From: a bacterium
GTDB taxonomy: Bacteria > Vulcanimicrobiota > Xenobia > Xenobiales > JADMJV01
Direction: 5' to 3'
Assembly: GCA_030149525.1 (NCBI GenBank)
Contig: JASBRJ010000290.1
Span: 1 to 64,000, forward strand
Length of the DNA: 64,000 bases
Shown here: positions 1 through 64,000 of the stretch, piece after piece
Numbering within the stretch: position 1 is the stretch's first letter
Layout: each line of letters opens with the position of its first letter
Program-made: the position numbers and the translations under genes
The notes under the pieces: generated by a model
Databases searched by the model: none
What the model was told of the DNA's origin: nothing
Seen by the model: only the letters and a program-made list of their open reading frames with translations

Positions 1-1020
1 GCCACCGCGATCACCCACGCCGGCGACGGAACAGATCGCCTCTTTGTGGCTGAACTGAGTGGCAAGATCAAGGTCTTTGAGAACAACTCCGCCGTCCAGT
101 CGAGTTCCGTATTCTTGGATCTCTCAAACCGCATCGTGACCGGTGACGGCCGAGGGGTTTTAGGTCTGGCGTTCGATCCCGATTATCAGAACAACGGTTT
201 TTTTTACGTCTACTATAGCGCCACGACCTCAAGCCCCGGCCAACAGTATCGCTCGGTAATTTCTCGCTTTCAGGTCTCTTCCGGGAACTCGAATCTCGCC
301 GACCCTTCAAGCGAACTCGTTCTCCTGACTTTTGACCAGCCTGCCGTTCTTCACGATGGCGGCTGCCTGGCCTTTGGAACCGACGGCATGCTGTACATCT
401 CTTCGGGTGACGGTGGAGAGGGCGCTCCGGCAGCCAATGGGCAATCACTCACGACGTTGTTGGGGAAGATCCTCCGCCTTCGGCCCGATGGTAGTATACC
501 TGCGGACAACCCCTTCGTGGGCGCAGGAGGCGGTGTGCGAGAGGAGATCTGGGCCTACGGGCTTCGCAACCCCTGGCAAATGAGCTTCGACCCCCTCACC
601 GGCACCTTGTGGACAGGTGACGTGGGGGAAAACAGTGTGGAAGAGATCAATCAGATCTCACGAGGAGGCAACTATGGTTGGTCCTTGTTCGAAGGCACGC
701 TGAACTATGACAATCCCGGCAATGTCTCTCTCAGCGCCACCGAACGTCCTTTCTTCACCTATCCTCATAGCCAGGGAAAAAGTATTACAGGTGGTCTGGT
801 GTACCGAGGGAGCGCCCTGCCGTCTGTTTCCGGCGCTTACCTTTACGCAGACTTTATCAGCGGCACTACCTGGGCTTTGTTCTTTGACCGGACTCTCGTC
901 ACTGAGAACAGAGTACTCACCAATATACCTTCGCCTATTGCCTTCGGTCTCGAACCTTCAGGCGAGCCTCTCATATGCTCGTTCAACGGTAAGATCTATC
1001 GTCTTGTTGAGCAAAGATAA
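1..1020 (+). CDS. PQQ-type sugar dehydrogenase-like propeller protein, 5' truncated
   Basis: The reading frame is open from base 1 and starts mid-protein (ATAITHAGDGTDRLFVAE), so the N-terminus and any signal peptide lie outside the window. The family (glucose/sorbosone dehydrogenase, GSDH fold) is a six-bladed propeller that oxidises sugars, usually in the periplasm with PQQ. Family landmarks are visible: the entry motif THAGDG..RLFV, LGLAFDPDY, HDGG.LAFG.DGMLY.S.GDGG, LLGKILR, IWAYGLRNPW and GDVGENSVEEIN. About 340 residues are present against roughly 350-450 for the family, so little is missing. A GTG at 46 is internal, not a start. Whether it binds PQQ or acts only as a propeller cannot be told from this fragment. 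Confidence 0.88.
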   Translation, partial: ATAITHAGDGTDRLFVAELSGKIKVFENNSAVQSSSVFLDLSNRIVTGDGRGVLGLAFDPDYQNNGFFYVYYSATTSSPGQQYRSVISRFQVSSGNSNLADPSSELVLLTFDQPAVLHDGGCLAFGTDGMLYISSGDGGEGAPAANGQSLTTLLGKILRLRPDGSIPADNPFVGAGGGVREEIWAYGLRNPWQMSFDPLTGTLWTGDVGENSVEEINQISRGGNYGWSLFEGTLNYDNPGNVSLSATERPFFTYPHSQGKSITGGLVYRGSALPSVSGAYLYADFISGTTWALFFDRTLVTENRVLTNIPSPIAFGLEPSGEPLICSFNGKIYRLVEQR

Positions 1021-1021
1021 G

Positions 1022-1747
1022 ATGTCGATTCGCCTCCACAACACTGTTTCACAGTTTGAGCAATTGCATGGTCTTCTCACTGCGGCGGCTTTCGGCAACC
1101 GGCAGAACCTTCGGCAAGCTCTAGTGGAGCACGCTCTTGAGGCCCATCATTTTCTCTCCAGCCTGGACCTTGACGGGTTCTTGCACGAGCATTTAGGAAG
1201 CGAACTTGCCGCACTTTTAGCTCAAGAGGGAACGGGGCATCTTCATATCGGTTTCGTCGCGCCCACAGAGTGTACCGTTGAACTTCTGGCCGAAACGGCC
1301 CAAACGGCGGGCTTCAATTCAGCCGTGAGCTCCTTCGCCAGCGAGGTCATGGCCCGAGAGTTAGCTCTGTCGAGTAAGCAGACCGACGTTCCCACCACGA
1401 TCCTCAAAGCGTTCGACCTATCGCTTGCCGAGCGCTCACTCGGCTTGGAGGCGTTCCTCCCCACCACATCCATCACAGAGTCCCAAAATTGGGTCCGCAG
1501 CGGAGTCGGTAGGCACCTGGGCCTGGGCCTCCAATCTCGGAAGGCGGTTTGCAAAGCGCAAGAACTCTGCTCCCAGGCCGGATTCCACCCCCCATCCTTT
1601 TTAAAGGGAAAGCCCGCCATCAACCAGGCAGAAGACATCCTTGTGGTCTATTCCGACGGCCTTCTTGAGGGAAGACCGCTACGACTCGAGTTTTACCATG
1701 CCGCGTCTGAGAGACCGGCTTGGGCCGTTCAAGTTGGTGCTATTTGA
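1022..1747 (+). CDS. hypothetical protein, 241 aa
   Basis: ATG lies two bases after the TAA of the upstream dehydrogenase, so the two are probably co-transcribed and coupled. The frame stays open upstream through the dehydrogenase, but the ATG directly after the stop is the sensible start. The product is soluble-looking, with an alpha-helical N-terminal half rich in Leu, His and Glu and no signal peptide or membrane segment. I recognise no domain. The second half has a cysteine pair (KAVCKAQELCSQAG) and a beta-rich C-terminus ending in AWAVQVGAI. Coding status rests on length, position and composition only. Confidence 0.6.
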   Translation: MSIRLHNTVSQFEQLHGLLTAAAFGNRQNLRQALVEHALEAHHFLSSLDLDGFLHEHLGSELAALLAQEGTGHLHIGFVAPTECTVELLAETAQTAGFNSAVSSFASEVMARELALSSKQTDVPTTILKAFDLSLAERSLGLEAFLPTTSITESQNWVRSGVGRHLGLGLQSRKAVCKAQELCSQAGFHPPSFLKGKPAINQAEDILVVYSDGLLEGRPLRLEFYHAASERPAWAVQVGAI

Positions 1748-1899
1748 ACTTGGGGGGTTGGTTGGTTTCTAGAGCCGGTAGCCTTTCATATGCCACGGCG
1801 CCCCTTGGTTTTTTAAAGAAAAACGAGCTTAGTTGACATCCAAAGGGTAACTATTGGGTGTTCAAGTAGTGTCGAAGTTATCAGCCTCACCATTACCCT

Positions 1900-2793
1900 A
1901 TGCACGAACTCTTCAGCCATAGATTGAATTTTGCCGAACTCCTGCCCTCAGAGGAGGTTGTTGTCACCTGGAACATCACCCGAGGAAATGAGCTGGTTTT
2001 GCTCACGGTGCCGGAGGAGGACTGGAACCGTCCGCCGGAACGGGGAGGACCGTTCTCGCGTACCCGACCCGATAAGCCTTACGACGGGACGCTTTGGCGC
2101 CTTACCGACCAGGGCGTTGTGTATTCTCTTGACATACCCTGCGCCTTGGGAGTTCACATTCAAGGACTACCCGATGGTCGCTTTCTCCTGGTTCGTGCAC
2201 GCTGTCGGAAAGTGGACGACTTGAACGCCGAGGTGATCGGGTTCGCGGGTGAAGTTGAGAGCCGCTTCAAGGTGGGGGATGCGGTGGAGGATGTCCAGGT
2301 CGGTGGCGATGATTCCGTCTGGGTCTCTTACTTCGATGAGGGCACTTTCTATAATGATGGTTGGAAAGAGATATGGACCGGCCTGGCCGAGTTCAATCTT
2401 GAGGGCGAGCTAAAGTATCGGCATCCCTTTGGCATTTGCGATTGCTATTCTCTGAACGTGGGCAAGTCAGATGTTTACGCTTGCTACCATTCAGACTTCC
2501 CCGTACTGAAGTTTTCACTTAAAGACAAGGTAGAAACGCTCTGGCAGAACGATTTCAGAAGGGGTTGTCGTGCTCTAGCGGTTTGGGGAGACACTGCTCT
2601 TCTTGCCGGTGGTTACGCGGATGAGTTTGCTCTGGCAAGCTTAGTAAGCTTGGGAAGAGAAGAAACCTCCTTACTTCAGGAGTTCAGCCTCGAACGTCCT
2701 CAAGAGTTTCGTCTTCTTACAGGGCGAGGTCCCATTCTTCACTACCTCAACTGGAAAGACTGGTGGACCCTCGACATCCGCGAGTTGCTCTAA
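1900..2793 (+). CDS. hypothetical beta-propeller-like protein, 297 aa
   Basis: Starts with ATG and has no signal peptide or membrane segment, so it is probably cytoplasmic. The sequence alternates short beta-strand runs with Gly/Asp turns. The signature VEDVQVGGDDSVWVSYFDEG is the sort of blade motif (query, Asp, W-V-S-Y) seen in uncharacterised propeller proteins. Tryptophans recur at roughly blade spacing. No catalytic residues are recognisable. The gene sits alone between the dehydrogenase pair and PBP1A, with a 150-nt leader containing a TTGACA hexamer (1833-1838) but no convincing -10 at the right distance. Confidence 0.7.
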   Translation: MHELFSHRLNFAELLPSEEVVVTWNITRGNELVLLTVPEEDWNRPPERGGPFSRTRPDKPYDGTLWRLTDQGVVYSLDIPCALGVHIQGLPDGRFLLVRARCRKVDDLNAEVIGFAGEVESRFKVGDAVEDVQVGGDDSVWVSYFDEGTFYNDGWKEIWTGLAEFNLEGELKYRHPFGICDCYSLNVGKSDVYACYHSDFPVLKFSLKDKVETLWQNDFRRGCRALAVWGDTALLAGGYADEFALASLVSLGREETSLLQEFSLERPQEFRLLTGRGPILHYLNWKDWWTLDIRELL

Positions 2794-2810
2794 TTTCTCA
2801 AAGATCGAAA

Positions 2811-2827
2811 ACTTTTCATTGAAAAGT
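2811..2827 (+). other. short perfect hairpin before the PBP1A gene
   Basis: ACTTTTC-ATT-GAAAAGT is a perfect 7-3-7 inverted repeat 18 nt after the preceding stop codon and about 70 nt before the PBP1A start. It lacks a following T-tract, so it is not a textbook terminator. It overlaps a TTGAAA hexamer that could be a -35 element. It could be an operator or an mRNA hairpin; the sequence does not decide. Confidence 0.3.
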
Positions 2828-2896
2828 GGTTAAACATTCCGATAGAGTGGGAAGAGAGTGATAGCTTCGAGGCATTCGGAGCATCGAGGGCGCGGT

Positions 2897-5170
2897 ATGG
2901 CAAATCAAGGTTCAGAACTTAAACGACGACCTCTCTGGGTGAGAGTTGTGCGGCTGTTGGTGAGGTGGGGCTTCGCCCTGACTTTAGCCGGTTTAGTAGT
3001 GGGCGCGGGCCTGTTCTATTATGTCTACAACAAGTACGGGACGAATTTGCCGGATATCTCCATTCTGGAGAATTATCGACCTGCCCAGACCACTCGAATT
3101 CTGGCCTCCGACGGCTCTGTTATCGGAACTCTTTATCAAGAGAACCGGGTGTGGGCCAACTTCGACGAAATGAGCCCATGGGTTGTTCCCGCCCTTCTCG
3201 CCACCGAGGATAGCCGCTATTTCGATCACAAGGGCGTCGATCCCATAGGCATCGCTCGAGTTCTCTACAACACGGCTAGGACAGGGGAGGTTCGCGAAGG
3301 CGCCTCCACCATCACGATGCAGTTGGCCCGAAATGTCTTCCCCCTTTCGGAGGTGGACTGGGAACGCAAGATTCGCGAGATTTTCCTGAGTCTTGAGATC
3401 GACAAGCGCTATAGCAAAGAGAGAATCCTGGAACTCTACCTCAATCAGGTGTACTTCGGTGCCGGTGCCCACGGAATTCACTCGGCGGCACGCGTCTACT
3501 TCAACAAAGGTCCCAAAGACCTCACCCTTTCTGAAGCGGCTCTGATCGCCGGTTTGATTCAGGCGCCCTCGCGATTTTCGCCCATCGATCATCCTGAAAG
3601 AGCGTTCGTACGGCAGGATGAAGTTCTCGACAGAATGCTGGCGGTCGGTTCCATTACCCAGAAGCAGTTGGAAGAAGCCAAAGAAGAGCGAAAGAACTGG
3701 AAGTTCGATCGGGCGGCTGAAAAGCGAAGCCTGGAGACAGACAAGTATCCCTACTTCACCTCTTACGTCATTCAAGAGTTGGTGGCTCGCTATTCGGAAG
3801 ATGAATTATACCGGGGTGGGCTCACCATTGTGACGACTTTGGATCCGGCTCTTCAGCGGGAAGCTCAGAACGTTCTCACCGAGGAGGTGAACGCTCTGGC
3901 CTGGGAACTCAACGTGGATTCAGGAGCTCTGGTCTTGCTGGAAAATGAAACCGGCTACATCAAGACTATGGTGGGCGGTCTGGGCTGGTCGGCAAAAAAT
4001 CAATTCAATCGTGCTTATCAAACCCGACGCCAGCCTGGTTCGTCCTTCAAGCCCGCCACTTATGGAGCCGCTCTAGAAGCGGGGTTCACTCCTGATTCCA
4101 AGATCAACGACTCTCCTGTGACCTATCAAGACGGTAGTGCCGGAGGTTGGTCCCCCAAGAACTCCGATGGGAAGTTTCTGGGAGTGATCACTTTACGCCA
4201 GGCTTTACGCGGTTCTCGCAACGTCCCTGCGGTGAAGATTCTTGACGGCGTGGGGGTAGAGAAAGTGATCGATTTGGGATACCGCATGGGTATCCGCGCT
4301 CCTATTCCGGCCAATCTCTCCATCGCCCTTGGCGCCATCGACGCAAGCCCCCTGGAAATGGCCGAGTTTTACTCTGTTATCATCAACCGCGGTATTCGAA
4401 TCACACCGACAGCGGTGAAGATGGTGAAGGGTCCCAACGGCGAAATCTTAGAGGACCGCCGAAGAGTGAAGGGTCGACGAGTTCTCAAAGAGTCCACCGC
4501 GCTCGGTCTCATCTCCATGATGACCGATGTGGTTCAAGCCGGAACCGGGACCAACGCTCAGGTAAGCGGTTGGCCTATCGCCGGTAAGACAGGAACCACC
4601 GACAGCTTTCGAGATGCCTGGTTCTGTGGATACAGCCCCTACTACACTCTCACAGTGTGGGTTGGAAACGATGACAACACTCCCATGTATCGCTCTTACG
4701 GGGGGGATCTTCCGGCCACCGTTTTCCGACGCGTGATGACCTTCGCCTTGAGGGATAAGAAGCTCAAGGCATTCCCTCAGTATGAACCACAGAAAGATGC
4801 ACCGGACCTCCTAAAAGAGGGGGAAGCCAAGCCCACTCCTTCGGCAAGTCCCACAGGGGCTGTGAACCCGGAAGATGTTGAGTTGGTGGAGACGGTCCAA
4901 CCTGAGGGCTCCCCCTCACCTGACTGGCAACCGCCCGCCGGAAAGAGCTATCTTTTGCCCAATACCCTGGAGCCCGCGGCCGGCTCTCAAGGGGGAGACA
5001 CCAACGGTCAATTTGAGCCGGACCCCATCATCACCCCGGCACCGCTTCCCGATGATTTCTCTTCTGAAGGGGGAAATCGCTCGAGTGGTATTCAATCTCA
5101 TGTTGAAGAACATTCAGAGGCGCCTCCGGCTCGCGAAGTGGAAATTAGGGTGCCTCCAGAGATGGAGTAG
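2897..5170 (+). CDS. penicillin-binding protein 1A (bifunctional transglycosylase/transpeptidase)
   Basis: Polymerises lipid II into glycan strands (GT51 domain) and cross-links the peptides (transpeptidase), anchored in the inner membrane. One N-terminal membrane helix lies at about residues 20-43. The GT51 motifs are ATEDSRYFDHKGVD with its catalytic Glu, GASTITMQLARN, and ELYLNQVYFGAGAHG. Transpeptidase motifs are SSFKPATY (SxxK), SRN and KTGTTDSFRDAWF. A Pro/Ser/Glu-rich tail of over 100 residues with no recognised domain follows the transpeptidase domain. ATG 2897 has GAGGG six bases upstream. An in-frame GTG at 2858 with GGGAAGA upstream would add 13 residues. It abuts murB with no gap. 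Confidence 0.95.
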   Translation: MANQGSELKRRPLWVRVVRLLVRWGFALTLAGLVVGAGLFYYVYNKYGTNLPDISILENYRPAQTTRILASDGSVIGTLYQENRVWANFDEMSPWVVPALLATEDSRYFDHKGVDPIGIARVLYNTARTGEVREGASTITMQLARNVFPLSEVDWERKIREIFLSLEIDKRYSKERILELYLNQVYFGAGAHGIHSAARVYFNKGPKDLTLSEAALIAGLIQAPSRFSPIDHPERAFVRQDEVLDRMLAVGSITQKQLEEAKEERKNWKFDRAAEKRSLETDKYPYFTSYVIQELVARYSEDELYRGGLTIVTTLDPALQREAQNVLTEEVNALAWELNVDSGALVLLENETGYIKTMVGGLGWSAKNQFNRAYQTRRQPGSSFKPATYGAALEAGFTPDSKINDSPVTYQDGSAGGWSPKNSDGKFLGVITLRQALRGSRNVPAVKILDGVGVEKVIDLGYRMGIRAPIPANLSIALGAIDASPLEMAEFYSVIINRGIRITPTAVKMVKGPNGEILEDRRRVKGRRVLKESTALGLISMMTDVVQAGTGTNAQVSGWPIAGKTGTTDSFRDAWFCGYSPYYTLTVWVGNDDNTPMYRSYGGDLPATVFRRVMTFALRDKKLKAFPQYEPQKDAPDLLKEGEAKPTPSASPTGAVNPEDVELVETVQPEGSPSPDWQPPAGKSYLLPNTLEPAAGSQGGDTNGQFEPDPIITPAPLPDDFSSEGGNRSSGIQSHVEEHSEAPPAREVEIRVPPEME

Positions 5171-6238
5171 ATGGATACTCTGATTGCCACTGAAAAGATG
5201 GTGCCTCTGGCGCCTTTTACCACACTCGACCTGGGCGGCGACGCCCAACATATGATTCGAATTAAGAATTACCAGGACGCGGTGGATGCCGTGGGTTGGT
5301 GGAAGAGTCAAGCCCAACCCATGCCTTTATTGGCTCTCGGTGGAGGCAGTAACCTTCTCGTCTCCGATACCGGATTTCGTGGTCTTGTTGTGAAGATGGA
5401 AAATGCCGATATTCAGGTTCTTGAAGAGAGCGACGGTACGGTTCTGGTGGAAGCCGGCGCCGGGGCTGTTTGGGATCGGTTTGTGGCCTACACGGTGGAG
5501 CGCGGCTGGGCCGGGGTGGAGTGCTTGTCGGGTATTCCCGGTTGTGTGGGGGGCGCTCCGGTTCAGAATATCGGAGCCTACGGTCAGGAAGTTGCAGAGA
5601 CCATCGAATGGGTGAAAGGGATCGATCTTCATACCGCTGAGGCGTTCCAGTTCACGGCTATCGAGTGTGAGTTCGCCTATCGCGACAGCTTCTTCAAGAA
5701 ATCCGTGGACAGACGGTATCTCATCACCTCGGTGGCGTTCCGATTGCGCCCCGGCGGGGAGCCCACCATTCGTTATCACGACTTACAGAACAGATGTCAG
5801 GAAGAGGAAGCTCACACCTTGATGGATGTGAGAGAGTTGGTTCTTGAGATTCGTCGGTCAAAGTCCATGGTTTATGACAAGAGTGATCCCAATCATCGCT
5901 CGGCCGGCTCTTTCTTCACTAATCCCATTGTTGACGAGGCCACAGCCGATCGCATCGAAGCAAGCCTCAAGCCTGGTGTTCGTTTTCCCCGTTTTGAGGT
6001 GGAGGGCGGAATCAAGCTGTCGGCAGCTTGGCTTATCGACAATGCAGGGCTGAAGAAAGGCTTCAAGATGAGCCCCGAGGCAAAAGTCGGACTCTCCACA
6101 AATCATGTGCTGGCCCTCACCAACCGCGGAGGAGCCAAGGCAGAAGAGCTTTTGGAGCTTTGCCGCCATGTACAGCAGGTGGTTAAGGCGGCCTTCGGAG
6201 TGGAATTGGAACCGGAGCCTGTTTTTGTAGGGTTTTGA
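5171..6238 (+). CDS. murB: UDP-N-acetylenolpyruvoylglucosamine reductase MurB
   Basis: The FAD enzyme that reduces UDP-GlcNAc-enolpyruvate to UDP-MurNAc with NADPH, the second committed step of peptidoglycan precursor synthesis. Seen here: FAD-binding segment LALGGGSNLLVSD, SGIPGCVGGAPVQNIGAYGQE, the FAYRDSFFK segment, the catalytic-Ser region NHRSAGSFFTNP and the C-terminal Glu in EPEPVFVGF. Length (355 aa) and the YRDSFFK insertion fit the longer type I (E. coli-like) form. The ATG follows the PBP1A TAG without a single base between, so translation is probably coupled; a precursor enzyme and a polymerase are thus co-expressed. Confidence 0.96.
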   Translation: MDTLIATEKMVPLAPFTTLDLGGDAQHMIRIKNYQDAVDAVGWWKSQAQPMPLLALGGGSNLLVSDTGFRGLVVKMENADIQVLEESDGTVLVEAGAGAVWDRFVAYTVERGWAGVECLSGIPGCVGGAPVQNIGAYGQEVAETIEWVKGIDLHTAEAFQFTAIECEFAYRDSFFKKSVDRRYLITSVAFRLRPGGEPTIRYHDLQNRCQEEEAHTLMDVRELVLEIRRSKSMVYDKSDPNHRSAGSFFTNPIVDEATADRIEASLKPGVRFPRFEVEGGIKLSAAWLIDNAGLKKGFKMSPEAKVGLSTNHVLALTNRGGAKAEELLELCRHVQQVVKAAFGVELEPEPVFVGF

Positions 6239-6262
6239 AGTCGGTGGTATACTGAGAGCGTT

Positions 6263-6826
6263 GTGACCGTCTCTACAGATAAAGTTTGGACCTACGAGGA
6301 GTATCGAGACCTTCCCGACGATGGAATTCGTTACGAAGTGCTTGGAGGAAAGCTTTTTATGACACCGGCCCCGACGTCCTATCATCAAACGCTTTCGCGT
6401 CGTCTTCAATTTCTGTTCTATCAACTCGAATTACAGGAGAAGGGACTCATCTTCGATGCTCCCATTGATCTTCTGATTCCAGGTGCCCAACCGGCTCAAC
6501 CGGACCTCGTCTACTTGAAGCCGGGCCAGGAACAACTGGTCACCCGGCGTGGCATCGAAGGGGTCCCGGAGATGATAGTAGAGATACTCTCTCCCTCCAC
6601 TGCAACCGTCGATCGGACCCTCAAGCTGCACCTTTATGAGAAGTGTGGTGTGAATCGCTACGCTATTCTCGACCCGTCGGCGAGAGTTCTGGAAATTTTT
6701 CGCCTGGATAGTTCGAGCTATCGCCTGGAAGCGAGCCTGGGCCCGGAGGATGAGTTCACCCTTGGGGAATACCCGGTTACCATAAAGATGAGAGAACTCT
6801 TCAAAGGTCTACCCGAGGAACTCTAG
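6263..6826 (+). CDS. Uma2 family endonuclease (DUF820), 187 aa
   Basis: A PD-(D/E)xK-fold protein of the Uma2 family, abundant in cyanobacteria and other environmental bacteria, presumed to be a restriction-like nuclease of unknown biological role. Visible landmarks: TYEEYRDLPDDGIRYEVLGG, SYHQTLSRRLQF, QPDLVYL (catalytic Asp), the EMIVEILSPS strand (E-x-L-S-x-S) and the conserved lysine in DRTLKLHLYEKCGVNRYAILDP. The start is GTG at 6263, 24 nt after murB, with a weak ribosome site. Such genes are often scattered as paralogues; this is the only copy in the window. Confidence 0.88.
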   Translation: MTVSTDKVWTYEEYRDLPDDGIRYEVLGGKLFMTPAPTSYHQTLSRRLQFLFYQLELQEKGLIFDAPIDLLIPGAQPAQPDLVYLKPGQEQLVTRRGIEGVPEMIVEILSPSTATVDRTLKLHLYEKCGVNRYAILDPSARVLEIFRLDSSSYRLEASLGPEDEFTLGEYPVTIKMRELFKGLPEEL

Positions 6827-6850
6827 CCCCCTTTGTAATACCCCTTGGGT

Positions 6851-8056
6851 ATGTCCAATTTACTTGAGCGCTTTTGCCGCTACGTCAAAGTCGAAACCAC
6901 TGCCGACGAAAACAGCACCACTTATCCCAGTACTCCCGGTCAACGGGAGCTAGGCGCCCTTCTGGCGGCCGAACTCAAGGAGATGGGTCTTGAAGCTCAC
7001 CAGGATGAGCACGCTGTCGTTATCGCGACTCTTCCCGGAAACGTAGAAGGCGCTCCAACCATTGCGTGGTTGGCTCATGTGGACACCTCGCCCGAGGCGC
7101 CGGGGAAAGGTGTGAACCCCCAGGTGGTGGAGTACAAGGGGGGAGATTTGACCCTCAAGAGTGGGCTTGTTATTCCCGGTGAGGATCTGGACGGATACGC
7201 TGGAAAGACTCTGGTGACAACCGACGGAACCACGCTCCTCGGGGCCGACGATAAGTCGGGGGTCGCCGTGATTATGACGGCCGTAGAGAGGCTTCTGGCC
7301 GACCCGGACCGACCTCGTTGTCCCGTGCGGGTGATCTTCACCTGTGATGAAGAGATCGGCCGTGGCACCGATAAATTGGACATTGAGGCCATCGACGCGG
7401 TCTGCGCCTATACCCTCGACGGTGAGAGTGAAGGGTTGATCGAGAACGAGACCTTCTCGGCCGATGTGGCTGTGGTCAAGGTGAAAGGGCGCAACATCCA
7501 TCCCGGCCTGGCTTATGGGAAGATGGTCAACGCGATTCGCGGAGCGGCCAAGTTTTTGGAACAGCTTCCACCTCAACTCTCACCCGAGTGCACCAAAGAC
7601 AAAGAAGCGTTTCTCCACCCGTATGTTCTGGAAGGTGGCGTGGCGGAGGTGGGTCTTCGAATTCTTCTGCGAAGCTTCCACACGCCTGAGTTGAAGGAGT
7701 TGGCGGACGTTCTCCACGCCGCCGCCGAGACCACCATGAAAGAGATTGTGGGAGTGACAGTTGAGGTGAACATTCAAGAACAGTATCGCAACATGGCGGA
7801 GTATCTGGCCAAAGAGCCCAGGGCCGTGGCGCTCGCTGAGAAAGCCTATCAAAAGGTAGGGATGGAGCCTGTTTTTAAGTCGATTCGTGGGGGGACCGAC
7901 GGTAGTCGCCTGAGTGAGTTGGGACTACCCACACCGAACCTTTCCACCGGCATGCATAACTTTCACTGTGAGGCGGAGTTTGCGTGTTTGGATGAGATGG
8001 AGACGGCGGTTTCCGTGTTGTTGGAGCTTGTCACTCTTTGGAGCGCTGAACGTTAA
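6851..8056 (+). CDS. pepT: tripeptidase T (peptidase M20B)
   Basis: A cytoplasmic zinc aminotripeptidase that releases the N-terminal residue of tripeptides. M20 metal ligands and catalytic residues are in place: WLAHVDTSPE (His, Asp), LLGADDKSG (bridging Asp), FTCDEEIGRG (catalytic Glu and ligand), YTLDGESEG and the terminal LSTGMHNFHCEAEF (His). The swapped dimerisation domain carries VKVKGRNIHPGLAYGK. At 401 aa it has family length. An in-frame TTG at 6845 would add two residues; ATG 6851 is preferred. It ends 11 nt from the convergent kinase gene. Confidence 0.95.
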   Translation: MSNLLERFCRYVKVETTADENSTTYPSTPGQRELGALLAAELKEMGLEAHQDEHAVVIATLPGNVEGAPTIAWLAHVDTSPEAPGKGVNPQVVEYKGGDLTLKSGLVIPGEDLDGYAGKTLVTTDGTTLLGADDKSGVAVIMTAVERLLADPDRPRCPVRVIFTCDEEIGRGTDKLDIEAIDAVCAYTLDGESEGLIENETFSADVAVVKVKGRNIHPGLAYGKMVNAIRGAAKFLEQLPPQLSPECTKDKEAFLHPYVLEGGVAEVGLRILLRSFHTPELKELADVLHAAAETTMKEIVGVTVEVNIQEQYRNMAEYLAKEPRAVALAEKAYQKVGMEPVFKSIRGGTDGSRLSELGLPTPNLSTGMHNFHCEAEFACLDEMETAVSVLLELVTLWSAER

Positions 8057-8066
8057 TCTCTTTGCG

Positions 8067-8909
8067 TTACAGATATTGATCGAGGGCTCGATTCACCGAG
8101 GAGACGTAGCCTCCGCCGAACAGGACGACATGGACTAAGAGAGGATAGAGTTGGTAAAGTTTGACCCTGTCCTGATGGCCACTCTCTAGCGGATAGGCGT
8201 GGTGATAGCTTTCGAAAACCTCATTTGAGAAACCGCCGAAGAGGCGCATCATGGCGAGGTCCACTTCTCGGTGGCCCACGTACGCGGCGGGGTCGATAAG
8301 ACAGGGTTCTCCATTCGGTCCGGTATGGAGATTGCCGCCCCAGAGATCACCGTGAAGGCGAGAGTAAGGTTCCTCAGGGATGATTTCAGGGAGTTTTTGA
8401 AACAGCTTTTCGAACTTTTGCTCCCAGTTTTGCGGGGCGATTCCGGATTGGACGGCTTCCAGAACACGGGGGCGCAGCCGTTGTTCTGCATAGAACTCGG
8501 GCCAACTGCTCCGGGGCTGATTGGGCTGGGGGAGGGGACCGATAAAATTGTCGTGGTCTAAGCCAGGCTCGGGAGCCGAGGCTTTGTGCATTTTCGCCAG
8601 ACCTTCTCCGAGCTTTTGGTCGAAGTCTTTTGTTCGGGGTCCCGGTTCTAAGAGTTCTAGAGCTAGAAAGGTCGGTTCGGCGGCTACGACTTCAGGCAAT
8701 CGAAGGCTGTCTGTCTCGGCCAACCATTTCAGGCCTCGTCCTTCAGCAGGAAACATCTCTGCCGGAGCGTTGGGCCGGGTTTTGACGAAGAGGCGATCTC
8801 CGTTGTCCAGGGTGATGAGATAAGCTTGGCAGATATCGCCGCCTGAGATCGGTTTTGAGGAGGAAAGCCTCTGGCCCAGGGCTTGCTCAATATCGGCTTG
8901 AGGAAGCAT
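8067..8909 (-). CDS. fructosamine/ketosamine-3-kinase family protein, 280 aa
   Basis: An aminoglycoside-phosphotransferase-fold small-molecule kinase of the FN3K family, whose members phosphorylate sugar-lysine adducts (deglycation) or related ketosamines. Seen: the N-terminal GGDICQAYLI glycine strand, FVKTR with the ATP lysine, the catalytic loop LHGDLWGGNLHTG, DPAAYVGHREVDLAMM (DFG equivalent), and the family C-terminus YQLYPLLVHVVLFGGGY. The ATG (8909-8907) overlaps the TAA of the upstream phosphatase gene by one base (TAATG), so an upstream in-frame start at 8966 is unlikely. Pairing with a low-molecular-weight phosphatase is common for bacterial FN3K homologues. Confidence 0.9.
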   Translation of the reverse strand: MLPQADIEQALGQRLSSSKPISGGDICQAYLITLDNGDRLFVKTRPNAPAEMFPAEGRGLKWLAETDSLRLPEVVAAEPTFLALELLEPGPRTKDFDQKLGEGLAKMHKASAPEPGLDHDNFIGPLPQPNQPRSSWPEFYAEQRLRPRVLEAVQSGIAPQNWEQKFEKLFQKLPEIIPEEPYSRLHGDLWGGNLHTGPNGEPCLIDPAAYVGHREVDLAMMRLFGGFSNEVFESYHHAYPLESGHQDRVKLYQLYPLLVHVVLFGGGYVSSVNRALDQYL

Positions 8910-9385
8910 TAGAGGTTGTGTTCTTGGACGATGTGATCGAGGAGTTGTTGGCAGGCCGATTCGCACATGTCGAGCACCGTCTCAAAGCCCTGGTCGCCGC
9001 CGTAATAGGGGTCCGGAACACTGGTCCCCGGGGGATTGCTGGGGTCGAAATCGAGAAACATGTGGAGTTTGTCCTCGTTGTGCAGACCGGCCAGGGATTT
9101 TAGGTTGGAATAGTTGCTACGGTCGCAGGCCAGCACATAATCGAACTCTTCGAAGTCTTCAGCTTGAAACTGACGAGCCCGACTGGGCAGATGAATACCG
9201 CGACGCTTGGCAGCAGCGGCTGAACGGGAGTCGGCCGGTTCGCCGATATGGTAGGAGGCCGTGCCCGCGCTGTCCACACGAATCTGATCTTCCAAACCGC
9301 GTTCTTTAATCAGGTGGAGCATCACACCCTCGGCGGTAGGAGAGCGGCAAATGTTGCCCAGGCATACAAAACAAAGTGAAATCAT
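8909..9385 (-). CDS. low-molecular-weight protein tyrosine phosphatase, 158 aa
   Basis: A cytoplasmic Cys-dependent phosphatase of the LMW-PTP family. The P-loop is at the very N-terminus, VCLGNICRSPTAEG, with nucleophile Cys8 and Arg14 in the CX5RS arrangement. The general acid is in VPDPYYGGDQGFETV. The length is typical. It is followed, with a one-base overlap, by the ketosamine kinase. In proteobacterial and cyanobacterial genomes this pairing has suggested a joint role on phosphorylated glycation products rather than on protein tyrosine; that role is inferred, not shown here. The upstream spacer is filled by the 63-bp tandem repeat. Confidence 0.93.
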   Translation of the reverse strand: MISLCFVCLGNICRSPTAEGVMLHLIKERGLEDQIRVDSAGTASYHIGEPADSRSAAAAKRRGIHLPSRARQFQAEDFEEFDYVLACDRSNYSNLKSLAGLHNEDKLHMFLDFDPSNPPGTSVPDPYYGGDQGFETVLDMCESACQQLLDHIVQEHNL

Positions 9386-9430
9386 ACTGTAAGCATATGT
9401 GGAAGGTGATGGGGGTCCTGCAGGTGGGGT

Positions 9431-9634
9431 GGGTTGAAGTTGGCGTTTTGGGCTGCGGGGCTGATACGGCGGTTTGGATGTGGCGTAAACGCCGGGTTGA
9501 AGTTGGCGTTTTGGTCGGCGGGGCTGATACGGTGGTTTGGATGTGGCGTAAACGTCGGGTTGAAGTTGGCGTTTTGTGCGGCGGGGCGGTTACGGCGGTT
9601 TGGATGTGGCGTAAACGCCGGGTTGAAGTTGGCG
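9431..9634 (+). repeat. 63-bp tandem repeat, about 3.25 units
   Basis: Three full 63-bp units (9431-9493, 9494-9556, 9557-9619) and a 15-bp start of a fourth (9620-9634) fill most of the 301-nt gap between the nitroreductase and phosphatase genes. Each unit opens with GGGTTGAAGTTGGCGTTTTG and closes with TGGCGTAAACGCC. The arms GGCGTTT and AAACGCC inside one unit are perfect complements, and GGCG-TAAA-CGCC is itself a short hairpin. Units differ at only a few positions. Because 63 is divisible by three, several frames stay open on both strands, so open frames here are not evidence of a gene. It lies in the leader of the phosphatase-kinase pair. Confidence 0.93.
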
Positions 9635-9686
9635 CGTTAGGCTGCCTTGGCAAGGACAACTAAGACGATTTCGATGAAACCACGCT

Positions 9687-10268
9687 TCATATCCACCGAA
9701 CAACCTCGTCAAACTCGCGCCAACCCCGCTTTATGGAGCGCGTCTTGCGCGTGGGTCCAAGGCGATAACCCATGGTGATGAGTCCCATGAAGCGCCACTC
9801 TTGTGGCAAACCCAGCATCTCTACCAGGTCGGGACCGGCGTGGGGTCCGAGATAGCCGCAGCTGAGGCCGTACTCCTCGGCGGCAAGATACAGCGTCATG
9901 AGCGCCTGTCCCACATCCATAACCGGGTACGACACGGGCCAGTCGGACGGGCCACCCGACTTGTCGGGGGCGGCGTAGCGTTCTTCATAGCTCGCTTCAC
10001 TGAGGCAGGCGACGATGTGAACGGGCGCAACTGATAGCCAAGGCTGAAATCCCTTGGCAAGATACTCTTGCTCACCGAAGGCATCCGCAATGGCTTGTCT
10101 TCGCACAGGATCCGTGGTCACGCCGAACCGAACCCCTTGAGAATGGCCGGCCGAGGGGGCGCGCCGGGCGGCCTCCAATATCCGGTTGAGATGGGCCACC
10201 GGTACCGCCCGCTCTTGATATCGGCGACACATCGCCCTTCGTCGAATCAACTCAAACACGGAACTCAC
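9687..10268 (-). CDS. nitroreductase family protein, 193 aa
   Basis: An FMN-dependent oxidoreductase of the nitroreductase superfamily. The N-terminus ELIRRRAMCRRYQERAVP matches the family RR..R.f...pVp signature for FMN phosphate binding, followed by ILEAARRAPSAGHSQGVRF. The second half, DVGQALMTLYLAAEEYGLSCGYLGPH and LGLPQEWRFMGLITMGY, is the usual second FMN-contact region. It resembles the subgroup that includes BluB-like and actinobacterial proteins, but the substrate cannot be assigned. GTG 10268 is chosen because a strong site (CAGGAGG) lies eight bases upstream; a TTG six codons earlier precedes that site and is unlikely. Confidence 0.87.
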   Translation of the reverse strand: MSSVFELIRRRAMCRRYQERAVPVAHLNRILEAARRAPSAGHSQGVRFGVTTDPVRRQAIADAFGEQEYLAKGFQPWLSVAPVHIVACLSEASYEERYAAPDKSGGPSDWPVSYPVMDVGQALMTLYLAAEEYGLSCGYLGPHAGPDLVEMLGLPQEWRFMGLITMGYRLGPTRKTRSIKRGWREFDEVVRWI

Positions 10269-10322
10269 AGCGGTTGCCTCCTGCAAGGGGGGTTGTGTGA
10301 CGGTTGCGCGAACTCCTTGAGG

Positions 10323-11348
10323 ATGTCGGCGGTGTCTTCATTCTGGATAGGTGCAATGTTTGCGCTGCTGGTGTTGCCTGCCTTGGTCTACCTCTTTTTC
10401 CGGCTTTTCGTCTGGAGGGTAGGTCGAAAATTGGCCGGCATGGTGGAAGAGCTGGAAGGCTTGACCGAATTCGCCACACCCCTTCGTATTAAGCTTTCTG
10501 CTGCGCCGGAGCCGTTTCCGTGGCTCTCAGATAGCAAAGCTCAGCGGATCTGCTCGGAAATGAAGTCGTTAGGGTTTGAGGAGGCGGGAAATTTTGAGGT
10601 CCCGGAGCTTCAGAACGCCTCCTTGAAAGCTTTTGCTTGGCCTCAGCAGTCCATGTACGCTTACCTTTGTCACCATCCGTCCAAGGAACAGTGTTTTCTC
10701 GACATTATTCGCGTTTTTGAAGACGGTACCAGTGTCACTTTGTCCGACGTGGAAGATACGGGAGTAGACCCATGTCCTGCCCATCGTAACCTTAAGCGTC
10801 CGGGAAGCACGGCTGCCGAACTCGTGAAAGAGTTGAGAAAGGCAAGCGGCAAGAAAAAAGCACTTCCTGCCTCTGTCGAAGATGCCGCCGCCCAGTATGA
10901 GAAGGGTTATGCCGCCATCATGGACTGGCGCGTGGAACGAGGTGGGGTTTCCGAAGACGAGTTGTTGGCTCAGGCCGATGAAGACACGACGGAGGAAGAA
11001 CTGGCCGCAGCCCGGGTGGAGTTTCGCAGGACCCACCTGTTTCAACTTCACGAATTGCTCCGGATCCGTTATGAAGAGAAGATCGGTGCGATGGAGTGGG
11101 CGCTCATCGAAGACAAGAGCTTCATCTGTCATGACAGGCTCACGCCTCACGAGGTTCAGCAGATGGTCCAGCAGGCTTTGCTTGACCGGGAGCAAGAGGT
11201 TCCTCTCCCCAAGCAATCCGGTCGAGCCGGTATGGCAGAGATTCTGGAAAAGCTTTCCGCAAGGCACGAAATCATAAAGCATGGGAACATTCCCGGAACG
11301 GTAGAAGCAGACGTTTATACCTTCAAATCAGACGGAGTTCGCGACTAG
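10323..11348 (+). CDS. hypothetical membrane-anchored protein, 341 aa
   Basis: One N-terminal membrane helix (about residues 7-29, FWIGAMFALLVLPALVYLFF) is followed by a charged cytoplasmic or periplasmic domain with long acidic helices. Sequence after the helix includes a degenerate beta-rich segment (LKAFAWPQQSMYAYLCHH) and Glu/Gln-rich helices. I recognise no domain. ATG 10356 (GGATAGG upstream) is an alternative start that would shorten the anchor. It ends four bases before the HD-GYP gene, so the two are an operon, and a role in the same signalling event is possible. Confidence 0.7.
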   Translation: MSAVSSFWIGAMFALLVLPALVYLFFRLFVWRVGRKLAGMVEELEGLTEFATPLRIKLSAAPEPFPWLSDSKAQRICSEMKSLGFEEAGNFEVPELQNASLKAFAWPQQSMYAYLCHHPSKEQCFLDIIRVFEDGTSVTLSDVEDTGVDPCPAHRNLKRPGSTAAELVKELRKASGKKKALPASVEDAAAQYEKGYAAIMDWRVERGGVSEDELLAQADEDTTEEELAAARVEFRRTHLFQLHELLRIRYEEKIGAMEWALIEDKSFICHDRLTPHEVQQMVQQALLDREQEVPLPKQSGRAGMAEILEKLSARHEIIKHGNIPGTVEADVYTFKSDGVRD

Positions 11349-11352
11349 AAGA

Positions 11353-13776
11353 ATGCAACAAGTTACGGTTGGAGCCCTCAAGAACACCACGTCGGAAGAT
11401 CTTGCCCGACTTTCCACCTTATCAGTGGTCTCAAAGCACCTTTGCGGCGACCACGCCACGGAGAGCCTCATTGAAATCGTCCTGGAGACATTGCTGACGG
11501 CGTTTCAAGCCGATCGGGGCTTTGTCTTTTTGGAACAAGATATGAGGAGAGAATGGTTTCTCGATCTGACTCAGCAGGACCGCACGAAACCTTTCCCTTT
11601 CACCGCTACTTTGGTGGAGTCGTGCAGAGAGCAACGCACTCCCATTCTGATGTTGGATGCCGAGTCGGTAGCCCCCACGGAGAGCATACAGATCAACGGC
11701 ATCCGCTCCGTTATGTTGGCCCCTTTGGTGGCACGAGATGGAGTCCTCGGGGTGGTCTATCTCGACAGTTTGCTTAAGGCCGGTTGCTTCCAGGAGAACG
11801 ACCTTTCTTTGTTGGGTCTGATCGCCGAGATGTTATCCATCGCTGTGGACCGGAATCTTCATGCCGACGTTATCGCCGAGCAGTCCATCGCTCTCACCGA
11901 AGCGGAAGAACAGTTGGAAAGGGCTGCTGAAGAAACCATCCAACGATTGTCGCTAGCGGCCGAGTATCGCGACGGCGAAACCAGTCTGCACCTCACTCGT
12001 GTTTCGGAATACTCTGAAGCGCTGGCTCAAGAGTTAGGGCTCGACGAGCAGCTGGTGAAGAATATCAAGATAGCAAGTCTACTTCATGATGTGGGTAAGC
12101 TTGGAATACCCGACAGTGTGCTGCTCAAGCCGGGCCGCTTCACCGACTATGAGCGCAAAGTGATGCAGCAGCACACCGTTTTTGGGGCTAAGATTTTGGC
12201 CGAGAGTTCCAACCCCGTGGTCAGTCTTGCCGCCGAGATCGCGCTCAATCATCACGAGAAATGGGACGGCAGCGGATATCCGGAGGGGATTTCCGGTGAG
12301 GACATTCCCATGCCCGCGCGAATCGTGGCCGTTGCCGACGTTTTTGACGCGGTCACCTCTGCCCGTCGTTACAAGGAGTCTTACTCTCTAGACGACTCCT
12401 TTCAGCTCTTGCAGCGAGAAGCGGGCTCCCATTTCGACCCGAGGTTGATCGATGCGTTTTTAGCCATCAAAGACCGGGTGGTAGAGATCCACGAGGAAAA
12501 TCAGGACCAGCCAAAATCCATGGAGAGTATGGTCCTCCCTGCGGTGGTCGGTCCTATATCCGGTACCCATCGAAATGCCGACGATCCCGAGCAGATGGTG
12601 GGCGAGAGCATCCTGGTGGTGGATTCTGACCCTTATCAGCGCGAGGTCCTTTCTACCGAGGCTACTCGCCGCTCTATGAGCGTGGTGGAATGTAGCACTC
12701 CCGACAAAGCGCGCAAGGCTATGCAGCGGCGCAAATTCAGTCTTATCATCCTGGAGTTAGCCGATCCCGGCGCCCCTGACTTCCTCCAGGAAGTTCGTCG
12801 GGAGAATGAAGAGTTACCGGTCATTATCCTGTCGAGAGATGGGGAACTCACCCGGCGTCTTTCGGTAGCTAAAGATAAACACTGCTCTTATCTTCATAAG
12901 CCGGTGCCGCCGGCGGCTGTCCTCGACGAGGCGCAGCAATGTCTCCCCCAAACCGGCAAGTCTCGAGCGAGGACGGTTCTAGCCTTGGACGATGATGCCG
13001 TGGTGCTGAAGGTGATAGAGAACGTTCTGGCCCGAAACGGCTACCGTGTCTTCACCGTGGGAGACCCCCTTGATTTCTGGGAATTCCTCACCGAGTACAC
13101 TCCGGATCTCATCCTGCTGGATCTGGAAATGCCTTCGGTCACCGGGTATGAAATTTGTCATGTACTTCGTAACGACGCCAAATATCGTCATTTGCCCGTG
13201 GTCGTTCTCACCGGACATTCTGAGATTGAGGAGTATCAGAGGGCTCTTGAGGCGGGGGCCGACGACGTCTTGTCTAAGCCGCTTCAGCCTACCCGATTGG
13301 TTTCTCGTATAGAGAGTCGACTGAGTCGCAATCAGGCCCTTCAGATCTCTGCCGCCCGCGATCCTCTCACCGGCCTCGTCCATCAGCGCCAGGCGCTGCA
13401 ATCCGGGGAGCAGATTTTTTCCTCTTGCTTGAGACGGGGAGCTCCTTTTTCGGTTTGCCGCATCGAAATAGAAGCTTTCCAGCAGCTCGTCGATCAGGAC
13501 GGTTGGCAGCAGGCGGCGACCTGTTTACGGGAAGTGGCCGAGATTTTGGTGCGAACCAGTCGCCCCGAGGACGTCGTCACTCGATGGAAGGACTCCACTC
13601 TGATACTGCTTCTAGGAGACGTCAACAAGTCATCGGCTGAGAATCGAATTTCGAGTCTTAATAGCAAGCTGGCTCAGACGCAAGGGCCCCTGGCAGCCGT
13701 CCGCTGCAAAGGCACCATTGTTTGCTCTCCCTATCACGGCTCTGATTTCAAAAAGCTTCTTTCCTTGCTTGAGTAA
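11353..13776 (+). CDS. GAF / HD-GYP / REC-like / REC / degenerate GGDEF signalling protein, 807 aa
   Basis: Probable c-di-GMP phosphodiesterase. Domains in order: GAF (about 15-175), coiled linker, HD-GYP (about 195-375) with SLLHDVGKLGIPDSVLLKPG and HHEKWDGSGYPEG, a receiver-like domain (about 415-530), an intact receiver (about 535-655: LALDDDAV, LILLDLEMPSVTGYE, VVLTGH, SKPLQP) and a C-terminal GGDEF-fold domain. The first receiver has Glu in place of the phosphoacceptor Asp (LIILELADPG). The diguanylate cyclase signature is replaced by RWKDSTLILLL, so that domain should be inactive. Hence the likely net output is c-di-GMP hydrolysis tuned by GAF ligand and phosphorylation. No signal or membrane segment; the upstream gene supplies a membrane anchor protein. 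Confidence 0.93.
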   Translation: MQQVTVGALKNTTSEDLARLSTLSVVSKHLCGDHATESLIEIVLETLLTAFQADRGFVFLEQDMRREWFLDLTQQDRTKPFPFTATLVESCREQRTPILMLDAESVAPTESIQINGIRSVMLAPLVARDGVLGVVYLDSLLKAGCFQENDLSLLGLIAEMLSIAVDRNLHADVIAEQSIALTEAEEQLERAAEETIQRLSLAAEYRDGETSLHLTRVSEYSEALAQELGLDEQLVKNIKIASLLHDVGKLGIPDSVLLKPGRFTDYERKVMQQHTVFGAKILAESSNPVVSLAAEIALNHHEKWDGSGYPEGISGEDIPMPARIVAVADVFDAVTSARRYKESYSLDDSFQLLQREAGSHFDPRLIDAFLAIKDRVVEIHEENQDQPKSMESMVLPAVVGPISGTHRNADDPEQMVGESILVVDSDPYQREVLSTEATRRSMSVVECSTPDKARKAMQRRKFSLIILELADPGAPDFLQEVRRENEELPVIILSRDGELTRRLSVAKDKHCSYLHKPVPPAAVLDEAQQCLPQTGKSRARTVLALDDDAVVLKVIENVLARNGYRVFTVGDPLDFWEFLTEYTPDLILLDLEMPSVTGYEICHVLRNDAKYRHLPVVVLTGHSEIEEYQRALEAGADDVLSKPLQPTRLVSRIESRLSRNQALQISAARDPLTGLVHQRQALQSGEQIFSSCLRRGAPFSVCRIEIEAFQQLVDQDGWQQAATCLREVAEILVRTSRPEDVVTRWKDSTLILLLGDVNKSSAENRISSLNSKLAQTQGPLAAVRCKGTIVCSPYHGSDFKKLLSLLE

Positions 13777-13825
13777 GAGAGGGCCTTCAATCTTCCCGGG
13801 AAGTTGGCGCAACGAAGAACGACTC

Positions 13826-15322
13826 TCAGACCTCAGAACTGAGCTTGACCACGTCGGTATACAGTTTTCGCTCAAAGGTCCATCCCTTTGTTGTCTTCCG
13901 AGGGAGGATATAAACAGGACGAAGTTCGGCTCTCCAGCCTGTCGAGGTGGGCTGGACGTCGATTTCAAGATGACCGTAGTGGCGTCCGCCCTCCATCAAA
14001 ACATCGTCTTTCCATATTTCTTGAGAATCCCGGTAGGCGAGAAACTTACTCCATTCGTTCACTCGGTCCGGAGAGCGGAGGCCGTCGCCTGCAACACCCA
14101 CGTCGTAGAATTGAATGGAGTGGGGCACTTTTCGACCATCGGGCAGGGTTTGTAAGCCTTGAATTTCGGAGCGCTCAAACATTTCGTCGTGCCCGCTCAA
14201 AACCAGATCGACTCCATAACGCATAAAGAGTGGGGTGAGTTCTCGCAGCGGTTGACCCGACTGGGGGTCGGTCTCGTGACCTTTGGGCCCTGGAGCATGC
14301 CCGTGCCCACCGCTTGAGTAAGGGCAGTGATGAAACATAACGATGCTGAACTTGCCGGAGCTTTGAGCCTTTTCCAACTGCGACTCAAGCCACATGTACT
14401 GGGCGCTTCCTTCATGAAAGTCTTCAGTGAAATCGGCGCCTTTGAGGTAGTGATTCGTGTCGGCATGGCCGCCGTGAGGCCGACCGTTGCCCGAGTCAAG
14501 ACTCAGGAGAACGGCCGGCCCCAGGTCTTGAGAATAGTAATGAGGGGCTTTTTCAGAACCCTTGGGATGAAAGTAGCCACGATACTTATCAATGGCCCAA
14601 CGGGAGCCGTCGTCTGTGTACGTTCCGTGCTTCGGTCCCGCGTAATATTCATGGTTGCCGGGGCAGGGAAGCAGAGGAATGGAGCCTGCGAGTCGGCCTG
14701 TCTGTTTCCAAAATTCATCCCAGTCTCGTTGTTCTCCGCCCGATTCCACCAGATCGCCGGCTATCAGGAGCGCGTCGGGCCGGCGGTCGGCAATGGCTGC
14801 CAGGTGAGCTCGAAATCCGTCCGTCTGATCCACGAGATAGCGCCGTTTGGGTTCATTTTCCGTGCCCCATTTGGCGGGGTTGCCCGTGCTTTCCGGTTCC
14901 GTTTCGCTGTCGGCGAACGCTATCAGCCGAACAGAGCCCTGTCTTGAGGGGAGCGTGCGGAAGCTGTTCTGGTAGGGTGCCGCTGGAAAGTGGACGGTGT
15001 AACTCACCTTCTGACCGGGCTTGAGGCCGCTCAGGGTAACGCGATGCAAATACTTCGTCGGTGCCTCTTTCAGTTCTGGAAAGTCTTGCTGTTCTACCGG
15101 ATGGTAAGCCAGTTCGGGTGCCGGCCGAGCCTGCGACACGCTTCGTTTTTTCCCCCAGCTGACTTCCACCGGAGTCTTGTGGGTGGAGGTCCAATAGAGT
15201 TCCACCGAATCCTCGCTGAGATTTTGCAGGTATGGATAAACGACAGGCCCGGCTTGCGGTTGGAGCCATAGACACAAGCAGATGAAGGGTATAACAAAGA
15301 GAACGGAGCGATTGAGATTCAC
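13826..15322 (-). CDS. secreted metallophosphoesterase with purple-acid-phosphatase-like N-terminal domain, 498 aa
   Basis: Begins with a signal peptide (NRSVLFVIPFICLCLWLQPQAG), then a fibronectin-like domain (VVYPYLQNLSEDSVELYWTS) as in purple acid phosphatases. The calcineurin-type catalytic domain has LIAFADSE, LLIAGDLVESGG, LPCPGNHEYY, MFHHCPYSS and VLSGHDEMFER, giving all di-metal ligands. It is exported, so it probably releases phosphate from extracellular esters; the substrate is unknown. GTG 15322 is the start that gives the intact signal peptide. It lies 61 nt downstream of a small hypothetical gene on the same strand and converges on the HD-GYP gene. Confidence 0.9.
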   Translation of the reverse strand: MNLNRSVLFVIPFICLCLWLQPQAGPVVYPYLQNLSEDSVELYWTSTHKTPVEVSWGKKRSVSQARPAPELAYHPVEQQDFPELKEAPTKYLHRVTLSGLKPGQKVSYTVHFPAAPYQNSFRTLPSRQGSVRLIAFADSETEPESTGNPAKWGTENEPKRRYLVDQTDGFRAHLAAIADRRPDALLIAGDLVESGGEQRDWDEFWKQTGRLAGSIPLLPCPGNHEYYAGPKHGTYTDDGSRWAIDKYRGYFHPKGSEKAPHYYSQDLGPAVLLSLDSGNGRPHGGHADTNHYLKGADFTEDFHEGSAQYMWLESQLEKAQSSGKFSIVMFHHCPYSSGGHGHAPGPKGHETDPQSGQPLRELTPLFMRYGVDLVLSGHDEMFERSEIQGLQTLPDGRKVPHSIQFYDVGVAGDGLRSPDRVNEWSKFLAYRDSQEIWKDDVLMEGGRHYGHLEIDVQPTSTGWRAELRPVYILPRKTTKGWTFERKLYTDVVKLSSEV

Positions 15323-15383
15323 ACCCTAACCTTTGCCGTAGCAAGCAAATGTCTTTCCTTGAAAACTGAAAGGAAGGGGATTC

Positions 15384-15905
15384 TTACAGAGCGCCGGGGG
15401 CGATGAGCCACTCGTTTTCCATCAAGGAGGAGGACTCTCCACCTATGACGGGCTGAGTGTTGAGGCTGAAGGTTTCTTGGCTGGGGGCCTTGGGCGCGCT
15501 TGAAACGAATTCGCCGCCCGCCAATTCGGGCTCCGCATCTCCACCGAAATGATCGGCTATCAACCAGTTGACGGGAGCGTTCTCGCCGGTTTGGCTTGCT
15601 GCTCTGGCTTTGGCGATAGGGCAGTCGACTTCAGGCTTACTGTCTTCCTCAGTCTTATTGGTCTTCTTCAGTTGGCCACGGAACTGGGCGGCGCGTTGGA
15701 GATAAACACTGAAGGGAACTTTCTCGTCCCGGACGGACTGGCGGAACAGATCAGACTGAGCGGCGCCGTTATTGGCTTCCTCTTGGTCGACGGTTGCTAC
15801 CGAGCGTTCCAGCGTAGATTCGCGGAGGCGATTCGCGAGAAGGCTCTGGTAGGATATGCTGTTCACACCTATCATTGGTTCCAGTTTAAAGGTTGGCGGG
15901 GCCAT
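15384..15905 (-). CDS. hypothetical protein, 173 aa
   Basis: No signal peptide, membrane segment or recognised domain. The sequence is polar and likely disordered in its C-terminal half (Ser/Pro/Gly/Glu-rich), with one basic helix in the middle (VYLQRAAQFRGQLKK). It lies directly upstream of the metallophosphoesterase gene on the same strand and diverges from the sirtuin gene (start 15991), so it heads a probable two-gene transcript. ATG 15875 is a possible shorter start. The N-terminal style (short hydrophobic stretch, then low complexity) resembles the 155-aa protein at 30150-30617, but not enough to call them paralogues. Confidence 0.6.
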   Translation of the reverse strand: MAPPTFKLEPMIGVNSISYQSLLANRLRESTLERSVATVDQEEANNGAAQSDLFRQSVRDEKVPFSVYLQRAAQFRGQLKKTNKTEEDSKPEVDCPIAKARAASQTGENAPVNWLIADHFGGDAEPELAGGEFVSSAPKAPSQETFSLNTQPVIGGESSSLMENEWLIAPGAL

Positions 15906-15990
15906 GTTTGTTAACGAAATGTTACAAGGAGCCCATGATCTCCGCAGGTTCCGCGGACGTACTGAAGAAAATATACCAAGGAGGGTGACT

Positions 15991-16809
15991 ATGGGATATT
16001 ACAATCGGCGGGGTCTGAGCCAGGCCATGCAAGACGACGGCCTTCTGCTTTTTCTCACCGGTGCGGGTATTTCCACTGCCAGCGGAATACCAGATTTCAG
16101 CAACCCTTCGACCTGGTGGGAATGGCAAGGCCGGCGTATCGAGCCGTTGCAGATGGCCACCCAACGGATGTTCCGGGTCCGTCCGGATTGGAGTTGGAGC
16201 TGGTACCTTTACCGTCGCTCTCTGGTGCATCGCTCTCATCCCAATGACGCTCACCTGGCCCTTGTTTCCTTGGAGGAGCAACTCGGAGATCGCTTCCTGC
16301 TCATCACTCAGAATGTGGACGGCCTTCATCTCAGGGCCGGCAACAGTCGGGAGCGAACGTTTCAGATTCACGGAAATCTAGATTATCATCGATGCACCGA
16401 GGGGTGTCCGGAGGTGAAGTATCTAAGGGAAGATCTTCTCAATCCCGGCAAGCAGCTGCTGCCTCGTTCCGTGCTAAATCATCTGCGTTGCACCGAATGC
16501 GGTAGTCTCACCCGACCACATATTCTCTGGTTCGACGAGCGATACGACGAAACGTGGTACAGGTGGGAGTCATCCTTGAAGGCGGCTTCTCAAGCAAGTT
16601 TGCTGGCCGTCATAGGTTCCTCCGGCAACACCAATCTGCCCCGTCGCGTGGCGGAAACGGCGGGGGAGAAGGCGTTTCTCGTCAATATCGATCTTAAAGA
16701 CAACTGGTTCTCCCAGTTGGTCACGTCGCGAAGGGGAATACAGCTCAACGAGCCGGCTCTGCTCGCGGTCCCGCGCTTTGCCCAGTTAGTGAAGGCGGCT
16801 AGGCTTTGA
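15991..16809 (+). CDS. sirtuin-family NAD-dependent protein deacylase, divergent, 272 aa
   Basis: Sir2-fold enzyme expected to remove acyl groups from lysine using NAD. Seen: FLTGAGISTASGIPDF, LLITQNVDGLHLRAG, catalytic His in FQIHGNLDYHRC, a zinc site, and PHILWFDERYDE. Oddities: the canonical PDFRG arginine is absent (PDFSNPSTWWEW), the first zinc half-site is C-x3-C (CTEGC) and the second C-x2-C (CTEC), and the usual GTS motif reads VIGSSGNTN. It is therefore probably active but not a typical CobB. ATG 15991 has AAGGAGG upstream. The last 11 bases overlap the convergent gene. Confidence 0.85.
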   Translation: MGYYNRRGLSQAMQDDGLLLFLTGAGISTASGIPDFSNPSTWWEWQGRRIEPLQMATQRMFRVRPDWSWSWYLYRRSLVHRSHPNDAHLALVSLEEQLGDRFLLITQNVDGLHLRAGNSRERTFQIHGNLDYHRCTEGCPEVKYLREDLLNPGKQLLPRSVLNHLRCTECGSLTRPHILWFDERYDETWYRWESSLKAASQASLLAVIGSSGNTNLPRRVAETAGEKAFLVNIDLKDNWFSQLVTSRRGIQLNEPALLAVPRFAQLVKAARL

Positions 16810-17095
16810 GGGTGTTGAGGGCCAGGGCCACGGCGCAGAGGGCAGAGGTCACCAAACTCAGAAGCGCGCTGGTCAATCCACTTCCCAGAGGCAAGCCCAG
16901 CCAGGCGCCTACGAACAATCCGAATAAACCACCGGCCGCTCCGGCAAGTGCAGCCATTCCGGCGTTGTTGGGGTTCCAGTAGAAGCGACCGAAGCGAGTT
17001 TCCACGGCTCGAAAGAGGACGATTTCTGCCGCACCGGCGGTTGCTCGGGCAGACGCCGCATATCTTTTGGAACTCAATCGTAGTGTTTGCTTCAT
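16799..17095 (-). CDS. small glycine-zipper-like membrane protein, 98 aa
   Basis: A basic N-terminus (KQTLRLSSKRYAASARATAG) is followed by two hydrophobic, Gly/Ala-rich helices (about 50-70 and 74-95) with small-residue spacing typical of glycine-zipper helices. No family recognised. ATG 17095 is preceded by AGGAGG only four bases away, close but usable; a TTG at 17110 would place the site inside the gene. It diverges from nothing and converges on the sirtuin gene with an 11-base overlap. Confidence 0.65.
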   Translation of the reverse strand: MKQTLRLSSKRYAASARATAGAAEIVLFRAVETRFGRFYWNPNNAGMAALAGAAGGLFGLFVGAWLGLPLGSGLTSALLSLVTSALCAVALALNTLKA

Positions 17096-17220
17096 GTGAC
17101 CTCCTGACAAACCTGGCTTTGGGTTGTCTGTGAGATCAAGATATCTAAGGTCGCTGAAAGGAGCCTGAAAAGCTCCCGCTTACTCAAAGTGTACCCACGA
17201 AGCCGTTCGCAAGGCGAGAT

Positions 17221-20200
17221 CTAAGCTTTTTCTGTGTCGCCCTCTTTGCGAGTCATACTGTCCAGTCGGCGGTCGGAGCGGCGGAGGCGCTCGGAGAGCA
17301 CTCGGAAGATAGTGAAAGCGATCTCCGGCATGATATAGATCAACTCTTTGAGTTGCTCCCCTTTGAGAACGAAGAGTCGTGCGTCTTCGGCCACCCGAGC
17401 GGCAGCGCTTCGAGGATCCCGGTCGAGAACGCTCATTTCACCGAAGTAGTTGCCCGCTTTCACGGTGGCCAGGTGGAGAGGTTCGTCGCTTTTGAGGTTG
17501 AGGAGGATGTCCACCTGTCCATCGGCCACGATGTACAACTCGTCGCCGATGTCGCCCTCGTTAAAAATAACCTCACCCTTGGTGTAATGCTGCTCGGTGA
17601 GGCAGGAGTGAATGGCCTCCAGTTGCTCCAGGGTCATGGCCGAGAACAACTCAACGCTTTGCAACATCAATAGACGTTCCATGAGTTGCCTGTCTTCTGA
17701 CAGAACCTCTTGACTCCCTGGCTCTTTAGCGTGGGAGGCTGCCAGGGCTAGCCAACGATCATTTGAGGTAAGGAGTTCCTCGATAAGACTTTCTTTGTCG
17801 CGAGGCGCCGGAACTTTGCCGGTGAGAGCCAAAGACCGCTCGATCAGATCGCCTTCCTCCAAGAGGTGAACCAGCAGGGCGGTGGCTTCCCGATTTCCCA
17901 AATTGGAAAGAACCTCCAGGGCATCGGTGCGGATCCGGGCGTGGGCGAAGCGGAGGACGTTTTCCACAGAACGAACCACTTTGCTGGCCTCCTGCGCTTC
18001 CAGTAATCGAAAACAGGTTGTCAATTCCCGTTCGGCGGAATCTTGGAGGGCCAAAATTAAAAAGCGATGACTGATGTCTTTACACTCTTCGGCGCTCAAA
18101 ATGGCCGATTCCAGCTTGTGACACCAGGCGCGCCGGGCGCGGATGATCCCCTCCGCGGCGAAGAGGGACTTGCTCTCTTCGTCGCCGATTCCGGCGAGGG
18201 CAGTGATGGCTCCGTGGCAAGCGGAAGAACTTGTGGTGGTCACCGTTCTGGTAAGGAGGGTCTTGGCCGGCGAGCCGATCTCCACTAAGACCTGCACGGC
18301 TGCCTGTCGAACGGAGCGGTTCGAATCGGCTAGCGCCTTGGCCAGGATTTCCAGAACTTGCGAGGAGACTTCCTTTTTGTAGAGGGTCGCGGCGAGAACC
18401 ACCGCTTTTCTGACAGCCGGATCCGGTCTTTGAAAAAGCTTTCTGAGAGTCTCGACTTGAGGGGCCTTCCCGAAAGAGCCCATAATATCGAGAGCGGCGA
18501 CTACCTCGGAGGAGACCTGGGAGTCAAGGAATCCTTCGGCCTTACCTACCATGGAGGCGGGAATGCGTTTCAGGGCGGCCAGCCGCGCCGTTGGCACCTG
18601 GGAAGAGAGCATTTGGTTGAGCACGTCTTCGCGAATAGGAGAACACCGAGCAGCGGCCTCAGCCTGGACCTCGGGGTTCTTGTCCTGCAAACAATGATCA
18701 ACCCTTTCACTCTTGCCGGCCAGACCTTGAATCGCGAAGAGTCGCACCTTGGGTTCTCGATCTTCCAAAGCGCGCTCCAAAAAGGGACGGGCTGTTTGGG
18801 GAGCGGTCCCGTGAAGAGACTGCAGGGCCAGCAGCCGGACTCGAGCATGTTGTGAGCTGACGCCCTCTTTCAGAGGGTCCCATAGCCCGCGAGTTCCCAG
18901 CGTAAGAGCGAGATTTTCCAACATGGGGCTCTGAGGGTTACTGGTTACGACGTTATTCCAAAGGGTGATAAGACGTCCGGCGGGGAGGGTGTCCAGGGCT
19001 GAGCTTGATTCGCCAGGTTCGATACGCCCGTCTCGAATGGCCTTGATCAGTTGCTCCAAATAGTCTCTCTTGAGAGCGAAGTTGGTGGCGAAGAAGCCGA
19101 GTCCCAGAACAAATCCTCCTCCGGCGAGCACAGTCGAAATCCCGGTTTGCTGGGTGTGCATCTTCTCCCAAAAAAAGAGAAAGAGCCCGGCGAAGGCCAT
19201 TCCGGAGTAGACCACCATTCCTTCCAAGAAGGCTCGCATTCGGCCTCGGAGCCGGGCGGGCAAGGCGTTGAAAAGCAAGTTTCGCACCGGCTGGCCCACC
19301 GCGTTTTCCAAAGTCTCGCGGTTCAGACGGGCGAAGATGGCCGAGGGAACTCCGGGAAAAAGACCCAATCCTAGAAAGCTTATCATGGTGAGAAAGGGGT
19401 GGAAAAGATTGGCATTGGCGATTCCGAATCGAGTCAGAAGCCAGGGGGTGACGGCCACCTCGAGCACCAGTTCGCAGGCGTTGGCCGCAGCCAGGAAGAG
19501 ACCAAAAAACTTGGCCAAGGCGTCGGGCTCTGGATAGGCCTGAACAAAGGCGGCCGAATAGAGATACTGGCTCACGAACAAGCTGGTCACCATGAAGGTG
19601 GCGGAGAGGACTAGGAGCTTGCCCAGCCGAGAGCTACGCAAAAACCGGATGGAACTTTTCATCCCATCCATGGAGGTTTCGTCGGCCTCTTCTATTTCAA
19701 GCGGTCCCCAGCGCCGCAGGGCTTTACGATGATAGCGGAGCCAGGAAGCCGCCAGTAACGAGCTCGCCACCCAGCCCCAAAGGAGTTCGTGAGCCCCACC
19801 CGGGCGTCCGGCCACCACACCCGCAATGGTTCCGCCCACCAGACCGCCGGCACTGGCTCCCACAGTGAAAAGGGGAAAGAGGCGCTTACTCTGGAGAGAG
19901 TCGAAGAAGTCGGCGGTGAAGGTCCAAAAGTGATTGGTGCAGATGGCGAAGTTGGCGTAGTAAAGACAGAAGAGGGCTATCAGGGAGGCGGACTTCAGGG
20001 CCTCGGAATGGGAGGCCGTCCAGGTGATGACTGATATGGAGCCGGCAAATAGCAGAAGTATACGTATGAAATAGATGTCGTTTTTGGCACGATCGACCCC
20101 GAAAGCGTAGAGCAAACTCAAGACCACTGTGACAACGCTTGCCAGAATGAAAGCCACGGGCAGCACATCGGCTCCCAACTCTGCCAGCAATAACGATTCA

Positions 20201-20316
20201 GCTCCCACCAATCCCAGCGTTTGGCCGAGAATGAGGAAGCCTGAAAGAAGGAAGAAGAAGGTGAATCTCTCCCGCTCCGTCTTTCTGACCGAGGGGAAGA
20301 GACGCGTCCAGATCAC
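17221..20316 (-). CDS. nucleotide translocase-like / HEAT-repeat / cNMP-binding fusion membrane protein, 1031 aa
   Basis: Residues about 1-430 form 11-12 membrane helices resembling the ATP/ADP carrier (Npt/TLC) branch of the major facilitator superfamily (FFLLSGFLILGQTLG, NHFWTFTADFFDSLQSKRLFP, NRETLENAVGQPVRNLLFNA). Residues about 480-870 are tandem HEAT-like alpha repeats (ARVRLLALQSL, PKVRLFAIQGLAG, RSVRQAAVQVLVEIG). The last 150 residues are a cyclic-nucleotide-binding barrel (EVIFNEGDIGDELYIVADG, GNYFGEMSVLDRDPRSAAARV) with the phosphate-binding cassette. Transport substrate is unknown; energy-parasite use is unlikely in this gene context, and ligand-gated transport or membrane sensing is inferred. 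GTG 20316 overlaps the upstream stop as GTGA. Confidence 0.85.
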   Translation of the reverse strand: MIWTRLFPSVRKTERERFTFFFLLSGFLILGQTLGLVGAESLLLAELGADVLPVAFILASVVTVVLSLLYAFGVDRAKNDIYFIRILLLFAGSISVITWTASHSEALKSASLIALFCLYYANFAICTNHFWTFTADFFDSLQSKRLFPLFTVGASAGGLVGGTIAGVVAGRPGGAHELLWGWVASSLLAASWLRYHRKALRRWGPLEIEEADETSMDGMKSSIRFLRSSRLGKLLVLSATFMVTSLFVSQYLYSAAFVQAYPEPDALAKFFGLFLAAANACELVLEVAVTPWLLTRFGIANANLFHPFLTMISFLGLGLFPGVPSAIFARLNRETLENAVGQPVRNLLFNALPARLRGRMRAFLEGMVVYSGMAFAGLFLFFWEKMHTQQTGISTVLAGGGFVLGLGFFATNFALKRDYLEQLIKAIRDGRIEPGESSSALDTLPAGRLITLWNNVVTSNPQSPMLENLALTLGTRGLWDPLKEGVSSQHARVRLLALQSLHGTAPQTARPFLERALEDREPKVRLFAIQGLAGKSERVDHCLQDKNPEVQAEAAARCSPIREDVLNQMLSSQVPTARLAALKRIPASMVGKAEGFLDSQVSSEVVAALDIMGSFGKAPQVETLRKLFQRPDPAVRKAVVLAATLYKKEVSSQVLEILAKALADSNRSVRQAAVQVLVEIGSPAKTLLTRTVTTTSSSACHGAITALAGIGDEESKSLFAAEGIIRARRAWCHKLESAILSAEECKDISHRFLILALQDSAERELTTCFRLLEAQEASKVVRSVENVLRFAHARIRTDALEVLSNLGNREATALLVHLLEEGDLIERSLALTGKVPAPRDKESLIEELLTSNDRWLALAASHAKEPGSQEVLSEDRQLMERLLMLQSVELFSAMTLEQLEAIHSCLTEQHYTKGEVIFNEGDIGDELYIVADGQVDILLNLKSDEPLHLATVKAGNYFGEMSVLDRDPRSAAARVAEDARLFVLKGEQLKELIYIMPEIAFTIFRVLSERLRRSDRRLDSMTRKEGDTEKA

Positions 20317-20891
20317 GTGGTGGCTGGTCTCCTTCGCGCCTTAACCGCGACCCAGGCTACCAGCAGAAGACTCAAGACGCCGAAGACGGCAGCCAGGACC
20401 GGGACCAGAACCGAGAGGGTAATGGCCCCCACCGAGGCGGTGTCTTCAGCCACCGAGAGGACCGGGCTGCCTAATCCAGCGGTGGTGGCGTGACTGCCCA
20501 ATCGAAGGAGCCCTTTCCCGAAGTGGACGGGAAGGGTTGCGGCGCCTGCCAGTGCGAAACCGGCAACGTAGGCCAGAACCGGCTCCTGGGAGGTCATCAC
20601 AGCAAACACGGAAACGGCTCCGGCTCCAGGGCGAATGAACGTCATGAGAGTGTCCATGCCGCTATCGACGGCGGGGAACTTGTCTGCTGTTACCTCGGCG
20701 ATCGTGGCGATGCCGAAGGTGAGAATGGCAAGATCGGTGGTGAGCCACTGAAAGTTGTCGCCCAAGCTGAACGGGGCGAGAAGGTCGGCACGCCCTAGAA
20801 CCCCTAACAGAAAAAGGGGCAAAAAGGCTCGTAATCCGGCTGCGGCAGCCAGAGTCGTACCGAGAAAAAGACTCAGCAGAATCACCATCAT
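20313..20891 (-). CDS. DUF4126 family membrane protein, 192 aa
   Basis: Four or five hydrophobic helices and the family pattern AAGLRAFLPLFLLGVLGR, a central FGIATIAEVTADKFPAVDSGMD, and IRPGAGA match DUF4126, small inner-membrane proteins of unknown function. Two adjacent ATGs start it. Its TGA overlaps the GTG of the large translocase-like gene by four bases, so the two are translated together and the small protein could be a membrane partner of it. It diverges from the hydrolase gene. Confidence 0.82.
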   Translation of the reverse strand: MMVILLSLFLGTTLAAAAGLRAFLPLFLLGVLGRADLLAPFSLGDNFQWLTTDLAILTFGIATIAEVTADKFPAVDSGMDTLMTFIRPGAGAVSVFAVMTSQEPVLAYVAGFALAGAATLPVHFGKGLLRLGSHATTAGLGSPVLSVAEDTASVGAITLSVLVPVLAAVFGVLSLLLVAWVAVKARRRPATT

Positions 20892-21018
20892 CTCGAAATT
20901 AACTCTCGCTTCATAGAATCCCCCTAATCAAGGTTTCTTGACTTTGTAATTCACTATAGGAAACAAAAAGCCTGCATATTTGTTTCTTGTGAAGAATTTC
21001 GAGTCGTTTCGAGAAGCC

Positions 21019-21885
21019 ATGATACGGGCTATAATGAAATCGGTGAATAGGCGGCGGTGGATAATTGTGTTAGCGGTCCTGGGAACGATCTTTTTTGGTG
21101 GCTACGGCATTCTTTGTGGCGTTCTTTATAAGTACCAGGATAAGCTGGTTTATTTCCCCGACGACTATTTCCCCACCGACCCCGCGGCCGAGGGGCTGGC
21201 GGTTGAAGAGTTCGAGTTAGAGGTGGAACCGGGATCCACGGTGACGGGATGGGTCTTCAAAGTCGATCCCGAGGCGCCCTGGATCTTACATTTCCACGGA
21301 AATGCGGGAAACATTTCGGGCAGAATTGACTATCTCAAGCTTTTCAAGGAGCTAGGGTTTAACGGCGTCCTCTTCGATTACCGTGGCTACGGAAAGAGCA
21401 AGGGTGTTCCCACGGAAAAGGGACTCGTTGCCGACGGCCTGGCCGTGGTCAAATATGTGACCGACACCTTAATGGTGGATCCCAACCGCTTGATCTACTA
21501 CGGGGAGTCGTTAGGTGGGGGGGTAGCCGGTGCGGTGGCCGAGGTTGAAGAGCCACGGGCCCTCATTTTAAAATCAACCTTTACCTCTGTCCCCGATCTT
21601 GGTGCGGAACTCTATCCTTTCTTTCCCGTGCGCCTTATCTCCCATACGCAGTTCAACACCAAGGACAGGGTCAAGAGTTTTCTCTTTCCCAAACTGATTA
21701 TTCACGGTCAACCGGACACGGTCATCCCCTATGAACATGGTCAGAGGCTTTATCAAACGGCCAGTGAGCCCAAGAGGTTTCTGGAGATCTATCGAGACCA
21801 CAATACCGGCCCGCTTGGGTTGGGCCAGGAATTTAAACAAGTGGTGAAGGAATTCGTCTTAGAGGCTGTTCCCGACGATTACTAG
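21019..21885 (+). CDS. membrane-anchored alpha/beta hydrolase (Bem46/ABHD13-like), 288 aa
   Basis: An N-terminal membrane helix (WIIVLAVLGTIFFGGYGILC) is followed by YKYQDKLVYFPDDYFP, the typical entry of Bem46-type hydrolases. Catalytic elements: oxyanion strand LHFHGNAGNI, nucleophile elbow YYGESLGGGVAG (GxSxG), acid in IHGQPDTVIPYEHG and His in YRDHNTGPLG, so the triad looks complete. The substrate is unknown. ATG 21034 and a TTG at 20980 are alternative starts; the helix begins about ten residues after ATG 21019. It is followed after 11 bases by the YfhO-like gene. Confidence 0.88.
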   Translation: MIRAIMKSVNRRRWIIVLAVLGTIFFGGYGILCGVLYKYQDKLVYFPDDYFPTDPAAEGLAVEEFELEVEPGSTVTGWVFKVDPEAPWILHFHGNAGNISGRIDYLKLFKELGFNGVLFDYRGYGKSKGVPTEKGLVADGLAVVKYVTDTLMVDPNRLIYYGESLGGGVAGAVAEVEEPRALILKSTFTSVPDLGAELYPFFPVRLISHTQFNTKDRVKSFLFPKLIIHGQPDTVIPYEHGQRLYQTASEPKRFLEIYRDHNTGPLGLGQEFKQVVKEFVLEAVPDDY

Positions 21886-21896
21886 AACTGGCCGCT

Positions 21897-24170
21897 ATGC
21901 GGCGGACGGCGATGTTTTACGGTCTCTTTGTGGCCATTTTGTTTTCCCCGTTTTTGCTTCGGGGTGAAGTGTTCGTTCCCGGTGATTTCCTGCCGTTTAT
22001 CTTTCCCTGGCGAGCCTACATCGATCATTTCCCTCACAACGTGGAACTGTTCGACGTGCCCGTCTTTTTCTATCCTCAGGATGTATTTCTCAACGCTTGG
22101 CTCAAGCGAGGAGAGATACCGCTCTGGAATCCTCACATTTTTAGCGGGCATCCAGCCGTAGCAAGCGGTCAATCGGGTTTTTTGTATCCCCCACGCCTAT
22201 TGTTCCACTGGCTCTTGAGCCCGGCGGTGGCTAAAACCTGGATCCAACTGCTCCATCTTTTGGGAATGGGGTTAGCAATGAACTGGTTTCTACGGATACG
22301 AGGATTCAAGCTTTATCCCGCTGCTCTGGGCGGATTGGTGTGGATGGGAAATACCTATGTCACTTCTTGGCTTGAGTTCGAACATGTCGCCATTGCGGGA
22401 ATGTTTTTGCCGCTGTTGTTGGTCTGCTTTGAGAAGGCCCTGAGCGGCAAGGAAGCTTTTTGGTGGGTTCTCCCGGTCCTTGGGGCCCTTTCCTTGCATA
22501 GCGGTCACTTGCAGATCAATCTTTACACGGGCGCCGTTTTTCTTGTCTACGCGGCGGTCCGTCTGGGGGAAGAAGGAAAGAGAGAGCATCTCCTTCGGTT
22601 TGCCGGAGTGGGGGTCCTAACCCTCGGCCTTGCCGCTCCAACCGTTTTGCCCTTTCTGGAGCTTCTTGGAGAATCTCAGCGAGCGCCGCTCAACCTTGAG
22701 GCCAATGCCGCCAGTCTGTGGTCGATCATCCTATCTTTTCTCTCTCCCGACCTGTTCGGAAATCCCACCAAAGGCTTTTTGTTCAACCGGTGTCCGGCTA
22801 ATCTCATTTACCCTGAGTTCGCCTGCTTTGTGGGAATGATTCCCCTCATCTTCGCCCTCTCAGCCCGGGGTAAGCAGGCTCGTATTTGGCAGGGGGTGGC
22901 GTTGTTCTGCGTGGTGGCAGCCTCGGCGCCGTTTGGGCTTTCACTGCCTCTTCTCAACCGTTTCATTCCCGGTCGGATTCTCTATTTTGTGGTTTTTTGC
23001 TTAGCCTATCTCGCCGCACTCGGGGCCGAGCAGGCTCAAGAGGATGCCGGTCCGGCGCGGAGAGTTTCTCTGGGTCTGGGAATGGTCTGGTTTCTCCTCC
23101 TGGGGGTGATCGGCTATCTTTTGGTCAATCCCCAGCCCCTGGTGGATTGGTGGAAGGCGAACCCGGGCGGCATCAAACTCCCGCCCCTGGACTCCAATCA
23201 GGAACAGTTCGTGAGCGCTTTCCGAGCCACTTACGCCTGGAATCTCCAATTACTTTTGCCGTTGTTAGGCTGCCTTCTTGTTTATGTAAGACCACGGGCC
23301 CACCAGGTGCTTCTCATTATCACCGGATTCGAACTCGTCTGGTTTGCCCTGGGTTTCAATACCACAGTCAAAGCGGATAGGATGCTCCCCACCACGCCGG
23401 AGATCGAGGCCATGACAACCTCTAATCGAGTGGCTTCCATTGAATGCGCTAACTACAACACGCTTACGCCCTACGGTCTATCTTTGGTCAACGGTTATGA
23501 GTCCCTGGTTTACCGTCGCTACGCTTTAGCGCTTTCTCAAGCCGAGCCGGAATCCAATCTCTCCATGCGCTCACTGTCCTTTCGCCGTCTGGATATGCCG
23601 ATTCTCGACGCCTTGAGCTTGGAGTATGCTCTGGTCCGACCCGGTAAGGATTTGGCCACACCGGGTTGGACGGTGGTCAAGAAGGGCGAAGGGGGAACGG
23701 TCTATCACAATGAGCAAGCCCAGCCTCGGGCGTTTCTCGTCGGGGCCGTCCGACCGCTCACCCAACTAACCGATCTGCAATCGTTTGACCCCTCTCAAGA
23801 GGCGTTTGTCACCGCCCCGCCACCGTCGGATTTAGCACCAGGTTCGGGGGAGGTTCGATGGCTCCACACAAAGGCCAACAGTCTGGAGCTTTCCGTCACC
23901 ACCGAAACCACCCAATTGCTGGTTGTCACCGATAGCTTCTATCCCGGTTGGACCTGTACCGTCGACGGGGCGCCGGTACCGCTGTTTGCCGCCAATCTGG
24001 CCTCGCGTGGTGTTTACCTTTCCCCCGGCACTCATATGGTGCGTATGGAGTTTCGGCCGGAGAGTTTTCGAAACGGGTTGGTTGGGGCCATGATCTCAGG
24101 GCTCGTTATCGGGATCTTGTGGCTTCTCCCTTTGGTGAGGAAGAGAGAGTCGTCAGCACCTGAGAAATAA
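21897..24170 (+). CDS. YfhO family multispanning membrane protein, 757 aa
   Basis: A GT-C-like integral membrane protein with about 12 helices. The N-terminus (FSPFLLRGEVFVPGDFLPF, then W...HNVELFDVPVFFYPQD, LKRGEIPLWNPHIFSGHP) is the standard YfhO pattern, with acidic residues in the first outer loop. The C-terminal soluble domain (VVTDSFYPGWTCTVDGAPVP, LSPGTHMVRMEF) precedes the last helix. In Firmicutes YfhO glycosylates teichoic acid; in this context, glycosylation of an envelope polymer is only inferred. Its last 65 bases overlap the convergent FlhA-like gene, an unusually long tail-to-tail overlap. Confidence 0.88.
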   Translation: MRRTAMFYGLFVAILFSPFLLRGEVFVPGDFLPFIFPWRAYIDHFPHNVELFDVPVFFYPQDVFLNAWLKRGEIPLWNPHIFSGHPAVASGQSGFLYPPRLLFHWLLSPAVAKTWIQLLHLLGMGLAMNWFLRIRGFKLYPAALGGLVWMGNTYVTSWLEFEHVAIAGMFLPLLLVCFEKALSGKEAFWWVLPVLGALSLHSGHLQINLYTGAVFLVYAAVRLGEEGKREHLLRFAGVGVLTLGLAAPTVLPFLELLGESQRAPLNLEANAASLWSIILSFLSPDLFGNPTKGFLFNRCPANLIYPEFACFVGMIPLIFALSARGKQARIWQGVALFCVVAASAPFGLSLPLLNRFIPGRILYFVVFCLAYLAALGAEQAQEDAGPARRVSLGLGMVWFLLLGVIGYLLVNPQPLVDWWKANPGGIKLPPLDSNQEQFVSAFRATYAWNLQLLLPLLGCLLVYVRPRAHQVLLIITGFELVWFALGFNTTVKADRMLPTTPEIEAMTTSNRVASIECANYNTLTPYGLSLVNGYESLVYRRYALALSQAEPESNLSMRSLSFRRLDMPILDALSLEYALVRPGKDLATPGWTVVKKGEGGTVYHNEQAQPRAFLVGAVRPLTQLTDLQSFDPSQEAFVTAPPPSDLAPGSGEVRWLHTKANSLELSVTTETTQLLVVTDSFYPGWTCTVDGAPVPLFAANLASRGVYLSPGTHMVRMEFRPESFRNGLVGAMISGLVIGILWLLPLVRKRESSAPEK

Positions 24171-24711
24171 CCTGGTCATCGCTACCTTCTGCTCGAAGAA
24201 GAGCGTTGAGCCAGAGTTTACGAGCGATCAGCCAATGCCCCTCGGCAACCACTTCCTTGAGAACCTTCTGGACGGTTCTGAGGCTGTGCTTGGTGCGGAC
24301 CTGCTTTACCAGATCGTTGTGGTAGATGGTCGACTGGTTGAGAATCTGATGTGTACGGCTTGTGGTGATAAATTCTTGTAGGTGGCCTGTGAGAAGGTAG
24401 TTGAGGTCTCGAATAACCTGCGCTTCGGAGCCTAATTGAACATACTCGCCCTCGACAACGATATTGCCGAGAGGGACTCCCTTGAGTCTCACCTCGATGG
24501 TGCGTGAGGGCAGATGGATGTCGTTTCGAAGTCTGACGGGGTTAAGGGAGAACCCCACCGAATTCTGGAAATCTCGTCGCCATTTTCTGAGGGCCGGAAG
24601 GAGAGGAGCAACCTTGTTCGGATCGACGAGGGGGAGGACGCCTCGGCTAAGCTTGAGCTCCAATTCATCTAGGGGATAGCCGGGAACGCCATCCCACTCG
24701 GGGTCGCGCAT
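24106..24711 (-). CDS. isolated FlhA/SctV-type C-terminal domain protein, 201 aa
   Basis: Residues about 12-75 match the start of the cytoplasmic domain of flagellar/type III export protein FlhA: DELELKLSRGVLPLVDP, a helix, then GFSLNPVRLRNDIHLPSRTIEVRLKGVPLG. After EGEYVQLG it jumps to a helical segment like the FlhA C-terminal subdomain (RDLNYLLTGHLQEFITTSRTHQILNQ). The usual GYTVVDP and GLPA.WI stretch is missing, so the middle subdomain is absent. Canonical FlhA is about 690 aa with eight helices; none precede it here. ATG 24711 has no ribosome site. The same frame is open back to about 24912, and a CTG overlaps the upstream stop (CTGA), so the true start is uncertain. Last gene of the membrane operon. 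Confidence 0.78.
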   Translation of the reverse strand: MRDPEWDGVPGYPLDELELKLSRGVLPLVDPNKVAPLLPALRKWRRDFQNSVGFSLNPVRLRNDIHLPSRTIEVRLKGVPLGNIVVEGEYVQLGSEAQVIRDLNYLLTGHLQEFITTSRTHQILNQSTIYHNDLVKQVRTKHSLRTVQKVLKEVVAEGHWLIARKLWLNALLRAEGSDDQVISQVLTTLSSSPKGEATRSR

Positions 24712-24803
24712 TGGGGCGGCCGGTTTGGTGGTGAGGACGTTCCAAATAGAGCTTGAGACACTGTGTAGGAGAGTGAAGAGTTGCTTGGGACCAGTCCTTT
24801 TGC

Positions 24804-25895
24804 TCAGTAGGATAACGGCAAATAGGCCGTTGCCAGCGACAACACCAGTAGGAGGATTGCCAGTCTGTATTCCGGCGAGCCTTCCGAACCCTGGTCCGGT
24901 GATCTTGGAACTTCAAGCAGCGGGTAACTGCGGTCGTTCCTGGAGTCGCGGAAACCCTTGCGAGGAGTCACATAGGGCGCCTCATCGGGTTGGTGGTCTT
25001 CATAGCTCCTGAGATCGGGAAAGACACGACGGTAGGGGTCCTTCCAGGGACCCGGATCACTCTTTAAGCATCCGGCCCACTCTTCCGACTTGAGGCATGC
25101 ACTCAGAACGGATGCTAAAAGGAGGCGGGTACCGGAGAACAAGCCCAGGCTGACGATGGTTTGGGGGGTGGGTTGCCAGGCAAGAAGAGCCACCATCAAG
25201 AGACGCTCCAGCCGACTCATCCAGAGGAGTTGTTCGAAGCAAACCTGGGGCGTTCTCTTGCCGTCCACAAAGCAGAAGTTGAGGCTGAGGCGAGGCAGGT
25301 GTTGACACCACAGAGCAGTCGCCGTTACCAGTCCGGAAATCGCTACTTCTCCGTAGGTCATCGAGCCCTTGTGGGAGGTCAAGCTTGCCGCGACGATCTG
25401 AAAAAGCCAGCAGGCTCTGGTTTCCCAAAGCAGGTCGTAGAGTCGAGAGGTGTAGCGACCCGGGTATCGTTTCACATCGCGTGTGAACTGCCACAGAAGA
25501 ACGCAGAAGCCAAGGGCTATCCAACTCCCGTCAATCCAAAGAAGGCAGAAGCCGACGAGAGCGGCGCCCACATGACGCCTCAAGAGGTAGGTTCTCCTTA
25601 GAATTCTTTTGGTGTTTGAGACAAAACTCGGGAGGAGCCTTGCGAAATGCACCAGACTTCCCGCTCCCTTCAGGCACGCCCAGAGTAGCAGAACGGCCGT
25701 TATTGACCGGAATATCTGCCCCTCGGTGAGCACCTGTCCTTGGACCAGGCCCGACATCCCCTGAGCCGGGACTGATTCCGGAAGAGAGAGCAATAGAAAC
25801 CTCAGGCTCAGAACAGTGACAAGAAATACCCAGCCGTCGTTAGTTCTATTCAGGTCTCCGGCTGCGTGATGTGTATCGACGACGCCGAACGACAT
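24804..25895 (-). CDS. hypothetical multispanning membrane protein, 363 aa
   Basis: About seven hydrophobic helices (e.g. WVFLVTVLSLRFLLLSLP, ALVGFCLLWIDGSWIALGF, LLASVLSACLK), a polar loop rich in Arg, Asp and Pro (about 285-340) and a last helix ending at the C-terminus (RLAILLLVLSLATAYLPLSY). No family recognised and no FHIPEP motif as in FlhA. Its ATG overlaps the TGA of the upstream gene by one base (TGATG). Because it is followed by the FlhA-type C-domain, the two together would mimic FlhA topology (helices, then cytoplasmic domain), split over two genes; this is inference. Confidence 0.72.
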   Translation of the reverse strand: MSFGVVDTHHAAGDLNRTNDGWVFLVTVLSLRFLLLSLPESVPAQGMSGLVQGQVLTEGQIFRSITAVLLLWACLKGAGSLVHFARLLPSFVSNTKRILRRTYLLRRHVGAALVGFCLLWIDGSWIALGFCVLLWQFTRDVKRYPGRYTSRLYDLLWETRACWLFQIVAASLTSHKGSMTYGEVAISGLVTATALWCQHLPRLSLNFCFVDGKRTPQVCFEQLLWMSRLERLLMVALLAWQPTPQTIVSLGLFSGTRLLLASVLSACLKSEEWAGCLKSDPGPWKDPYRRVFPDLRSYEDHQPDEAPYVTPRKGFRDSRNDRSYPLLEVPRSPDQGSEGSPEYRLAILLLVLSLATAYLPLSY

Positions 25896-26449
25896 CAGGT
25901 CACCGCCACCATGTCACGGCGTATACGCTCGGAAAGGAAAGCAAAGCTTGCTCCCGCAGCCAAGAAGGGGGGAGCCGACAACCACACCCAGCCCAGAACT
26001 GTGGCCAGCCAGTAGCTCAAACAAAGAGCTGCTAGAAGGTTGAGGCGTAGAGGGAGAGTTCGGTCGCTCAGGACTTTCTCATACGGTTGGGTAAGCCAGT
26101 TGTAGGCAAGACCAAGGAACGCACCGAGACACAGGACCACCAGGGCATATCCTGCGAACTCCGGCCAGGTCGCCGAGTATTCTACCAACTGATCCTGCGG
26201 CCGCAACTGTTCTCTGAGGATGGCTTTCTCAAAGCTTGTGCAGGAGCGATGAAAGACAAGACTGGTCCCTCCCAGACGTTGAGCAGGAGGGGTCAAAAGA
26301 TGATCGCGACTTGCTCCCGAGGCCTGGGAGGTGAGAACCAGGGGGCCGGAGTTTTGGACCCACCCGATGATCACCCACAGGGCGCTGAGAACAAGAAGGG
26401 TTTTGACCAAAGCTCGGACGGGGGTTGGGTCGAGAAACTTAAAACTCAT
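25895..26449 (-). CDS. hypothetical membrane protein, 184 aa
   Basis: Four predicted helices (LVKTLLVLSALWVIIGWV, FAGYALVVLCLGAFLGLAYNWL, LRLNLLAALCLSYWLATVLGWVWL, PPFLAAGASFAFL) with a polar, probably extracytoplasmic loop between the first two (about 35-90). No recognised domain; similarity to FliP/FliR-type export components was considered but no signature is visible. The ATG overlaps the preceding gene's TGA as ATGA, and its own TGA overlaps the next ATG, so it is translationally coupled on both sides. Confidence 0.7.
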   Translation of the reverse strand: MSFKFLDPTPVRALVKTLLVLSALWVIIGWVQNSGPLVLTSQASGASRDHLLTPPAQRLGGTSLVFHRSCTSFEKAILREQLRPQDQLVEYSATWPEFAGYALVVLCLGAFLGLAYNWLTQPYEKVLSDRTLPLRLNLLAALCLSYWLATVLGWVWLSAPPFLAAGASFAFLSERIRRDMVAVT

Positions 26450-28122
26450 GGTTTGAGGTCCTCAACGGCTCTCCCTTTGTGGCCCGCTTGTCTTTGGTGC
26501 TTTCTCAATCCGATCCCGTGATTGAAGCGCATACCGCACTCGGTACAAACATGTTGTTTCTTTAAGCGTACTTTGGGGCGGTTTGGACATTCCTCAAGAT
26601 GTTGTTTTCTTATGAAATCGGCGGCCTTCCCCAAGTCGCTAAGGACTCGAGTTTCTAACTCTTCAGCAGATGGGGAGCAGCGAGGGGTGTTGCCGGAGCC
26701 TCTAGATTTGTCGAAGAACTCCTGGATGACAGCTTTTCTCGTTTCCGGGGAGATGCGGGGCAATTGAGTGATCTCCAAGGTCACGGCCTGGACCTCTGCG
26801 GGCCCCAGTTCGGCGAAAAGTTGGGCCGAGACCTCGGGAGGCAAACTCATGAAGAGAATGGCGGATTTCTGTCTTGGTCGGAGACTCTTTACAAACTCAT
26901 CTATCTGCGGCTGCGGCTGCGGGGGCGTGGGTCTTAACTGTCGCTGCAAGGGATGGGGCTCAACAACCTTGGTGGAGCCCCAGGGCCGGCCTCCCACCAC
27001 CAGAGGAGACAGCACAGCCAACCAGACCATCAGAGCGGTCTGGTCGTGGCCCTGGAAAAATTCGCCTGCCACGGCGGGGAGGAGGAACCAGACCCCGGAA
27101 GCGATTCGAAGAACCGATTCACGCCGGGTGGAGGGGCCGCATGGCTTGAGAAAGGCGACCCGTCGCAAGAGAAAAACCTGAGCTATACGGCCGAATCCGT
27201 AGGCGCCCGCGATGGCAAGCGAACCTGCGAAGATAGAGACGCCTAATTTGAAACTCACAACACCGAGGCTCAGCACCACCAACGATTCCCAGCAACCCAT
27301 TTCAAACGATAGCTTACAGGAGCTTCGGACTTTCTTTTGAGTGAGAAGCTCGCCCGGCCATTCTCTTAATCCCATGAGGCAGAGAAAGCTCGCTGTGACT
27401 CCTCCGAAAAGCCCGGCGAAGGGAAGGCTGAGTTCTGCACTGATCGGGGCTGCGGCCAAAAGGAGTTTGGGGATCAACCACCCGGACCACAAGGCGCGTG
27501 CCATGTCGAGAAGCTCTATGGCGCCGGCCACCTTAGAGGGGTCTGGACTGGTCTTGTTCACCACGACGACGGCCCGTAAATAGGCCAGGGCAAACAAGGT
27601 TACGGCAAAATTGTTGGCTCCCAAGAGACCTGTTCCCACGCCGAGTACCAGGCAAAAAAGGATCAGGTGCTGGCGCGTCGCCGTGAGCCCATTTCGCAAG
27701 AGAGCCCCAGGTCTAAAGTGTTTCAGGTTTTGAATCAAGCAGAAGAAAAATGCGTAGCCAAGCCCCATTAAGAGACCAAATCGCCACAGTCCATAGCCGC
27801 TCACGGTCACGATTTTGGAAGTGCCTGAGGTGTGGTGGAACAGGTTGCGATTGAGAGTCTCTTGTCCGCTCGGAGTGAGATGATCAAAGACCAGGAAATT
27901 GCTCTTTGGCGTGGTGACAAGGTCTCCGTGGGCCAAACCCAGGGCTCGTTCCCAGGCAGAGGCCCCAAAATGCAGCCAAAGAATGGTCGTGATGCTGAGC
28001 AGAAGAAAGATGAGGTTCTTGTACGGGGCGATGAATTGTGAGATGCGCGCAAATCTCGAACGGGTCGAACTCATGCGGTTCGATGAGCCAGGGCGCATTC
28101 CGGTTTGAATTCCGGTAGCCAA
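26446..28122 (-). CDS. polytopic membrane protein with C-terminal FliG-N-type domain and C2H2 zinc finger, 558 aa
   Basis: First gene of the four-gene operon. Roughly eight to ten hydrophobic helices cover residues about 30-380. After a Pro/Gln-rich linker (about 390-410) comes a FliG N-terminal-like domain (about 415-474: RPRQKSAILFMSLPPEVSAQ, LGPAEVQAVTLEITQLPRIS, AVIQEFF), the part of the flagellar switch protein that binds the MS ring. The C-terminus carries CTEC-x12-H-x5-H (Cys526, Cys529, His542, His548), a classical C2H2 finger with basic residues around it. TTG 28122 is chosen for its AAAGGA site six bases upstream; ATGs at 28098 and 28074 lack one. I know of no described protein with this architecture. 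Confidence 0.78.
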   Translation of the reverse strand: MATGIQTGMRPGSSNRMSSTRSRFARISQFIAPYKNLIFLLLSITTILWLHFGASAWERALGLAHGDLVTTPKSNFLVFDHLTPSGQETLNRNLFHHTSGTSKIVTVSGYGLWRFGLLMGLGYAFFFCLIQNLKHFRPGALLRNGLTATRQHLILFCLVLGVGTGLLGANNFAVTLFALAYLRAVVVVNKTSPDPSKVAGAIELLDMARALWSGWLIPKLLLAAAPISAELSLPFAGLFGGVTASFLCLMGLREWPGELLTQKKVRSSCKLSFEMGCWESLVVLSLGVVSFKLGVSIFAGSLAIAGAYGFGRIAQVFLLRRVAFLKPCGPSTRRESVLRIASGVWFLLPAVAGEFFQGHDQTALMVWLAVLSPLVVGGRPWGSTKVVEPHPLQRQLRPTPPQPQPQIDEFVKSLRPRQKSAILFMSLPPEVSAQLFAELGPAEVQAVTLEITQLPRISPETRKAVIQEFFDKSRGSGNTPRCSPSAEELETRVLSDLGKAADFIRKQHLEECPNRPKVRLKKQHVCTECGMRFNHGIGLRKHQRQAGHKGRAVEDLKP

Positions 28123-28587
28123 TGGTAGTCCTTTCTTTTTTACACCACAAAGAAACCCCGGGCGGCAGGCGTGCAGAAGCAGGCCGATGACCGAGAGTTT
28201 GTTCTTTGGGCAGGTGAGTGTTCGAGACTTTGCTCTAGACTTCGTCAGGCCAACGCTTGCGGGCCGAATGGGGCGCAAAGCGTTGTCCATTGACCGGAAT
28301 GAACCGGCCTCACCGCGGGATGTGGTGCTCGAAGGTTTGACCAGGTCGATAGTCTCGCTTCGTCTCTCTCTGTTGGGAGACGTATATTAGCTTTGAGGTC
28401 AGGCGCGCAAAGAGAGCGCGCTCAAGCAGTCGACAAGCGATGGTTGAGGGCTATACAAGCGAACGCTACAGGTTGATTTTGGACACAGCGCTACAGCCGT
28501 AGCATAACAGGCGGATGTTTCCGGAATGTTTCCGGCAGGTTACGATTGATGGAAGGCTCTCTCCCGGCTCCACAAGAAGTGAGCCTT
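28123..28587. other. 465-nt divergent intergenic region
   Basis: Lies between the minus-strand FlhA/FliG-like operon and the plus-strand pterin dehydratase gene and must hold both promoters; I cannot place either with confidence. It contains the dyad CGTCTC-N10-GAGACG (28361-28382), close to but one base shorter than the 23-nt GTCTC dyads near 55 and 63 kb. A direct repeat ATGTTTCCGG is at about 28515 and 28526. No open frame of gene quality is present. A TTG/ATG pair at 28546/28549 is in frame with the dehydratase. Confidence 0.5.
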
Positions 28588-28935
28588 ATGACCGAATTAA
28601 CCGAAATGAAGTGTGAAGCGTGTCGTTTCGACGCGCCCCTTGTGAGCGACGCCGAACGTGCCGAGTACGGGCCGAAGATTCCCGGGTGGGAGTCCGTTAC
28701 CGTGGATGGAGTGGAGCGTCTCAAGCGCGTTTTTAAGTTGAAGAACTATCTTGAGGCTGTTGCCTTTACCAACCGTATCGCCGAGATGGCAGAAGCTGAG
28801 GATCACCACCCTCTGATCGTTTTGGAATGGGGAAAAGTGACCGTGGAGTGGTGGACTCACAAAATTCAGGGGCTCCACCGAAACGACTTCATTGCTGCGG
28901 CCAAGACCGACGCCCTTCTGAACCAAGATAGTTAA
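28588..28935 (+). CDS. pterin-4a-carbinolamine dehydratase-like protein, 115 aa
   Basis: Small cytoplasmic enzyme family that dehydrates 4a-hydroxytetrahydropterin, also found as a bifunctional transcription co-factor in animals. Seen: the start [30 protein letters not shown], the F-x-x-A-x-x-F core ([20 protein letters not shown]), the active-site [21 protein letters not shown] and the closing [14 protein letters not shown]. All three active-site His/Asp positions appear present. ATG 28588 (GAAGTGAG upstream) is chosen; starts at 28546/28549 would add 13-14 residues. No phenylalanine hydroxylase is nearby, which is common in bacteria. The FIST gene follows after three bases. Confidence 0.92.
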
Positions 28936-28938
28936 GCC

Positions 28939-30102
28939 GTGAGGTGGCAAGCAGCCTTTTCCCAGGGAACCACGCCCAAGCTGTGCCTTGATGAGTGCTC
29001 GGCGCAACTCGATAGCGATGCCGATCTTATCTTTTTCTTTCTTTCGGAAGCGTTTTCACCGCGCTATGAACTGATCTTCGACAAGATGAAAGAGCAGTAC
29101 CCCAAAGCGGTGTTCCTGGGTGGCTCGGCCAGCGGTCTTGCCGGGCGGGGAGTGGAGACGGAGTATAAACCGGGCATCGCCACGCTGGCGGGTCGTCTTC
29201 CCGGGGTGCGCATCCATCCTTTTCACCTCCATGAACTTCCCGACCTGGACGGTCCGCCCGATGCCTGGCGCGAGGCCGTGGCTCCGGGAGAGGAGGAGGT
29301 CAAAGGGATTATTCTGCTGTGTGACCCCTTCACTTTCGAGGCGGAAAATACGCTGGCCGGACTGGATTTTGCTTATCCAAGCGTCAGCAAAGTTGGGGGA
29401 CTTGTCAGTGGGTGTCTTCGGGCGGGTGAGGCGGCTCTTTTTTGCGACCAGAAATTGCACCGACTCGGTTGCGTTGGAGTGGCACTGGCCGGTCCCATCG
29501 AAATGAAGCCCGCGGTGGCCCAGGGGTGTCAGGGATTCGGCAAGCAATACGTGGTCACCGAGAGTCGAGGAAACATTATTCTGCAACTGGACGGCAAGCC
29601 TGCTACCGACGCGGTCAGTGCGACTCTGGACGGTCTCACTCCCGAAGAGCGGAGAACTCATCTTCATACGGCGCTCTTCATCGGTCTCGGGGCCGGTCAA
29701 CCAACCCTCCAATACAAGCCGGGAGATTTCTTGGTCCGTCAGGTGCTGGGGGCCGATCAGCGGACCGGAGCCGTTGTGGTGGGCGGTCGAGTTCGGAACG
29801 GACAAACCGTTCAATTTCATCTTCGCAATCGGAAAACCTCGCGGCTCGATCTTGAGCAGGTTTTGGAAAGAGCCAAGGAAGAGATGGAGGGTCCGGTGGA
29901 GGCAGCGCTGCTCTTCTCTTGTTTGGGGCGAGGTCAAGCCCTCTACGGAGAGCCGAGCCACGACAGTCGGATGTTCAAAAAGATGGTAGGAGACGTGCCT
30001 CTTGGCGGTTTTTTCTGCAACGGGGAGATCGGGCCCGTAGGCGGAGTGACCTCTCTCCACGGCTTTACCTCGAGTTTCGCACTTTTTTCAGGGTGCTCCT
30101 GA
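28939..30102 (+). CDS. FIST domain protein, 387 aa
   Basis: Contains FIST N and C domains, a putative small-ligand (amino-acid) sensory module usually fused to kinases or cyclases; here it stands alone, so it would need a separate output partner. Landmarks: DADLIFFFLSEAF, AVFLGGSASGLAG, KGIILLCDPFTF, SKVGGLVSG, AGPIEMKPAVAQGCQGFGKQ, LQLDGKPATDA, LFSCLGRGQALYG and PLGGFFCNGEIGPVGG with the C-terminal FIST_C signature. GTG 28939 is three bases after the dehydratase stop, implying one transcript and possible coupling. Confidence 0.92.
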   Translation: MRWQAAFSQGTTPKLCLDECSAQLDSDADLIFFFLSEAFSPRYELIFDKMKEQYPKAVFLGGSASGLAGRGVETEYKPGIATLAGRLPGVRIHPFHLHELPDLDGPPDAWREAVAPGEEEVKGIILLCDPFTFEAENTLAGLDFAYPSVSKVGGLVSGCLRAGEAALFCDQKLHRLGCVGVALAGPIEMKPAVAQGCQGFGKQYVVTESRGNIILQLDGKPATDAVSATLDGLTPEERRTHLHTALFIGLGAGQPTLQYKPGDFLVRQVLGADQRTGAVVVGGRVRNGQTVQFHLRNRKTSRLDLEQVLERAKEEMEGPVEAALLFSCLGRGQALYGEPSHDSRMFKKMVGDVPLGGFFCNGEIGPVGGVTSLHGFTSSFALFSGCS

Positions 30103-30149
30103 TAAGATGCGGGCAAAGCAGACAGATCAACACCGGGAGGAGATCAAAC

Positions 30150-30617
30150 ATGGATCAATTGGGATTTCATAGCAACGTCAGGCAACCTATCACAGCGCCC
30201 GCCTACGTTATTGCGCAACCTGAACCGCAGTCAGGAGAGAAACCTGTGGTCGAGTTGTCTCCTGTTGCTGAAGACGGTTTTGTTCCCAGCCAGCCCATCC
30301 CGAGGGAAATGTCTGACTCTCCTGAGTTGAGAGCAGCACAAGCGGAAGTGAAAAAGGCCCGATGGGGTAGGGCTGGGAGCGTTTTGAAAACCGCCGCCTT
30401 TCTTGCTGTGGGAGCCGCAGCGGTTGCGACTCTGCCGTTCAGTGGCACGGTGGCTCTTGGACTCGGGGTGACGGGAGCCGTCGGCACCGTACTTTCAGGC
30501 GTTGAGGTAGCCAACACGTCGGAAAGAGTGGCCCAGGCAAAGTCAAAGGTGGAGGCCTTAGCTAACGCTCAGCCCACAGCTCCCTTGGCCACACTCGAGG
30601 ACAATCCACAGGCCTAA
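30150..30617 (+). CDS. hypothetical protein with C-terminal hydrophobic hairpin, 155 aa
   Basis: ATG 30150 has a strong GGGAGGAG site upstream, 47 nt after the FIST gene. The first half is polar and Pro-rich; residues about 85-125 form a Gly/Ala/Val-rich hydrophobic stretch (AAFLAVGAAAVATLPFSGTV, LGLGVTGAVGTVLSG) able to span the membrane as a hairpin, followed by a helical tail. No signal peptide and no recognised domain. Composition suggests a real gene of the host lineage rather than a chance frame. Confidence 0.65.
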   Translation: MDQLGFHSNVRQPITAPAYVIAQPEPQSGEKPVVELSPVAEDGFVPSQPIPREMSDSPELRAAQAEVKKARWGRAGSVLKTAAFLAVGAAAVATLPFSGTVALGLGVTGAVGTVLSGVEVANTSERVAQAKSKVEALANAQPTAPLATLEDNPQA

Positions 30618-30841
30618 GCACCGGTCTTAGCCCACCGTTTCGCGGAGTGGCGTTTGCTATTCTTTCCGGCATTCGGCTCAGCATAAGGCCCCGCTGAGGG
30701 GACTTGTCCTCCTCGTTCAGGCGTTTGTCCGGAGCGTCTACGATCGGTGGAAAAAGCCCGCCTTCCAAAATCCCGAGCCAAACATGTTAATTTTTGCGAA
30801 CTCTGGGGAAGGACATGATGTACCCATCTTTAAAACTAAAA

Positions 30842-33140
<2,299 letters not shown>

Positions 33141-33162
33141 GCCTCAAAACATAGCCTGCGGA

Positions 33163-33201
33163 GCGACCTCGGTTCTCGAGCCGAGGTCGCTTTTGCTTTT
33201 T
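33163..33201 (+). terminator. Rho-independent terminator of katG
   Basis: GCGACCTCGG, eight-base loop, CCGAGGTCGC: a perfect 10-bp stem 22 nt after the katG stop, followed by TTTTGCTTTTT. Confidence 0.92.
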
Positions 33202-33246
33202 GAGGAGGTCCGAAGGTGCAGTCTGGGGGAGGGCAAAGGTTGGGGT

Positions 33247-33621
33247 GTGCCACATCTTTATTTGGATTATTCCTCCAACATAACCCAGAGCGTTGATTTT
33301 CGTGCCCTCTTCCAAGAGATTCATGCCGCCTTCGTTGAAGTCGACGGAGTCCCCATAAACAACTGCAAGAGTCGAGCCGTCCGTCGCGACGACTTCTACA
33401 TCGGAGACGGCCAAGAGGATCACGCCTTCGTTCACTTGCAGGTGAGCGCATTGGCCGGGCGGAGCCCGGATACCAAGACGGCCCTCAACCAGGCTTTGCT
33501 GAGTCTCTTGGAAAAACACTATCGCGCTTCGCTCAGCCGTCTCAGGCTACAGCTTTCCGTGGAGTTTCGCGACCTGGAGCGGACGAGCTATGCCAAGGTG
33601 CCCCGCGGTACCTTGACTTAG
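33247..33621 (+). CDS. 5-carboxymethyl-2-hydroxymuconate isomerase (CHMI) family protein, 124 aa
   Basis: Tautomerase-superfamily protein of the HpaF/CHMI family. The GTG start is chosen because the next codon is CCA: removal of Met would expose Pro1, the catalytic base of the superfamily, and PHLYLDYSSNI is the family N-terminus. Further matches are KSRAVRRDDFYIGDGQEDHA, FVHLQVSALAGRSPDTK and the C-terminal SVEFRDLERTSYAKV. GGGAGGGC lies about 11 bases upstream. No other homoprotocatechuate-pathway genes are present, so the physiological substrate is uncertain. Confidence 0.87.
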   Translation: MPHLYLDYSSNITQSVDFRALFQEIHAAFVEVDGVPINNCKSRAVRRDDFYIGDGQEDHAFVHLQVSALAGRSPDTKTALNQALLSLLEKHYRASLSRLRLQLSVEFRDLERTSYAKVPRGTLT

Positions 33622-33698
33622 ACCGGTTTTGCCGAAAAGTCGCTGGAAAGAAACCTGAGCACGAGGAGATCTGAAGGGGAGCGAAGGAACATTGCCAG

Positions 33699-35294
33699 GT
33701 GCAATTCGGCTCGGTCCTCACTGGTCTCCTTGGCGGTCTGGCTCTTTTTCTTTACGGAATGGAGCGCCTGACCACAAGTTTGAATTCTGTGGCCGGTTCC
33801 AAGTTACAGGCCACTCTCGATTGGGCCACGCGCAACGTCGTTTGGGGAGCCCTCACCGGTGCCGTTCTCACAGCCTTGCTCCAATCTTCTTCCCTGACTA
33901 CGGTGCTGTGTGTTGGGTTCATCTCGGCCGGACTCATGAGTTTGCGCCAAGCGGTGGGAGTTATCGTGGGGGCCAATATTGGAACCACACTCACAGCCCA
34001 GGTTATTTCGCTTGATGTGGCCGCCTTGGCGCTCCCGATCGTTACGGCCGGAATTTTCCTGAGAATTCTCTCTCGTAACGACTGGCAACGTCACGCCGCC
34101 ACAGTTCTATTCGGGGTGGGGATGCTATTCTACGGCATGGAGCTGATGAGTCAGGCCACCGAGCCGCTGAGGAGTCATCCTCCTTTCATCGAGGCCATGA
34201 AGAGCCTGAATCAGGCCTGGGTGGGGATCCTGGTGGGTGCGGCTTTCACGGCGTTGGTGCAGAGTTCATCGGCAACAACCGGTATTGTCATCGTTCTTGG
34301 GAGTCAGGGCTTGCTTTCCCTGGAAGCCGCCGTGGCACTGGTTTTGGGGGCTAACGTAGGGTCTTGTGTGACCGCCGTGATGGCAGCCTGGAATAGAGGG
34401 GCGGTGGCCCGCCAAGCTGCCGCCGTTCATGTGATCTTCAATACATCGGGGGCCTTGTTATGGTGGGCTCTCCTTTCGCCCTTAACAAGACTGACGACTC
34501 TTGTCTCCGGCGACGATATGGCTCGTCAGATAGCCAATGCTCATACCATCTTTAATCTCAGCAACGGAATCATCTTCGTGCTCTTGAGCCAGCCCCTGGC
34601 CGACCTGGTCGAGCGTTGGATTCCGGAGGAACCGGAGCCCGATAAGATGGCGGCCAGACCGTTCTACCTCGACCCCGGTCATCTTCCCATCCCCTCCATG
34701 GCCCTGGGGCGGGTGCGTCTCGAGCTTCTCCACATGGGAGAGTTGGCAGTCCAGGCCGTTCAATCGGCGGCCGATGGGCGAGCGGCTCTCGACTATGCCC
34801 GGGGAGTTCATGATCTTCAGCAGGAGATTGTGGAGTATACCCGTCAGATCCCACGAAGCGAGATGTCCGTGGGGGATCAGTTGGCCTTCGAGACCGTTTT
34901 GGTCGTTGCCGACAGCCTTGATTATGTGGCCCTTGCTGTGGAGGAGCTTGTTCACGCCGAACGGTTGCTCGGTGAGAAGGCTTTTTTGTCTCAGGTAGAG
35001 CGGTTACACAAACTGGTTGTGGAGAGTTTAGAGCAAGCGCTGGCTTCTCTTAAAGAGCCCGGGCTTGCCGAGGTTGTACGAGAGCGAAAAGAGACGATTC
35101 GCGCCGCCCGAGATGAGGCGATGCACACCGTTCTCGAACTTCTCAACTCCGAAAGACCGGGGGCCTCCGAGCGTTATCGTCATCGAGCGGCCGTTATCGA
35201 CGAACTTCGCCGCGTCTATTATTTGGCCACCCACATCGCGCGCGCTGTTCAAAAAGAGTGGGCCGTCGCCGTGGGGGACAGGGAGGCGGACTGA
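33699..35294 (+). CDS. Na+/phosphate cotransporter family protein with PhoU-like C-terminal domain, 531 aa
   Basis: NptA/YjbB-type transporter, inner membrane, moving phosphate with sodium. Two inverted Na_Pi_cotrans repeats are visible, each with the QSSS motif (ALLQSSSLTTVLCVGF and ALVQSSSATTGIVIVLGSQG) and a glycine-rich GANIGTT / GANVGSC segment. After about residue 325 comes a helical PhoU-like cytoplasmic domain (LLHMGELAVQAVQSAADGRA, VHDLQQEIVEYTRQI). GTG 33699 places the first helix immediately at the N-terminus. No phosphate regulators are adjacent. Confidence 0.92.
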   Translation: MQFGSVLTGLLGGLALFLYGMERLTTSLNSVAGSKLQATLDWATRNVVWGALTGAVLTALLQSSSLTTVLCVGFISAGLMSLRQAVGVIVGANIGTTLTAQVISLDVAALALPIVTAGIFLRILSRNDWQRHAATVLFGVGMLFYGMELMSQATEPLRSHPPFIEAMKSLNQAWVGILVGAAFTALVQSSSATTGIVIVLGSQGLLSLEAAVALVLGANVGSCVTAVMAAWNRGAVARQAAAVHVIFNTSGALLWWALLSPLTRLTTLVSGDDMARQIANAHTIFNLSNGIIFVLLSQPLADLVERWIPEEPEPDKMAARPFYLDPGHLPIPSMALGRVRLELLHMGELAVQAVQSAADGRAALDYARGVHDLQQEIVEYTRQIPRSEMSVGDQLAFETVLVVADSLDYVALAVEELVHAERLLGEKAFLSQVERLHKLVVESLEQALASLKEPGLAEVVRERKETIRAARDEAMHTVLELLNSERPGASERYRHRAAVIDELRRVYYLATHIARAVQKEWAVAVGDREAD

Positions 35295-35510
35295 CCGGTG
35301 GCCAATCAGCCTCATCCGATCTGTCCAATTGGCTACAGGGATACTCGGCAAACGGCGAACTTAAACCCAATAGCCTCACACTGTGGAACGAAACGGGGAG
35401 ATTCGAAGTAGGTGTGAGCGCAAACCGGTGGATGCTTCGCTGGACGACATGGCGGCTAAAAGCCTAGTTTTGTTAACGCATCCCCTGGGTTAAATGGAGG
35501 CAGCTTAACA

Positions 35511-36707
35511 TTGGGCGTAGCCATGTCTAGAAAGCAGCAGACAAGAGAATTGAAGAGAAAACCTACCGATTTTGGGCGCATGCCGGTTCGCTCATATCAG
35601 ATCCGAACAAAAGATGCAGGTTCTCCCGACAACTGGACAGTAGGCCGACTAGAGAGCCTGTCCGGCCCCAACAGGCAGGTTGTTTTCCCTGAACTGTGGT
35701 GGGATCTGGTCCACCCGGCGGACAGAGAGAAGCTCTCCGAGACTTACGAAAAAATCCTGGCGAAGCGTTGCACACAGTGGCGGGTGCGCTTCAGGTGGAA
35801 GGCTAATCGCACTTCGATTCTCCATATCGGCGAGTGCGACTTGGATAGCGGGACCGTTCGAGGAATTCTGCTGGATGTGACCGAGGCTCATGATGTTCAA
35901 GCCGAGCAGATCCAGCGTGAGAAGATGTCGGCTGTGGGAATGATGACGGCGGGTATCGCCCATGATTTTAACAATCTCCTTTCGGCCATTTTGTCTTTTG
36001 CCCGATTAGCTCAGGACGATATCTCTCAGGAGTCCCAGTCGTGGAGCGACATCAATGAAGTGATCAAAGCCGGAGAGCGAGCGGCTGCACTCACGCGCCA
36101 GCTTCTCACCTTTTCTCGCGTCAATGAAGCGGTGGCAGACAGGGTGGACCTGAATCAAAGGCTGGGCGAGCTGCGAGGTATCCTCTCACGTCTGTTGGGC
36201 GAGAAGATCGACCTGGATATTCAGACCTTGAGCGAGAGCGCGATTGTTGCGGTGGATCCTGTGCAGTTCGACCAGGTGGTCCTGAATCTGGCTCTGAACG
36301 CCCGTGACGCCATGCTGCCCAACGGAGGCCGGCTGAAGATTTCTTTGTTACGGGACGGAGATGATCCCGACCGAATACTTCTGCGGGTCAGGGACAACGG
36401 AAGGGGAATGGAAGCCCACACTCTTGAGCGAATCTTTGACCCTTTCTTTACCACTAAGGAAAAAGGACGTGGAACGGGTCTGGGACTTGCCACCACGGCG
36501 GCCATCGTCAACCGATTCGAGGGACGGATCGGGGTAGAAAGTCGGCCCGATAAAGGAGCCGTTTTCACCATATCCTGGCCACGTCTCAAAGAGACGGCCG
36601 CTGCCCTGGACAACGGAGTTCCTTTCCGGCAGGTTTGTAATCGACTCCTGGATTCGGACAGAATTTCCGGGCGATCGCGGGGGCGCTGGCAGAAGCGATC
36701 CGAGTAG
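35511..36707 (+). CDS. sensor histidine kinase with N-terminal PAS-like domain, 398 aa
   Basis: Soluble kinase with no membrane segment. Residues about 30-125 form a PAS-like fold (ELWWDLVHPADREKLSETYE, RCTQWRVRFRW, GTVRGILLDVTE). The dimerisation/phosphoacceptor motif is MMTAGIAHDFNNLLSAILSF; ATP-lid motifs are NLALNARDAM, RDNGRGM and GRGTGLGLATTAAIV. This is the hybrid-type HisKA subgroup, but no receiver follows; the 30-residue tail is basic. TTG 35511 has GGAGG ten bases upstream; ATG 35523 is an alternative. The NarL-type regulator begins 100 nt downstream and is the probable partner. Confidence 0.92.
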   Translation: MGVAMSRKQQTRELKRKPTDFGRMPVRSYQIRTKDAGSPDNWTVGRLESLSGPNRQVVFPELWWDLVHPADREKLSETYEKILAKRCTQWRVRFRWKANRTSILHIGECDLDSGTVRGILLDVTEAHDVQAEQIQREKMSAVGMMTAGIAHDFNNLLSAILSFARLAQDDISQESQSWSDINEVIKAGERAAALTRQLLTFSRVNEAVADRVDLNQRLGELRGILSRLLGEKIDLDIQTLSESAIVAVDPVQFDQVVLNLALNARDAMLPNGGRLKISLLRDGDDPDRILLRVRDNGRGMEAHTLERIFDPFFTTKEKGRGTGLGLATTAAIVNRFEGRIGVESRPDKGAVFTISWPRLKETAAALDNGVPFRQVCNRLLDSDRISGRSRGRWQKRSE

Positions 36708-36807
36708 CGGAACGGAAAGTCCCCTGTCACTTGTACTTAAGGTAGGAGTCTCTCTTCCTGGTGGGTAAGTATCTCGAGGGAGAGAAGTGAGAGGCTAGTC
36801 GGAAGTA

Positions 36808-37449
36808 TTGCGAATATGGTTGATCGACGACCACGAGTTGATCCGTGAGGGTCTGCGAGGATTGATCGAGAAGAATGGCTCGCACTTTGTGGTCAAGGTA
36901 ACTGGGACTGTTGCTGAATCTTTGACCGCGGCCCCGGCAGCTAACTGCGATATTGTGCTGTCCGACCTCACCCTGCCGGACGGAAACGGAATCAGCCTCA
37001 TCAAAGAACTCAGGAGGATCCGTTCCGACCTCCCGGTGCTGGCCCTAACCATGCACTCTACCCAAGAAAGAGTCCTGGGGGCTCTGGAGGCTGGAGCATC
37101 CGGCTATCTGGTGAAGTCAGCCTCCGAAGAGGACCTTCTCGCTGCCATCGAGACTGTCGGCAATGGTGGAACCTATATCCATTCAGCCGTGACTCCTTTC
37201 GTTCTTCAAAGTTTTAGAGATCCCAACGTCATCGCCAAACAAGGTGAGCCTCCGCTCAAAGAGCGTGACCTGCAGGTGCTCAAGTGCCTGGCCGAAGGGA
37301 TGAGCAACCAGGAGATCGCTCAGGAGTGCGTCGTGTCCGTCAGCACCGTCAAAAATCATGTCAGTCGACTATTTGAGTATTTTGGTGCCACCGATCGAGC
37401 TAATCTTGTTTACGAGGCTATGAAGGCCGGCACACTGACACAAGAATAG
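36808..37449 (+). CDS. NarL/FixJ-type response regulator, 213 aa
   Basis: Receiver domain with acidic pair Asp7/Asp8, phosphoacceptor Asp53 (VLSDLTLPDG), ALTMHS and YLVKSA, then a LuxR-type helix-turn-helix (KERDLQVLKCLAEGMSNQEI, VSVSTVKNHVSRLFEYFGA). TTG is the only start that keeps the receiver N-terminus (MRIWLIDDHE). Paired with the histidine kinase upstream. Its DNA-binding helix shares SVSTVK with the two regulators at 48-49.7 kb, so the three are probably related by duplication. Confidence 0.93.
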   Translation: MRIWLIDDHELIREGLRGLIEKNGSHFVVKVTGTVAESLTAAPAANCDIVLSDLTLPDGNGISLIKELRRIRSDLPVLALTMHSTQERVLGALEAGASGYLVKSASEEDLLAAIETVGNGGTYIHSAVTPFVLQSFRDPNVIAKQGEPPLKERDLQVLKCLAEGMSNQEIAQECVVSVSTVKNHVSRLFEYFGATDRANLVYEAMKAGTLTQE

Positions 37450-37572
37450 GTCTCCTACCGACTTTGGCCGGAATTTGGCCAACAGGGCAAAAAGTCTTGA
37501 CCAGGTCGTTATCTCAATCTGCACAAGAAGATACCGGTTTCAACTTTGAGGGCGGAAGCTTCAGGAATGAGA

Positions 37573-39510
37573 ATGCCTACCGATTCAGACTCAGACTCCG
37601 ACCTCCCCCCCTGCGATCTTGTCTTAAAGGGTGGTATCACAAGCGGTGTGGTCTACCCTCGAGCCATTTCGCGACTGGCACGAAGTTATCAGATCCGTGG
37701 GGTTGGGGGGACATCCGCCGGTGCCATCGGCGCCGGTCTCGCTGCGGCTGCGGAGTACCGCCGACGTCGAACAGGTAGCTTCGACGGCTTCGAAGGCCTG
37801 GACCGCATCGTGGCCGACCTGGCCACTCGGGTCCGAGGACAAACCCGCCTGGAGGGCCTTTTCCAGGCTCAGGCCGGGACTCGAGTTCCCTTCGCCTTCC
37901 TCAAGTTTCTTCTCTCCGCATCGCCCACCAAGAAGATAGCCGCGTTTTCTGTTCTGCCCCTGGCCTTTCTCTGGTTCACGGTATGGACAGGCGTAACGCT
38001 TGTGACTCTCACATTCGACTCCCCGCCCAGTCTGATTCAAACTCTGGAGTTTGCCGCCGCCTACGCCATAGGTTTGGTTTTGCTGGCCGGTCTGATAAAG
38101 AAATTTGTTTCCAAACAAGTCAGGGAATTCTGCCGGCAGAACTATGGGCTTTGCCGTGGCTTCGACCGATGGAAGCACACGCCGGGGAAACCTCAACTCA
38201 CCCAGTGGATTCATGATGAATTGCAGAGAACCGCCGGACTTCCCGAAGAGGAGCCGCTGACTTTTGCCCACCTGGAAGGAGATAGTGAATTTCTTCTGGC
38301 CAAGAAATCCTCGGTAAGCGGCAAGAACCTAAGCCGGCGGGATAGAGTTCGACTCCGTCTTGTGACCACATGTCTGACCCACAGTCGTCCCTATACTCTG
38401 CCCTTTCAGGAGGACAAGTTTTATTTTGATCCGGCAGAGTTCAGGGAACTCTTTCCAGAGTCGGTGGTCGACTGGATGATCCGAAACGGTCAGGCTGAGA
38501 GCATCGAGATCACCCCCAAAGAGGGCAAACCTTTCAAAGTCTATCCTCTTCCGGAGCACGGCCATTTGCCGGTTGTGGTGGCGGTGAGGATGAGCCTGTC
38601 CATGCCCATCATTTTATCCTCTATCAATCTCTACTGTCAGGACAAAGTCAGGCCTGATAACCTGCCTGAAAAAACGATCTTTACCGATGGAGGCATCGTC
38701 AGTAATTTTCCTATCCACTTTTTTGACGAGTTCGTCCCTCGCTATCCGACCTTCGGGCTGAACCTCATCTTCGCCCAAAGAGATATGTCGCAATTGCATC
38801 ATCTTCTTTTGGAACTTCAAACCCAGGTGTTCGGAAAGCCGCTCTGTGAGATGAGCCCCGTCCTTTCCGACATGGCCAAGTGCCTTCTGGAGCATTGGGA
38901 TAGACGACCCGGCCTGGGTGGTTTTTTAGAGGGGATCTATGACACAGCACGGGGCTGGAAAGACACTACGCAACTCGGTCTACCCGGTTATCGCGACCGC
39001 ATCCAGGATATTTATCTCGACCCGAGATCAGAAGGGGGAATCCACTTTGACATGACTCCGGACGAAATTGAAGCTCTGGCCAAGAAAGGGGAAGAAGCCG
39101 TCGATCTCCTTCTTTCAAAGTTCTCTTCTGCCGACGGCACGCCCTCAGCTAGTTGGAAAAATCATGTGTGGACCCGATACCGTATTACCATGTTCCTACT
39201 GAGCCAGAAGTTGCGCTTGCTTCAAGAGGTCTTTAACGATCAGGAATTTCAAGAGCTGATCCGCTCGGCGGGTCGGGACGCGCCAGGTTTTCATTTCGGA
39301 GTGGACACCTCTCATCACACCGATTGGAAGGGGGATTGGTGCGACAGCGGTCTTCCCCCGAGTCCGGCAAGCCATCAGGATGGTCTGGAGCAAGCCGACC
39401 GTGCCACCAGGCAGCTGGTGGACTTTCTGAACAGTTGGGACAGCTCGGTTTTTCTCCGCTCAAATCTGCCTAATCCCCTACCTACAATGCGCTTGGCCAA
39501 GGAGGTGTAA
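37573..39510 (+). CDS. patatin-like phospholipase with internal membrane helices, 645 aa
   Basis: Patatin Ser-Asp dyad hydrolase, expected to cleave acyl chains from phospholipids. Seen: anion-hole motif LVLKGGITSGVVYPRAI, nucleophile elbow VGGTSAGAIGAG (Ser48), and the DGG dyad segment IFTDGGIVSNFP far downstream. Between them are two hydrophobic helices at about residues 120-180 (FSVLPLAFLWFTVWTGVTLV and FAAAYAIGLVLLAGLI) and about 120 residues of inserted charged sequence, so the catalytic domain appears membrane-tethered from within. The N-terminus has a run of Ser-Asp repeats. ATG 37573 has AGGA six bases upstream; ATG 37567 and TTG 37546 are alternatives. Confidence 0.87.
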   Translation: MPTDSDSDSDLPPCDLVLKGGITSGVVYPRAISRLARSYQIRGVGGTSAGAIGAGLAAAAEYRRRRTGSFDGFEGLDRIVADLATRVRGQTRLEGLFQAQAGTRVPFAFLKFLLSASPTKKIAAFSVLPLAFLWFTVWTGVTLVTLTFDSPPSLIQTLEFAAAYAIGLVLLAGLIKKFVSKQVREFCRQNYGLCRGFDRWKHTPGKPQLTQWIHDELQRTAGLPEEEPLTFAHLEGDSEFLLAKKSSVSGKNLSRRDRVRLRLVTTCLTHSRPYTLPFQEDKFYFDPAEFRELFPESVVDWMIRNGQAESIEITPKEGKPFKVYPLPEHGHLPVVVAVRMSLSMPIILSSINLYCQDKVRPDNLPEKTIFTDGGIVSNFPIHFFDEFVPRYPTFGLNLIFAQRDMSQLHHLLLELQTQVFGKPLCEMSPVLSDMAKCLLEHWDRRPGLGGFLEGIYDTARGWKDTTQLGLPGYRDRIQDIYLDPRSEGGIHFDMTPDEIEALAKKGEEAVDLLLSKFSSADGTPSASWKNHVWTRYRITMFLLSQKLRLLQEVFNDQEFQELIRSAGRDAPGFHFGVDTSHHTDWKGDWCDSGLPPSPASHQDGLEQADRATRQLVDFLNSWDSSVFLRSNLPNPLPTMRLAKEV

Positions 39511-39520
39511 GTTCCTGAAA

Positions 39521-40795
39521 ATGAGATATGAGAAACTACATATCGCCCATTATACCAATGTCTATAAGCCCTTGAAGAACGGTGTCGTGACCTCTGTGGA
39601 GTCGTTTCGAAAGGGTCAAATGGAGCAGGGCCACGCGGTATACGTGGTGGCACCCAGCCCACAAGATAAGTCCTATGTCCAGGAGAGGTTTGTTTTTAAT
39701 ATCGCTGCGGTCACCCTGCCGACGCAGAGTTATCCTTTTGCACTTCCCTATGATCCGACGCTCACTCGAGTTCTCAAGGGGATCCAGCCGGATATCCTTC
39801 ACACCCATCACCCGGTGGGCCTGGGGCGCTTCGCCCGATCCTGGTCGGAACGATTGAGGGTTCCGCTGGTCTTTACTTTTCATACCTGGTATGAAGACTT
39901 CAGTCACTATTTCTCTCGCTACTTGCCTTTCGTATCGGAGGAGCAGGTAGCCGGGATCATCCGTTTCTGGATCAGGAAGTTTCTCAAGCGCTGTGACCAT
40001 GTAGTCGCTCCCAGTGAGTACACTCGGAATCGAATTCTAGACGCCTACGGTGATGTTCTCGGCGGGGAAGACGTTTCGGTGGTTGCAACGGGGATCGACA
40101 CCGATACCTTTTCCAAGTACGCCAAAGCGGAAGCCAGAAGCTATCTGGGCTGGAAGCCGGGTCAGAAAACTCTGGTTTCTTGCGGCCGACTCAGTCGGGA
40201 GAAGAATTTTGATCTTCTTATCGATGCGGTGGCTCGAATGGAAGAAAAGCCGCGTCTCGTCATTCTCGGCGACGGGGATCTCCGGCCCACTCTAGAGGCT
40301 CAGGTCAAACAGCTGGGCCTCGAGGGACTTGTGGAGTTTCCCGGAAATGTGGAAAAAGACGAGGTGGCACGCTACTTCGCTGCAGCCGATCTTTTCGCTT
40401 TTGCCTCACCCAACGAGACTCAAGGTTTGGTGGTGTTGGAAGCCATGGCCGCGGGTACACCCACGGTGGTGGTGCGGGAAGGCGGAATCAAGGACTTCGT
40501 TCGCGATAATTTCAACGGTATCACGTCCGACAACGACGCGGATTCTCTGGCTCGGGCGCTGGAGAGGGCTTTGAGGATCGAGGACATGGAGGGATTGAGG
40601 GAAAGAGCCCGGCGAACGGCCATGGGCTTGAATGTGGCCAGTCAGACCCGGCGTTTGTTGGACGTTTATGCCCACGCCATGGGACGACAACGAGCGCAAC
40701 GGGAGATAGCGGAGTTTCCTGTTTCCTCAGGAGTCGGCTTTGCCGAGTCTCATCCGGATCTTGAAAGTGCTGCCTTTACCCAACTCGCTTTCTAA
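39521..40795 (+). CDS. GT4-family glycosyltransferase, 424 aa
   Basis: GT-B-fold retaining glycosyltransferase resembling diacylglycerol or phosphatidylinositol glycosyltransferases. Acceptor side: HIAHYTNVYKPLKNGVVTSV, LHTHHPVGLGRFA, FTFHTWYEDFSHYF. Donor side: VSCGRLSREKNFDLLI, LVILGDGDLRPTLE and the E-x7-E motif NETQGLVVLEAMAAGTPTVV. It starts 10 bases after the patatin-like gene, so a joint role in membrane-lipid turnover and glycolipid synthesis is plausible. The last 69 bases overlap the convergent giant kinase gene. Confidence 0.92.
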   Translation: MRYEKLHIAHYTNVYKPLKNGVVTSVESFRKGQMEQGHAVYVVAPSPQDKSYVQERFVFNIAAVTLPTQSYPFALPYDPTLTRVLKGIQPDILHTHHPVGLGRFARSWSERLRVPLVFTFHTWYEDFSHYFSRYLPFVSEEQVAGIIRFWIRKFLKRCDHVVAPSEYTRNRILDAYGDVLGGEDVSVVATGIDTDTFSKYAKAEARSYLGWKPGQKTLVSCGRLSREKNFDLLIDAVARMEEKPRLVILGDGDLRPTLEAQVKQLGLEGLVEFPGNVEKDEVARYFAAADLFAFASPNETQGLVVLEAMAAGTPTVVVREGGIKDFVRDNFNGITSDNDADSLARALERALRIEDMEGLRERARRTAMGLNVASQTRRLLDVYAHAMGRQRAQREIAEFPVSSGVGFAESHPDLESAAFTQLAF

Positions 40796-43700
40796 CTCAA
40801 GCTGTCCACCGCTCGACTCGACGATCATTTTGGAGATCCAAAGGCCCAGGCCGGCTCCCTGCCGGTCATGTTGGGCCTGAACGAACGGATCGAAAATAGT
40901 GGGTTGGATCTCAGGGCAAATGCCCTGGCCCTCGTCGATAACCGAGAGAGTGCCTTCCGCTCCGTCCTTCTCCACCACGACATGAACAGGGGACCGGAGG
41001 GGGGTGTGTTTCAGGGCGTTACCGACCACATTGGCCACCGCCTGCCACATGCGGTCCTTGTCTCCCAATACCAACACGGCCTCCCCCTGGAAGTCGATTC
41101 TTGGTTTCTGACTCTCAAGCTCCAACGACTGGTTAAGAAAGTCGGAGACGTCTCTTCCTAACTCAGCCAGATCGAAAAGGGACTCCTTACACGGTATGGA
41201 GCCGGTCTTTTGGGCCCGGGTGATATCAAGGTACAAACTGACCATCCAGTTGGCTTTACGGCAAATGAGATGGAGAAAGGATTGAGAGCGCTCCAGATCC
41301 TCCTGGCTGGTGGAGTCGAGAAGGCCGCGAGAGACGCATTCGACCATAAAGATGAGGTTCTTCAAGTCATGAGAGGCGATGCCCAGAGACTGGAGCAGAC
41401 CTTCTCGTCTGGCGTCCAGGAGTTCCATCTGCTTCTTTCGCTGTTGCTCCAGCTCTTCGGCTTCTTTGACGGCTTCACGGCTGGAAACACTCTCCAGGGC
41501 AGCTGTTCCAAGCGAGGAGAGGTAAGAGGCAACCCTGAGCTCCTCCTCGGCGAAAAGCTCGCCCACCAGCTGATGGGTCACCTGGACGCAGCAACGCCTG
41601 CTGTCGGGAGTTCCGAACGGCAGACACAAGGCTGAGCGGATTTCGGCCATCATCAAACTCTCGGTGAGAGGAAGATCGTTGACGCTGGTGGCCGGGACTT
41701 GGACCTCCATGGCGTGGCGGGCCAATGTCTGGCTCACGGCCTGCTCTCGATTTCCGCCCACAATGACAAGCTCGGTTTCTTCCACCAACTCTAAGACCAG
41801 GCAATCTTCTGTACGAAAGAGTGCTCCGGCCGATTCCGCCATCACTTGAAAGACCGCTTCATAGCTGTCGGCCTTGGTGAGCTTGGCTGCTACTGCCAAG
41901 ACCTGTCGGAAACGCTCGGATTGAGAGACGCTCTGGGGAGAGTTGCTGTCTAGCAGCTTGTCGTAGTCGAGAAGCGGCCGGCTGAATCGCCCGATCTCTT
42001 CCTGGGACAAGCTGAGAACATCTTTGAGCCGGAGTTGAGCCTCGGTGGTGAGAGCAAGCTCCTGCAGAAAACCGAGTTCCTCGGCGACCTCCAGGCTTTT
42101 TCGCAGCGAGTGGAGAGACTTTGAAGGGTGACCTTTCAGGGCGTGAAGGTAGGCCTGCTCGCGCAGAGCGTGAGGGAGGTTGTTTCGAAAGTTCTTGCCC
42201 CAGGAAAGGGCGAGTTTCACGGCCCGTTCCAGTTTGTAAAGCAGTTCGTCTCGAACTTTAGTGGCGTACTGAGGCACTGTTTCCAGATGCTTTCTGTAGG
42301 CCGTGGCCAACCAACAGGGGCTTGAGGCCACATACTCGGTTCGGCGACCAAGCTCTTTCGATATGGACCAGGATTCTTCCAGCTCCTTGACCGCTTTGCC
42401 CGACTGACCGCGAGCTAACCATCGAATGCCTTTGGCTTCCAGCAGCCATGCTTTGGTGGCCGCGTCGAGATCGGGAGCTTCCAGTTCGCGGTCGAGTTGT
42501 TCTTCCGTGATTTCCAAAGGGGAGCAGCGAACGAGCACGCCTAAACTCACCCCCGACGCTTGCACATCTCCACATTCCAAACCGGCAGCGTAGGCTCGCT
42601 TGGCAGGCTCCCTCGCTCGTGGAAGTTGCCCTTTACGATAATAACAAAGGGCCAAATTGTAGCGGCACACAGCGAGTTCCCAGAGGTCGCCGGCTGCGTC
42701 GAGAAGTGTCTCGGCCCGCTGAACGATCTCAATGCATTCATCCACTCGAGAAGAGGCGTAAAGCACAATTCCCAGAGTATTATAGGCGTGGGCTTCACCC
42801 CAGGTGTCCTGGATCTCTTGTCGGAGACTCAAGCTTCTCTTGGCAAAACGATGAGCTCTTTCAAACTGATGAGCTCCGATACAGGCGATGGCGTGGCTTG
42901 CGTAGGCCTGAGCCAACTCCTGACTCTTAGGGTGGTGAGCTGCCTCCTGCAGATGCCGCAAATGGATGAAGAGCAGATCGGCCTGGCCGTGGGTCCAAAA
43001 CCAGACGTAGGACAAACGGCTGTAGAGATGGGCCAGAAGAAGGCTCTTCGGCGTATCGCTCTTGCGGCTCCGGCGTGGAAACTCGCTGGGTCGGACCACT
43101 TCGCTGAGGAGCCGCCAAGCCGTCTCCAGTCGCCTGCCGACCGAACTTTCGGGCACCGCCTCTCCCAACAGTTTAATCGCTTTCTGAATAGCTCGTGAGG
43201 CCTCGCCAACCTGACCGCGTTTTTGATGGAGTTCGCCTAATTTACCCAGCAGACGAGCCTGGTCAAGTCTTTGGGAGGCTTCCTCAAAAGTTTGCTGGTA
43301 GAGTTCAAGAGAGCGGGGATAGTCGCCCATGAGCATGCAACAATCGGCCAGTTCCTCTCGAAGCTTGCTGTCCAGGGCGCATTCGGGGTCCTGCATGGCT
43401 ATCTGAAAATAGAAAACAGCGGTTTCCAGAGCGTTCCGTTTGCAGGCGGTTCGAGCCGCTAAAACGGCATAGTGAGAAGCTTTCTTTGTTTCGCCCGCAA
43501 GATTGTAGTGGAAGGCTAGCTCATAGTAGCTCTCGGGCATTCGCTCACTCAAGACGTCGGCGTAACGTTGATGGAGGCGTTGCTTTTCTTCCATTCCCAG
43601 CGCATCGGAGAGATGTTGCCTGATGCGGTCGTGCAGAAAGTAGTATTTGCCGGTGGTAGCGTCTTCCCAAACGATAGATTCGGCCCGAGCTTCGGACAGA

Positions 43701-45592
43701 CAGTCGAACACTTCCCGCGTTTTCAGTTCCGCCGCGTGACCCAGGGCTACCGGTTGAAAGGATTGCCCCAGTTGGGCGGCCAGTTGAAGATACCGGCGGG
43801 TGGCCTCCGACACCCGAGCTACCCGGCTGGCAAAAAGCCCTTGACTCTTCAGGCCCACCAGCTTTTGCCGACGGGTGGACGCCTGGTCGTCGGTTGCGGA
43901 AGAGATTTCTCGCAGAGTTTCCACCACCATCAGCGGGTTGCCGGCCGTCAGATCCTTGATCATGGAGATGTCGGCCGCGTTCACATCTGAGCCGAGAGTG
44001 GAGGAGAGTTCTTTCACTTCTTCGGCGGTGAAGGCTGAGAGTTCGATGGGTACGGTGCAGGAGGCACGAACTTCCGAGACTTCTTCGGCCGGTCGAGTCC
44101 CCACCACGAGAAGAGCGTGTGAGTCTCTCACATGTTCAAGTTCGGAGTTCCAGAAATGCACAAACCGGCGGGTTGCGGCATCAGCCCACTGAAGGTCGTC
44201 CATGATGATGAGGGCCGGGTTCTGAGGAGAGGAGATATGTCGGAAAAGGCTACGAAGAGCCCGGAGAATCTTAGCGTCGATCCAGGGCGTCTGCTCCACC
44301 TTGTCCTGATTCTCATGAAGCGGCTGAAGCGATGGGAAGGTGGCGGCCAGGATCGGAGATTGTTCTCCCAGCGAGGCACGAAGTCTTTCCAAGCTCCCCG
44401 AGTCCTGGCGAAGCTCGGCGGAGATCTTGTCCACAATCCCTTCCAGCAAAGAGAAAGGGCCGCTGAATCGTTCGGCTTGAGCTCTACCCCGGTAGACGGT
44501 GAATCCTTGTTTCACCGCCTGCAGAGCGAGATAGTCCAGCAAGCGGGTTTTTCCGGAGCCTGCCACTCCACTGATACTCACGGTGGGAGAGCGTCCGGCC
44601 AGGGTCTCCTTCAGCGCCACGCCCAGGCGTCGCTTTTCATCTTTTCGCCCCACAAATGGAGCGTGGACCTGGCGAAAGCCCTGGGGCCCGGCGTCGCTTG
44701 CTAGCTCCGTCTCCAGTTGACTTTCGCCTCCGATGCGATCTCTAATCGCTTCAAGCTCGGTGAGCGCACTTCGAGCTGTCACAAAACGCTCTTGGGGTTC
44801 TTTCTTCAGCAGCCGTTGAATGAATCGTTCGAATCGATCGGAGACATCGGGTCGGTAGAGCGAGAGTTTGGGTGGGGCCTGGGTGAGGTGTTTGCGCAAA
44901 AGTTCCGAGAGCGACTCCGAGAAAAAGGGTGGTCGACCGGCCAGACATTCATACAGAACAACACCCAGGCTGTAGAGATCGGTGGCGGGACTTATCTCAC
45001 GTGACAGAAGGCCGAGCTGCTCCGGAGCCATGTAGAGAAGGGAGCCGGTGATCGGACCGCTCTCTCGGAGCTGGACGTTGGGTGAGCGCGACAGACCGAA
45101 GTCCACGAGGGTGGCGCGATCGGGGGATGGAACCTTGATGTTACTCGGTTTTATATCGCGATGGAGAATGTTTTGTTGGTGGATCTCTTCCAGGGCCTTC
45201 AGCAGTCGGACAGCGATAGAAACCGTGGTGTTTTGATCGAGGGGGCCGTGGCTGAGCAGTTGTTCCAAATCTTCGCCTGGAACGTACTCCGTAACAAGGT
45301 AGACGAGCTCCTCGGTCTCCCCGAAGTGCAAGAGTTTAGCCAGTGAAGAGGCGCGAAGCTCATTGAGAATGCGGCTCTCGTGAGCTATCCGGAGGCGGTT
45401 GCTGAGTCCCACCTCTCCAGGGTGGGCGAGCTTAACGAAGACTTTTTCTCCTGAGACATCGTCCTGGGCGAGCCAGCTTTCCACCTGTTCATGGATTTTC
45501 AGACAGTCGGTGCAGACATAGCGGTCGCCCAGCCTGATTGGATTCTCGCCATTTGAAAAGCCCGTATTTTTATTCTTGGAGGTGGTCTGCAT
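40727..45592 (-). CDS. Ser/Thr kinase / AAA ATPase / TPR / GAF / histidine kinase multidomain protein, 1621 aa
   Basis: Domains in order: a Hanks-type kinase (about 25-290) with VFVKLA lysine, ILHRDIKPSNI, LVDFGLSR and MAPEQ; a signalling ATPase (about 315-640) with GVAGSGKTRLLDYL (Walker A) and LIIMDDLQWAD (Walker B); TPR-like helices (about 690-1180); GAF (about 1230-1385); and a C-terminal histidine kinase with SLGIASHDLKNLIFMVE, NVVGNALKHTP, DEGQGI and GAGLGLWISKMIVESSGG. A CTDC pair lies just before the kinase core. The architecture is known from cyanobacteria, myxobacteria and relatives (two kinases joined by an STAND-type ATPase). No receiver partner is adjacent; the orphan NarL regulators at 48-49.7 kb are candidates. 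Confidence 0.93.
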   Translation of the reverse strand: MQTTSKNKNTGFSNGENPIRLGDRYVCTDCLKIHEQVESWLAQDDVSGEKVFVKLAHPGEVGLSNRLRIAHESRILNELRASSLAKLLHFGETEELVYLVTEYVPGEDLEQLLSHGPLDQNTTVSIAVRLLKALEEIHQQNILHRDIKPSNIKVPSPDRATLVDFGLSRSPNVQLRESGPITGSLLYMAPEQLGLLSREISPATDLYSLGVVLYECLAGRPPFFSESLSELLRKHLTQAPPKLSLYRPDVSDRFERFIQRLLKKEPQERFVTARSALTELEAIRDRIGGESQLETELASDAGPQGFRQVHAPFVGRKDEKRRLGVALKETLAGRSPTVSISGVAGSGKTRLLDYLALQAVKQGFTVYRGRAQAERFSGPFSLLEGIVDKISAELRQDSGSLERLRASLGEQSPILAATFPSLQPLHENQDKVEQTPWIDAKILRALRSLFRHISSPQNPALIIMDDLQWADAATRRFVHFWNSELEHVRDSHALLVVGTRPAEEVSEVRASCTVPIELSAFTAEEVKELSSTLGSDVNAADISMIKDLTAGNPLMVVETLREISSATDDQASTRRQKLVGLKSQGLFASRVARVSEATRRYLQLAAQLGQSFQPVALGHAAELKTREVFDCLSEARAESIVWEDATTGKYYFLHDRIRQHLSDALGMEEKQRLHQRYADVLSERMPESYYELAFHYNLAGETKKASHYAVLAARTACKRNALETAVFYFQIAMQDPECALDSKLREELADCCMLMGDYPRSLELYQQTFEEASQRLDQARLLGKLGELHQKRGQVGEASRAIQKAIKLLGEAVPESSVGRRLETAWRLLSEVVRPSEFPRRSRKSDTPKSLLLAHLYSRLSYVWFWTHGQADLLFIHLRHLQEAAHHPKSQELAQAYASHAIACIGAHQFERAHRFAKRSLSLRQEIQDTWGEAHAYNTLGIVLYASSRVDECIEIVQRAETLLDAAGDLWELAVCRYNLALCYYRKGQLPRAREPAKRAYAAGLECGDVQASGVSLGVLVRCSPLEITEEQLDRELEAPDLDAATKAWLLEAKGIRWLARGQSGKAVKELEESWSISKELGRRTEYVASSPCWLATAYRKHLETVPQYATKVRDELLYKLERAVKLALSWGKNFRNNLPHALREQAYLHALKGHPSKSLHSLRKSLEVAEELGFLQELALTTEAQLRLKDVLSLSQEEIGRFSRPLLDYDKLLDSNSPQSVSQSERFRQVLAVAAKLTKADSYEAVFQVMAESAGALFRTEDCLVLELVEETELVIVGGNREQAVSQTLARHAMEVQVPATSVNDLPLTESLMMAEIRSALCLPFGTPDSRRCCVQVTHQLVGELFAEEELRVASYLSSLGTAALESVSSREAVKEAEELEQQRKKQMELLDARREGLLQSLGIASHDLKNLIFMVECVSRGLLDSTSQEDLERSQSFLHLICRKANWMVSLYLDITRAQKTGSIPCKESLFDLAELGRDVSDFLNQSLELESQKPRIDFQGEAVLVLGDKDRMWQAVANVVGNALKHTPLRSPVHVVVEKDGAEGTLSVIDEGQGICPEIQPTIFDPFVQAQHDRQGAGLGLWISKMIVESSGGQLELESELGKGSTFKIRMRLGKADS

Positions 45593-45733
45593 TTCGCTAC
45601 CCGGAAGACCATGTTACAAGCCCCAACCTGTGAACATTCTCGCTCTGAGAGCGAAATCTTCCTCTAACCAGTATTTACCTCCCGGCCAGATTTCTCTTCA
45701 ACCAAAAAAGTAAGAGCGCTTTTCCCCGTGAGA

Positions 45734-47149
45734 TCAGCCGACCGGCACGTTGTGGCGTTCGTTGAAGAAGAAGACGTTATCGGGATCGTATTTCTTTTTG
45801 ATCTCCATCAGTTTCGGAAGGCTCTCCCCGTAGTATTTCGACGGCGGTTTCTCGATGTCGTCGTCTAGATAGCCCACGTAAGCGCCTTTGGTCCATGTGT
45901 CCAGACGAAGCCGGCTGGAGGCGACCCACTGCCGCACACCTTGCTCATCCCGGGGGTCGGTCCAAAAGCCGTCGAACTGGAGACAGTAGAGGGCGTCTCG
46001 GTGGGCGATGCAGTTCTTCGGATTCGGTTTGCGGATCTCTCCGCCGGCACACAGAAGCTGGACCATGATCGGTTGGGAAGGATCGACGTGGAGTGCGGGG
46101 GCGTTGTCCAACTGCTCTCTGAGGCGCCGGATGCCCTCACGGGGAAGAGGCTCGGTCACAAAAGACGAAGCGGCTTTGTAGAGTTGCTTTTCGGAATGGG
46201 TGTGAACGGCCCAACTCGGTTTCCGCTGATCGACGCCATAGAAGAGCCGGGCGGCTTCCACGCAAGGCACGGTATTGAGAGAAATGGCCGCCGGGGGCAA
46301 CGGGTCCGTGAGGGGCGCCAGCAAGCGATGAACCTGATGCAATTCGTGATCGTCGGCGGTGAATTGACCCACCATAGTGATCGTTCCGTCTGTTTTTAGG
46401 CTCAAGTGCATCCCTATGCGATTGTCGCAGTCGGGCCCCCAGTGCTGCCAACGGTCGACCAGGTCTTCAAAGACATGCCAGGGCCACCCGATTATGAAAG
46501 CCACGCAGTTTCTCAGGTGCTGAACCCGCATATGAAAGGATGTCACCACTCCGAAGTTGCCGCCACCGGCCCCACAGAGTGCCCAGAAGAGATCGGAATA
46601 CTCACCTTCCGGCTCGGATCGAACGAGTTCGCCGTTGGCCAGTACCACGTCCATGGCGAGGATATGGTCGCAAACCAGCCCGAACAGGCGAGAGGTCGGT
46701 CCGAAACCTCCTCCCAGGGCGCACCCACCAAGACCTACGCTTGCACCGGTAGCGAGCGGTAGAGAGGCTCCGACCCGCCAAAGCTTCTCCGACAGGTCGA
46801 GCATTCCGAAGCCGGTGCCGATTTCGGCGCTTTCGGGGGTACCGTCGGCGCTCCTATGAACCTTCATCCAGCTCAGTTCGCTGACATCGATGATCAGCCC
46901 ATCGGGCACTGTGGAGGAGTAGCCCTCATAATCGTGACGGCCACAACGAACTCGAAACGGAATGGAATTTTCTCGAGCCCACAAGATGGCGTTGGAGACG
47001 TCGTCTGAATCCTGACAGAAGACGACGTAACGTGGCGGCTCATTGTCGTGATGTGCTGCATTAAAACCCTTAGTCGATTGCTCAAAGTTCGGGTCGCCCG
47101 CGCGCAGAACCAGGCCTGTCAATTCAGCGGTTTTCCGTTTAGTGTTCAT
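45734..47149 (-). CDS. FAD-linked oxidase with berberine-bridge C-terminal domain, 471 aa
   Basis: VAO-type flavoprotein oxidising alcohols or sugars with oxygen. FAD domain: FRVRCGRHDYEGYSS, where His is the covalent FAD attachment site, and SVGLGGCALGGGFG, GAGGGNFGVVTSFHMRV. The C-terminus KKYDPDNVFFFNERHNVP is the BBE signature. Bicovalent members carry a Cys in the HCP.VG motif; here that position reads TGAS, so attachment is probably through the His only. No signal peptide is seen. It diverges from the SDR gene, and both may share a control region of about 70 bases. Confidence 0.9.
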   Translation of the reverse strand: MNTKRKTAELTGLVLRAGDPNFEQSTKGFNAAHHDNEPPRYVVFCQDSDDVSNAILWARENSIPFRVRCGRHDYEGYSSTVPDGLIIDVSELSWMKVHRSADGTPESAEIGTGFGMLDLSEKLWRVGASLPLATGASVGLGGCALGGGFGPTSRLFGLVCDHILAMDVVLANGELVRSEPEGEYSDLFWALCGAGGGNFGVVTSFHMRVQHLRNCVAFIIGWPWHVFEDLVDRWQHWGPDCDNRIGMHLSLKTDGTITMVGQFTADDHELHQVHRLLAPLTDPLPPAAISLNTVPCVEAARLFYGVDQRKPSWAVHTHSEKQLYKAASSFVTEPLPREGIRRLREQLDNAPALHVDPSQPIMVQLLCAGGEIRKPNPKNCIAHRDALYCLQFDGFWTDPRDEQGVRQWVASSRLRLDTWTKGAYVGYLDDDIEKPPSKYYGESLPKLMEIKKKYDPDNVFFFNERHNVPVG

Positions 47150-47219
47150 TCAAAATCCTCCCAGGAGTCGATATTTTTGATTGCAGGAATCGGTCCCTTG
47201 TTATGCACATTTTAAATTT

Positions 47220-47993
47220 ATGCACGCCTTAGTAACGGGGGCTTCGTCCGGCATCGGCCGAGAAATAGCGCGCCAACTTTCTCAAAAAGGTTATACGGTT
47301 GTTTGCTGTGCTCGCACGGAGGAGGCGTTGTCGGCTCTGAGTGAACAGACGGAGGGTTTGTGCCTTCCCTTCGCCGTCGACCTGGCCGAACAAGGAGCCT
47401 CCGAGGCTGTTCAAGCGTTCTGCTTGGAGCGCGGCTTTTGCATCGAGGTGCTGGTCAATTGTGCCGGTTTCGGTGCGGTTGGTCATCATGTCAGGCATAC
47501 AGCCGGCTCTCTGGCCCAGATGTGTCGCCTCAATGTCAATACTCCCAGCGAGCTTTGCTCCATCTTTGGGAAAGGGATGAGAGACAGAGGGAGAGGCTTT
47601 ATACTCAATGTCTCATCTGTTGCAGGATTCATGCCGATACCATATTTTGCCAACTATTCTGCCAGTAAAGCTTTTCTTTGCAGCTTGTCGGACTCACTGC
47701 ACGAAGAGCTGCGGCCCTACGGAGTTTATGTGTGCTGCCTCAGTCCAGGACCGGTGCGAACGCAGTTTCACGTTCGCTCGAATCCGAATTATGCCGACGA
47801 TGAAAAGAGTCTTTTTTCACTCAGCGCCGAGGAGGTGGCCGAGGCCGGACTACGCGGTCTGTTCGAGGGGAGAAGGCTGGTCGTTCCCGGTTTTGCCAAC
47901 CGCTGCATCATCTGGCTTGAGCGCTTCTTGCCCCGCCCCCTCGTTTCAAGATTCCTGGCCTTGAAATCGGAGGGGCGGAAGCTCACCGATTGA
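47220..47993 (+). CDS. short-chain dehydrogenase/reductase, 257 aa
   Basis: Classical SDR: cofactor motif VTGASSGIGREIA, NCAG (LVNCAGFGAVG), Asn in VNTPSEL, catalytic Ser in LNVSSVAGF and YSASKAF (Tyr-x3-Lys), then LSPGPVRTQF. It resembles the DltE/YqjQ-like subgroup with a hydrophobic C-terminus (WLERFLPRPLVSRFLALK) that may contact membrane. The substrate is unknown. ATG 47220 lacks an obvious ribosome site; the TTG at 47181 adds 13 residues unlike an SDR N-terminus. It diverges from the FAD oxidase. Confidence 0.9.
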   Translation: MHALVTGASSGIGREIARQLSQKGYTVVCCARTEEALSALSEQTEGLCLPFAVDLAEQGASEAVQAFCLERGFCIEVLVNCAGFGAVGHHVRHTAGSLAQMCRLNVNTPSELCSIFGKGMRDRGRGFILNVSSVAGFMPIPYFANYSASKAFLCSLSDSLHEELRPYGVYVCCLSPGPVRTQFHVRSNPNYADDEKSLFSLSAEEVAEAGLRGLFEGRRLVVPGFANRCIIWLERFLPRPLVSRFLALKSEGRKLTD

Positions 47994-48006
47994 GCTTTAT
48001 GATGGT

Positions 48007-48675
48007 TTATGAAACGTTGGTTTCTCTGCCGTAGGACCGTGAATTCAAGATTCCACGATTCATGGCTTCCACAACGAGTTTCGTTCTGTCGGCCACTTTA
48101 AATTTCTTAAATAGGCATCTCAGGTCGTTCTTGACCGTGCTCACAGAGACGAAGAGCTCTTCGGCGATGATCTTATTATTGAGGCCTTCGGAAACCAGTT
48201 CGATGAGGCGCCGTTCTCTCTTGGAGAGGGTCTGTTCCGGAGCGGGCTCGCGACGGGTTTTGCGAAACTCGTCCACCACGCATCCCATGATGTCGGTGTG
48301 GATAAAGCAGCCCCCTTCTTCCACTAGGTCGATAGCCCGGAAGAGTTCGCTACTATCGGCGGCTTTGGGCAGGAAGCCGTCGGCACCGGCGGCCAGGGTC
48401 TCTCTCACTGTGACCGGGTCGACATACCGGCTCACCACGAGCACCAGGATGTTGGGGAAGGTTTCTTTTAACAGAGCTACGCTACCCGGGAGAGAGCTTT
48501 TCTTTCTTGGACTGGTGTCCAGCAGAACGATGTCCGCTCCACAGTCTTCGATTCGATTGACTGCCTGATAAGCAAAGTTGGACTCGCCGGCCACCAAGAA
48601 CTCCCCGGCCCTCTCCAACAGAGATTTGATCCCTTGTCTAAACATAACCTGATCGTCAACCAGAAATACTCTCAT
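48007..48675 (-). CDS. NarL-type response regulator, orphan, 222 aa
   Basis: Receiver (VFLVDDQVMFRQGIKSLL, Asp53 in IVLLDTSPRKKSS, LPKAAD) and LuxR-type HTH (SKRERRLIELVSEGLNNKII, VSVSTVKNDLRCLFKKFKVA). The loop after the phosphoacceptor is unusual: the conserved Pro-x-Met/Leu-x-Gly is replaced by a basic SPRKKSSLPG stretch. No kinase gene is adjacent. It converges on the SDR gene (13-nt gap). The 344-nt upstream region carries the terminator of the next regulator and TTGGCC-rich motifs. Confidence 0.92.
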   Translation of the reverse strand: MRVFLVDDQVMFRQGIKSLLERAGEFLVAGESNFAYQAVNRIEDCGADIVLLDTSPRKKSSLPGSVALLKETFPNILVLVVSRYVDPVTVRETLAAGADGFLPKAADSSELFRAIDLVEEGGCFIHTDIMGCVVDEFRKTRREPAPEQTLSKRERRLIELVSEGLNNKIIAEELFVSVSTVKNDLRCLFKKFKVADRTKLVVEAMNRGILNSRSYGRETNVS

Positions 48676-49019
48676 ACTTGTTCCTCCGAAGTTGGTGTCA
48701 TCCCACCACTGAAGGTATCAGAAGATCGTATTTTCATGAACGCCCTTTAGTGTATCGGGGTTGTCCGTTTGGCCAATTTGGCTTGGGCGGCAGGCCTTTA
48801 TGGCAGCCCTGTTGGTTCACTGGATCAGCCTGGGGGCTAAATTCGGGCGAAAAACGGCCGATAGCAAAAAAGTTTGGAGATTTTGTGAAGTTTCTTAGGA
48901 GTTTCTCAAGAGTAGGGGGTTTTTAGGCAAAAAAATAACCCTTTTGGAGGGTTATCAGGCTATAGGGGTTACCCGATCGGCCAAACGGGTTGTGGTCGAT
49001 AGGCTAAGAAGTGAGGTTT
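48676..49019. other. 344-nt spacer between two response-regulator genes
   Basis: Promoter region of the 48007-48675 regulator plus the 3' end of the next one. It holds a minus-strand terminator (48929-48955) and the related segments CGTTTGGCCAATTTGGC (about 48766-48782) and CGGCCAAACGGG (48978-48989), the latter containing CCGTTTGGCC on the opposite strand. A similar doubled motif (TTTGGCCGGAATTTGGCC, about 37464-37481) follows the first regulator gene. I cannot place a -10/-35 pair with confidence. Confidence 0.45.
48929..48955 (-). terminator. Rho-independent terminator of the 49020-49706 regulator
   Basis: Read on the minus strand: ATAACCC, seven-base loop, GGGTTAT and then seven T. It lies about 65 nt after the regulator's stop codon. 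Confidence 0.82.
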
Positions 49020-49706
49020 TTAGTCTCGGTGGGCGATGCCTTTTTCCACCACTGCCGCCACCGCTTCAGAACGGCCTGAAACTTCAAGCTTAGAGTAGAG
49101 GGAACGAAGATCGGACTTCACTGTGCTGACCGAGAGTCGAATTCTTTCGGCGATTTCGGAGTTGCTCAGACCGTTGACCAAACACTTAGCAATTTGGTGC
49201 TCCCGGTCGCTGAAAGCTGTCCGGCGACGAGCCTCTCGCCGTCGGAGCGCTTGTACAACCAGCGGAGCGATCCTAGTTTGAAGATAGGAGCCGTCTCGAG
49301 CAACTGCGCGAATAGCCCGAAGCAACTCTTGCTGGCCCGCCCATTTTGTAAGATAGCCGTCGACTCCCGCTTCCAGGGCGGAGATGACGAAGTTTTCCCC
49401 CTCATGCATGGTGAGGACAAGGACAGGAAGACTAGGATAAAGGGCCTTGATTTTCCTGGTGAGCCAGATCCCGTCCCGGTCGGGAAGAGAGATATCCAGG
49501 ATAACAAGATCGATGTCCCGACTCAGCTTCTGGAGCGCTTCGCCCGCAGTAGCCACAGCATCTTGCACCACAATGTCACCGGCACCCTTCAAGAGAACCG
49601 TAAGGGAGTCCCTGAGAACCTGGTGGTCTTCCACCAGAAGGACACTGATTTTTCTCTCATTGGACGGTTTTCGAACCGCCTGAGAACTATCGCTACTCGT
49701 AATCAT
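49020..49706 (-). CDS. NarL-type response regulator, 228 aa
   Basis: Receiver (SVLLVEDHQVLRDSLTVLLK, LVILDISLPDRDG phosphoacceptor, VLTMHE, YLTKWA) and LuxR-type HTH (SDREHQIAKCLVNGLSNSEI, LSVSTVKSDLRSLYSKLEV). The frame is open to an ATG at 49868, but those 54 extra residues are low-complexity and unlike a receiver. ATG 49706 gives a normal length and leaves two dyads (49745-49758, 49862-49875) in the promoter region. Neither start has a clear ribosome site. It diverges from the exonuclease-like gene; no kinase is adjacent. Confidence 0.88.
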   Translation of the reverse strand: MITSSDSSQAVRKPSNERKISVLLVEDHQVLRDSLTVLLKGAGDIVVQDAVATAGEALQKLSRDIDLVILDISLPDRDGIWLTRKIKALYPSLPVLVLTMHEGENFVISALEAGVDGYLTKWAGQQELLRAIRAVARDGSYLQTRIAPLVVQALRRREARRRTAFSDREHQIAKCLVNGLSNSEIAERIRLSVSTVKSDLRSLYSKLEVSGRSEAVAAVVEKGIAHRD

Positions 49707-49744
49707 ATTAGGAGGTGAGTTGCCCGGCAACGACTCTGAACCTA

Positions 49745-49758
49745 TGACCACTTGGTCA
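49745..49758. promoter_or_regulatory. 6-2-6 dyad upstream of response regulator
   Basis: TGACCA-CT-TGGTCA, perfect six-base arms, 39-52 bases upstream of ATG 49706. LuxR-type HTH proteins bind dyads of about this size, so autoregulation is possible. Confidence 0.4.
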
Positions 49759-49861
49759 AACCTTGTTGTTCGTGATGGCCAATCGCTCTGAGTCAGTCTT
49801 TCCACCTTGGCCCCAACGCCGGGCTTCCCGCCCGGTCGACGCTTGCAGGCCACGGTAACGA

Positions 49862-49875
49862 TGGCCATTTGGTCA
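49862..49875. promoter_or_regulatory. second 6-2-6 dyad between divergent genes
   Basis: TGGCCA-TT-TGGTCA repeats the dyad at 49745-49758 with one arm mismatch, 117 bases away and about 75 bases before the exonuclease-like gene. Two related sites could control both divergent genes. Confidence 0.35.
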
Positions 49876-49950
49876 TAGGAGATTTTCTCTACTGAGAGCA
49901 GATTATGACAGTGTCTTTATGAGATGCTGCAACCGCGCTGGAGGGCGACT

Positions 49951-51180
49951 ATGCGTTTGACTATCCTGGATACAGAGGCCACCGGCTTTCGAGCCGACGA
50001 TAGAGTGGTTGAAATCGGAGTTCGACAGATCGATCGCTCCGGTCGAGTTCTTCAAGAGTTCGAGAGTTTGATCAATCCCCAGCGCGATATTCCTAACGTT
50101 CATGTTCACGGTGTTAGCTCAAGTCATGTTCGAGATGCTCCTATCTTCTCTGAGATTGCGGGTCGACTGGTAGAGATTCTTGCCGCCTCCGACTTCGTCT
50201 GTGCTTACAACCTCTCGCCTGGTTGGTCGCTTCTGTCTAGTGAGTTTTCTCGCATCGGCTATCACCTGCCGAGAACAGAAAGCCGCTGCCTCATCAGATT
50301 CTTCGCTCGACTGGATTCTCGTGCTCCCCGCAATCTAGGGGATCTGTTAGCCTATCACGGTATTCGAGTGGAAGATTCCCAGAGTGCCCTGACCCAGGTC
50401 CAGGGAGCGGGTGCACTCTTGAGCCGATATCTTGGCTGTTTCGACTGGAACGTGCGGGAGCAAGCTTTTTGGCCTATGTTTGATTTCGGCTCCCAAAAGC
50501 AGCCTCTGCCTCGTGGCAAAGGAGAGAAGAAGGGGAGCAAGCCGTGCGCACTTTCAAGGCTTATGTCGCGGCTGCCGCTGCATCCTCAAGAGCCCGAACT
50601 CGACAGCTACCTTCTCCTGCTGGACGATGTTTTTAGCGATGCCGAGTTGGAGGATTCCGAGGCCTTGGAGCTTTACGGGCTGGCTTTCGAACTGGGAATG
50701 AGTTCAGAAGATGTGGCGCGCGCCCACGAATTATACCTTGAAGAACTCCTGAGCATCGCTCGAAAGGACGGCTTTATCTCCGAAGCTGAGAGGAAGCATC
50801 TCCGCATTGTGTCCGAGGCTCTGGACGTCGATTTTGAGGACCAGGGGGAGACCCTGGAGGGCCTGAAGCTTTTTCCGCGGGATCTCGAAGGCAAGCGTGT
50901 CTGTTTTCTCAGTGACCTCAATGGCTTGCAACCAGGCGTGCGGAGTGAAAAGGCCGAGCTCATTCAATTGGCTGAGTCGGCCGGTTTGGTCGTGGACAGC
51001 GAAGTGGACTCAGAGCTTGATCTCATGGTTTCCAACGACACCTTCAGTCGTTCCACCGAAGCTCGAAAGGCCAGGGAATACGGAATTCCAATTGTCGCTG
51101 AAGACATTTTTCGCAGCTGGGTGGCAGCCGGAGACGATCGGGAAGGCTGCCAGAAGCAGTTGCAGGTGTCTGAAATCTAG
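49951..51180 (+). CDS. degenerate DEDDh exonuclease / TerB-like / BRCT protein, 409 aa
   Basis: The N-terminal domain (about 1-165) has the DnaQ fold. Motif I is intact (TILDTEATG), but in motif II the Asp of NAxFD is lost (AYNLSPGWSLL) and motif III HxALDDA reads QSALTQV, so three of five catalytic residues are missing. The centre (about 215-290) is a TerB-like helical domain (DDVFSDAELEDSEALELYGL, SIARKDGFISEAERKHL). The C-terminus (about 300-400) is a BRCT domain (GKRVCFLSDLNG, AREYGIPIVAEDIFRSWV). Probably a DNA-repair or replication adaptor rather than a nuclease. ATG 49951 has GGAGGG five bases upstream. Confidence 0.87.
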   Translation: MRLTILDTEATGFRADDRVVEIGVRQIDRSGRVLQEFESLINPQRDIPNVHVHGVSSSHVRDAPIFSEIAGRLVEILAASDFVCAYNLSPGWSLLSSEFSRIGYHLPRTESRCLIRFFARLDSRAPRNLGDLLAYHGIRVEDSQSALTQVQGAGALLSRYLGCFDWNVREQAFWPMFDFGSQKQPLPRGKGEKKGSKPCALSRLMSRLPLHPQEPELDSYLLLLDDVFSDAELEDSEALELYGLAFELGMSSEDVARAHELYLEELLSIARKDGFISEAERKHLRIVSEALDVDFEDQGETLEGLKLFPRDLEGKRVCFLSDLNGLQPGVRSEKAELIQLAESAGLVVDSEVDSELDLMVSNDTFSRSTEARKAREYGIPIVAEDIFRSWVAAGDDREGCQKQLQVSEI

Positions 51181-51321
51181 GAAACTAGACAACGTCTACG
51201 ACCTCTATCAAAACACCAAGCACGAGAGTATGCAGCGCGGCGAGTTCACTCTGGAGCCCAACCAGTTTGTCCCGTTTGAAGACCGGGTTCGTGTGATCTG
51301 GAGTCGAGAGATTCCCGACGG

Positions 51322-51879
51322 CTAGAGGTTGAACTTTCGTAACGGGTGGTAGGTGGGCCCGTTCTGTCCCATCTTGCTCTCCACCAACGAGAGACTTCTC
51401 ACCATAAAACCCTTGAAGTCCGGCTTCACAGTCAGAGGAGGAATGCGCTGGGGTTCAGAGGTTTTGGACAGGGTGATTTTGGCTTCGAACGGCTTCTTGT
51501 CGGCAGGGAGTTTGAGTCGCTGACAGATGGCGTCCACTTCCGAGCGAAGGCGTAGGAGTTCGTCGGAACGCTCAAAACCGAGCCAGAGTGCGGTTGCCTC
51601 CTCTTGAGAGGGTGTGCAACCGATATCGGCCACGCTGAGCTGAAACGGTTCACAGATGGTGGCGTAGGCCTCCAGGTTCTTGCAGAACTGCTTACTCTTA
51701 GAGACTTCCAGTTCACCCAGGTAGCGAAGAATCAGGCGCAGTTGCTGAGTGGGGACCCACTTCACGTCTTGATCCAACTGTTTTCGCCACACCTTGCGCT
51801 TCTCTGAGAGAACCTCCCGGGCGAACCGCGGAAGTTCAACGGCTATGAAAACGCGCTCTGTATATCTCTTCTTGCTCAT
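51322..51879 (-). CDS. 2H-phosphoesterase (LigT/ThpR-like) protein, degenerate active site, 185 aa
   Basis: The fold and length match RNA 2',3'-cyclic phosphodiesterase ThpR: RVFIAVELPRFAREVL, KWVPTQQLRLILRYLGELEV, LWLGFERSDELLRLRSEVD, KPFEAKITLSKT and a conserved C-terminal SLSLVESKMGQNGPTYHPL. Active members have two HxT motifs. Here the first reads RLI and the second KIT, so both catalytic histidines are gone. It is likely an RNA- or nucleotide-binding protein without the phosphodiesterase activity. It converges on the exonuclease-like gene with about 140 nt between stops. Confidence 0.85.
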   Translation of the reverse strand: MSKKRYTERVFIAVELPRFAREVLSEKRKVWRKQLDQDVKWVPTQQLRLILRYLGELEVSKSKQFCKNLEAYATICEPFQLSVADIGCTPSQEEATALWLGFERSDELLRLRSEVDAICQRLKLPADKKPFEAKITLSKTSEPQRIPPLTVKPDFKGFMVRSLSLVESKMGQNGPTYHPLRKFNL

Positions 51880-51937
51880 CTGGGCATCCTAATGCAAGGC
51901 GCCCCCCAGGTAAAGCAAGGGCGGAGTTTTCCTCCCC

Positions 51938-51978
51938 AAAAGAAGAGGGCGCCCCCCCCGCAAGTGAGCGCCCTCTTC
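51938..51978 (-). terminator. terminator of the propeller lipoprotein gene
   Basis: GAAGAGGGCGC and GCGCCCTCTTC form a perfect 11-bp stem around a 15-base loop; on the minus strand it is followed by TTTT. It lies 12 nt after the lipoprotein stop. Confidence 0.82.
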
Positions 51979-51989
51979 AAGTCATGCTC

Positions 51990-54614
51990 CTAGAAGTAGG
52001 AGTAGGGGTCGAGGGGTTCCTCAGTGGGGTGAGGATTCTTGATGTAGTAGAGCTGGGTGCCCTTCTCGTAGTCATAGTCTTCGAAGATCACGGCTCGACC
52101 GTCCTCGGAGAGGCGCAGGGAACCGGGATAGGTGATTCTGTCTTCACGAACGGGCAGTGATTCCTGGGTTTCCAGTCTGAAGACGTAAGCGTTGCCGCCT
52201 GAGCCTGAGCTTTGTCCCAACTGAAAGTTGGTATCGTAGTACAAGAGGAATCGGCCGTCTCCACTCAGGTGGGGGGTGGTGCACTGGGTAGAACTCACGA
52301 AGTAGTTTGTGTAGTTGGAATAGCCGCTGTAGGACTGGTTGTACTGCCGGAGATTGATAAATTTTTGATTAAAATTGCCGCCGAGTCGTTCCGTGTAGGC
52401 CACAGTAAGACCGTCGTTGGAGATATCAAAGTCTTGATAGTACATGTTGTCGGTCAGCAGTTCCGCATTGCTACTGCTCCCGTAGTAGCCGTTCGGCGAA
52501 AAGCGGTAGAGAAGATATCGAGTAGGTGACACGCTGGTGTCGGTGAAGGCTGCCAGGCCGTAACGTCCGTCATCGGAAACTTTCAGGTCCTGGAGCGTGT
52601 ACTGTTGGAGCATCCAGGAAGGGATGATGGTGACCGGCTGAGGATAGAAGTAGGGGTACTCGCCCTGATAGACTCCGGCTGGGGTGCCGTTGTAGTGATC
52701 GTTTTGGGAACCGTAGGAGCTGAAGTAGAGTTGCAAGGCGTTCGGAATGTATTGCGAGAGACCGACGTCAAGCACTCTTCCTTTCGTGAACAAAAAGGTT
52801 GTCTGGTTGGTTTCCAGGTCGCGAAGGTAGGTGGTGGAGTAGTTGTTGTTGGGAACGACTTCGTGACCGATATTCTCGAGCGAACTGGAGAAGATCACTT
52901 TCTTGCCGTCGTCGGTCACATAGCCGTTGTGGGTATTGCCCTCCGCTGCCTGGTTATTTCCGGAGCTCCGAGAGACCAATTTCAAATCTCCGGTGAAGAG
53001 ATCTTTTAGGTAGACGCGAGTCTTTGAGGTATTGGCATCCGAGATCAAGTTGGTCGCCTTGGACTCGAAGGCGAGATATCTGCCGTTGGCGCTGAGGACG
53101 GGGTTTCGCACACCGTTCGAACCGGAGTTGGCGTGGACTCCCGCGTCAGTGGCCGAAACGAGTTGAGCCGTAGCAGGCGGAGATGAACCGAGGATGGGGT
53201 TCCCCACCACATAGACTCGCCCGCCTTGATCGAAGGCGATGGTGGAGCCGTCGTCTGAGATGACCGGGCGGTAGGCCGAGGCGTTGCTGGGGCCGTTCTT
53301 GGTGACTAGAGCGTGGGTGTTCGTTTTGGCATCGTAAATATAGATGTCGTAGAGGGAGTCGTTGTCACCGAGCTCTTGTCTTTGAGCTTTGTCTTGGTAG
53401 ACCACGTAACGGCCGTCGTCGGAGACGTCGAAGCTGTCGTCTCGTTGAACCAGAGTGCCCAGTTTGACTGGAGTGGGGTTGGGCTGACCGGGATATTCGA
53501 GATGATAGTAGTAGGAGTCGTAGCCATTGTTGGCCTGGTTTCGAACCGTAACGGCGAACCGGCCCAGGGTGTTCTCGGCCACATCGACATCGAAAAACTT
53601 CTTGGAATCGAGAGGCTGGTGATTTACCGAGTAGTTATAAACCATCTGGAGGGACGGTCGTTGTATACCGGAGGGCGCCATGTTTGTGGCGTAGGTGGTG
53701 AAATATCCGGATTCTTCCTCCGCCAAGAAACCTGTGTTCAGCGAGGTGCTATTGGATTTGACATAGTTATTGGTTCTGCTCAGCAGATTGAGGGAGGGTC
53801 CCCCCCAGGACGTGTTCTCCAGATCCAGATAGAACAGGTCCCACTTGTTGTCCTGATCGTCCCAGTGGAGGTCGGTGGAGTTGGATCTCAACGCCACGAA
53901 GCGATTGCCGGCGAACTCCCGTACGAGATCGGTGCCGTTGGTCCCCATTTGAACGGAGTTGTTCCAATTGTTAAGGCTTTTGGTCAGCAACTTGAGCTGA
54001 TAATAACCGGTCGGTCCGCCTGGGTAAGTCGGGGCGAACTCGGCCATGAAAACATTGTCCAACCGGTTCGGATTTTGAAGGTTGTAAATCAGATTCGTGC
54101 CTCGGGAAGAGAAGACGATCTTACTACCGTCGTCGGAGATTCGAGGATGGTGGGACCGATCGTCGGAGGGAGGGGCCCCGGGATAGTCACGGGAGACACA
54201 AATCAACTCTCCGGTTTCAAGATCTTTGCGGTAGACCTGATACTGGCCGTTGACCGGTTCGGGAATGAGGTTGGAAGCCTTGGAGGCAAAACTCAGGTAA
54301 CGTCCGTCGGCGCTGAGCGAAGCGCCATAGGAATGGTTATTGGCTGAGGCACCGGTCGAAGAGGTACTCCCCATACGAATATTACCGGGGAAGACGTCTG
54401 CGGCACGGGCCAAGATGGCGTTGTCGAGGGTTTCCAACTCTTCGTCGATGGGTTCTTCCTCAATGTTACGAGCGAGTGTTTCGCTGTCTGTGGAGCTTTT
54501 CGCGCCGCGAAGGTCGGTCGCTGAATCTCCACATCCTGCAAGAGTTATGATTAGAAAAATCAGACCAAAGAGAGCGGGTCTGAACTCCGTTCCGGAGTCT
54601 CTGAATCGTGTCAT
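51990..54614 (-). CDS. lipoprotein with TolB/PD40-type beta-propeller repeats, 874 aa
   Basis: The signal sequence ends in a lipobox (LIFLIITLAGCGDS), so it is a lipid-anchored envelope protein. After an acidic linker come many PD40-like blades with the recurring pattern S.DGRYL.F.S.A.NL (ASLSADGRYLSFASKASNLI, RISDDGSKIVFSSRGTNLI, VLSANGRYLAFESKATNLI), two propellers' worth by length. The family binds proteins or peptides; no enzyme motif is seen. ATG 54614 has GGAG ten bases upstream; an earlier start at 54647 would spoil the signal peptide. It is followed by its own terminator. Confidence 0.9.
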   Translation of the reverse strand: MTRFRDSGTEFRPALFGLIFLIITLAGCGDSATDLRGAKSSTDSETLARNIEEEPIDEELETLDNAILARAADVFPGNIRMGSTSSTGASANNHSYGASLSADGRYLSFASKASNLIPEPVNGQYQVYRKDLETGELICVSRDYPGAPPSDDRSHHPRISDDGSKIVFSSRGTNLIYNLQNPNRLDNVFMAEFAPTYPGGPTGYYQLKLLTKSLNNWNNSVQMGTNGTDLVREFAGNRFVALRSNSTDLHWDDQDNKWDLFYLDLENTSWGGPSLNLLSRTNNYVKSNSTSLNTGFLAEEESGYFTTYATNMAPSGIQRPSLQMVYNYSVNHQPLDSKKFFDVDVAENTLGRFAVTVRNQANNGYDSYYYHLEYPGQPNPTPVKLGTLVQRDDSFDVSDDGRYVVYQDKAQRQELGDNDSLYDIYIYDAKTNTHALVTKNGPSNASAYRPVISDDGSTIAFDQGGRVYVVGNPILGSSPPATAQLVSATDAGVHANSGSNGVRNPVLSANGRYLAFESKATNLISDANTSKTRVYLKDLFTGDLKLVSRSSGNNQAAEGNTHNGYVTDDGKKVIFSSSLENIGHEVVPNNNYSTTYLRDLETNQTTFLFTKGRVLDVGLSQYIPNALQLYFSSYGSQNDHYNGTPAGVYQGEYPYFYPQPVTIIPSWMLQQYTLQDLKVSDDGRYGLAAFTDTSVSPTRYLLYRFSPNGYYGSSSNAELLTDNMYYQDFDISNDGLTVAYTERLGGNFNQKFINLRQYNQSYSGYSNYTNYFVSSTQCTTPHLSGDGRFLLYYDTNFQLGQSSGSGGNAYVFRLETQESLPVREDRITYPGSLRLSEDGRAVIFEDYDYEKGTQLYYIKNPHPTEEPLDPYSYF

Positions 54615-54760
54615 TTTGTATGTTCTCCAAATTTGCTTTATAAGCAAGAATGATATAGTTGACGATTCTTATGGTACATTTGTTGGATGGTCTGGACCAG
54701 GGTTAAAGGACCCATATGGGATTGCAATAATCGATGGGTTTTGCAATGGTGCGAGCAACG
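54615..54760. other. leader region of the lipoprotein gene
   Basis: AT-rich stretch with several TATA-like hexamers on both strands (for example TATATC and TTATAAAG read on the minus strand), presumably holding the lipoprotein promoter, though no pair has good spacing. It runs into the 120-nt repeat module at 54761. Confidence 0.4.
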
Positions 54761-54880
54761 GTCGAATCTGTTCATAAACCGTTAATATCTTCTTTTTAAA
54801 CTGTTAACAGAAGGGGTGTCCGAGGTTTTTTGAGAGGGGTATAAAGAGTTGTGAAGGCGCTGATTTCGGCGCCTTTTTCG
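54761..54880 (+). repeat. 120-nt intergenic module, copy A
   Basis: Aligns without any gap to 56411-56530, 90 of 120 positions identical by my count. Best-kept blocks: TCTGTTCATA near the start, GTTAACA, GTGTCCGA, TGAGAGGGGTATAAAGA (17 identical) and a GC hairpin followed by a T-tract. Copy A lies on the + strand where no + gene precedes it, so it is not simply a gene's 3' end; an independent small RNA or a structured repeat are both possible. It is followed 12 nt later by a GTCTC dyad pair. Confidence 0.8.
54854..54878 (+). terminator. terminator-like hairpin ending module A
   Basis: AAGGCGC, eight-base loop, GCGCCTT and further T. Orphan on this strand: no annotated + gene ends here. Confidence 0.6.
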
Positions 54881-54892
54881 TGTCTCAGGGGT

Positions 54893-54939
54893 GTCTCGTT
54901 GTTTGAGGGCGAGACAGTCTCGTTATCGGGTGACGAGAC
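54893..54939. repeat. paired 23-nt dyads, GTCTCG/CGAGAC arms
   Basis: Two dyads, 54893-54915 and 54917-54939, separated by one base. Each is GTCTCG-N11-CGAGAC with perfect six-base arms. Centres are TTGTTTGAGGG and TTATCGGGTGA. The same geometry recurs at 63001-63149 and, with other arms, at 56553, 60777 and 63197. Confidence 0.9.
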
Positions 54940-54996
54940 AGCGGAAGCAGACTCGGAGTGACGGGGGCTTACCGCGGTTGTCTTGAGGTCGGGTCG

Positions 54997-55758
54997 TCAG
55001 GCCGCCCTGAGATGGGCCAGCTGTTCCAACTGGGTCACTCGCAGCTGCATCTTTCCGTAAATCTTGAGGTCCGTCTGGGCGGCCAAGTCGAGATAGTTTT
55101 CTCTTGTATCCTTCACATATCTCTCCATTTTCCCGTTGGGCGGAAGAAGGTGAAGGTCGCTGATATTGTCCATTCGGTCGGCGAGCTTGATCATCCGCAC
55201 TTCCTTGGGTGAACGCTCGATGCGAGCAGCTTGATAGGCGTTTCGTTCTTCTTTTGAGTTGAAGTTTGGGGAAGAGGGCTTGGTCAACCAGTCAACATAC
55301 TCGGCGGTCTTCTTGCCGAAGGTGGCTTCAATATCTTGGATTGTCGTGGGGGTGTCTTCCACTACGTCATGAAGCAAGGCGGCCTGGAGAACTTCAGGCT
55401 GAGTCACGCCACACTCTGCAATGAGGAAGGCGCAAACACGGGCAGGATGGTGGATGTAGGGTGTTCCGTCTTGTCGGGTGTCTCGGGCGTGGGCGGCTTC
55501 GGCCACTTCGTAGGCTTTCTTGACGGCTTCCGTGACTTCCGGGGACGCTTTACTTTTGAGCAGTTTCTCGATGTGGGAGAAGTTGGTTGTGGGGAGTTCC
55601 GTGGGAAGCTTTTGACGGATTCGGGCCAGTTGCCACTTCGAATCGAGCTCTGAGGCTCGGCCTGAGGGAATGTAGGCGTCGCCGGCGTTCGGCTGCTTGG
55701 AAGTATGGCGCGGTAGCACGGATGCGAGGACTGGTCCGCGAGCAGAGTTGATGAGCAT
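54997..55758 (-). CDS. HD-domain protein related to RelA/SpoT hydrolase (small alarmone hydrolase-like), 253 aa
   Basis: Residues about 70-235 match the ppGpp-hydrolase HD fold: AAHARDTRQDGTPYIHHPARV (His ligand), LQAALLHDVVEDTPTT (HD) and VRMIKLADRMDNISDL. No synthetase or TGS domain follows, so it would only degrade (p)ppGpp or a related nucleotide; the ED and metal residues for hydrolysis seem present. About 60 residues of low-complexity sequence precede the domain. ATG 55758 is preferred over 55812, whose 18 extra residues are Pro-rich. No signal peptide. Confidence 0.88.
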   Translation of the reverse strand: MLINSARGPVLASVLPRHTSKQPNAGDAYIPSGRASELDSKWQLARIRQKLPTELPTTNFSHIEKLLKSKASPEVTEAVKKAYEVAEAAHARDTRQDGTPYIHHPARVCAFLIAECGVTQPEVLQAALLHDVVEDTPTTIQDIEATFGKKTAEYVDWLTKPSSPNFNSKEERNAYQAARIERSPKEVRMIKLADRMDNISDLHLLPPNGKMERYVKDTRENYLDLAAQTDLKIYGKMQLRVTQLEQLAHLRAA

Positions 55759-55880
55759 TCTCTGAGGATAGCTTGGGGGGCTTAAAAGAAACTTATTGGG
55801 CCAAGGCACCACAAGAAATCGGTAGGCTCGCCCAAATCCCCCTGACAGCTTTTGTCAGCCACCTCTGACAAGCTCAGGGC

Positions 55881-56390
55881 ATGACAAAATTACTCAAGTT
55901 TTTAACGGCACTTTGCTTTGGTTTTCTCTGCGGTTTCTGCATCTACTTTGATCTGGCGATGATCTTTGTTCGAGAGCCGTCGGCTCTGTTCGTCTTCACG
56001 ACCTTTTTTGGAGGGTGGGCTCTCACCACACGTTGGATGGTCAGGGGCGCGGATAAAATTTCTACAGTGGTGAGCCGCGGCTTTCTCCTCAGCGCCATCG
56101 CTTTCTTCAGCCTCACTCCGGCCGTCTCCATTTTTGCCGCCAAGCACGTTGATGTTTCCGGCTCCGGGGCCGAGACGGCAGGCAGTTTGATAGGAGGCGG
56201 CCTGGCTGGTGGAATGGGAATTGCGCTGTCTTTGACTCTCACGTTTTTATCTCTTGTGGGGTTCGCTCTGGTCAAGCTGTTCGCTCGAGAAAGTGGGGCA
56301 GGCCAGGCGATGATGGAGTGTCCGGCTTGTGCCGAGTCGATTCGGGTGGGGGCAAAGAAGTGTCGGTTTTGCGGGGAGATCGTGCCTTGA
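55881..56390 (+). CDS. membrane protein with C-terminal zinc ribbon, 169 aa
   Basis: Four hydrophobic helices (LTALCFGFLCGFCIYF, LFVFTTFFGGWALTT, GFLLSAIAFFSLTPAVSIF, a Gly-rich LIGGGLAGGMGIALSLTLTF segment) are followed by a compact zinc ribbon, CPAC-x10-CRFCG, at the cytoplasmic C-terminus. This layout is common among uncharacterised bacterial membrane proteins. It starts 68 bases past the alarmone-hydrolase end region in divergent orientation and is followed by repeat module B, whose hairpin could serve as its terminator. Confidence 0.8.
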   Translation: MTKLLKFLTALCFGFLCGFCIYFDLAMIFVREPSALFVFTTFFGGWALTTRWMVRGADKISTVVSRGFLLSAIAFFSLTPAVSIFAAKHVDVSGSGAETAGSLIGGGLAGGMGIALSLTLTFLSLVGFALVKLFARESGAGQAMMECPACAESIRVGAKKCRFCGEIVP

Positions 56391-56410
56391 TACTGAACTG
56401 TTGGAGATCC

Positions 56411-56530
56411 GTCAAGTCTGTTCATACGCGGGCAACACATTCTTTTCAAACCGTTAACAAAAGTCGTGTCCGAAGCTTGCTGAGAGGGGTATAAAGACAA
56501 TTGAAGGCGCCGAAACAGGCGCCATTTTTG
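56411..56530 (+). repeat. 120-nt intergenic module, copy B
   Basis: Gap-free partner of 54761-54880. It begins 20 nt after the zinc-ribbon gene stop and ends in a GC hairpin with T-tract, followed after 22 nt by a GGATCA dyad pair. So each copy is coupled to a dyad pair, but of different arm type. Confidence 0.8.
56506..56529 (+). terminator. terminator-like hairpin ending module B
   Basis: GGCGCC-GAAACA-GGCGCC followed by ATTTTT. It may terminate the zinc-ribbon gene, 115 nt upstream. Confidence 0.75.
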
Positions 56531-56552
56531 TTTGGAGACTTTGACGGGGGGC

Positions 56553-56601
56553 GGATCACAGTCCGACACTGATACTGGATCAAACTCCAAAACTGATCCA
56601 G
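56553..56601. repeat. 49-nt twin-dyad element, copy 1 (GGATCA/TGATCC)
   Basis: GGATCA-N11-TGATAC, one base, GGATCA-N11-TGATCC, then AG. Centres are CAGTCCGACAC and AACTCCAAAAC. Arms are perfect apart from one base in the first dyad. It lies 32 nt upstream of the SNF2 gene. Confidence 0.92.
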
Positions 56602-56633
56602 GTTCCCGAGCAGACAAGTAGAAGCTCCGGTTT

Positions 56634-59255
56634 ATGAAGCTCGCCGAGCGCCAAGCTACCTCAACCAAAGCCCGTCTCACGCCGGACCAAACTCTGGTCT
56701 TCGAAGCGTCTTCCCCAGATTGGAGAGCAGCCTGGTTCCGTCTGGCCGCCGACAAACGCGTCCACCACGACCCCGTCCTCAACTACTGGAAAGAACTCTC
56801 GTCACGCTTTCTCACCCGCCTCTGCCACATTCCACCTCAAACCGATGAGTTCCAGGTCGAGCCCCTCACACCGGCAGAGCGAGACACTCTCGTCCTCTCC
56901 GCGCCTCCCATGGAAGGCGGCGAGTACCTCTCATCCGACGCTCTGGAAAAGCTTTGGAACGACCTTTCCGACTGGTGTCGTGTAGAGATCCAGCAGTTGG
57001 GCAGCCTCACATCGTTTCTGCAGCATCACGCCCCCAAGTGGCACCAGGTGGGCAGAGTCTGCTTTCATCTGGCCGAAAATAAACAGGACCCGGATCGCCC
57101 CTTCGCCTTTATGGCCACTTACACCATGGGTTTCAGCAAGAGCGGTCGCCTCAGATATCTCCCTCTCAGCAAGGCCTTAGAGCAATACGCCGGGGCACGA
57201 AACAAAGAAGCGCTGGTCAAGCTGCTCACTCCCGTCAATCAGGCGGCCAAGCGATTGGATTGGGTGGACGATCTCGTCACTTCCGGCGGCATCTATCGAG
57301 CCACCGCCTGGACCATCGAGCGGGCCTATACCCTTCTTCAATCCGCCTCCGAGATCGAGGAGAGCGGTCTCACCATCAAACTGCCTAACTGGTGGAAGAA
57401 ACGGCCTCGACCGACCGTTTCCGTGACCATCGGCGAACAGAAAGGGGGAGTAGGTTTAGACGCCCTTCTCGACTTCAAAGTGGAAGTGGCCCTGGGCGGC
57501 GACGGGCTCACCGACGAGGAGTTGCGGGCGCTTCTCAGCGGCCCCGACGGACTTGTCTTTTTGAAGGGCCAGTGGGTGGAGGTTGATCGGGAGCGGATTC
57601 GCCAGGCCATGGAGCACTGGCAGAAGCTTGAAAGGCGAGGGGAGGTCTCGTTCATCGAGGGGATGCGACTTCTTGCCGACGCCTCGTCTGATCTCAAAGA
57701 GGGGAGCGATGAGGAGCAAAGAGCCTGGACTGTTTTGCAGGCAGGGTCGGCTTTTCGGGACATTCTCGACGGCTTGCGGAACCCCGCCACTCTCGCCTCG
57801 GCAAAGATAACAGAAGATCTCAAAGCCACTCTGCGACCCTACCAGAAAACAGGGCTCAACTGGCTGGCCTTTCTCACCAATCTCGGCCTGGGTGCCTGTC
57901 TTGCCGACGACATGGGTCTAGGAAAGACGATTCAGGTCCTGGCTCTGCTCCTCAATCGCCGAAGGCAGGCTCCGGGAGCGCCCTCTGTTTTGGTCGTCCC
58001 CGCCTCACTTCTTGCTAACTGGAAAGCCGAAGCGGCAAGATTCGCCCCGGCTCTCCAAATCGTCATCGCCCATCCCTCGGAAATGCGTCGAGAGGAACTG
58101 TCGGAACTGGGTGATCATCTCGGGCCTGTGGACCTCGTTATTACCACGTATTCCATGGTTTTTCGCGAGGAGTGGTTTCAGCAATACCCTTGGGACCTTG
58201 CGCTCTTAGACGAGGCTCAGGCCATCAAAAACCCCGCCTCCCGCCAGACAAAAGCCGTCAAGAAGCTTCAAGCCCGAGCCCGGGTGGCGCTTACCGGAAC
58301 ACCGGTTGAGAATCGTCTCGGTGATCTCTGGTCTCTCTTCGATTTTCTTAATCCCGGGCTTCTGGGCTCGAGTAAAGTCTTCAAGGAGTTCGTCAAAGGT
58401 CTTCAGGGCCGAGCCGACAACCAGTTCGCGCCGCTCCGGAAACTCGTGGGCCCCTACATCCTCCGTCGTCTCAAGACCGATCCCAAGGTGGTCTCCGATC
58501 TCCCCGACAAAATCGAGATCAAGAGCTACTGTAGCCTGACCAAAGCTCAAGTCACCCTCTATCAGAAGACGCTTGAGAAGATGAAGCAGAGCCTAGAGGC
58601 TTCCGACGGAATGGCCCGGCGGGGAATTGTGGTGCAGTCGCTCATGCGTCTCAAGCAGGTTTGCAATCATCCCGCTCAGATCAGCGGCATGGGTGAGTAT
58701 GAGCCTTCCAAAAGCGGTAAGTTTCAAAGACTCCAGGAGATTTGCAGCGAGATCGCCGAGCGTCAGGAGCGGGTTCTTGTCTTCACTCAGTTCCGGGAAA
58801 TCATCGACGGCTTGTCGGAGTATCTCACGGAAATTTTTGGTCGAACGGGGTTGGTTCTCCACGGAGGAACGAGCGTAAAGAAGAGAGGGCAACTGGTGGA
58901 ACAGTTTCAACAAGCCGACGGTCCGCCGTTCTTCATCCTCTCTCTCAAAGCCGGGGGAACCGGTCTCAACCTCACCAGAGCCTCCCATGTCATCCATTTT
59001 GATCGCTGGTGGAATCCGGCGGTGGAGAACCAAGCCACCGACCGGGCTTTTCGTATCGGTCAGAAGAAGAACGTGGTGGTTCATAAGTTCGTCACTCAGG
59101 GCACTCTGGAGGAGCGGATCGATGAGATGATCGCCCAGAAACAGAAGCTTGCCGATGAGATTCTCTCCGGCGAATCCGAAGTCAATCTCACCGAACTCAC
59201 CGACGATGAGATTATGGAGTTGGTGCAACTCGACGTGAATCGGTCCAAGGTGTAG
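56634..59255 (+). CDS. SNF2-family DEAD/DEAH-like helicase, 873 aa
   Basis: Double-stranded-DNA translocase of the Swi2/Snf2 group. An N-terminal SNF2-associated region (about 1-370) precedes the ATPase core: GACLADDMGLGKTIQVLALL (motif I), VLVVPASLLANWKAE (Ia), LALLDEAQAIKN (motif II), VALTGTPVENRL (III), VLVFTQFREIIDGLSEYL (IV), ILSLKAGGTGLNLTRASHV (V) and NQATDRAFRIGQKKNVVVHK (VI). All motifs look intact. It is followed by a SWIM-finger gene after six bases, a pairing known in many bacteria. The function is presumed DNA repair or chromatin-like remodelling; the substrate is not known. Confidence 0.95.
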   Translation: MKLAERQATSTKARLTPDQTLVFEASSPDWRAAWFRLAADKRVHHDPVLNYWKELSSRFLTRLCHIPPQTDEFQVEPLTPAERDTLVLSAPPMEGGEYLSSDALEKLWNDLSDWCRVEIQQLGSLTSFLQHHAPKWHQVGRVCFHLAENKQDPDRPFAFMATYTMGFSKSGRLRYLPLSKALEQYAGARNKEALVKLLTPVNQAAKRLDWVDDLVTSGGIYRATAWTIERAYTLLQSASEIEESGLTIKLPNWWKKRPRPTVSVTIGEQKGGVGLDALLDFKVEVALGGDGLTDEELRALLSGPDGLVFLKGQWVEVDRERIRQAMEHWQKLERRGEVSFIEGMRLLADASSDLKEGSDEEQRAWTVLQAGSAFRDILDGLRNPATLASAKITEDLKATLRPYQKTGLNWLAFLTNLGLGACLADDMGLGKTIQVLALLLNRRRQAPGAPSVLVVPASLLANWKAEAARFAPALQIVIAHPSEMRREELSELGDHLGPVDLVITTYSMVFREEWFQQYPWDLALLDEAQAIKNPASRQTKAVKKLQARARVALTGTPVENRLGDLWSLFDFLNPGLLGSSKVFKEFVKGLQGRADNQFAPLRKLVGPYILRRLKTDPKVVSDLPDKIEIKSYCSLTKAQVTLYQKTLEKMKQSLEASDGMARRGIVVQSLMRLKQVCNHPAQISGMGEYEPSKSGKFQRLQEICSEIAERQERVLVFTQFREIIDGLSEYLTEIFGRTGLVLHGGTSVKKRGQLVEQFQQADGPPFFILSLKAGGTGLNLTRASHVIHFDRWWNPAVENQATDRAFRIGQKKNVVVHKFVTQGTLEERIDEMIAQKQKLADEILSGESEVNLTELTDDEIMELVQLDVNRSKV

Positions 59256-59261
59256 GGCAGT

Positions 59262-60164
59262 ATGGCTTACTGGAGTGATTATAGTTACGTCTCGGCGGCG
59301 GAGAAGAAAGCCATCGCCAAGCGGGCCATCGATAAGCGGAAAAAAGGCGGTCTTCAGCCTCAGCCTGTGGTCATAACGGGGCGGGGGATTGCCAAGAGCT
59401 TCTGGGGCAAAGGTTGGTGCGATCACCTGGAGTCTTTCTCCGACTATTCCAACCGTTTACCTCGCGGGCGGACCTATGCTCGAAACGGTTCTGTGTGTCA
59501 TCTGGAAGTGGGGGCGGGGGTTGTTAAAGCGTTGGTGGCAGGGTCTTCCTTGTATGAAGTAGATGTGAAGATTGAGCCGCTTGCGGATGAGGCATGGGAG
59601 AAAGTTAAGAGCGACTGCTCCGGTCAGATAGGCACTCTCGTCGAGCTTCTCATGGGGAAGATTTCCGAAGAGGTCATGAGCATCGTCTCCGATCGTCACA
59701 CCGGATTGTTTCCCAAACCCAAAGAGATCCGTTTTGATTGTGATTGTCCTGACGGGGCCAGGATGTGTAAGCATATCGCGGCTGTGCTTTACGGGGTGGG
59801 GAGTCGGCTTGATGAAAGTCCTGAGCTTCTCTTTGTCTTGCGCGGAGTGGATGCCGAAGAGTTGATCAAGGTAGAGTTCAGCCAGACGGTGGAGCGTGGT
59901 GAGGATGATCTGCCGGATGAGGTGTTGTCCGACATCTTCGGGATCGATCTGGAGTTTGACCTGGACAGAGTTCTACGGGAGACGAGGATCGAGTTGACCA
60001 GTGGTCGAGATGTGGCGGAGTTGCGCGGGCGGCTGGGGTTGTCTCTTGAGGAGTTTGCTGCTCGGGTGGGTTATGCCGAGAGTACCTGTAGGCGGTGGGA
60101 GGCTTCTCAGGAGTTAAAGATTGGGAAGAAGGCGCGTGGAGTTTTAGAGGGCTTGTTGGAGTGA
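59262..60164 (+). CDS. SWIM zinc-finger protein with C-terminal HTH, 300 aa
   Basis: The N-terminus is AYWSDYSYVSAAEKK and GKGWCDHLESFSDYSNRLPRG, typical of SNF2-associated SWIM proteins. The SWIM finger is CDC-x6-CKH (FDCDCPDGARMCKH). The last 55 residues form an XRE-like helix-turn-helix (LRGRLGLSLEEFAARVGYAE, STCRRWEASQ), an addition not usual for the family, suggesting direct sequence recognition. ATG 59262 is six bases after the helicase stop, so expression is coupled. Presumed to target or regulate the helicase on DNA. Confidence 0.9.
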   Translation: MAYWSDYSYVSAAEKKAIAKRAIDKRKKGGLQPQPVVITGRGIAKSFWGKGWCDHLESFSDYSNRLPRGRTYARNGSVCHLEVGAGVVKALVAGSSLYEVDVKIEPLADEAWEKVKSDCSGQIGTLVELLMGKISEEVMSIVSDRHTGLFPKPKEIRFDCDCPDGARMCKHIAAVLYGVGSRLDESPELLFVLRGVDAEELIKVEFSQTVERGEDDLPDEVLSDIFGIDLEFDLDRVLRETRIELTSGRDVAELRGRLGLSLEEFAARVGYAESTCRRWEASQELKIGKKARGVLEGLLE

Positions 60165-60184
60165 TTTGGAAAGAGGAGGCCGTT

Positions 60185-60619
60185 ATGGACGAAGCTAAAC
60201 TCATTCACAAGCTCAAACTTCTTGAGGCTCTCTATGCCGGGGCCGCCACCGAGGGAGAGAAAGTGGCCGCCGGTCTGGCCAAGGAGCGCATCCTCAAACT
60301 CTTGGAGGAGGCTCAAGAGCACGACCCGCCCATCGAGTACCGATTTTCCATGAACGACAGTTGGTCTCGAAAGCTCCTTGTAGCGCTCATGAGACGTTAC
60401 GGCATCAAACCCTATCGATACAAGGGCCAGCGTTACACAACAGTTATGGCTCGCGTGCCCAAGAGCTTCGTAGACGGAACCCTCTGGCCCCAGTATGAAG
60501 CGTACTCAGGGATGCTCAGGGATTTCTTGTCGGAGGTCACCGACCGGGTGATCAAAGAAGCGTTGGACGAGAACTCCGATGAGGCTGATGTGGTGGAAGA
60601 GCCTAAGCTACTGGGATGA
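60185..60619 (+). CDS. small DUF2786-like protein, 144 aa
   Basis: The N-terminal helical segment (LIHKLKLLEALYAGAATEGE, AAGLAKERILKLLEEAQ) resembles the DUF2786 region. The centre RKLLVALMRRYGIKPYRYKG and RYTTVMARVPKSFVDGTLWP is strongly conserved-looking, followed by an acidic tail. GGAGG lies eight bases upstream of ATG 60185; the frame is open further upstream but overlaps the SWIM gene. Third gene of the SNF2-SWIM operon. Function unknown. Confidence 0.75.
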   Translation: MDEAKLIHKLKLLEALYAGAATEGEKVAAGLAKERILKLLEEAQEHDPPIEYRFSMNDSWSRKLLVALMRRYGIKPYRYKGQRYTTVMARVPKSFVDGTLWPQYEAYSGMLRDFLSEVTDRVIKEALDENSDEADVVEEPKLLG

Positions 60620-60738
60620 ATTTGATTGATTTTGAAGAGGAGACGAGTTGGCTCGGTTGAGTGGGATAGGCGCCGAGTTCAAAATTCGTAATAGAACGAT
60701 CATTTCTCAGCAATAATTTGTCCAGGGATCGCTTGCGC

Positions 60739-60768
60739 TTGGAGCCTTTTTGTTTTGGGGGCTATAAT
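60739..60768 (+). promoter_or_regulatory. probable promoter before the 60935 gene
   Basis: TATAAT (60763-60768) matches the consensus exactly; TTGGAG (60739-60744) is 4 of 6 to the -35, 18 bases away. Transcription would begin near 60775. Confidence 0.5.
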
Positions 60769-60776
60769 GGGGGCGT

Positions 60777-60825
60777 GGATCATTGTTGGACACTGATCCT
60801 GGATCAGAGTCTGAGTGTGATCCAG
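60777..60825. repeat. 49-nt twin-dyad element, copy 2 (GGATCA/TGATCC)
   Basis: GGATCA-N11-TGATCC, one base, GGATCA-N11-TGATCC, then AG. Both dyads have perfect arms. Centres TTGTTGGACAC and GAGTCTGAGTG differ strongly from copy 1, so arms are conserved more than centres. The first centre shares TTGTTGGA with a GTCTC dyad at 63001. Confidence 0.93.
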
Positions 60826-60934
60826 GGATTGTCCTCGCCGGCATTCTTCGTGATGAGAAGCAGTTTACAGAATGTTTTCATAAAGTTTTCCGGTTCTTAA
60901 AGCCTTGTACAGTTGGTGGGGCTTAGGCTGAGAG

Positions 60935-62098
60935 ATGTCGTCGGAAGAGACGTCTACTCCAATCTGGACTACTGCTATGAAAATCACAAAGAATCAATTT
61001 GCCTTCCCTATTCTGATGGAGAAGCTCCCGCTCAGAACACCTGATGACAAGGATGTCGCTACATTGAGCGCGGATGTTGCCGTCGGCTCTCTCGCTTTCG
61101 ATTGCGAGAAGCGTACAATTACCTCTTATGAAGAGGCTACTCTGGCTGAAACCAATGCCGATGAGGAGAGCCCAAAGCTAATGGCGGACGGGCTCGTCGC
61201 TTACTCCACTGATGCCCACGGACATCCCACACTCTACGTTCGTCGCGAAGGCAAGTGTGCCCGAGCGATTGCTCCGGAATTAGAGGTGACCAGTCACATC
61301 GTCAGCCCCGATGGAAAGACGCTTGTCTTCACCGACAAGAATGGCTGGGTTCGTCAATGGAATGATGAAGACGGGCTAACAAAGCCGATCTTCAAAGTCT
61401 CGCGAAAATCTGAGCTACTCGGCTTCGACCAGGAGGGTGATTCTCTGCTACTGTCCACTGAAACGAGGAGCCATTTCAAGGTTCATTCCTATGAACTTGC
61501 CGACAACTCTTGGAGTCTTTTGTTTCAAGACCACAACAAGCCGGACGTTATGAAATACTCGGCGGCCATGGCGCCTGGTGGGAATTCGTTTTCAGTTTTA
61601 AGGGACCATTTTCTCACTACCGTATGCCTCGAGAGTGGAAGTTTGAAGGGAGCCGTGCTCCGTCATTCACCGAGCTCCAACCACCAGTGGGCACCGCGAA
61701 TCCTGACGGCTCTCGATGATCGCTTTCTGGTGCTGGGGAGAGAATACGGTATGGAACTTAATGAGATGGATGAAGAGCGCCGCGATAGTGAAGATCTGGA
61801 CCTTCTCGAAGTTGAGTGCAACGATGACGGAGAATACTACGACAAAGAGTGGTGGCCTCTCAGCATACCCGTCATGGCTTTTACTGTCTTTGATACGGAG
61901 ACAAACAAAAGCTGCTATACCGACTGGATGCCAAGAGTCGGTAGCGTTCAGGCTATCGGTGGCGCCTTTCCGGAAGGGGGCGCTTTCAGCTCGGACTTCC
62001 CTGAGACAACTCCTGAGCACAAGGCTTGGCTGCAAAGGGCGGATGAGCTTCAGAGGGTGCCTCGGAGAGAATTGAGTCGTTTGCCACGGTGGTTTTGA
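60935..62098 (+). CDS. hypothetical propeller-like protein, 387 aa
   Basis: Soluble, no signal peptide, with repeated strand-turn motifs reminiscent of PD40 blades (HIVSPDGKTLVFTDKNGWVR, LLGFDQEGDSLLLSTETRSH, APRILTALDDRFLVLGREYG). No family recognised. The C-terminal half is acidic (MDEERRDSEDLDLLEVECND). ATG 60935 has TGAGAG just upstream; ATG 60977 is a later alternative. The promoter and twin-dyad element lie in the 315-nt leader. It ends 83 nt from the convergent secreted protein. Confidence 0.75.
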   Translation: MSSEETSTPIWTTAMKITKNQFAFPILMEKLPLRTPDDKDVATLSADVAVGSLAFDCEKRTITSYEEATLAETNADEESPKLMADGLVAYSTDAHGHPTLYVRREGKCARAIAPELEVTSHIVSPDGKTLVFTDKNGWVRQWNDEDGLTKPIFKVSRKSELLGFDQEGDSLLLSTETRSHFKVHSYELADNSWSLLFQDHNKPDVMKYSAAMAPGGNSFSVLRDHFLTTVCLESGSLKGAVLRHSPSSNHQWAPRILTALDDRFLVLGREYGMELNEMDEERRDSEDLDLLEVECNDDGEYYDKEWWPLSIPVMAFTVFDTETNKSCYTDWMPRVGSVQAIGGAFPEGGAFSSDFPETTPEHKAWLQRADELQRVPRRELSRLPRWF

Positions 62099-62181
62099 AG
62101 AGAACTCTTTCAGTACAATCGTCGACATGCTGTGACACACCACAGCGCTTGAGCCTCGGGCAGCTTTCATGGTTAGGTGCA

Positions 62182-62949
62182 CTACGGCCAGATCGGCTTA
62201 ATGTAACGTTTATTCGATCTGACGAAGAACATCGGTCGCGGCGAATAATCTCGTGGTTTGGACCGCTCCACGCGAGTGGTGACCAACATCCACGGCTCAC
62301 CGTCGGAACCTTCTAGCACGATGGTGCCTCGGTTGCCGTGGAGAGCGCGAAGCCAGGTTCCTGCAGGGACTGCAGTCACGACAGGCCAGGTGTCTGGGGT
62401 GGTCGTCGGCCAAGGGTCTACGACGCTCCCCAAGCTCTCGGGGAAGTCGGGGTGAAGGCGCCCGTTGAGACCTGCGGGGTCGGGGTCGACGACTTCCCAG
62501 ATCTGATGGATTTCGTCGTTGTAGTTGCCTTTGCTGTCGGGCTTGGGGAACGGATTGTGGACCGGTTTGAGGAACTTGTTCGAGGCTCTAACAAGGTAGG
62601 AGGTGCCGTGGTCGCCTACCACCTCTACTTCAAACCAGGGACGGTTTCGGTCATCCTTCACCATCTTATTTCCGGAGAGTTCCGTCCCTTTGGGAAAGCG
62701 TCTGACCACGGGAAGCTCGAGGATGTTGGCTCCAACAGGTGGTTCCGCCCTATCGTATTTGTCCACTGGGCACTTGCGAGCGTTCAGACCCGCAGGAGCA
62801 GGGTCGACAACCATCCAGAAACGGTGGATATCCGGGTTGCTAAAATCTCCACGCGCATCGGGGGAAGGAAGATCGTCGAACTGGTATCGGTCTGCTGAGG
62901 CCAGGCCGGGTAGGAGGAAGAGCAGCAGGATGAGGACGCGGTAAGACAT
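62182..62949 (-). CDS. secreted protein with two tandem SH3-like repeats, 255 aa
   Basis: Signal peptide SYRVLILLLFLLPGLASA, then an internal duplication of about 110 residues: PSPDARGDFSNPDIHRFWMV and VDPAPAGLNARKCPVDKY in the first half match PKPDSKGNYNDEIHQIWEV and VDPDPAGLNGRLHPDFPE in the second, and the ends YLVRASNKFLKPV and FFVRSNKRYIKPI also match. The pattern (V-D-P-x-P-A-G-L-N-x-R) resembles bacterial SH3-like secreted domains. ATG 62949 gives an intact signal peptide. The frame stays open upstream for 118 codons only because the 51-bp repeat there is divisible by three. Confidence 0.82.
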   Translation of the reverse strand: MSYRVLILLLFLLPGLASADRYQFDDLPSPDARGDFSNPDIHRFWMVVDPAPAGLNARKCPVDKYDRAEPPVGANILELPVVRRFPKGTELSGNKMVKDDRNRPWFEVEVVGDHGTSYLVRASNKFLKPVHNPFPKPDSKGNYNDEIHQIWEVVDPDPAGLNGRLHPDFPESLGSVVDPWPTTTPDTWPVVTAVPAGTWLRALHGNRGTIVLEGSDGEPWMLVTTRVERSKPRDYSPRPMFFVRSNKRYIKPIWP

Positions 62950-63000
62950 ATTGTTGTTTTCCGGGTTGGGTTGTTTAGCCCTTTGGGGTTTTGCGGGGTT

Positions 63001-63149
63001 GTCTCGTTGTTGGAGTGTGAGACTGTCTCGTGGTTGGATAGGGAGACGGGGTTGAAGGGTGGTGCTTGCTAGGGTGTCTCGTGGTTGGAAGGGGAGACGG
63101 GTTTGGAGGTTGGTGCTGGCTAGGGTGTCTCGTGGTTGGATGGGGAGAC
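63001..63149. repeat. GTCTC dyads, four copies, partly as a 51-bp tandem repeat
   Basis: Dyads GTCTC-N13-GAGAC, all 23 nt, at 63001-63023, 63025-63047, 63076-63098 and 63127-63149. The first two are one base apart, exactly as at 54893-54939. The last three are spaced 51 bases and embedded in near-identical 51-bp units (63025-63075, 63076-63126, partial third). Centres are TTGTTGGAGTG or TGGTTGGAnGG. The region is the leader of the secreted-protein gene. Confidence 0.92.
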
Positions 63150-63196
63150 AGTTTGTAAGCGGGCTCCGGTGAGGCTGACGTGCAGCCGGAACTCTT

Positions 63197-63245
63197 GTAT
63201 CACGGTCCGACCCTGATCCTGGGTCAAACTCCAAGTCTGATCCAG
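63197..63245. repeat. 49-nt twin-dyad element, copy 3 (GGATCA/TGATCC)
   Basis: GTATCA-N11-TGATCC, one base, GGGTCA-N11-TGATCC, then AG. The second dyad keeps pairing as G-T at one position. Centres CGGTCCGACCC and AACTCCAAGTC are close to copy 1 (42 of 49 bases identical). It lies 48 nt from the GTCTC array and about 110 nt beyond the 3' end of the last gene. Confidence 0.9.
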
Positions 63246-63357
63246 CCCAAGATGCCTTGTATCCGCCGCTACTGGTCCAGGATGCTGGATTGAACAGGCG
63301 CAAGGGTCATTTGGCCATCATAAAGTCCGGCGGGCCGTGGACCCTGGTACTCATGTC

Positions 63358-64000
63358 TTAAGTTAGGTTGGCCCAGCCATCCCGATTCAGCTTTCTCAAC
63401 CGTTCAAGCTCCAACTCATCCTGAAGCAGCCAGCTCTTGATTTGTGGTCCCAACTGTCCGAAGAACCTCATCCATTGTGCCTGGTTAATGGCAAGAGGGT
63501 TACCCTGAAGCAGGGTGATTTTTCCGGCATTTCCCAATGTCGCGATGCAGGTCATCGTGAAGGTCATCCTCTGAAATTTCAACGTCGTCTTTAGTTCTTG
63601 ATACTGAATATCACCGCTTGTCAATTCACGTAAGAGAAGCAGTCCCGAAAGAACAGCTTGCCCAGTCCCGAGAGATACGCCGCTGGCAAGAAAGTGTCGG
63701 AGGTCGTATCCGCGTCCATACATCCATCGGGCAACTTCGGCGACTGTCATTTCGCCGGGTCCAAAGCGTCCTGCGTTGATAGCCTGAAGCAAGGGAGTAA
63801 ATGGAGCGGGCAGTCCAGACGGCGTGGCGACATCAGAGACCAGATGTCCTAGTTGAAGCAGAAACGCCTCGATCAGTGTCACTCCACTCACACCTGATGG
63901 GCTCTCAGTTCGGATAAACTTGTGCGCCCTGGTCAACTGGTCGTAAGAGAACGCTGTGATGGAGCCCCTCAGGATGTCGAGCACTCCAAATACAAAGCCC
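63358..64000 (-). CDS. hypothetical protein, N-terminus outside the window
   Basis: The frame is open to the window edge, so the start is not certain; a GTG at 63984 is only one candidate. The visible 214 residues are helical with modestly hydrophobic stretches (VTLIEAFLLQLGHLV, LGTGQAVLSGLLLL, MTFTMTCIATLGNAG) and an amphipathic C-terminus. No domain recognised. The N-terminal half (GSITAFSYDQLTRAHKFIRT) looks like the middle of a larger protein. It is downstream of nothing in the window and is separated from the secreted-protein gene by the repeat array. Confidence 0.6.
   Translation of the reverse strand, partial: GFVFGVLDILRGSITAFSYDQLTRAHKFIRTESPSGVSGVTLIEAFLLQLGHLVSDVATPSGLPAPFTPLLQAINAGRFGPGEMTVAEVARWMYGRGYDLRHFLASGVSLGTGQAVLSGLLLLRELTSGDIQYQELKTTLKFQRMTFTMTCIATLGNAGKITLLQGNPLAINQAQWMRFFGQLGPQIKSWLLQDELELERLRKLNRDGWANLT

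Follow-up and report, generated by a model that had tools for sequence, protein, structure and literature searches.

Four overlapping genes with FliF-, FliG- and FlhA-type modules in a Vulcanimicrobiota genome: a possible membrane docking scaffold

In the window (the whole 64,000-nucleotide stretch of DNA that was analysed), four overlapping minus-strand ORFs, W1–W4, encode three predicted membrane proteins (W1–W3) and one FlhA C-domain protein (W4). From W1 to W4, the modules (FliF-type N-terminus, FliG_N, FlhA_C) follow the order in which they occur in a chimeric protein of the sister genus, which differs in being a single ORF. We tentatively propose that W1–W4 form a single complex in the inner membrane, which would be the chimera in split and diverged form, serving as a docking scaffold and neither as a motor nor as an exporter. 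Kinship with the chimera is suggested by the module order and by shared motifs.

Results

The sequence-only reading had placed four coupled genes on the minus strand at 24106-28122, and all four ORFs were confirmed there, as were the stop/start overlaps ATGA between W1 and W2 (26446-26449) and TGATG between W2 and W3 (25893-25897), both on the minus strand. The CTGA proposed to join the fourth gene is present as a string at the W3/W4 junction (24804-24807), but no ATG, GTG or TTG start occurs there in the W4 frame. No in-frame stop interrupts the four ORFs over 4 kb. The annotated frame scored highest for synonymous codon use in each ORF, with the exception of the C-terminal part of W1, and for all four genes the codon use lies within what the rest of the genome shows, with W3 towards the bottom of that range. 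The description of W1–W3 as multispanning is a hydropathy prediction. Scanning of window proteins with Pfam and reading of the other called genes by eye revealed no further flagellar or secretion family, in agreement with the earlier reading; FliP, FliQ, FliR, FlhB and FliI, and the secretin, ATPase and needle genes of the injectisome, were absent among the proteins scanned.

W1 (26446..28122, minus strand; 558 aa from a TTG start) combines a FliF-type N-terminus, several predicted TM helices, a FliG_N domain and a C2H2 zinc finger. The start is probably TTG 28122, which is preceded by an AAAGGA RBS. The N-terminal motif MATGIQTGMRPGS (28084..28122, minus strand) is the FliF N-terminus private to the host's order, whose FliFs begin MATGIQTGMRTGS; GIQTG was restricted to FliFs in a set of 829 called proteins, where the W1 entry began at a later start. 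The FliG_N domain (aa 412-478; 26689..26889, minus strand) matched Pfam at 6.9e-15, and in a six-frame search of its own genome it scored 2.7e-15, on a par with the 1.5e-15 of the true flagellar FliG. It is 69% identical to the FliG of the same genome and about 40-44% identical to the fused proteins, a closeness to flagellar FliG that would fit a domain which arose separately or was repaired from fliG. Only FliG_N passed the Pfam cut-off in W1, and the FliG middle and C-terminal torque domains did not. The sequence-only reading had W1 ending in a FliG_N-like domain; the domain is there, but it is followed by the C2H2 finger (26488..26553, minus strand; Pfam zf-C2H2 E 0.011, below the cut-off), which, like the FliF N-terminus, that reading had missed. 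The finger stretch shares 66% identity with a second protein encoded in this genome, and a finger after FliG_N is common to W1, L084, L120 and L121. One loop of W1 predicted to be periplasmic (aa 56-112; 27787..27957, minus strand) is a possible truncated RBM, matching L097 P1 better than shuffled sequences (0/300, z 4.6) but ranking only 117 of 574 with a family profile that left W1 out. MAFFT placed the periplasmic domain of the relatives on W1 214-330 instead, a placement unsupported by shuffles. RBM1, RBM2 and the FliF C-terminal tail were not found, and an RBM3-like domain was recognised in the relatives only.

W2 (25895..26449, minus strand; 184 aa) is predicted to consist of a TM helix, a periplasmic loop and further TMs, and it occupies the position of the second RBM unit in the fused relatives. 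Its loop resembles that of W1 (0/300 shuffles), and no family matched above the cut-off. W3 (24804..25895, minus strand; 363 aa) is a predicted polytopic membrane protein with no family match, and its last predicted TM ends at the W3 stop codon, directly ahead of W4. When W2 and W3 were compared with the fused proteins by BLASTP, no significant match emerged. Because the family profile built without W1 recovered none of W1, W2 and W3, we make no RBM claim for the window.

W4 (24106..24807, minus strand) matched Pfam FHIPEP at 3.3e-15. Its frame holds no ATG, GTG or TTG between the upstream stop and ATG 24711; translation would therefore begin at ATG 24711 (201 aa) or CTG 24807 (233 aa), or by a -1 frameshift from W3. 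The assignment of W4 as an FlhA C-domain homologue holds, as does that of FliG_N in W1, both by highly significant profile matches, but W4 is partial: it covers D1 and part of D3 of FlhA_C (profile positions 7-93 and, weakly, 150-194 of 345), and D2 and D4 are absent, so canonical chaperone docking is unlikely. The best FHIPEP stretch is 329-405, and the transmembrane gate domain of FlhA/SctV is absent. The best identity of W4, 30%, is to a fused protein; in the tree its branch carries 3.1 changes per site and takes no firm position.

The exact four-gene order, which the sequence-only reading had proposed to look for in related genomes, was seen in one genome only; the relatives have the modules fused. 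A concatenated query of the W1–W3 membrane parts against 149 genomes of the phylum returned itself and one weak stray match only. Fused chimeras, in several paralogue groups, occur in all five sister-genus genomes as single ORFs running from a FliF-type N-terminus through a TM, an RBM3-like domain, TMs, FliG_N and sometimes a C2H2 finger to a TM, a second RBM-like domain, a TM and FlhA_C. ORFs with both FliG_N and FlhA_C were found in G001, G002, G003 and G005, further family members in G003 and G004, and one without FliG_N in G001. The FliF N-terminus is common to W1, the group 1 fused proteins and the FliFs of the order. The finger after FliG_N, found in the same place in W1, is a trait of groups 2 and 3, in which the FliG_N region of the proteins tested no longer scores as FliG_N. 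The fused proteins are under purifying selection (dN/dS 0.25, every domain <0.6). They match FHIPEP only from about position 277 on and thus miss the FlhA gate, for which their few TM helices would be insufficient. Foldseek of the full model gave only FlhA_C/SctV_C structures as top matches.

The first periplasmic domain of the relatives aligned with FliF at RBM3 (hhalign E 2.9e-4, with a probability of only 40%; shuffle z 6.1). AlphaFold predicted an alpha-beta-beta-alpha-beta fold (core pLDDT about 90), whose highest-probability Foldseek matches were FliF MS-ring/RBM3 structures (0.95-0.99, rmsd 1.6-1.8). With the family profile, all eight C267-type FliFs ranked 10-23, directly behind the nine family members, and the whole-genome matches in G006-G009 fell in FliF; the RBM profile found no match among sequences of solved structures. 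The second periplasmic domain has the same topology in the predicted models.

Elsewhere in its genome the host, an uncultured bacterium (Vulcanimicrobiota/Eremiobacterota), carries flagellar loci of the ordinary kind, on C27, C177 and C267, a point that the sequence-only reading had left to be checked; a single FliP is encoded in the whole genome, among the C27 flagellar genes. Many further proteins of this phylum contain FlhA_C or FliG_N, with ankyrin, TPR, DUF4419 and DUF4139 partners, and the two are paired in several families, pairs being present also in G006, G019, G020 and G033. Some FlhA_C/FliG_N proteins carry predicted signal peptides.

Discussion

FliG_N and FlhA_C each self-associate in flagella. 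The chimera would bring together FliF (N-terminus, TM and RBM3-like periplasmic domains), the N-terminal domain only of FliG and the cytoplasmic domain only of FlhA. Its RBM-like domains could allow oligomerisation on the periplasmic side, with FliG_N and FlhA_C facing the cytoplasm as putative docking surfaces. There is no FlhA gate, FliPQR/FlhB, FliI or FliG torque domain, and rotation or export along the standard route is therefore not expected. Such a scaffold would bring cytoplasmic proteins together, the likeliest being the many soluble FlhA_C and FliG_N proteins that this phylum encodes. FlhA assembly requires FliF (PMC8092281), and in Chlamydia the FliF C-terminus is bound by FlhA_C (PMC2830194). 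The sequence-only reading had imagined a reduced or repurposed envelope machine; the fused, selected relatives support repurposing, but the complex itself includes neither a gate nor an ATPase nor a torque domain and may be no machine at all.

The complex might instead be incorporated into the genuine flagellar base of the cell, where it would mix with the FliF, FliG and FlhA rings and regulate or limit flagellar assembly or switching. We consider this unlikely, even with flagellar loci on C27, C177 and C267, a W1 that retains the FliF N-terminus and whose FliG_N shares 69% identity with flagellar FliG, FlhA_C domains of the fused relatives that group in the tree with C27-type flagellar FlhA, and a group 1 gene near a full-length orphan FlhA in two sister genomes. 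Against it, no genome seen encodes the complex near flagellar operons, and FlhA_C/FliG_N proteins with ankyrin, TPR and DUF4419 partners and predicted signal peptides look non-flagellar. Less likely again, domain shuffling would have produced the operon as a by-product that is neutral or in decay, the sister-genus fused proteins being the only functional forms. The fast divergence of W4 and its loss of D2/D4, the W3/W4 overlap lacking a standard start codon and the membrane parts lacking homologues all fit such decay, but four open frames over 4 kb with native codon use, tight stop/start overlaps and a module order matching the fused proteins do not. A stripped-down transport or secretion machine working on its own, with a W1–W3 channel in place of FliPQR/FlhB and W4 as receptor for the substrates, is very improbable: predicted polytopic W1–W3 with an FlhA_C homologue, and the last TM of W3 directly ahead of W4, would suit it, but the FHIPEP transmembrane domain is absent, the window proteins scanned include no FliP/Q/R/FlhB/FliI, the only FliP belongs to the C27 set, W4 lacks D2 and the relatives have too few TM helices for a gate. 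We reject a decayed flagellar cluster, given relatives that are fused, under selection and away from flagellar operons.

Beyond the docking scaffold, we offer with less confidence the idea that the flagellar base has been a toolbox in Vulcanimicrobiota, FlhA_C and FliG_N having spread as interaction modules to many proteins outside the flagellum, with the FliF-FliG-FlhA chimera as their membrane assembly platform. If true, this idea would define a new class of envelope complex, derived from the flagellum but having neither motor nor exporter.

Reuse of flagellar parts for secretion is already known. The flagellar basal body has the same three families, recognised by sequence, in its FliF MS-ring, FliG rotor and FlhA export gate; here only fragments occur, in one chain or one operon, with no FlhA gate, FliPQR/FlhB, FliI, FliG torque domain, FliM/N, rod or hook genes alongside. 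The type III injectisome (SctJ, SctV) shares RBM folds and the FlhA_C/SctV_C domain, whereas no secretin, needle, ATPase or gate genes were found among the window proteins scanned. The chlamydial flagellar remnants (FliF, FlhA, FliI; PMC2830194) are likewise base proteins retained for another purpose, but they are separate proteins, their FlhA has its TM domain, FliI is present and FliG_N is not, and here flagellar loci exist in the host too. Fusions of FliF with FliG (e.g. PMC11481574) have the two in one chain, as here, but stay in a flagellar context, whereas the present chimera has gained FlhA_C and lost the FliG torque domain together with most of FliF. In the literature searched, we found no precedent for flagellar parts fused in one selected membrane protein minus the motor and export gate. 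FlhA needs FliF for its assembly in the flagellum, and here pieces of both are covalently joined; the fused proteins could thus serve to study the contacts of FliF, FliG_N and FlhA_C without the rest of the flagellum.

The four-gene operon

Four minus-strand ORFs, W1 (26446-28122), W2 (25895-26449), W3 (24804-25895) and W4 (24106-24807), are joined in series by ATGA, TGATG and CTGA, as the sequence-only reading had described. Their in-frame synonymous codon scores (0.069, 0.090, 0.040 and 0.096, respectively) lie in the range of the other genes (median 0.088, 5th percentile 0.037) and exceed those of the alternative frames of each whole ORF, so W1-W4 are genes rather than chance frames. The FlhA-type domain assigned by that reading was recovered in W4 as a Pfam match to FHIPEP (3.3e-15). 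W1 carries the proposed FliG_N domain (Pfam, 6.9e-15; aa 412-478; 69% identity to the window genome's own FliG) but does not end in it: a C2H2 finger follows (Pfam E 0.011, below the cut-off), in a stretch (aa 515-555) that shares 66% identity with the beginning of a different window-genome protein. Pfam gave no match for W3 and none above the cut-off for W2; membrane topology was predicted by hydropathy alone.

The CTGA suggested to join W4 is present, but the first standard start codon in the W4 frame is ATG 24711. Begun there, W4 would still hold the full conserved domain; a start at CTG 24807, or entry from W3 by a -1 shift, would give it a positively charged linker immediately after the last predicted TM of W3. 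The W4 frame 5' of this CTG (24804-24912, minus strand) reads ..LAGIQTGNPPTG.., with the FliF motif GIQTG repeated out of frame inside W3, by chance or as a relic. The N-terminus of W1 is MATGIQTGMRPGSSNR, that of the window genome's flagellar FliF MATGIQTGMNRGSRSG and that of FliFs of relatives in the order MATGIQTGMRTGS; GIQTG was not found outside FliFs among 829 called proteins, a set in which W1 is called from a later start.

Fused relatives in the sister genus

The sister genus belongs to Candidatus Eremiobacterota (Vulcanimicrobiota; SZAS-1, ACE_ERE1, bin.189, MAG_50 and SCN18_25_8_15_R3_B_62_28). With W1 and W4 as queries, FliG_N and FlhA_C matches fell in one open frame in G001, G002, G003 and G005, in the loci L070 (8986-11499), L071 (9059-11521), L072 (6553-9027), L084 (8677-11031) and L069 (8662-10941). 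The modules of the operon recur in relatives in the same order, but fused in one ORF and not in the four-gene form. With L118, L120, L121 and L124 included, each of the five sister-genus genomes has at least one member. The chain runs from a FliF-like N-terminus through a TM, a periplasmic domain, TMs, FliG_N, a TM, a second periplasmic domain and a TM to FlhA_C (TMs predicted). The FliF-like N-terminus is confined to group 1 of the fused proteins (MNGISTGLRTGS in L070). L124 lacks FliG_N, and in L084, L120 and L121 this region has drifted past Pfam detection; behind it these three share a C2H2 finger with W1. In L069, FlhA_C ends short of D4, and the first periplasmic domain is encoded separately, in a gene coupled to it on the upstream side that also carries a piece of FlhA_C. 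Between L071 and L072, dN/dS was 0.25 overall (N-terminal/RBM 0.17, FliG_N 0.26, FlhA_C 0.22). The genome-contig scan ran on FliG_N patterns, which fusions with a drifted FliG_N in other phyla could escape. We found no earlier report of such fused proteins in the open-access paper library searched.

AlphaFold placed two alpha-beta-beta-alpha-beta domains in the fused ACE_ERE1 protein (63-131 and 367-428; mean pLDDT 64.6, weak overall), both flanked by predicted TM helices; this topology is the one described for the ring-building motif (RBM; PMC8092281). Modelled alone, the first domain had a core pLDDT of about 90. Its top-probability, lowest-rmsd Foldseek matches were FliF MS-ring/RBM3 structures (8z5v 0.99, 7cg7 0.98, 6sd3 and 6sd1 0.97, 8ftf 0.95), with E-values non-significant for a domain so small. 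In hhalign, the group 1 N-terminal part aligned to FliFs of the order at RBM3 with E 2.9e-4 at a reported probability of only 40%, and comparison of the first domain with FliF RBM3 gave a shuffle z of 6.1. A profile of nine family domains, run on the called-protein set, ranked all eight FliFs of the C267 type at 10 to 23, just after the nine members, and the C177-type FliF at 212; on whole genomes, its weak outside matches in G006-G009 fell in FliF. Together these results give good support to derivation of the first periplasmic domain from FliF RBM3. The second shares only its predicted topology.

Across four coupled genes, W1-W4 reproduce the modules and module order of the fused proteins, and W1 shares the FliF N-terminus and C2H2 finger with fused proteins. 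The FlhA_C identity of W4 is highest, at 30%, with a fused protein. A fused gene in addition to the operon was not found in the window genome. In pairwise comparison the W1 loop resembled the L097 domain and the W2 loop (0/300 shuffles each), but both loops were missed by the family profile. In the tree, W4 sits on a branch of 3.1 without a firm place. Unlike the fused proteins, W1-W4 occupy more than one ORF; W4 lacks D2 and D4 (borders from general knowledge of FlhA), and 149 genomes of the phylum gave no homologues of the extra membrane parts of W1-W3, one weak stray match aside. W1-W4 and the fused relatives probably share a common origin.

Host and phylum context

A check for a full flagellar locus in the host, proposed with the original reading, found operons on contigs C27, C177 and C267. 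With these and two full-length FlhA genes (C27, C177), the host is not a flagellum-less relic. C27 and C177 hold two fliQ/fliR/flhB/flhA sets, yet only one fliP was found. Some of the genomes compared are MAGs.

Eight further FHIPEP matches in the window genome, W4 among them, lack the gate domain. FHIPEP matches total 10 here; sister-genus genomes have 11-16, G033 has 14, G020 has 11 and G026 has 8, but most genomes from the two largest other families have 1 or 2. The extra copies, most of which comprise the C-domain alone, occur alongside TPR (L077), ankyrin plus FliG_N (L122), DUF4419 (L083) or predicted signal peptides (L115). FliG_N and FlhA_C also share a chain in other families of the phylum (G006, G019, G020, G033), and this recurrent pairing, as read from sequence, argues against chance in the window.

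The phylum as a whole conserves an FlhA_C protein that stands alone and is about 435-460 aa long (L023 5953-7843, L109 8520-10441, L113 9673-11004, L114 8674-10377, L082 133-1470); a small gene precedes it in three of these five loci, lipoprotein-like in two. FlhA_C proteins with predicted signal peptides (L115 9825-11973, a tandem pair; L126 9691-10731) are possibly periplasmic. In a flagellar operon on C267, the gene between fliF and fliG encodes 365 aa with FliG_N repeated three times (L030 4225-5322), and G006 has a gene with a FliG_N match at the equivalent position (L092 13866-14720). FliG_N is inserted mid-protein in a DUF4139/DUF4140 protein (L073 8784-11036, L075 8695-10902). Full-length orphan FlhA genes stand with no other flagellar genes around (L127 5640-7757, L070 1436-3541, L129 3891-6008), and in G001 and G003 the distance to the fused gene of group 1 is about 5-10 kb; another divergent orphan FlhA, on C1 of G001 (L116 8769-10328), keeps the gate domain with a degraded C-domain.

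Proposed function

RBM domains are known to build rings and FlhA_C to assemble into nonamers; FliG_N binds FliF and self-associates. Beyond the observed domains, order, fusion and selection, the proteins may form a ring-like or oligomeric membrane scaffold that would expose FliG_N and FlhA_C to the cytoplasm. Because it has no gate, ATPase or torque domain, such a scaffold should neither export nor rotate. Either the soluble FlhA_C/FliG_N proteins or the flagellar base itself may serve as its partners. In known systems, FlhA assembly needs FliF (PMC8092281), and in Chlamydia the FliF C-terminus is bound by FlhA_C (PMC2830194).
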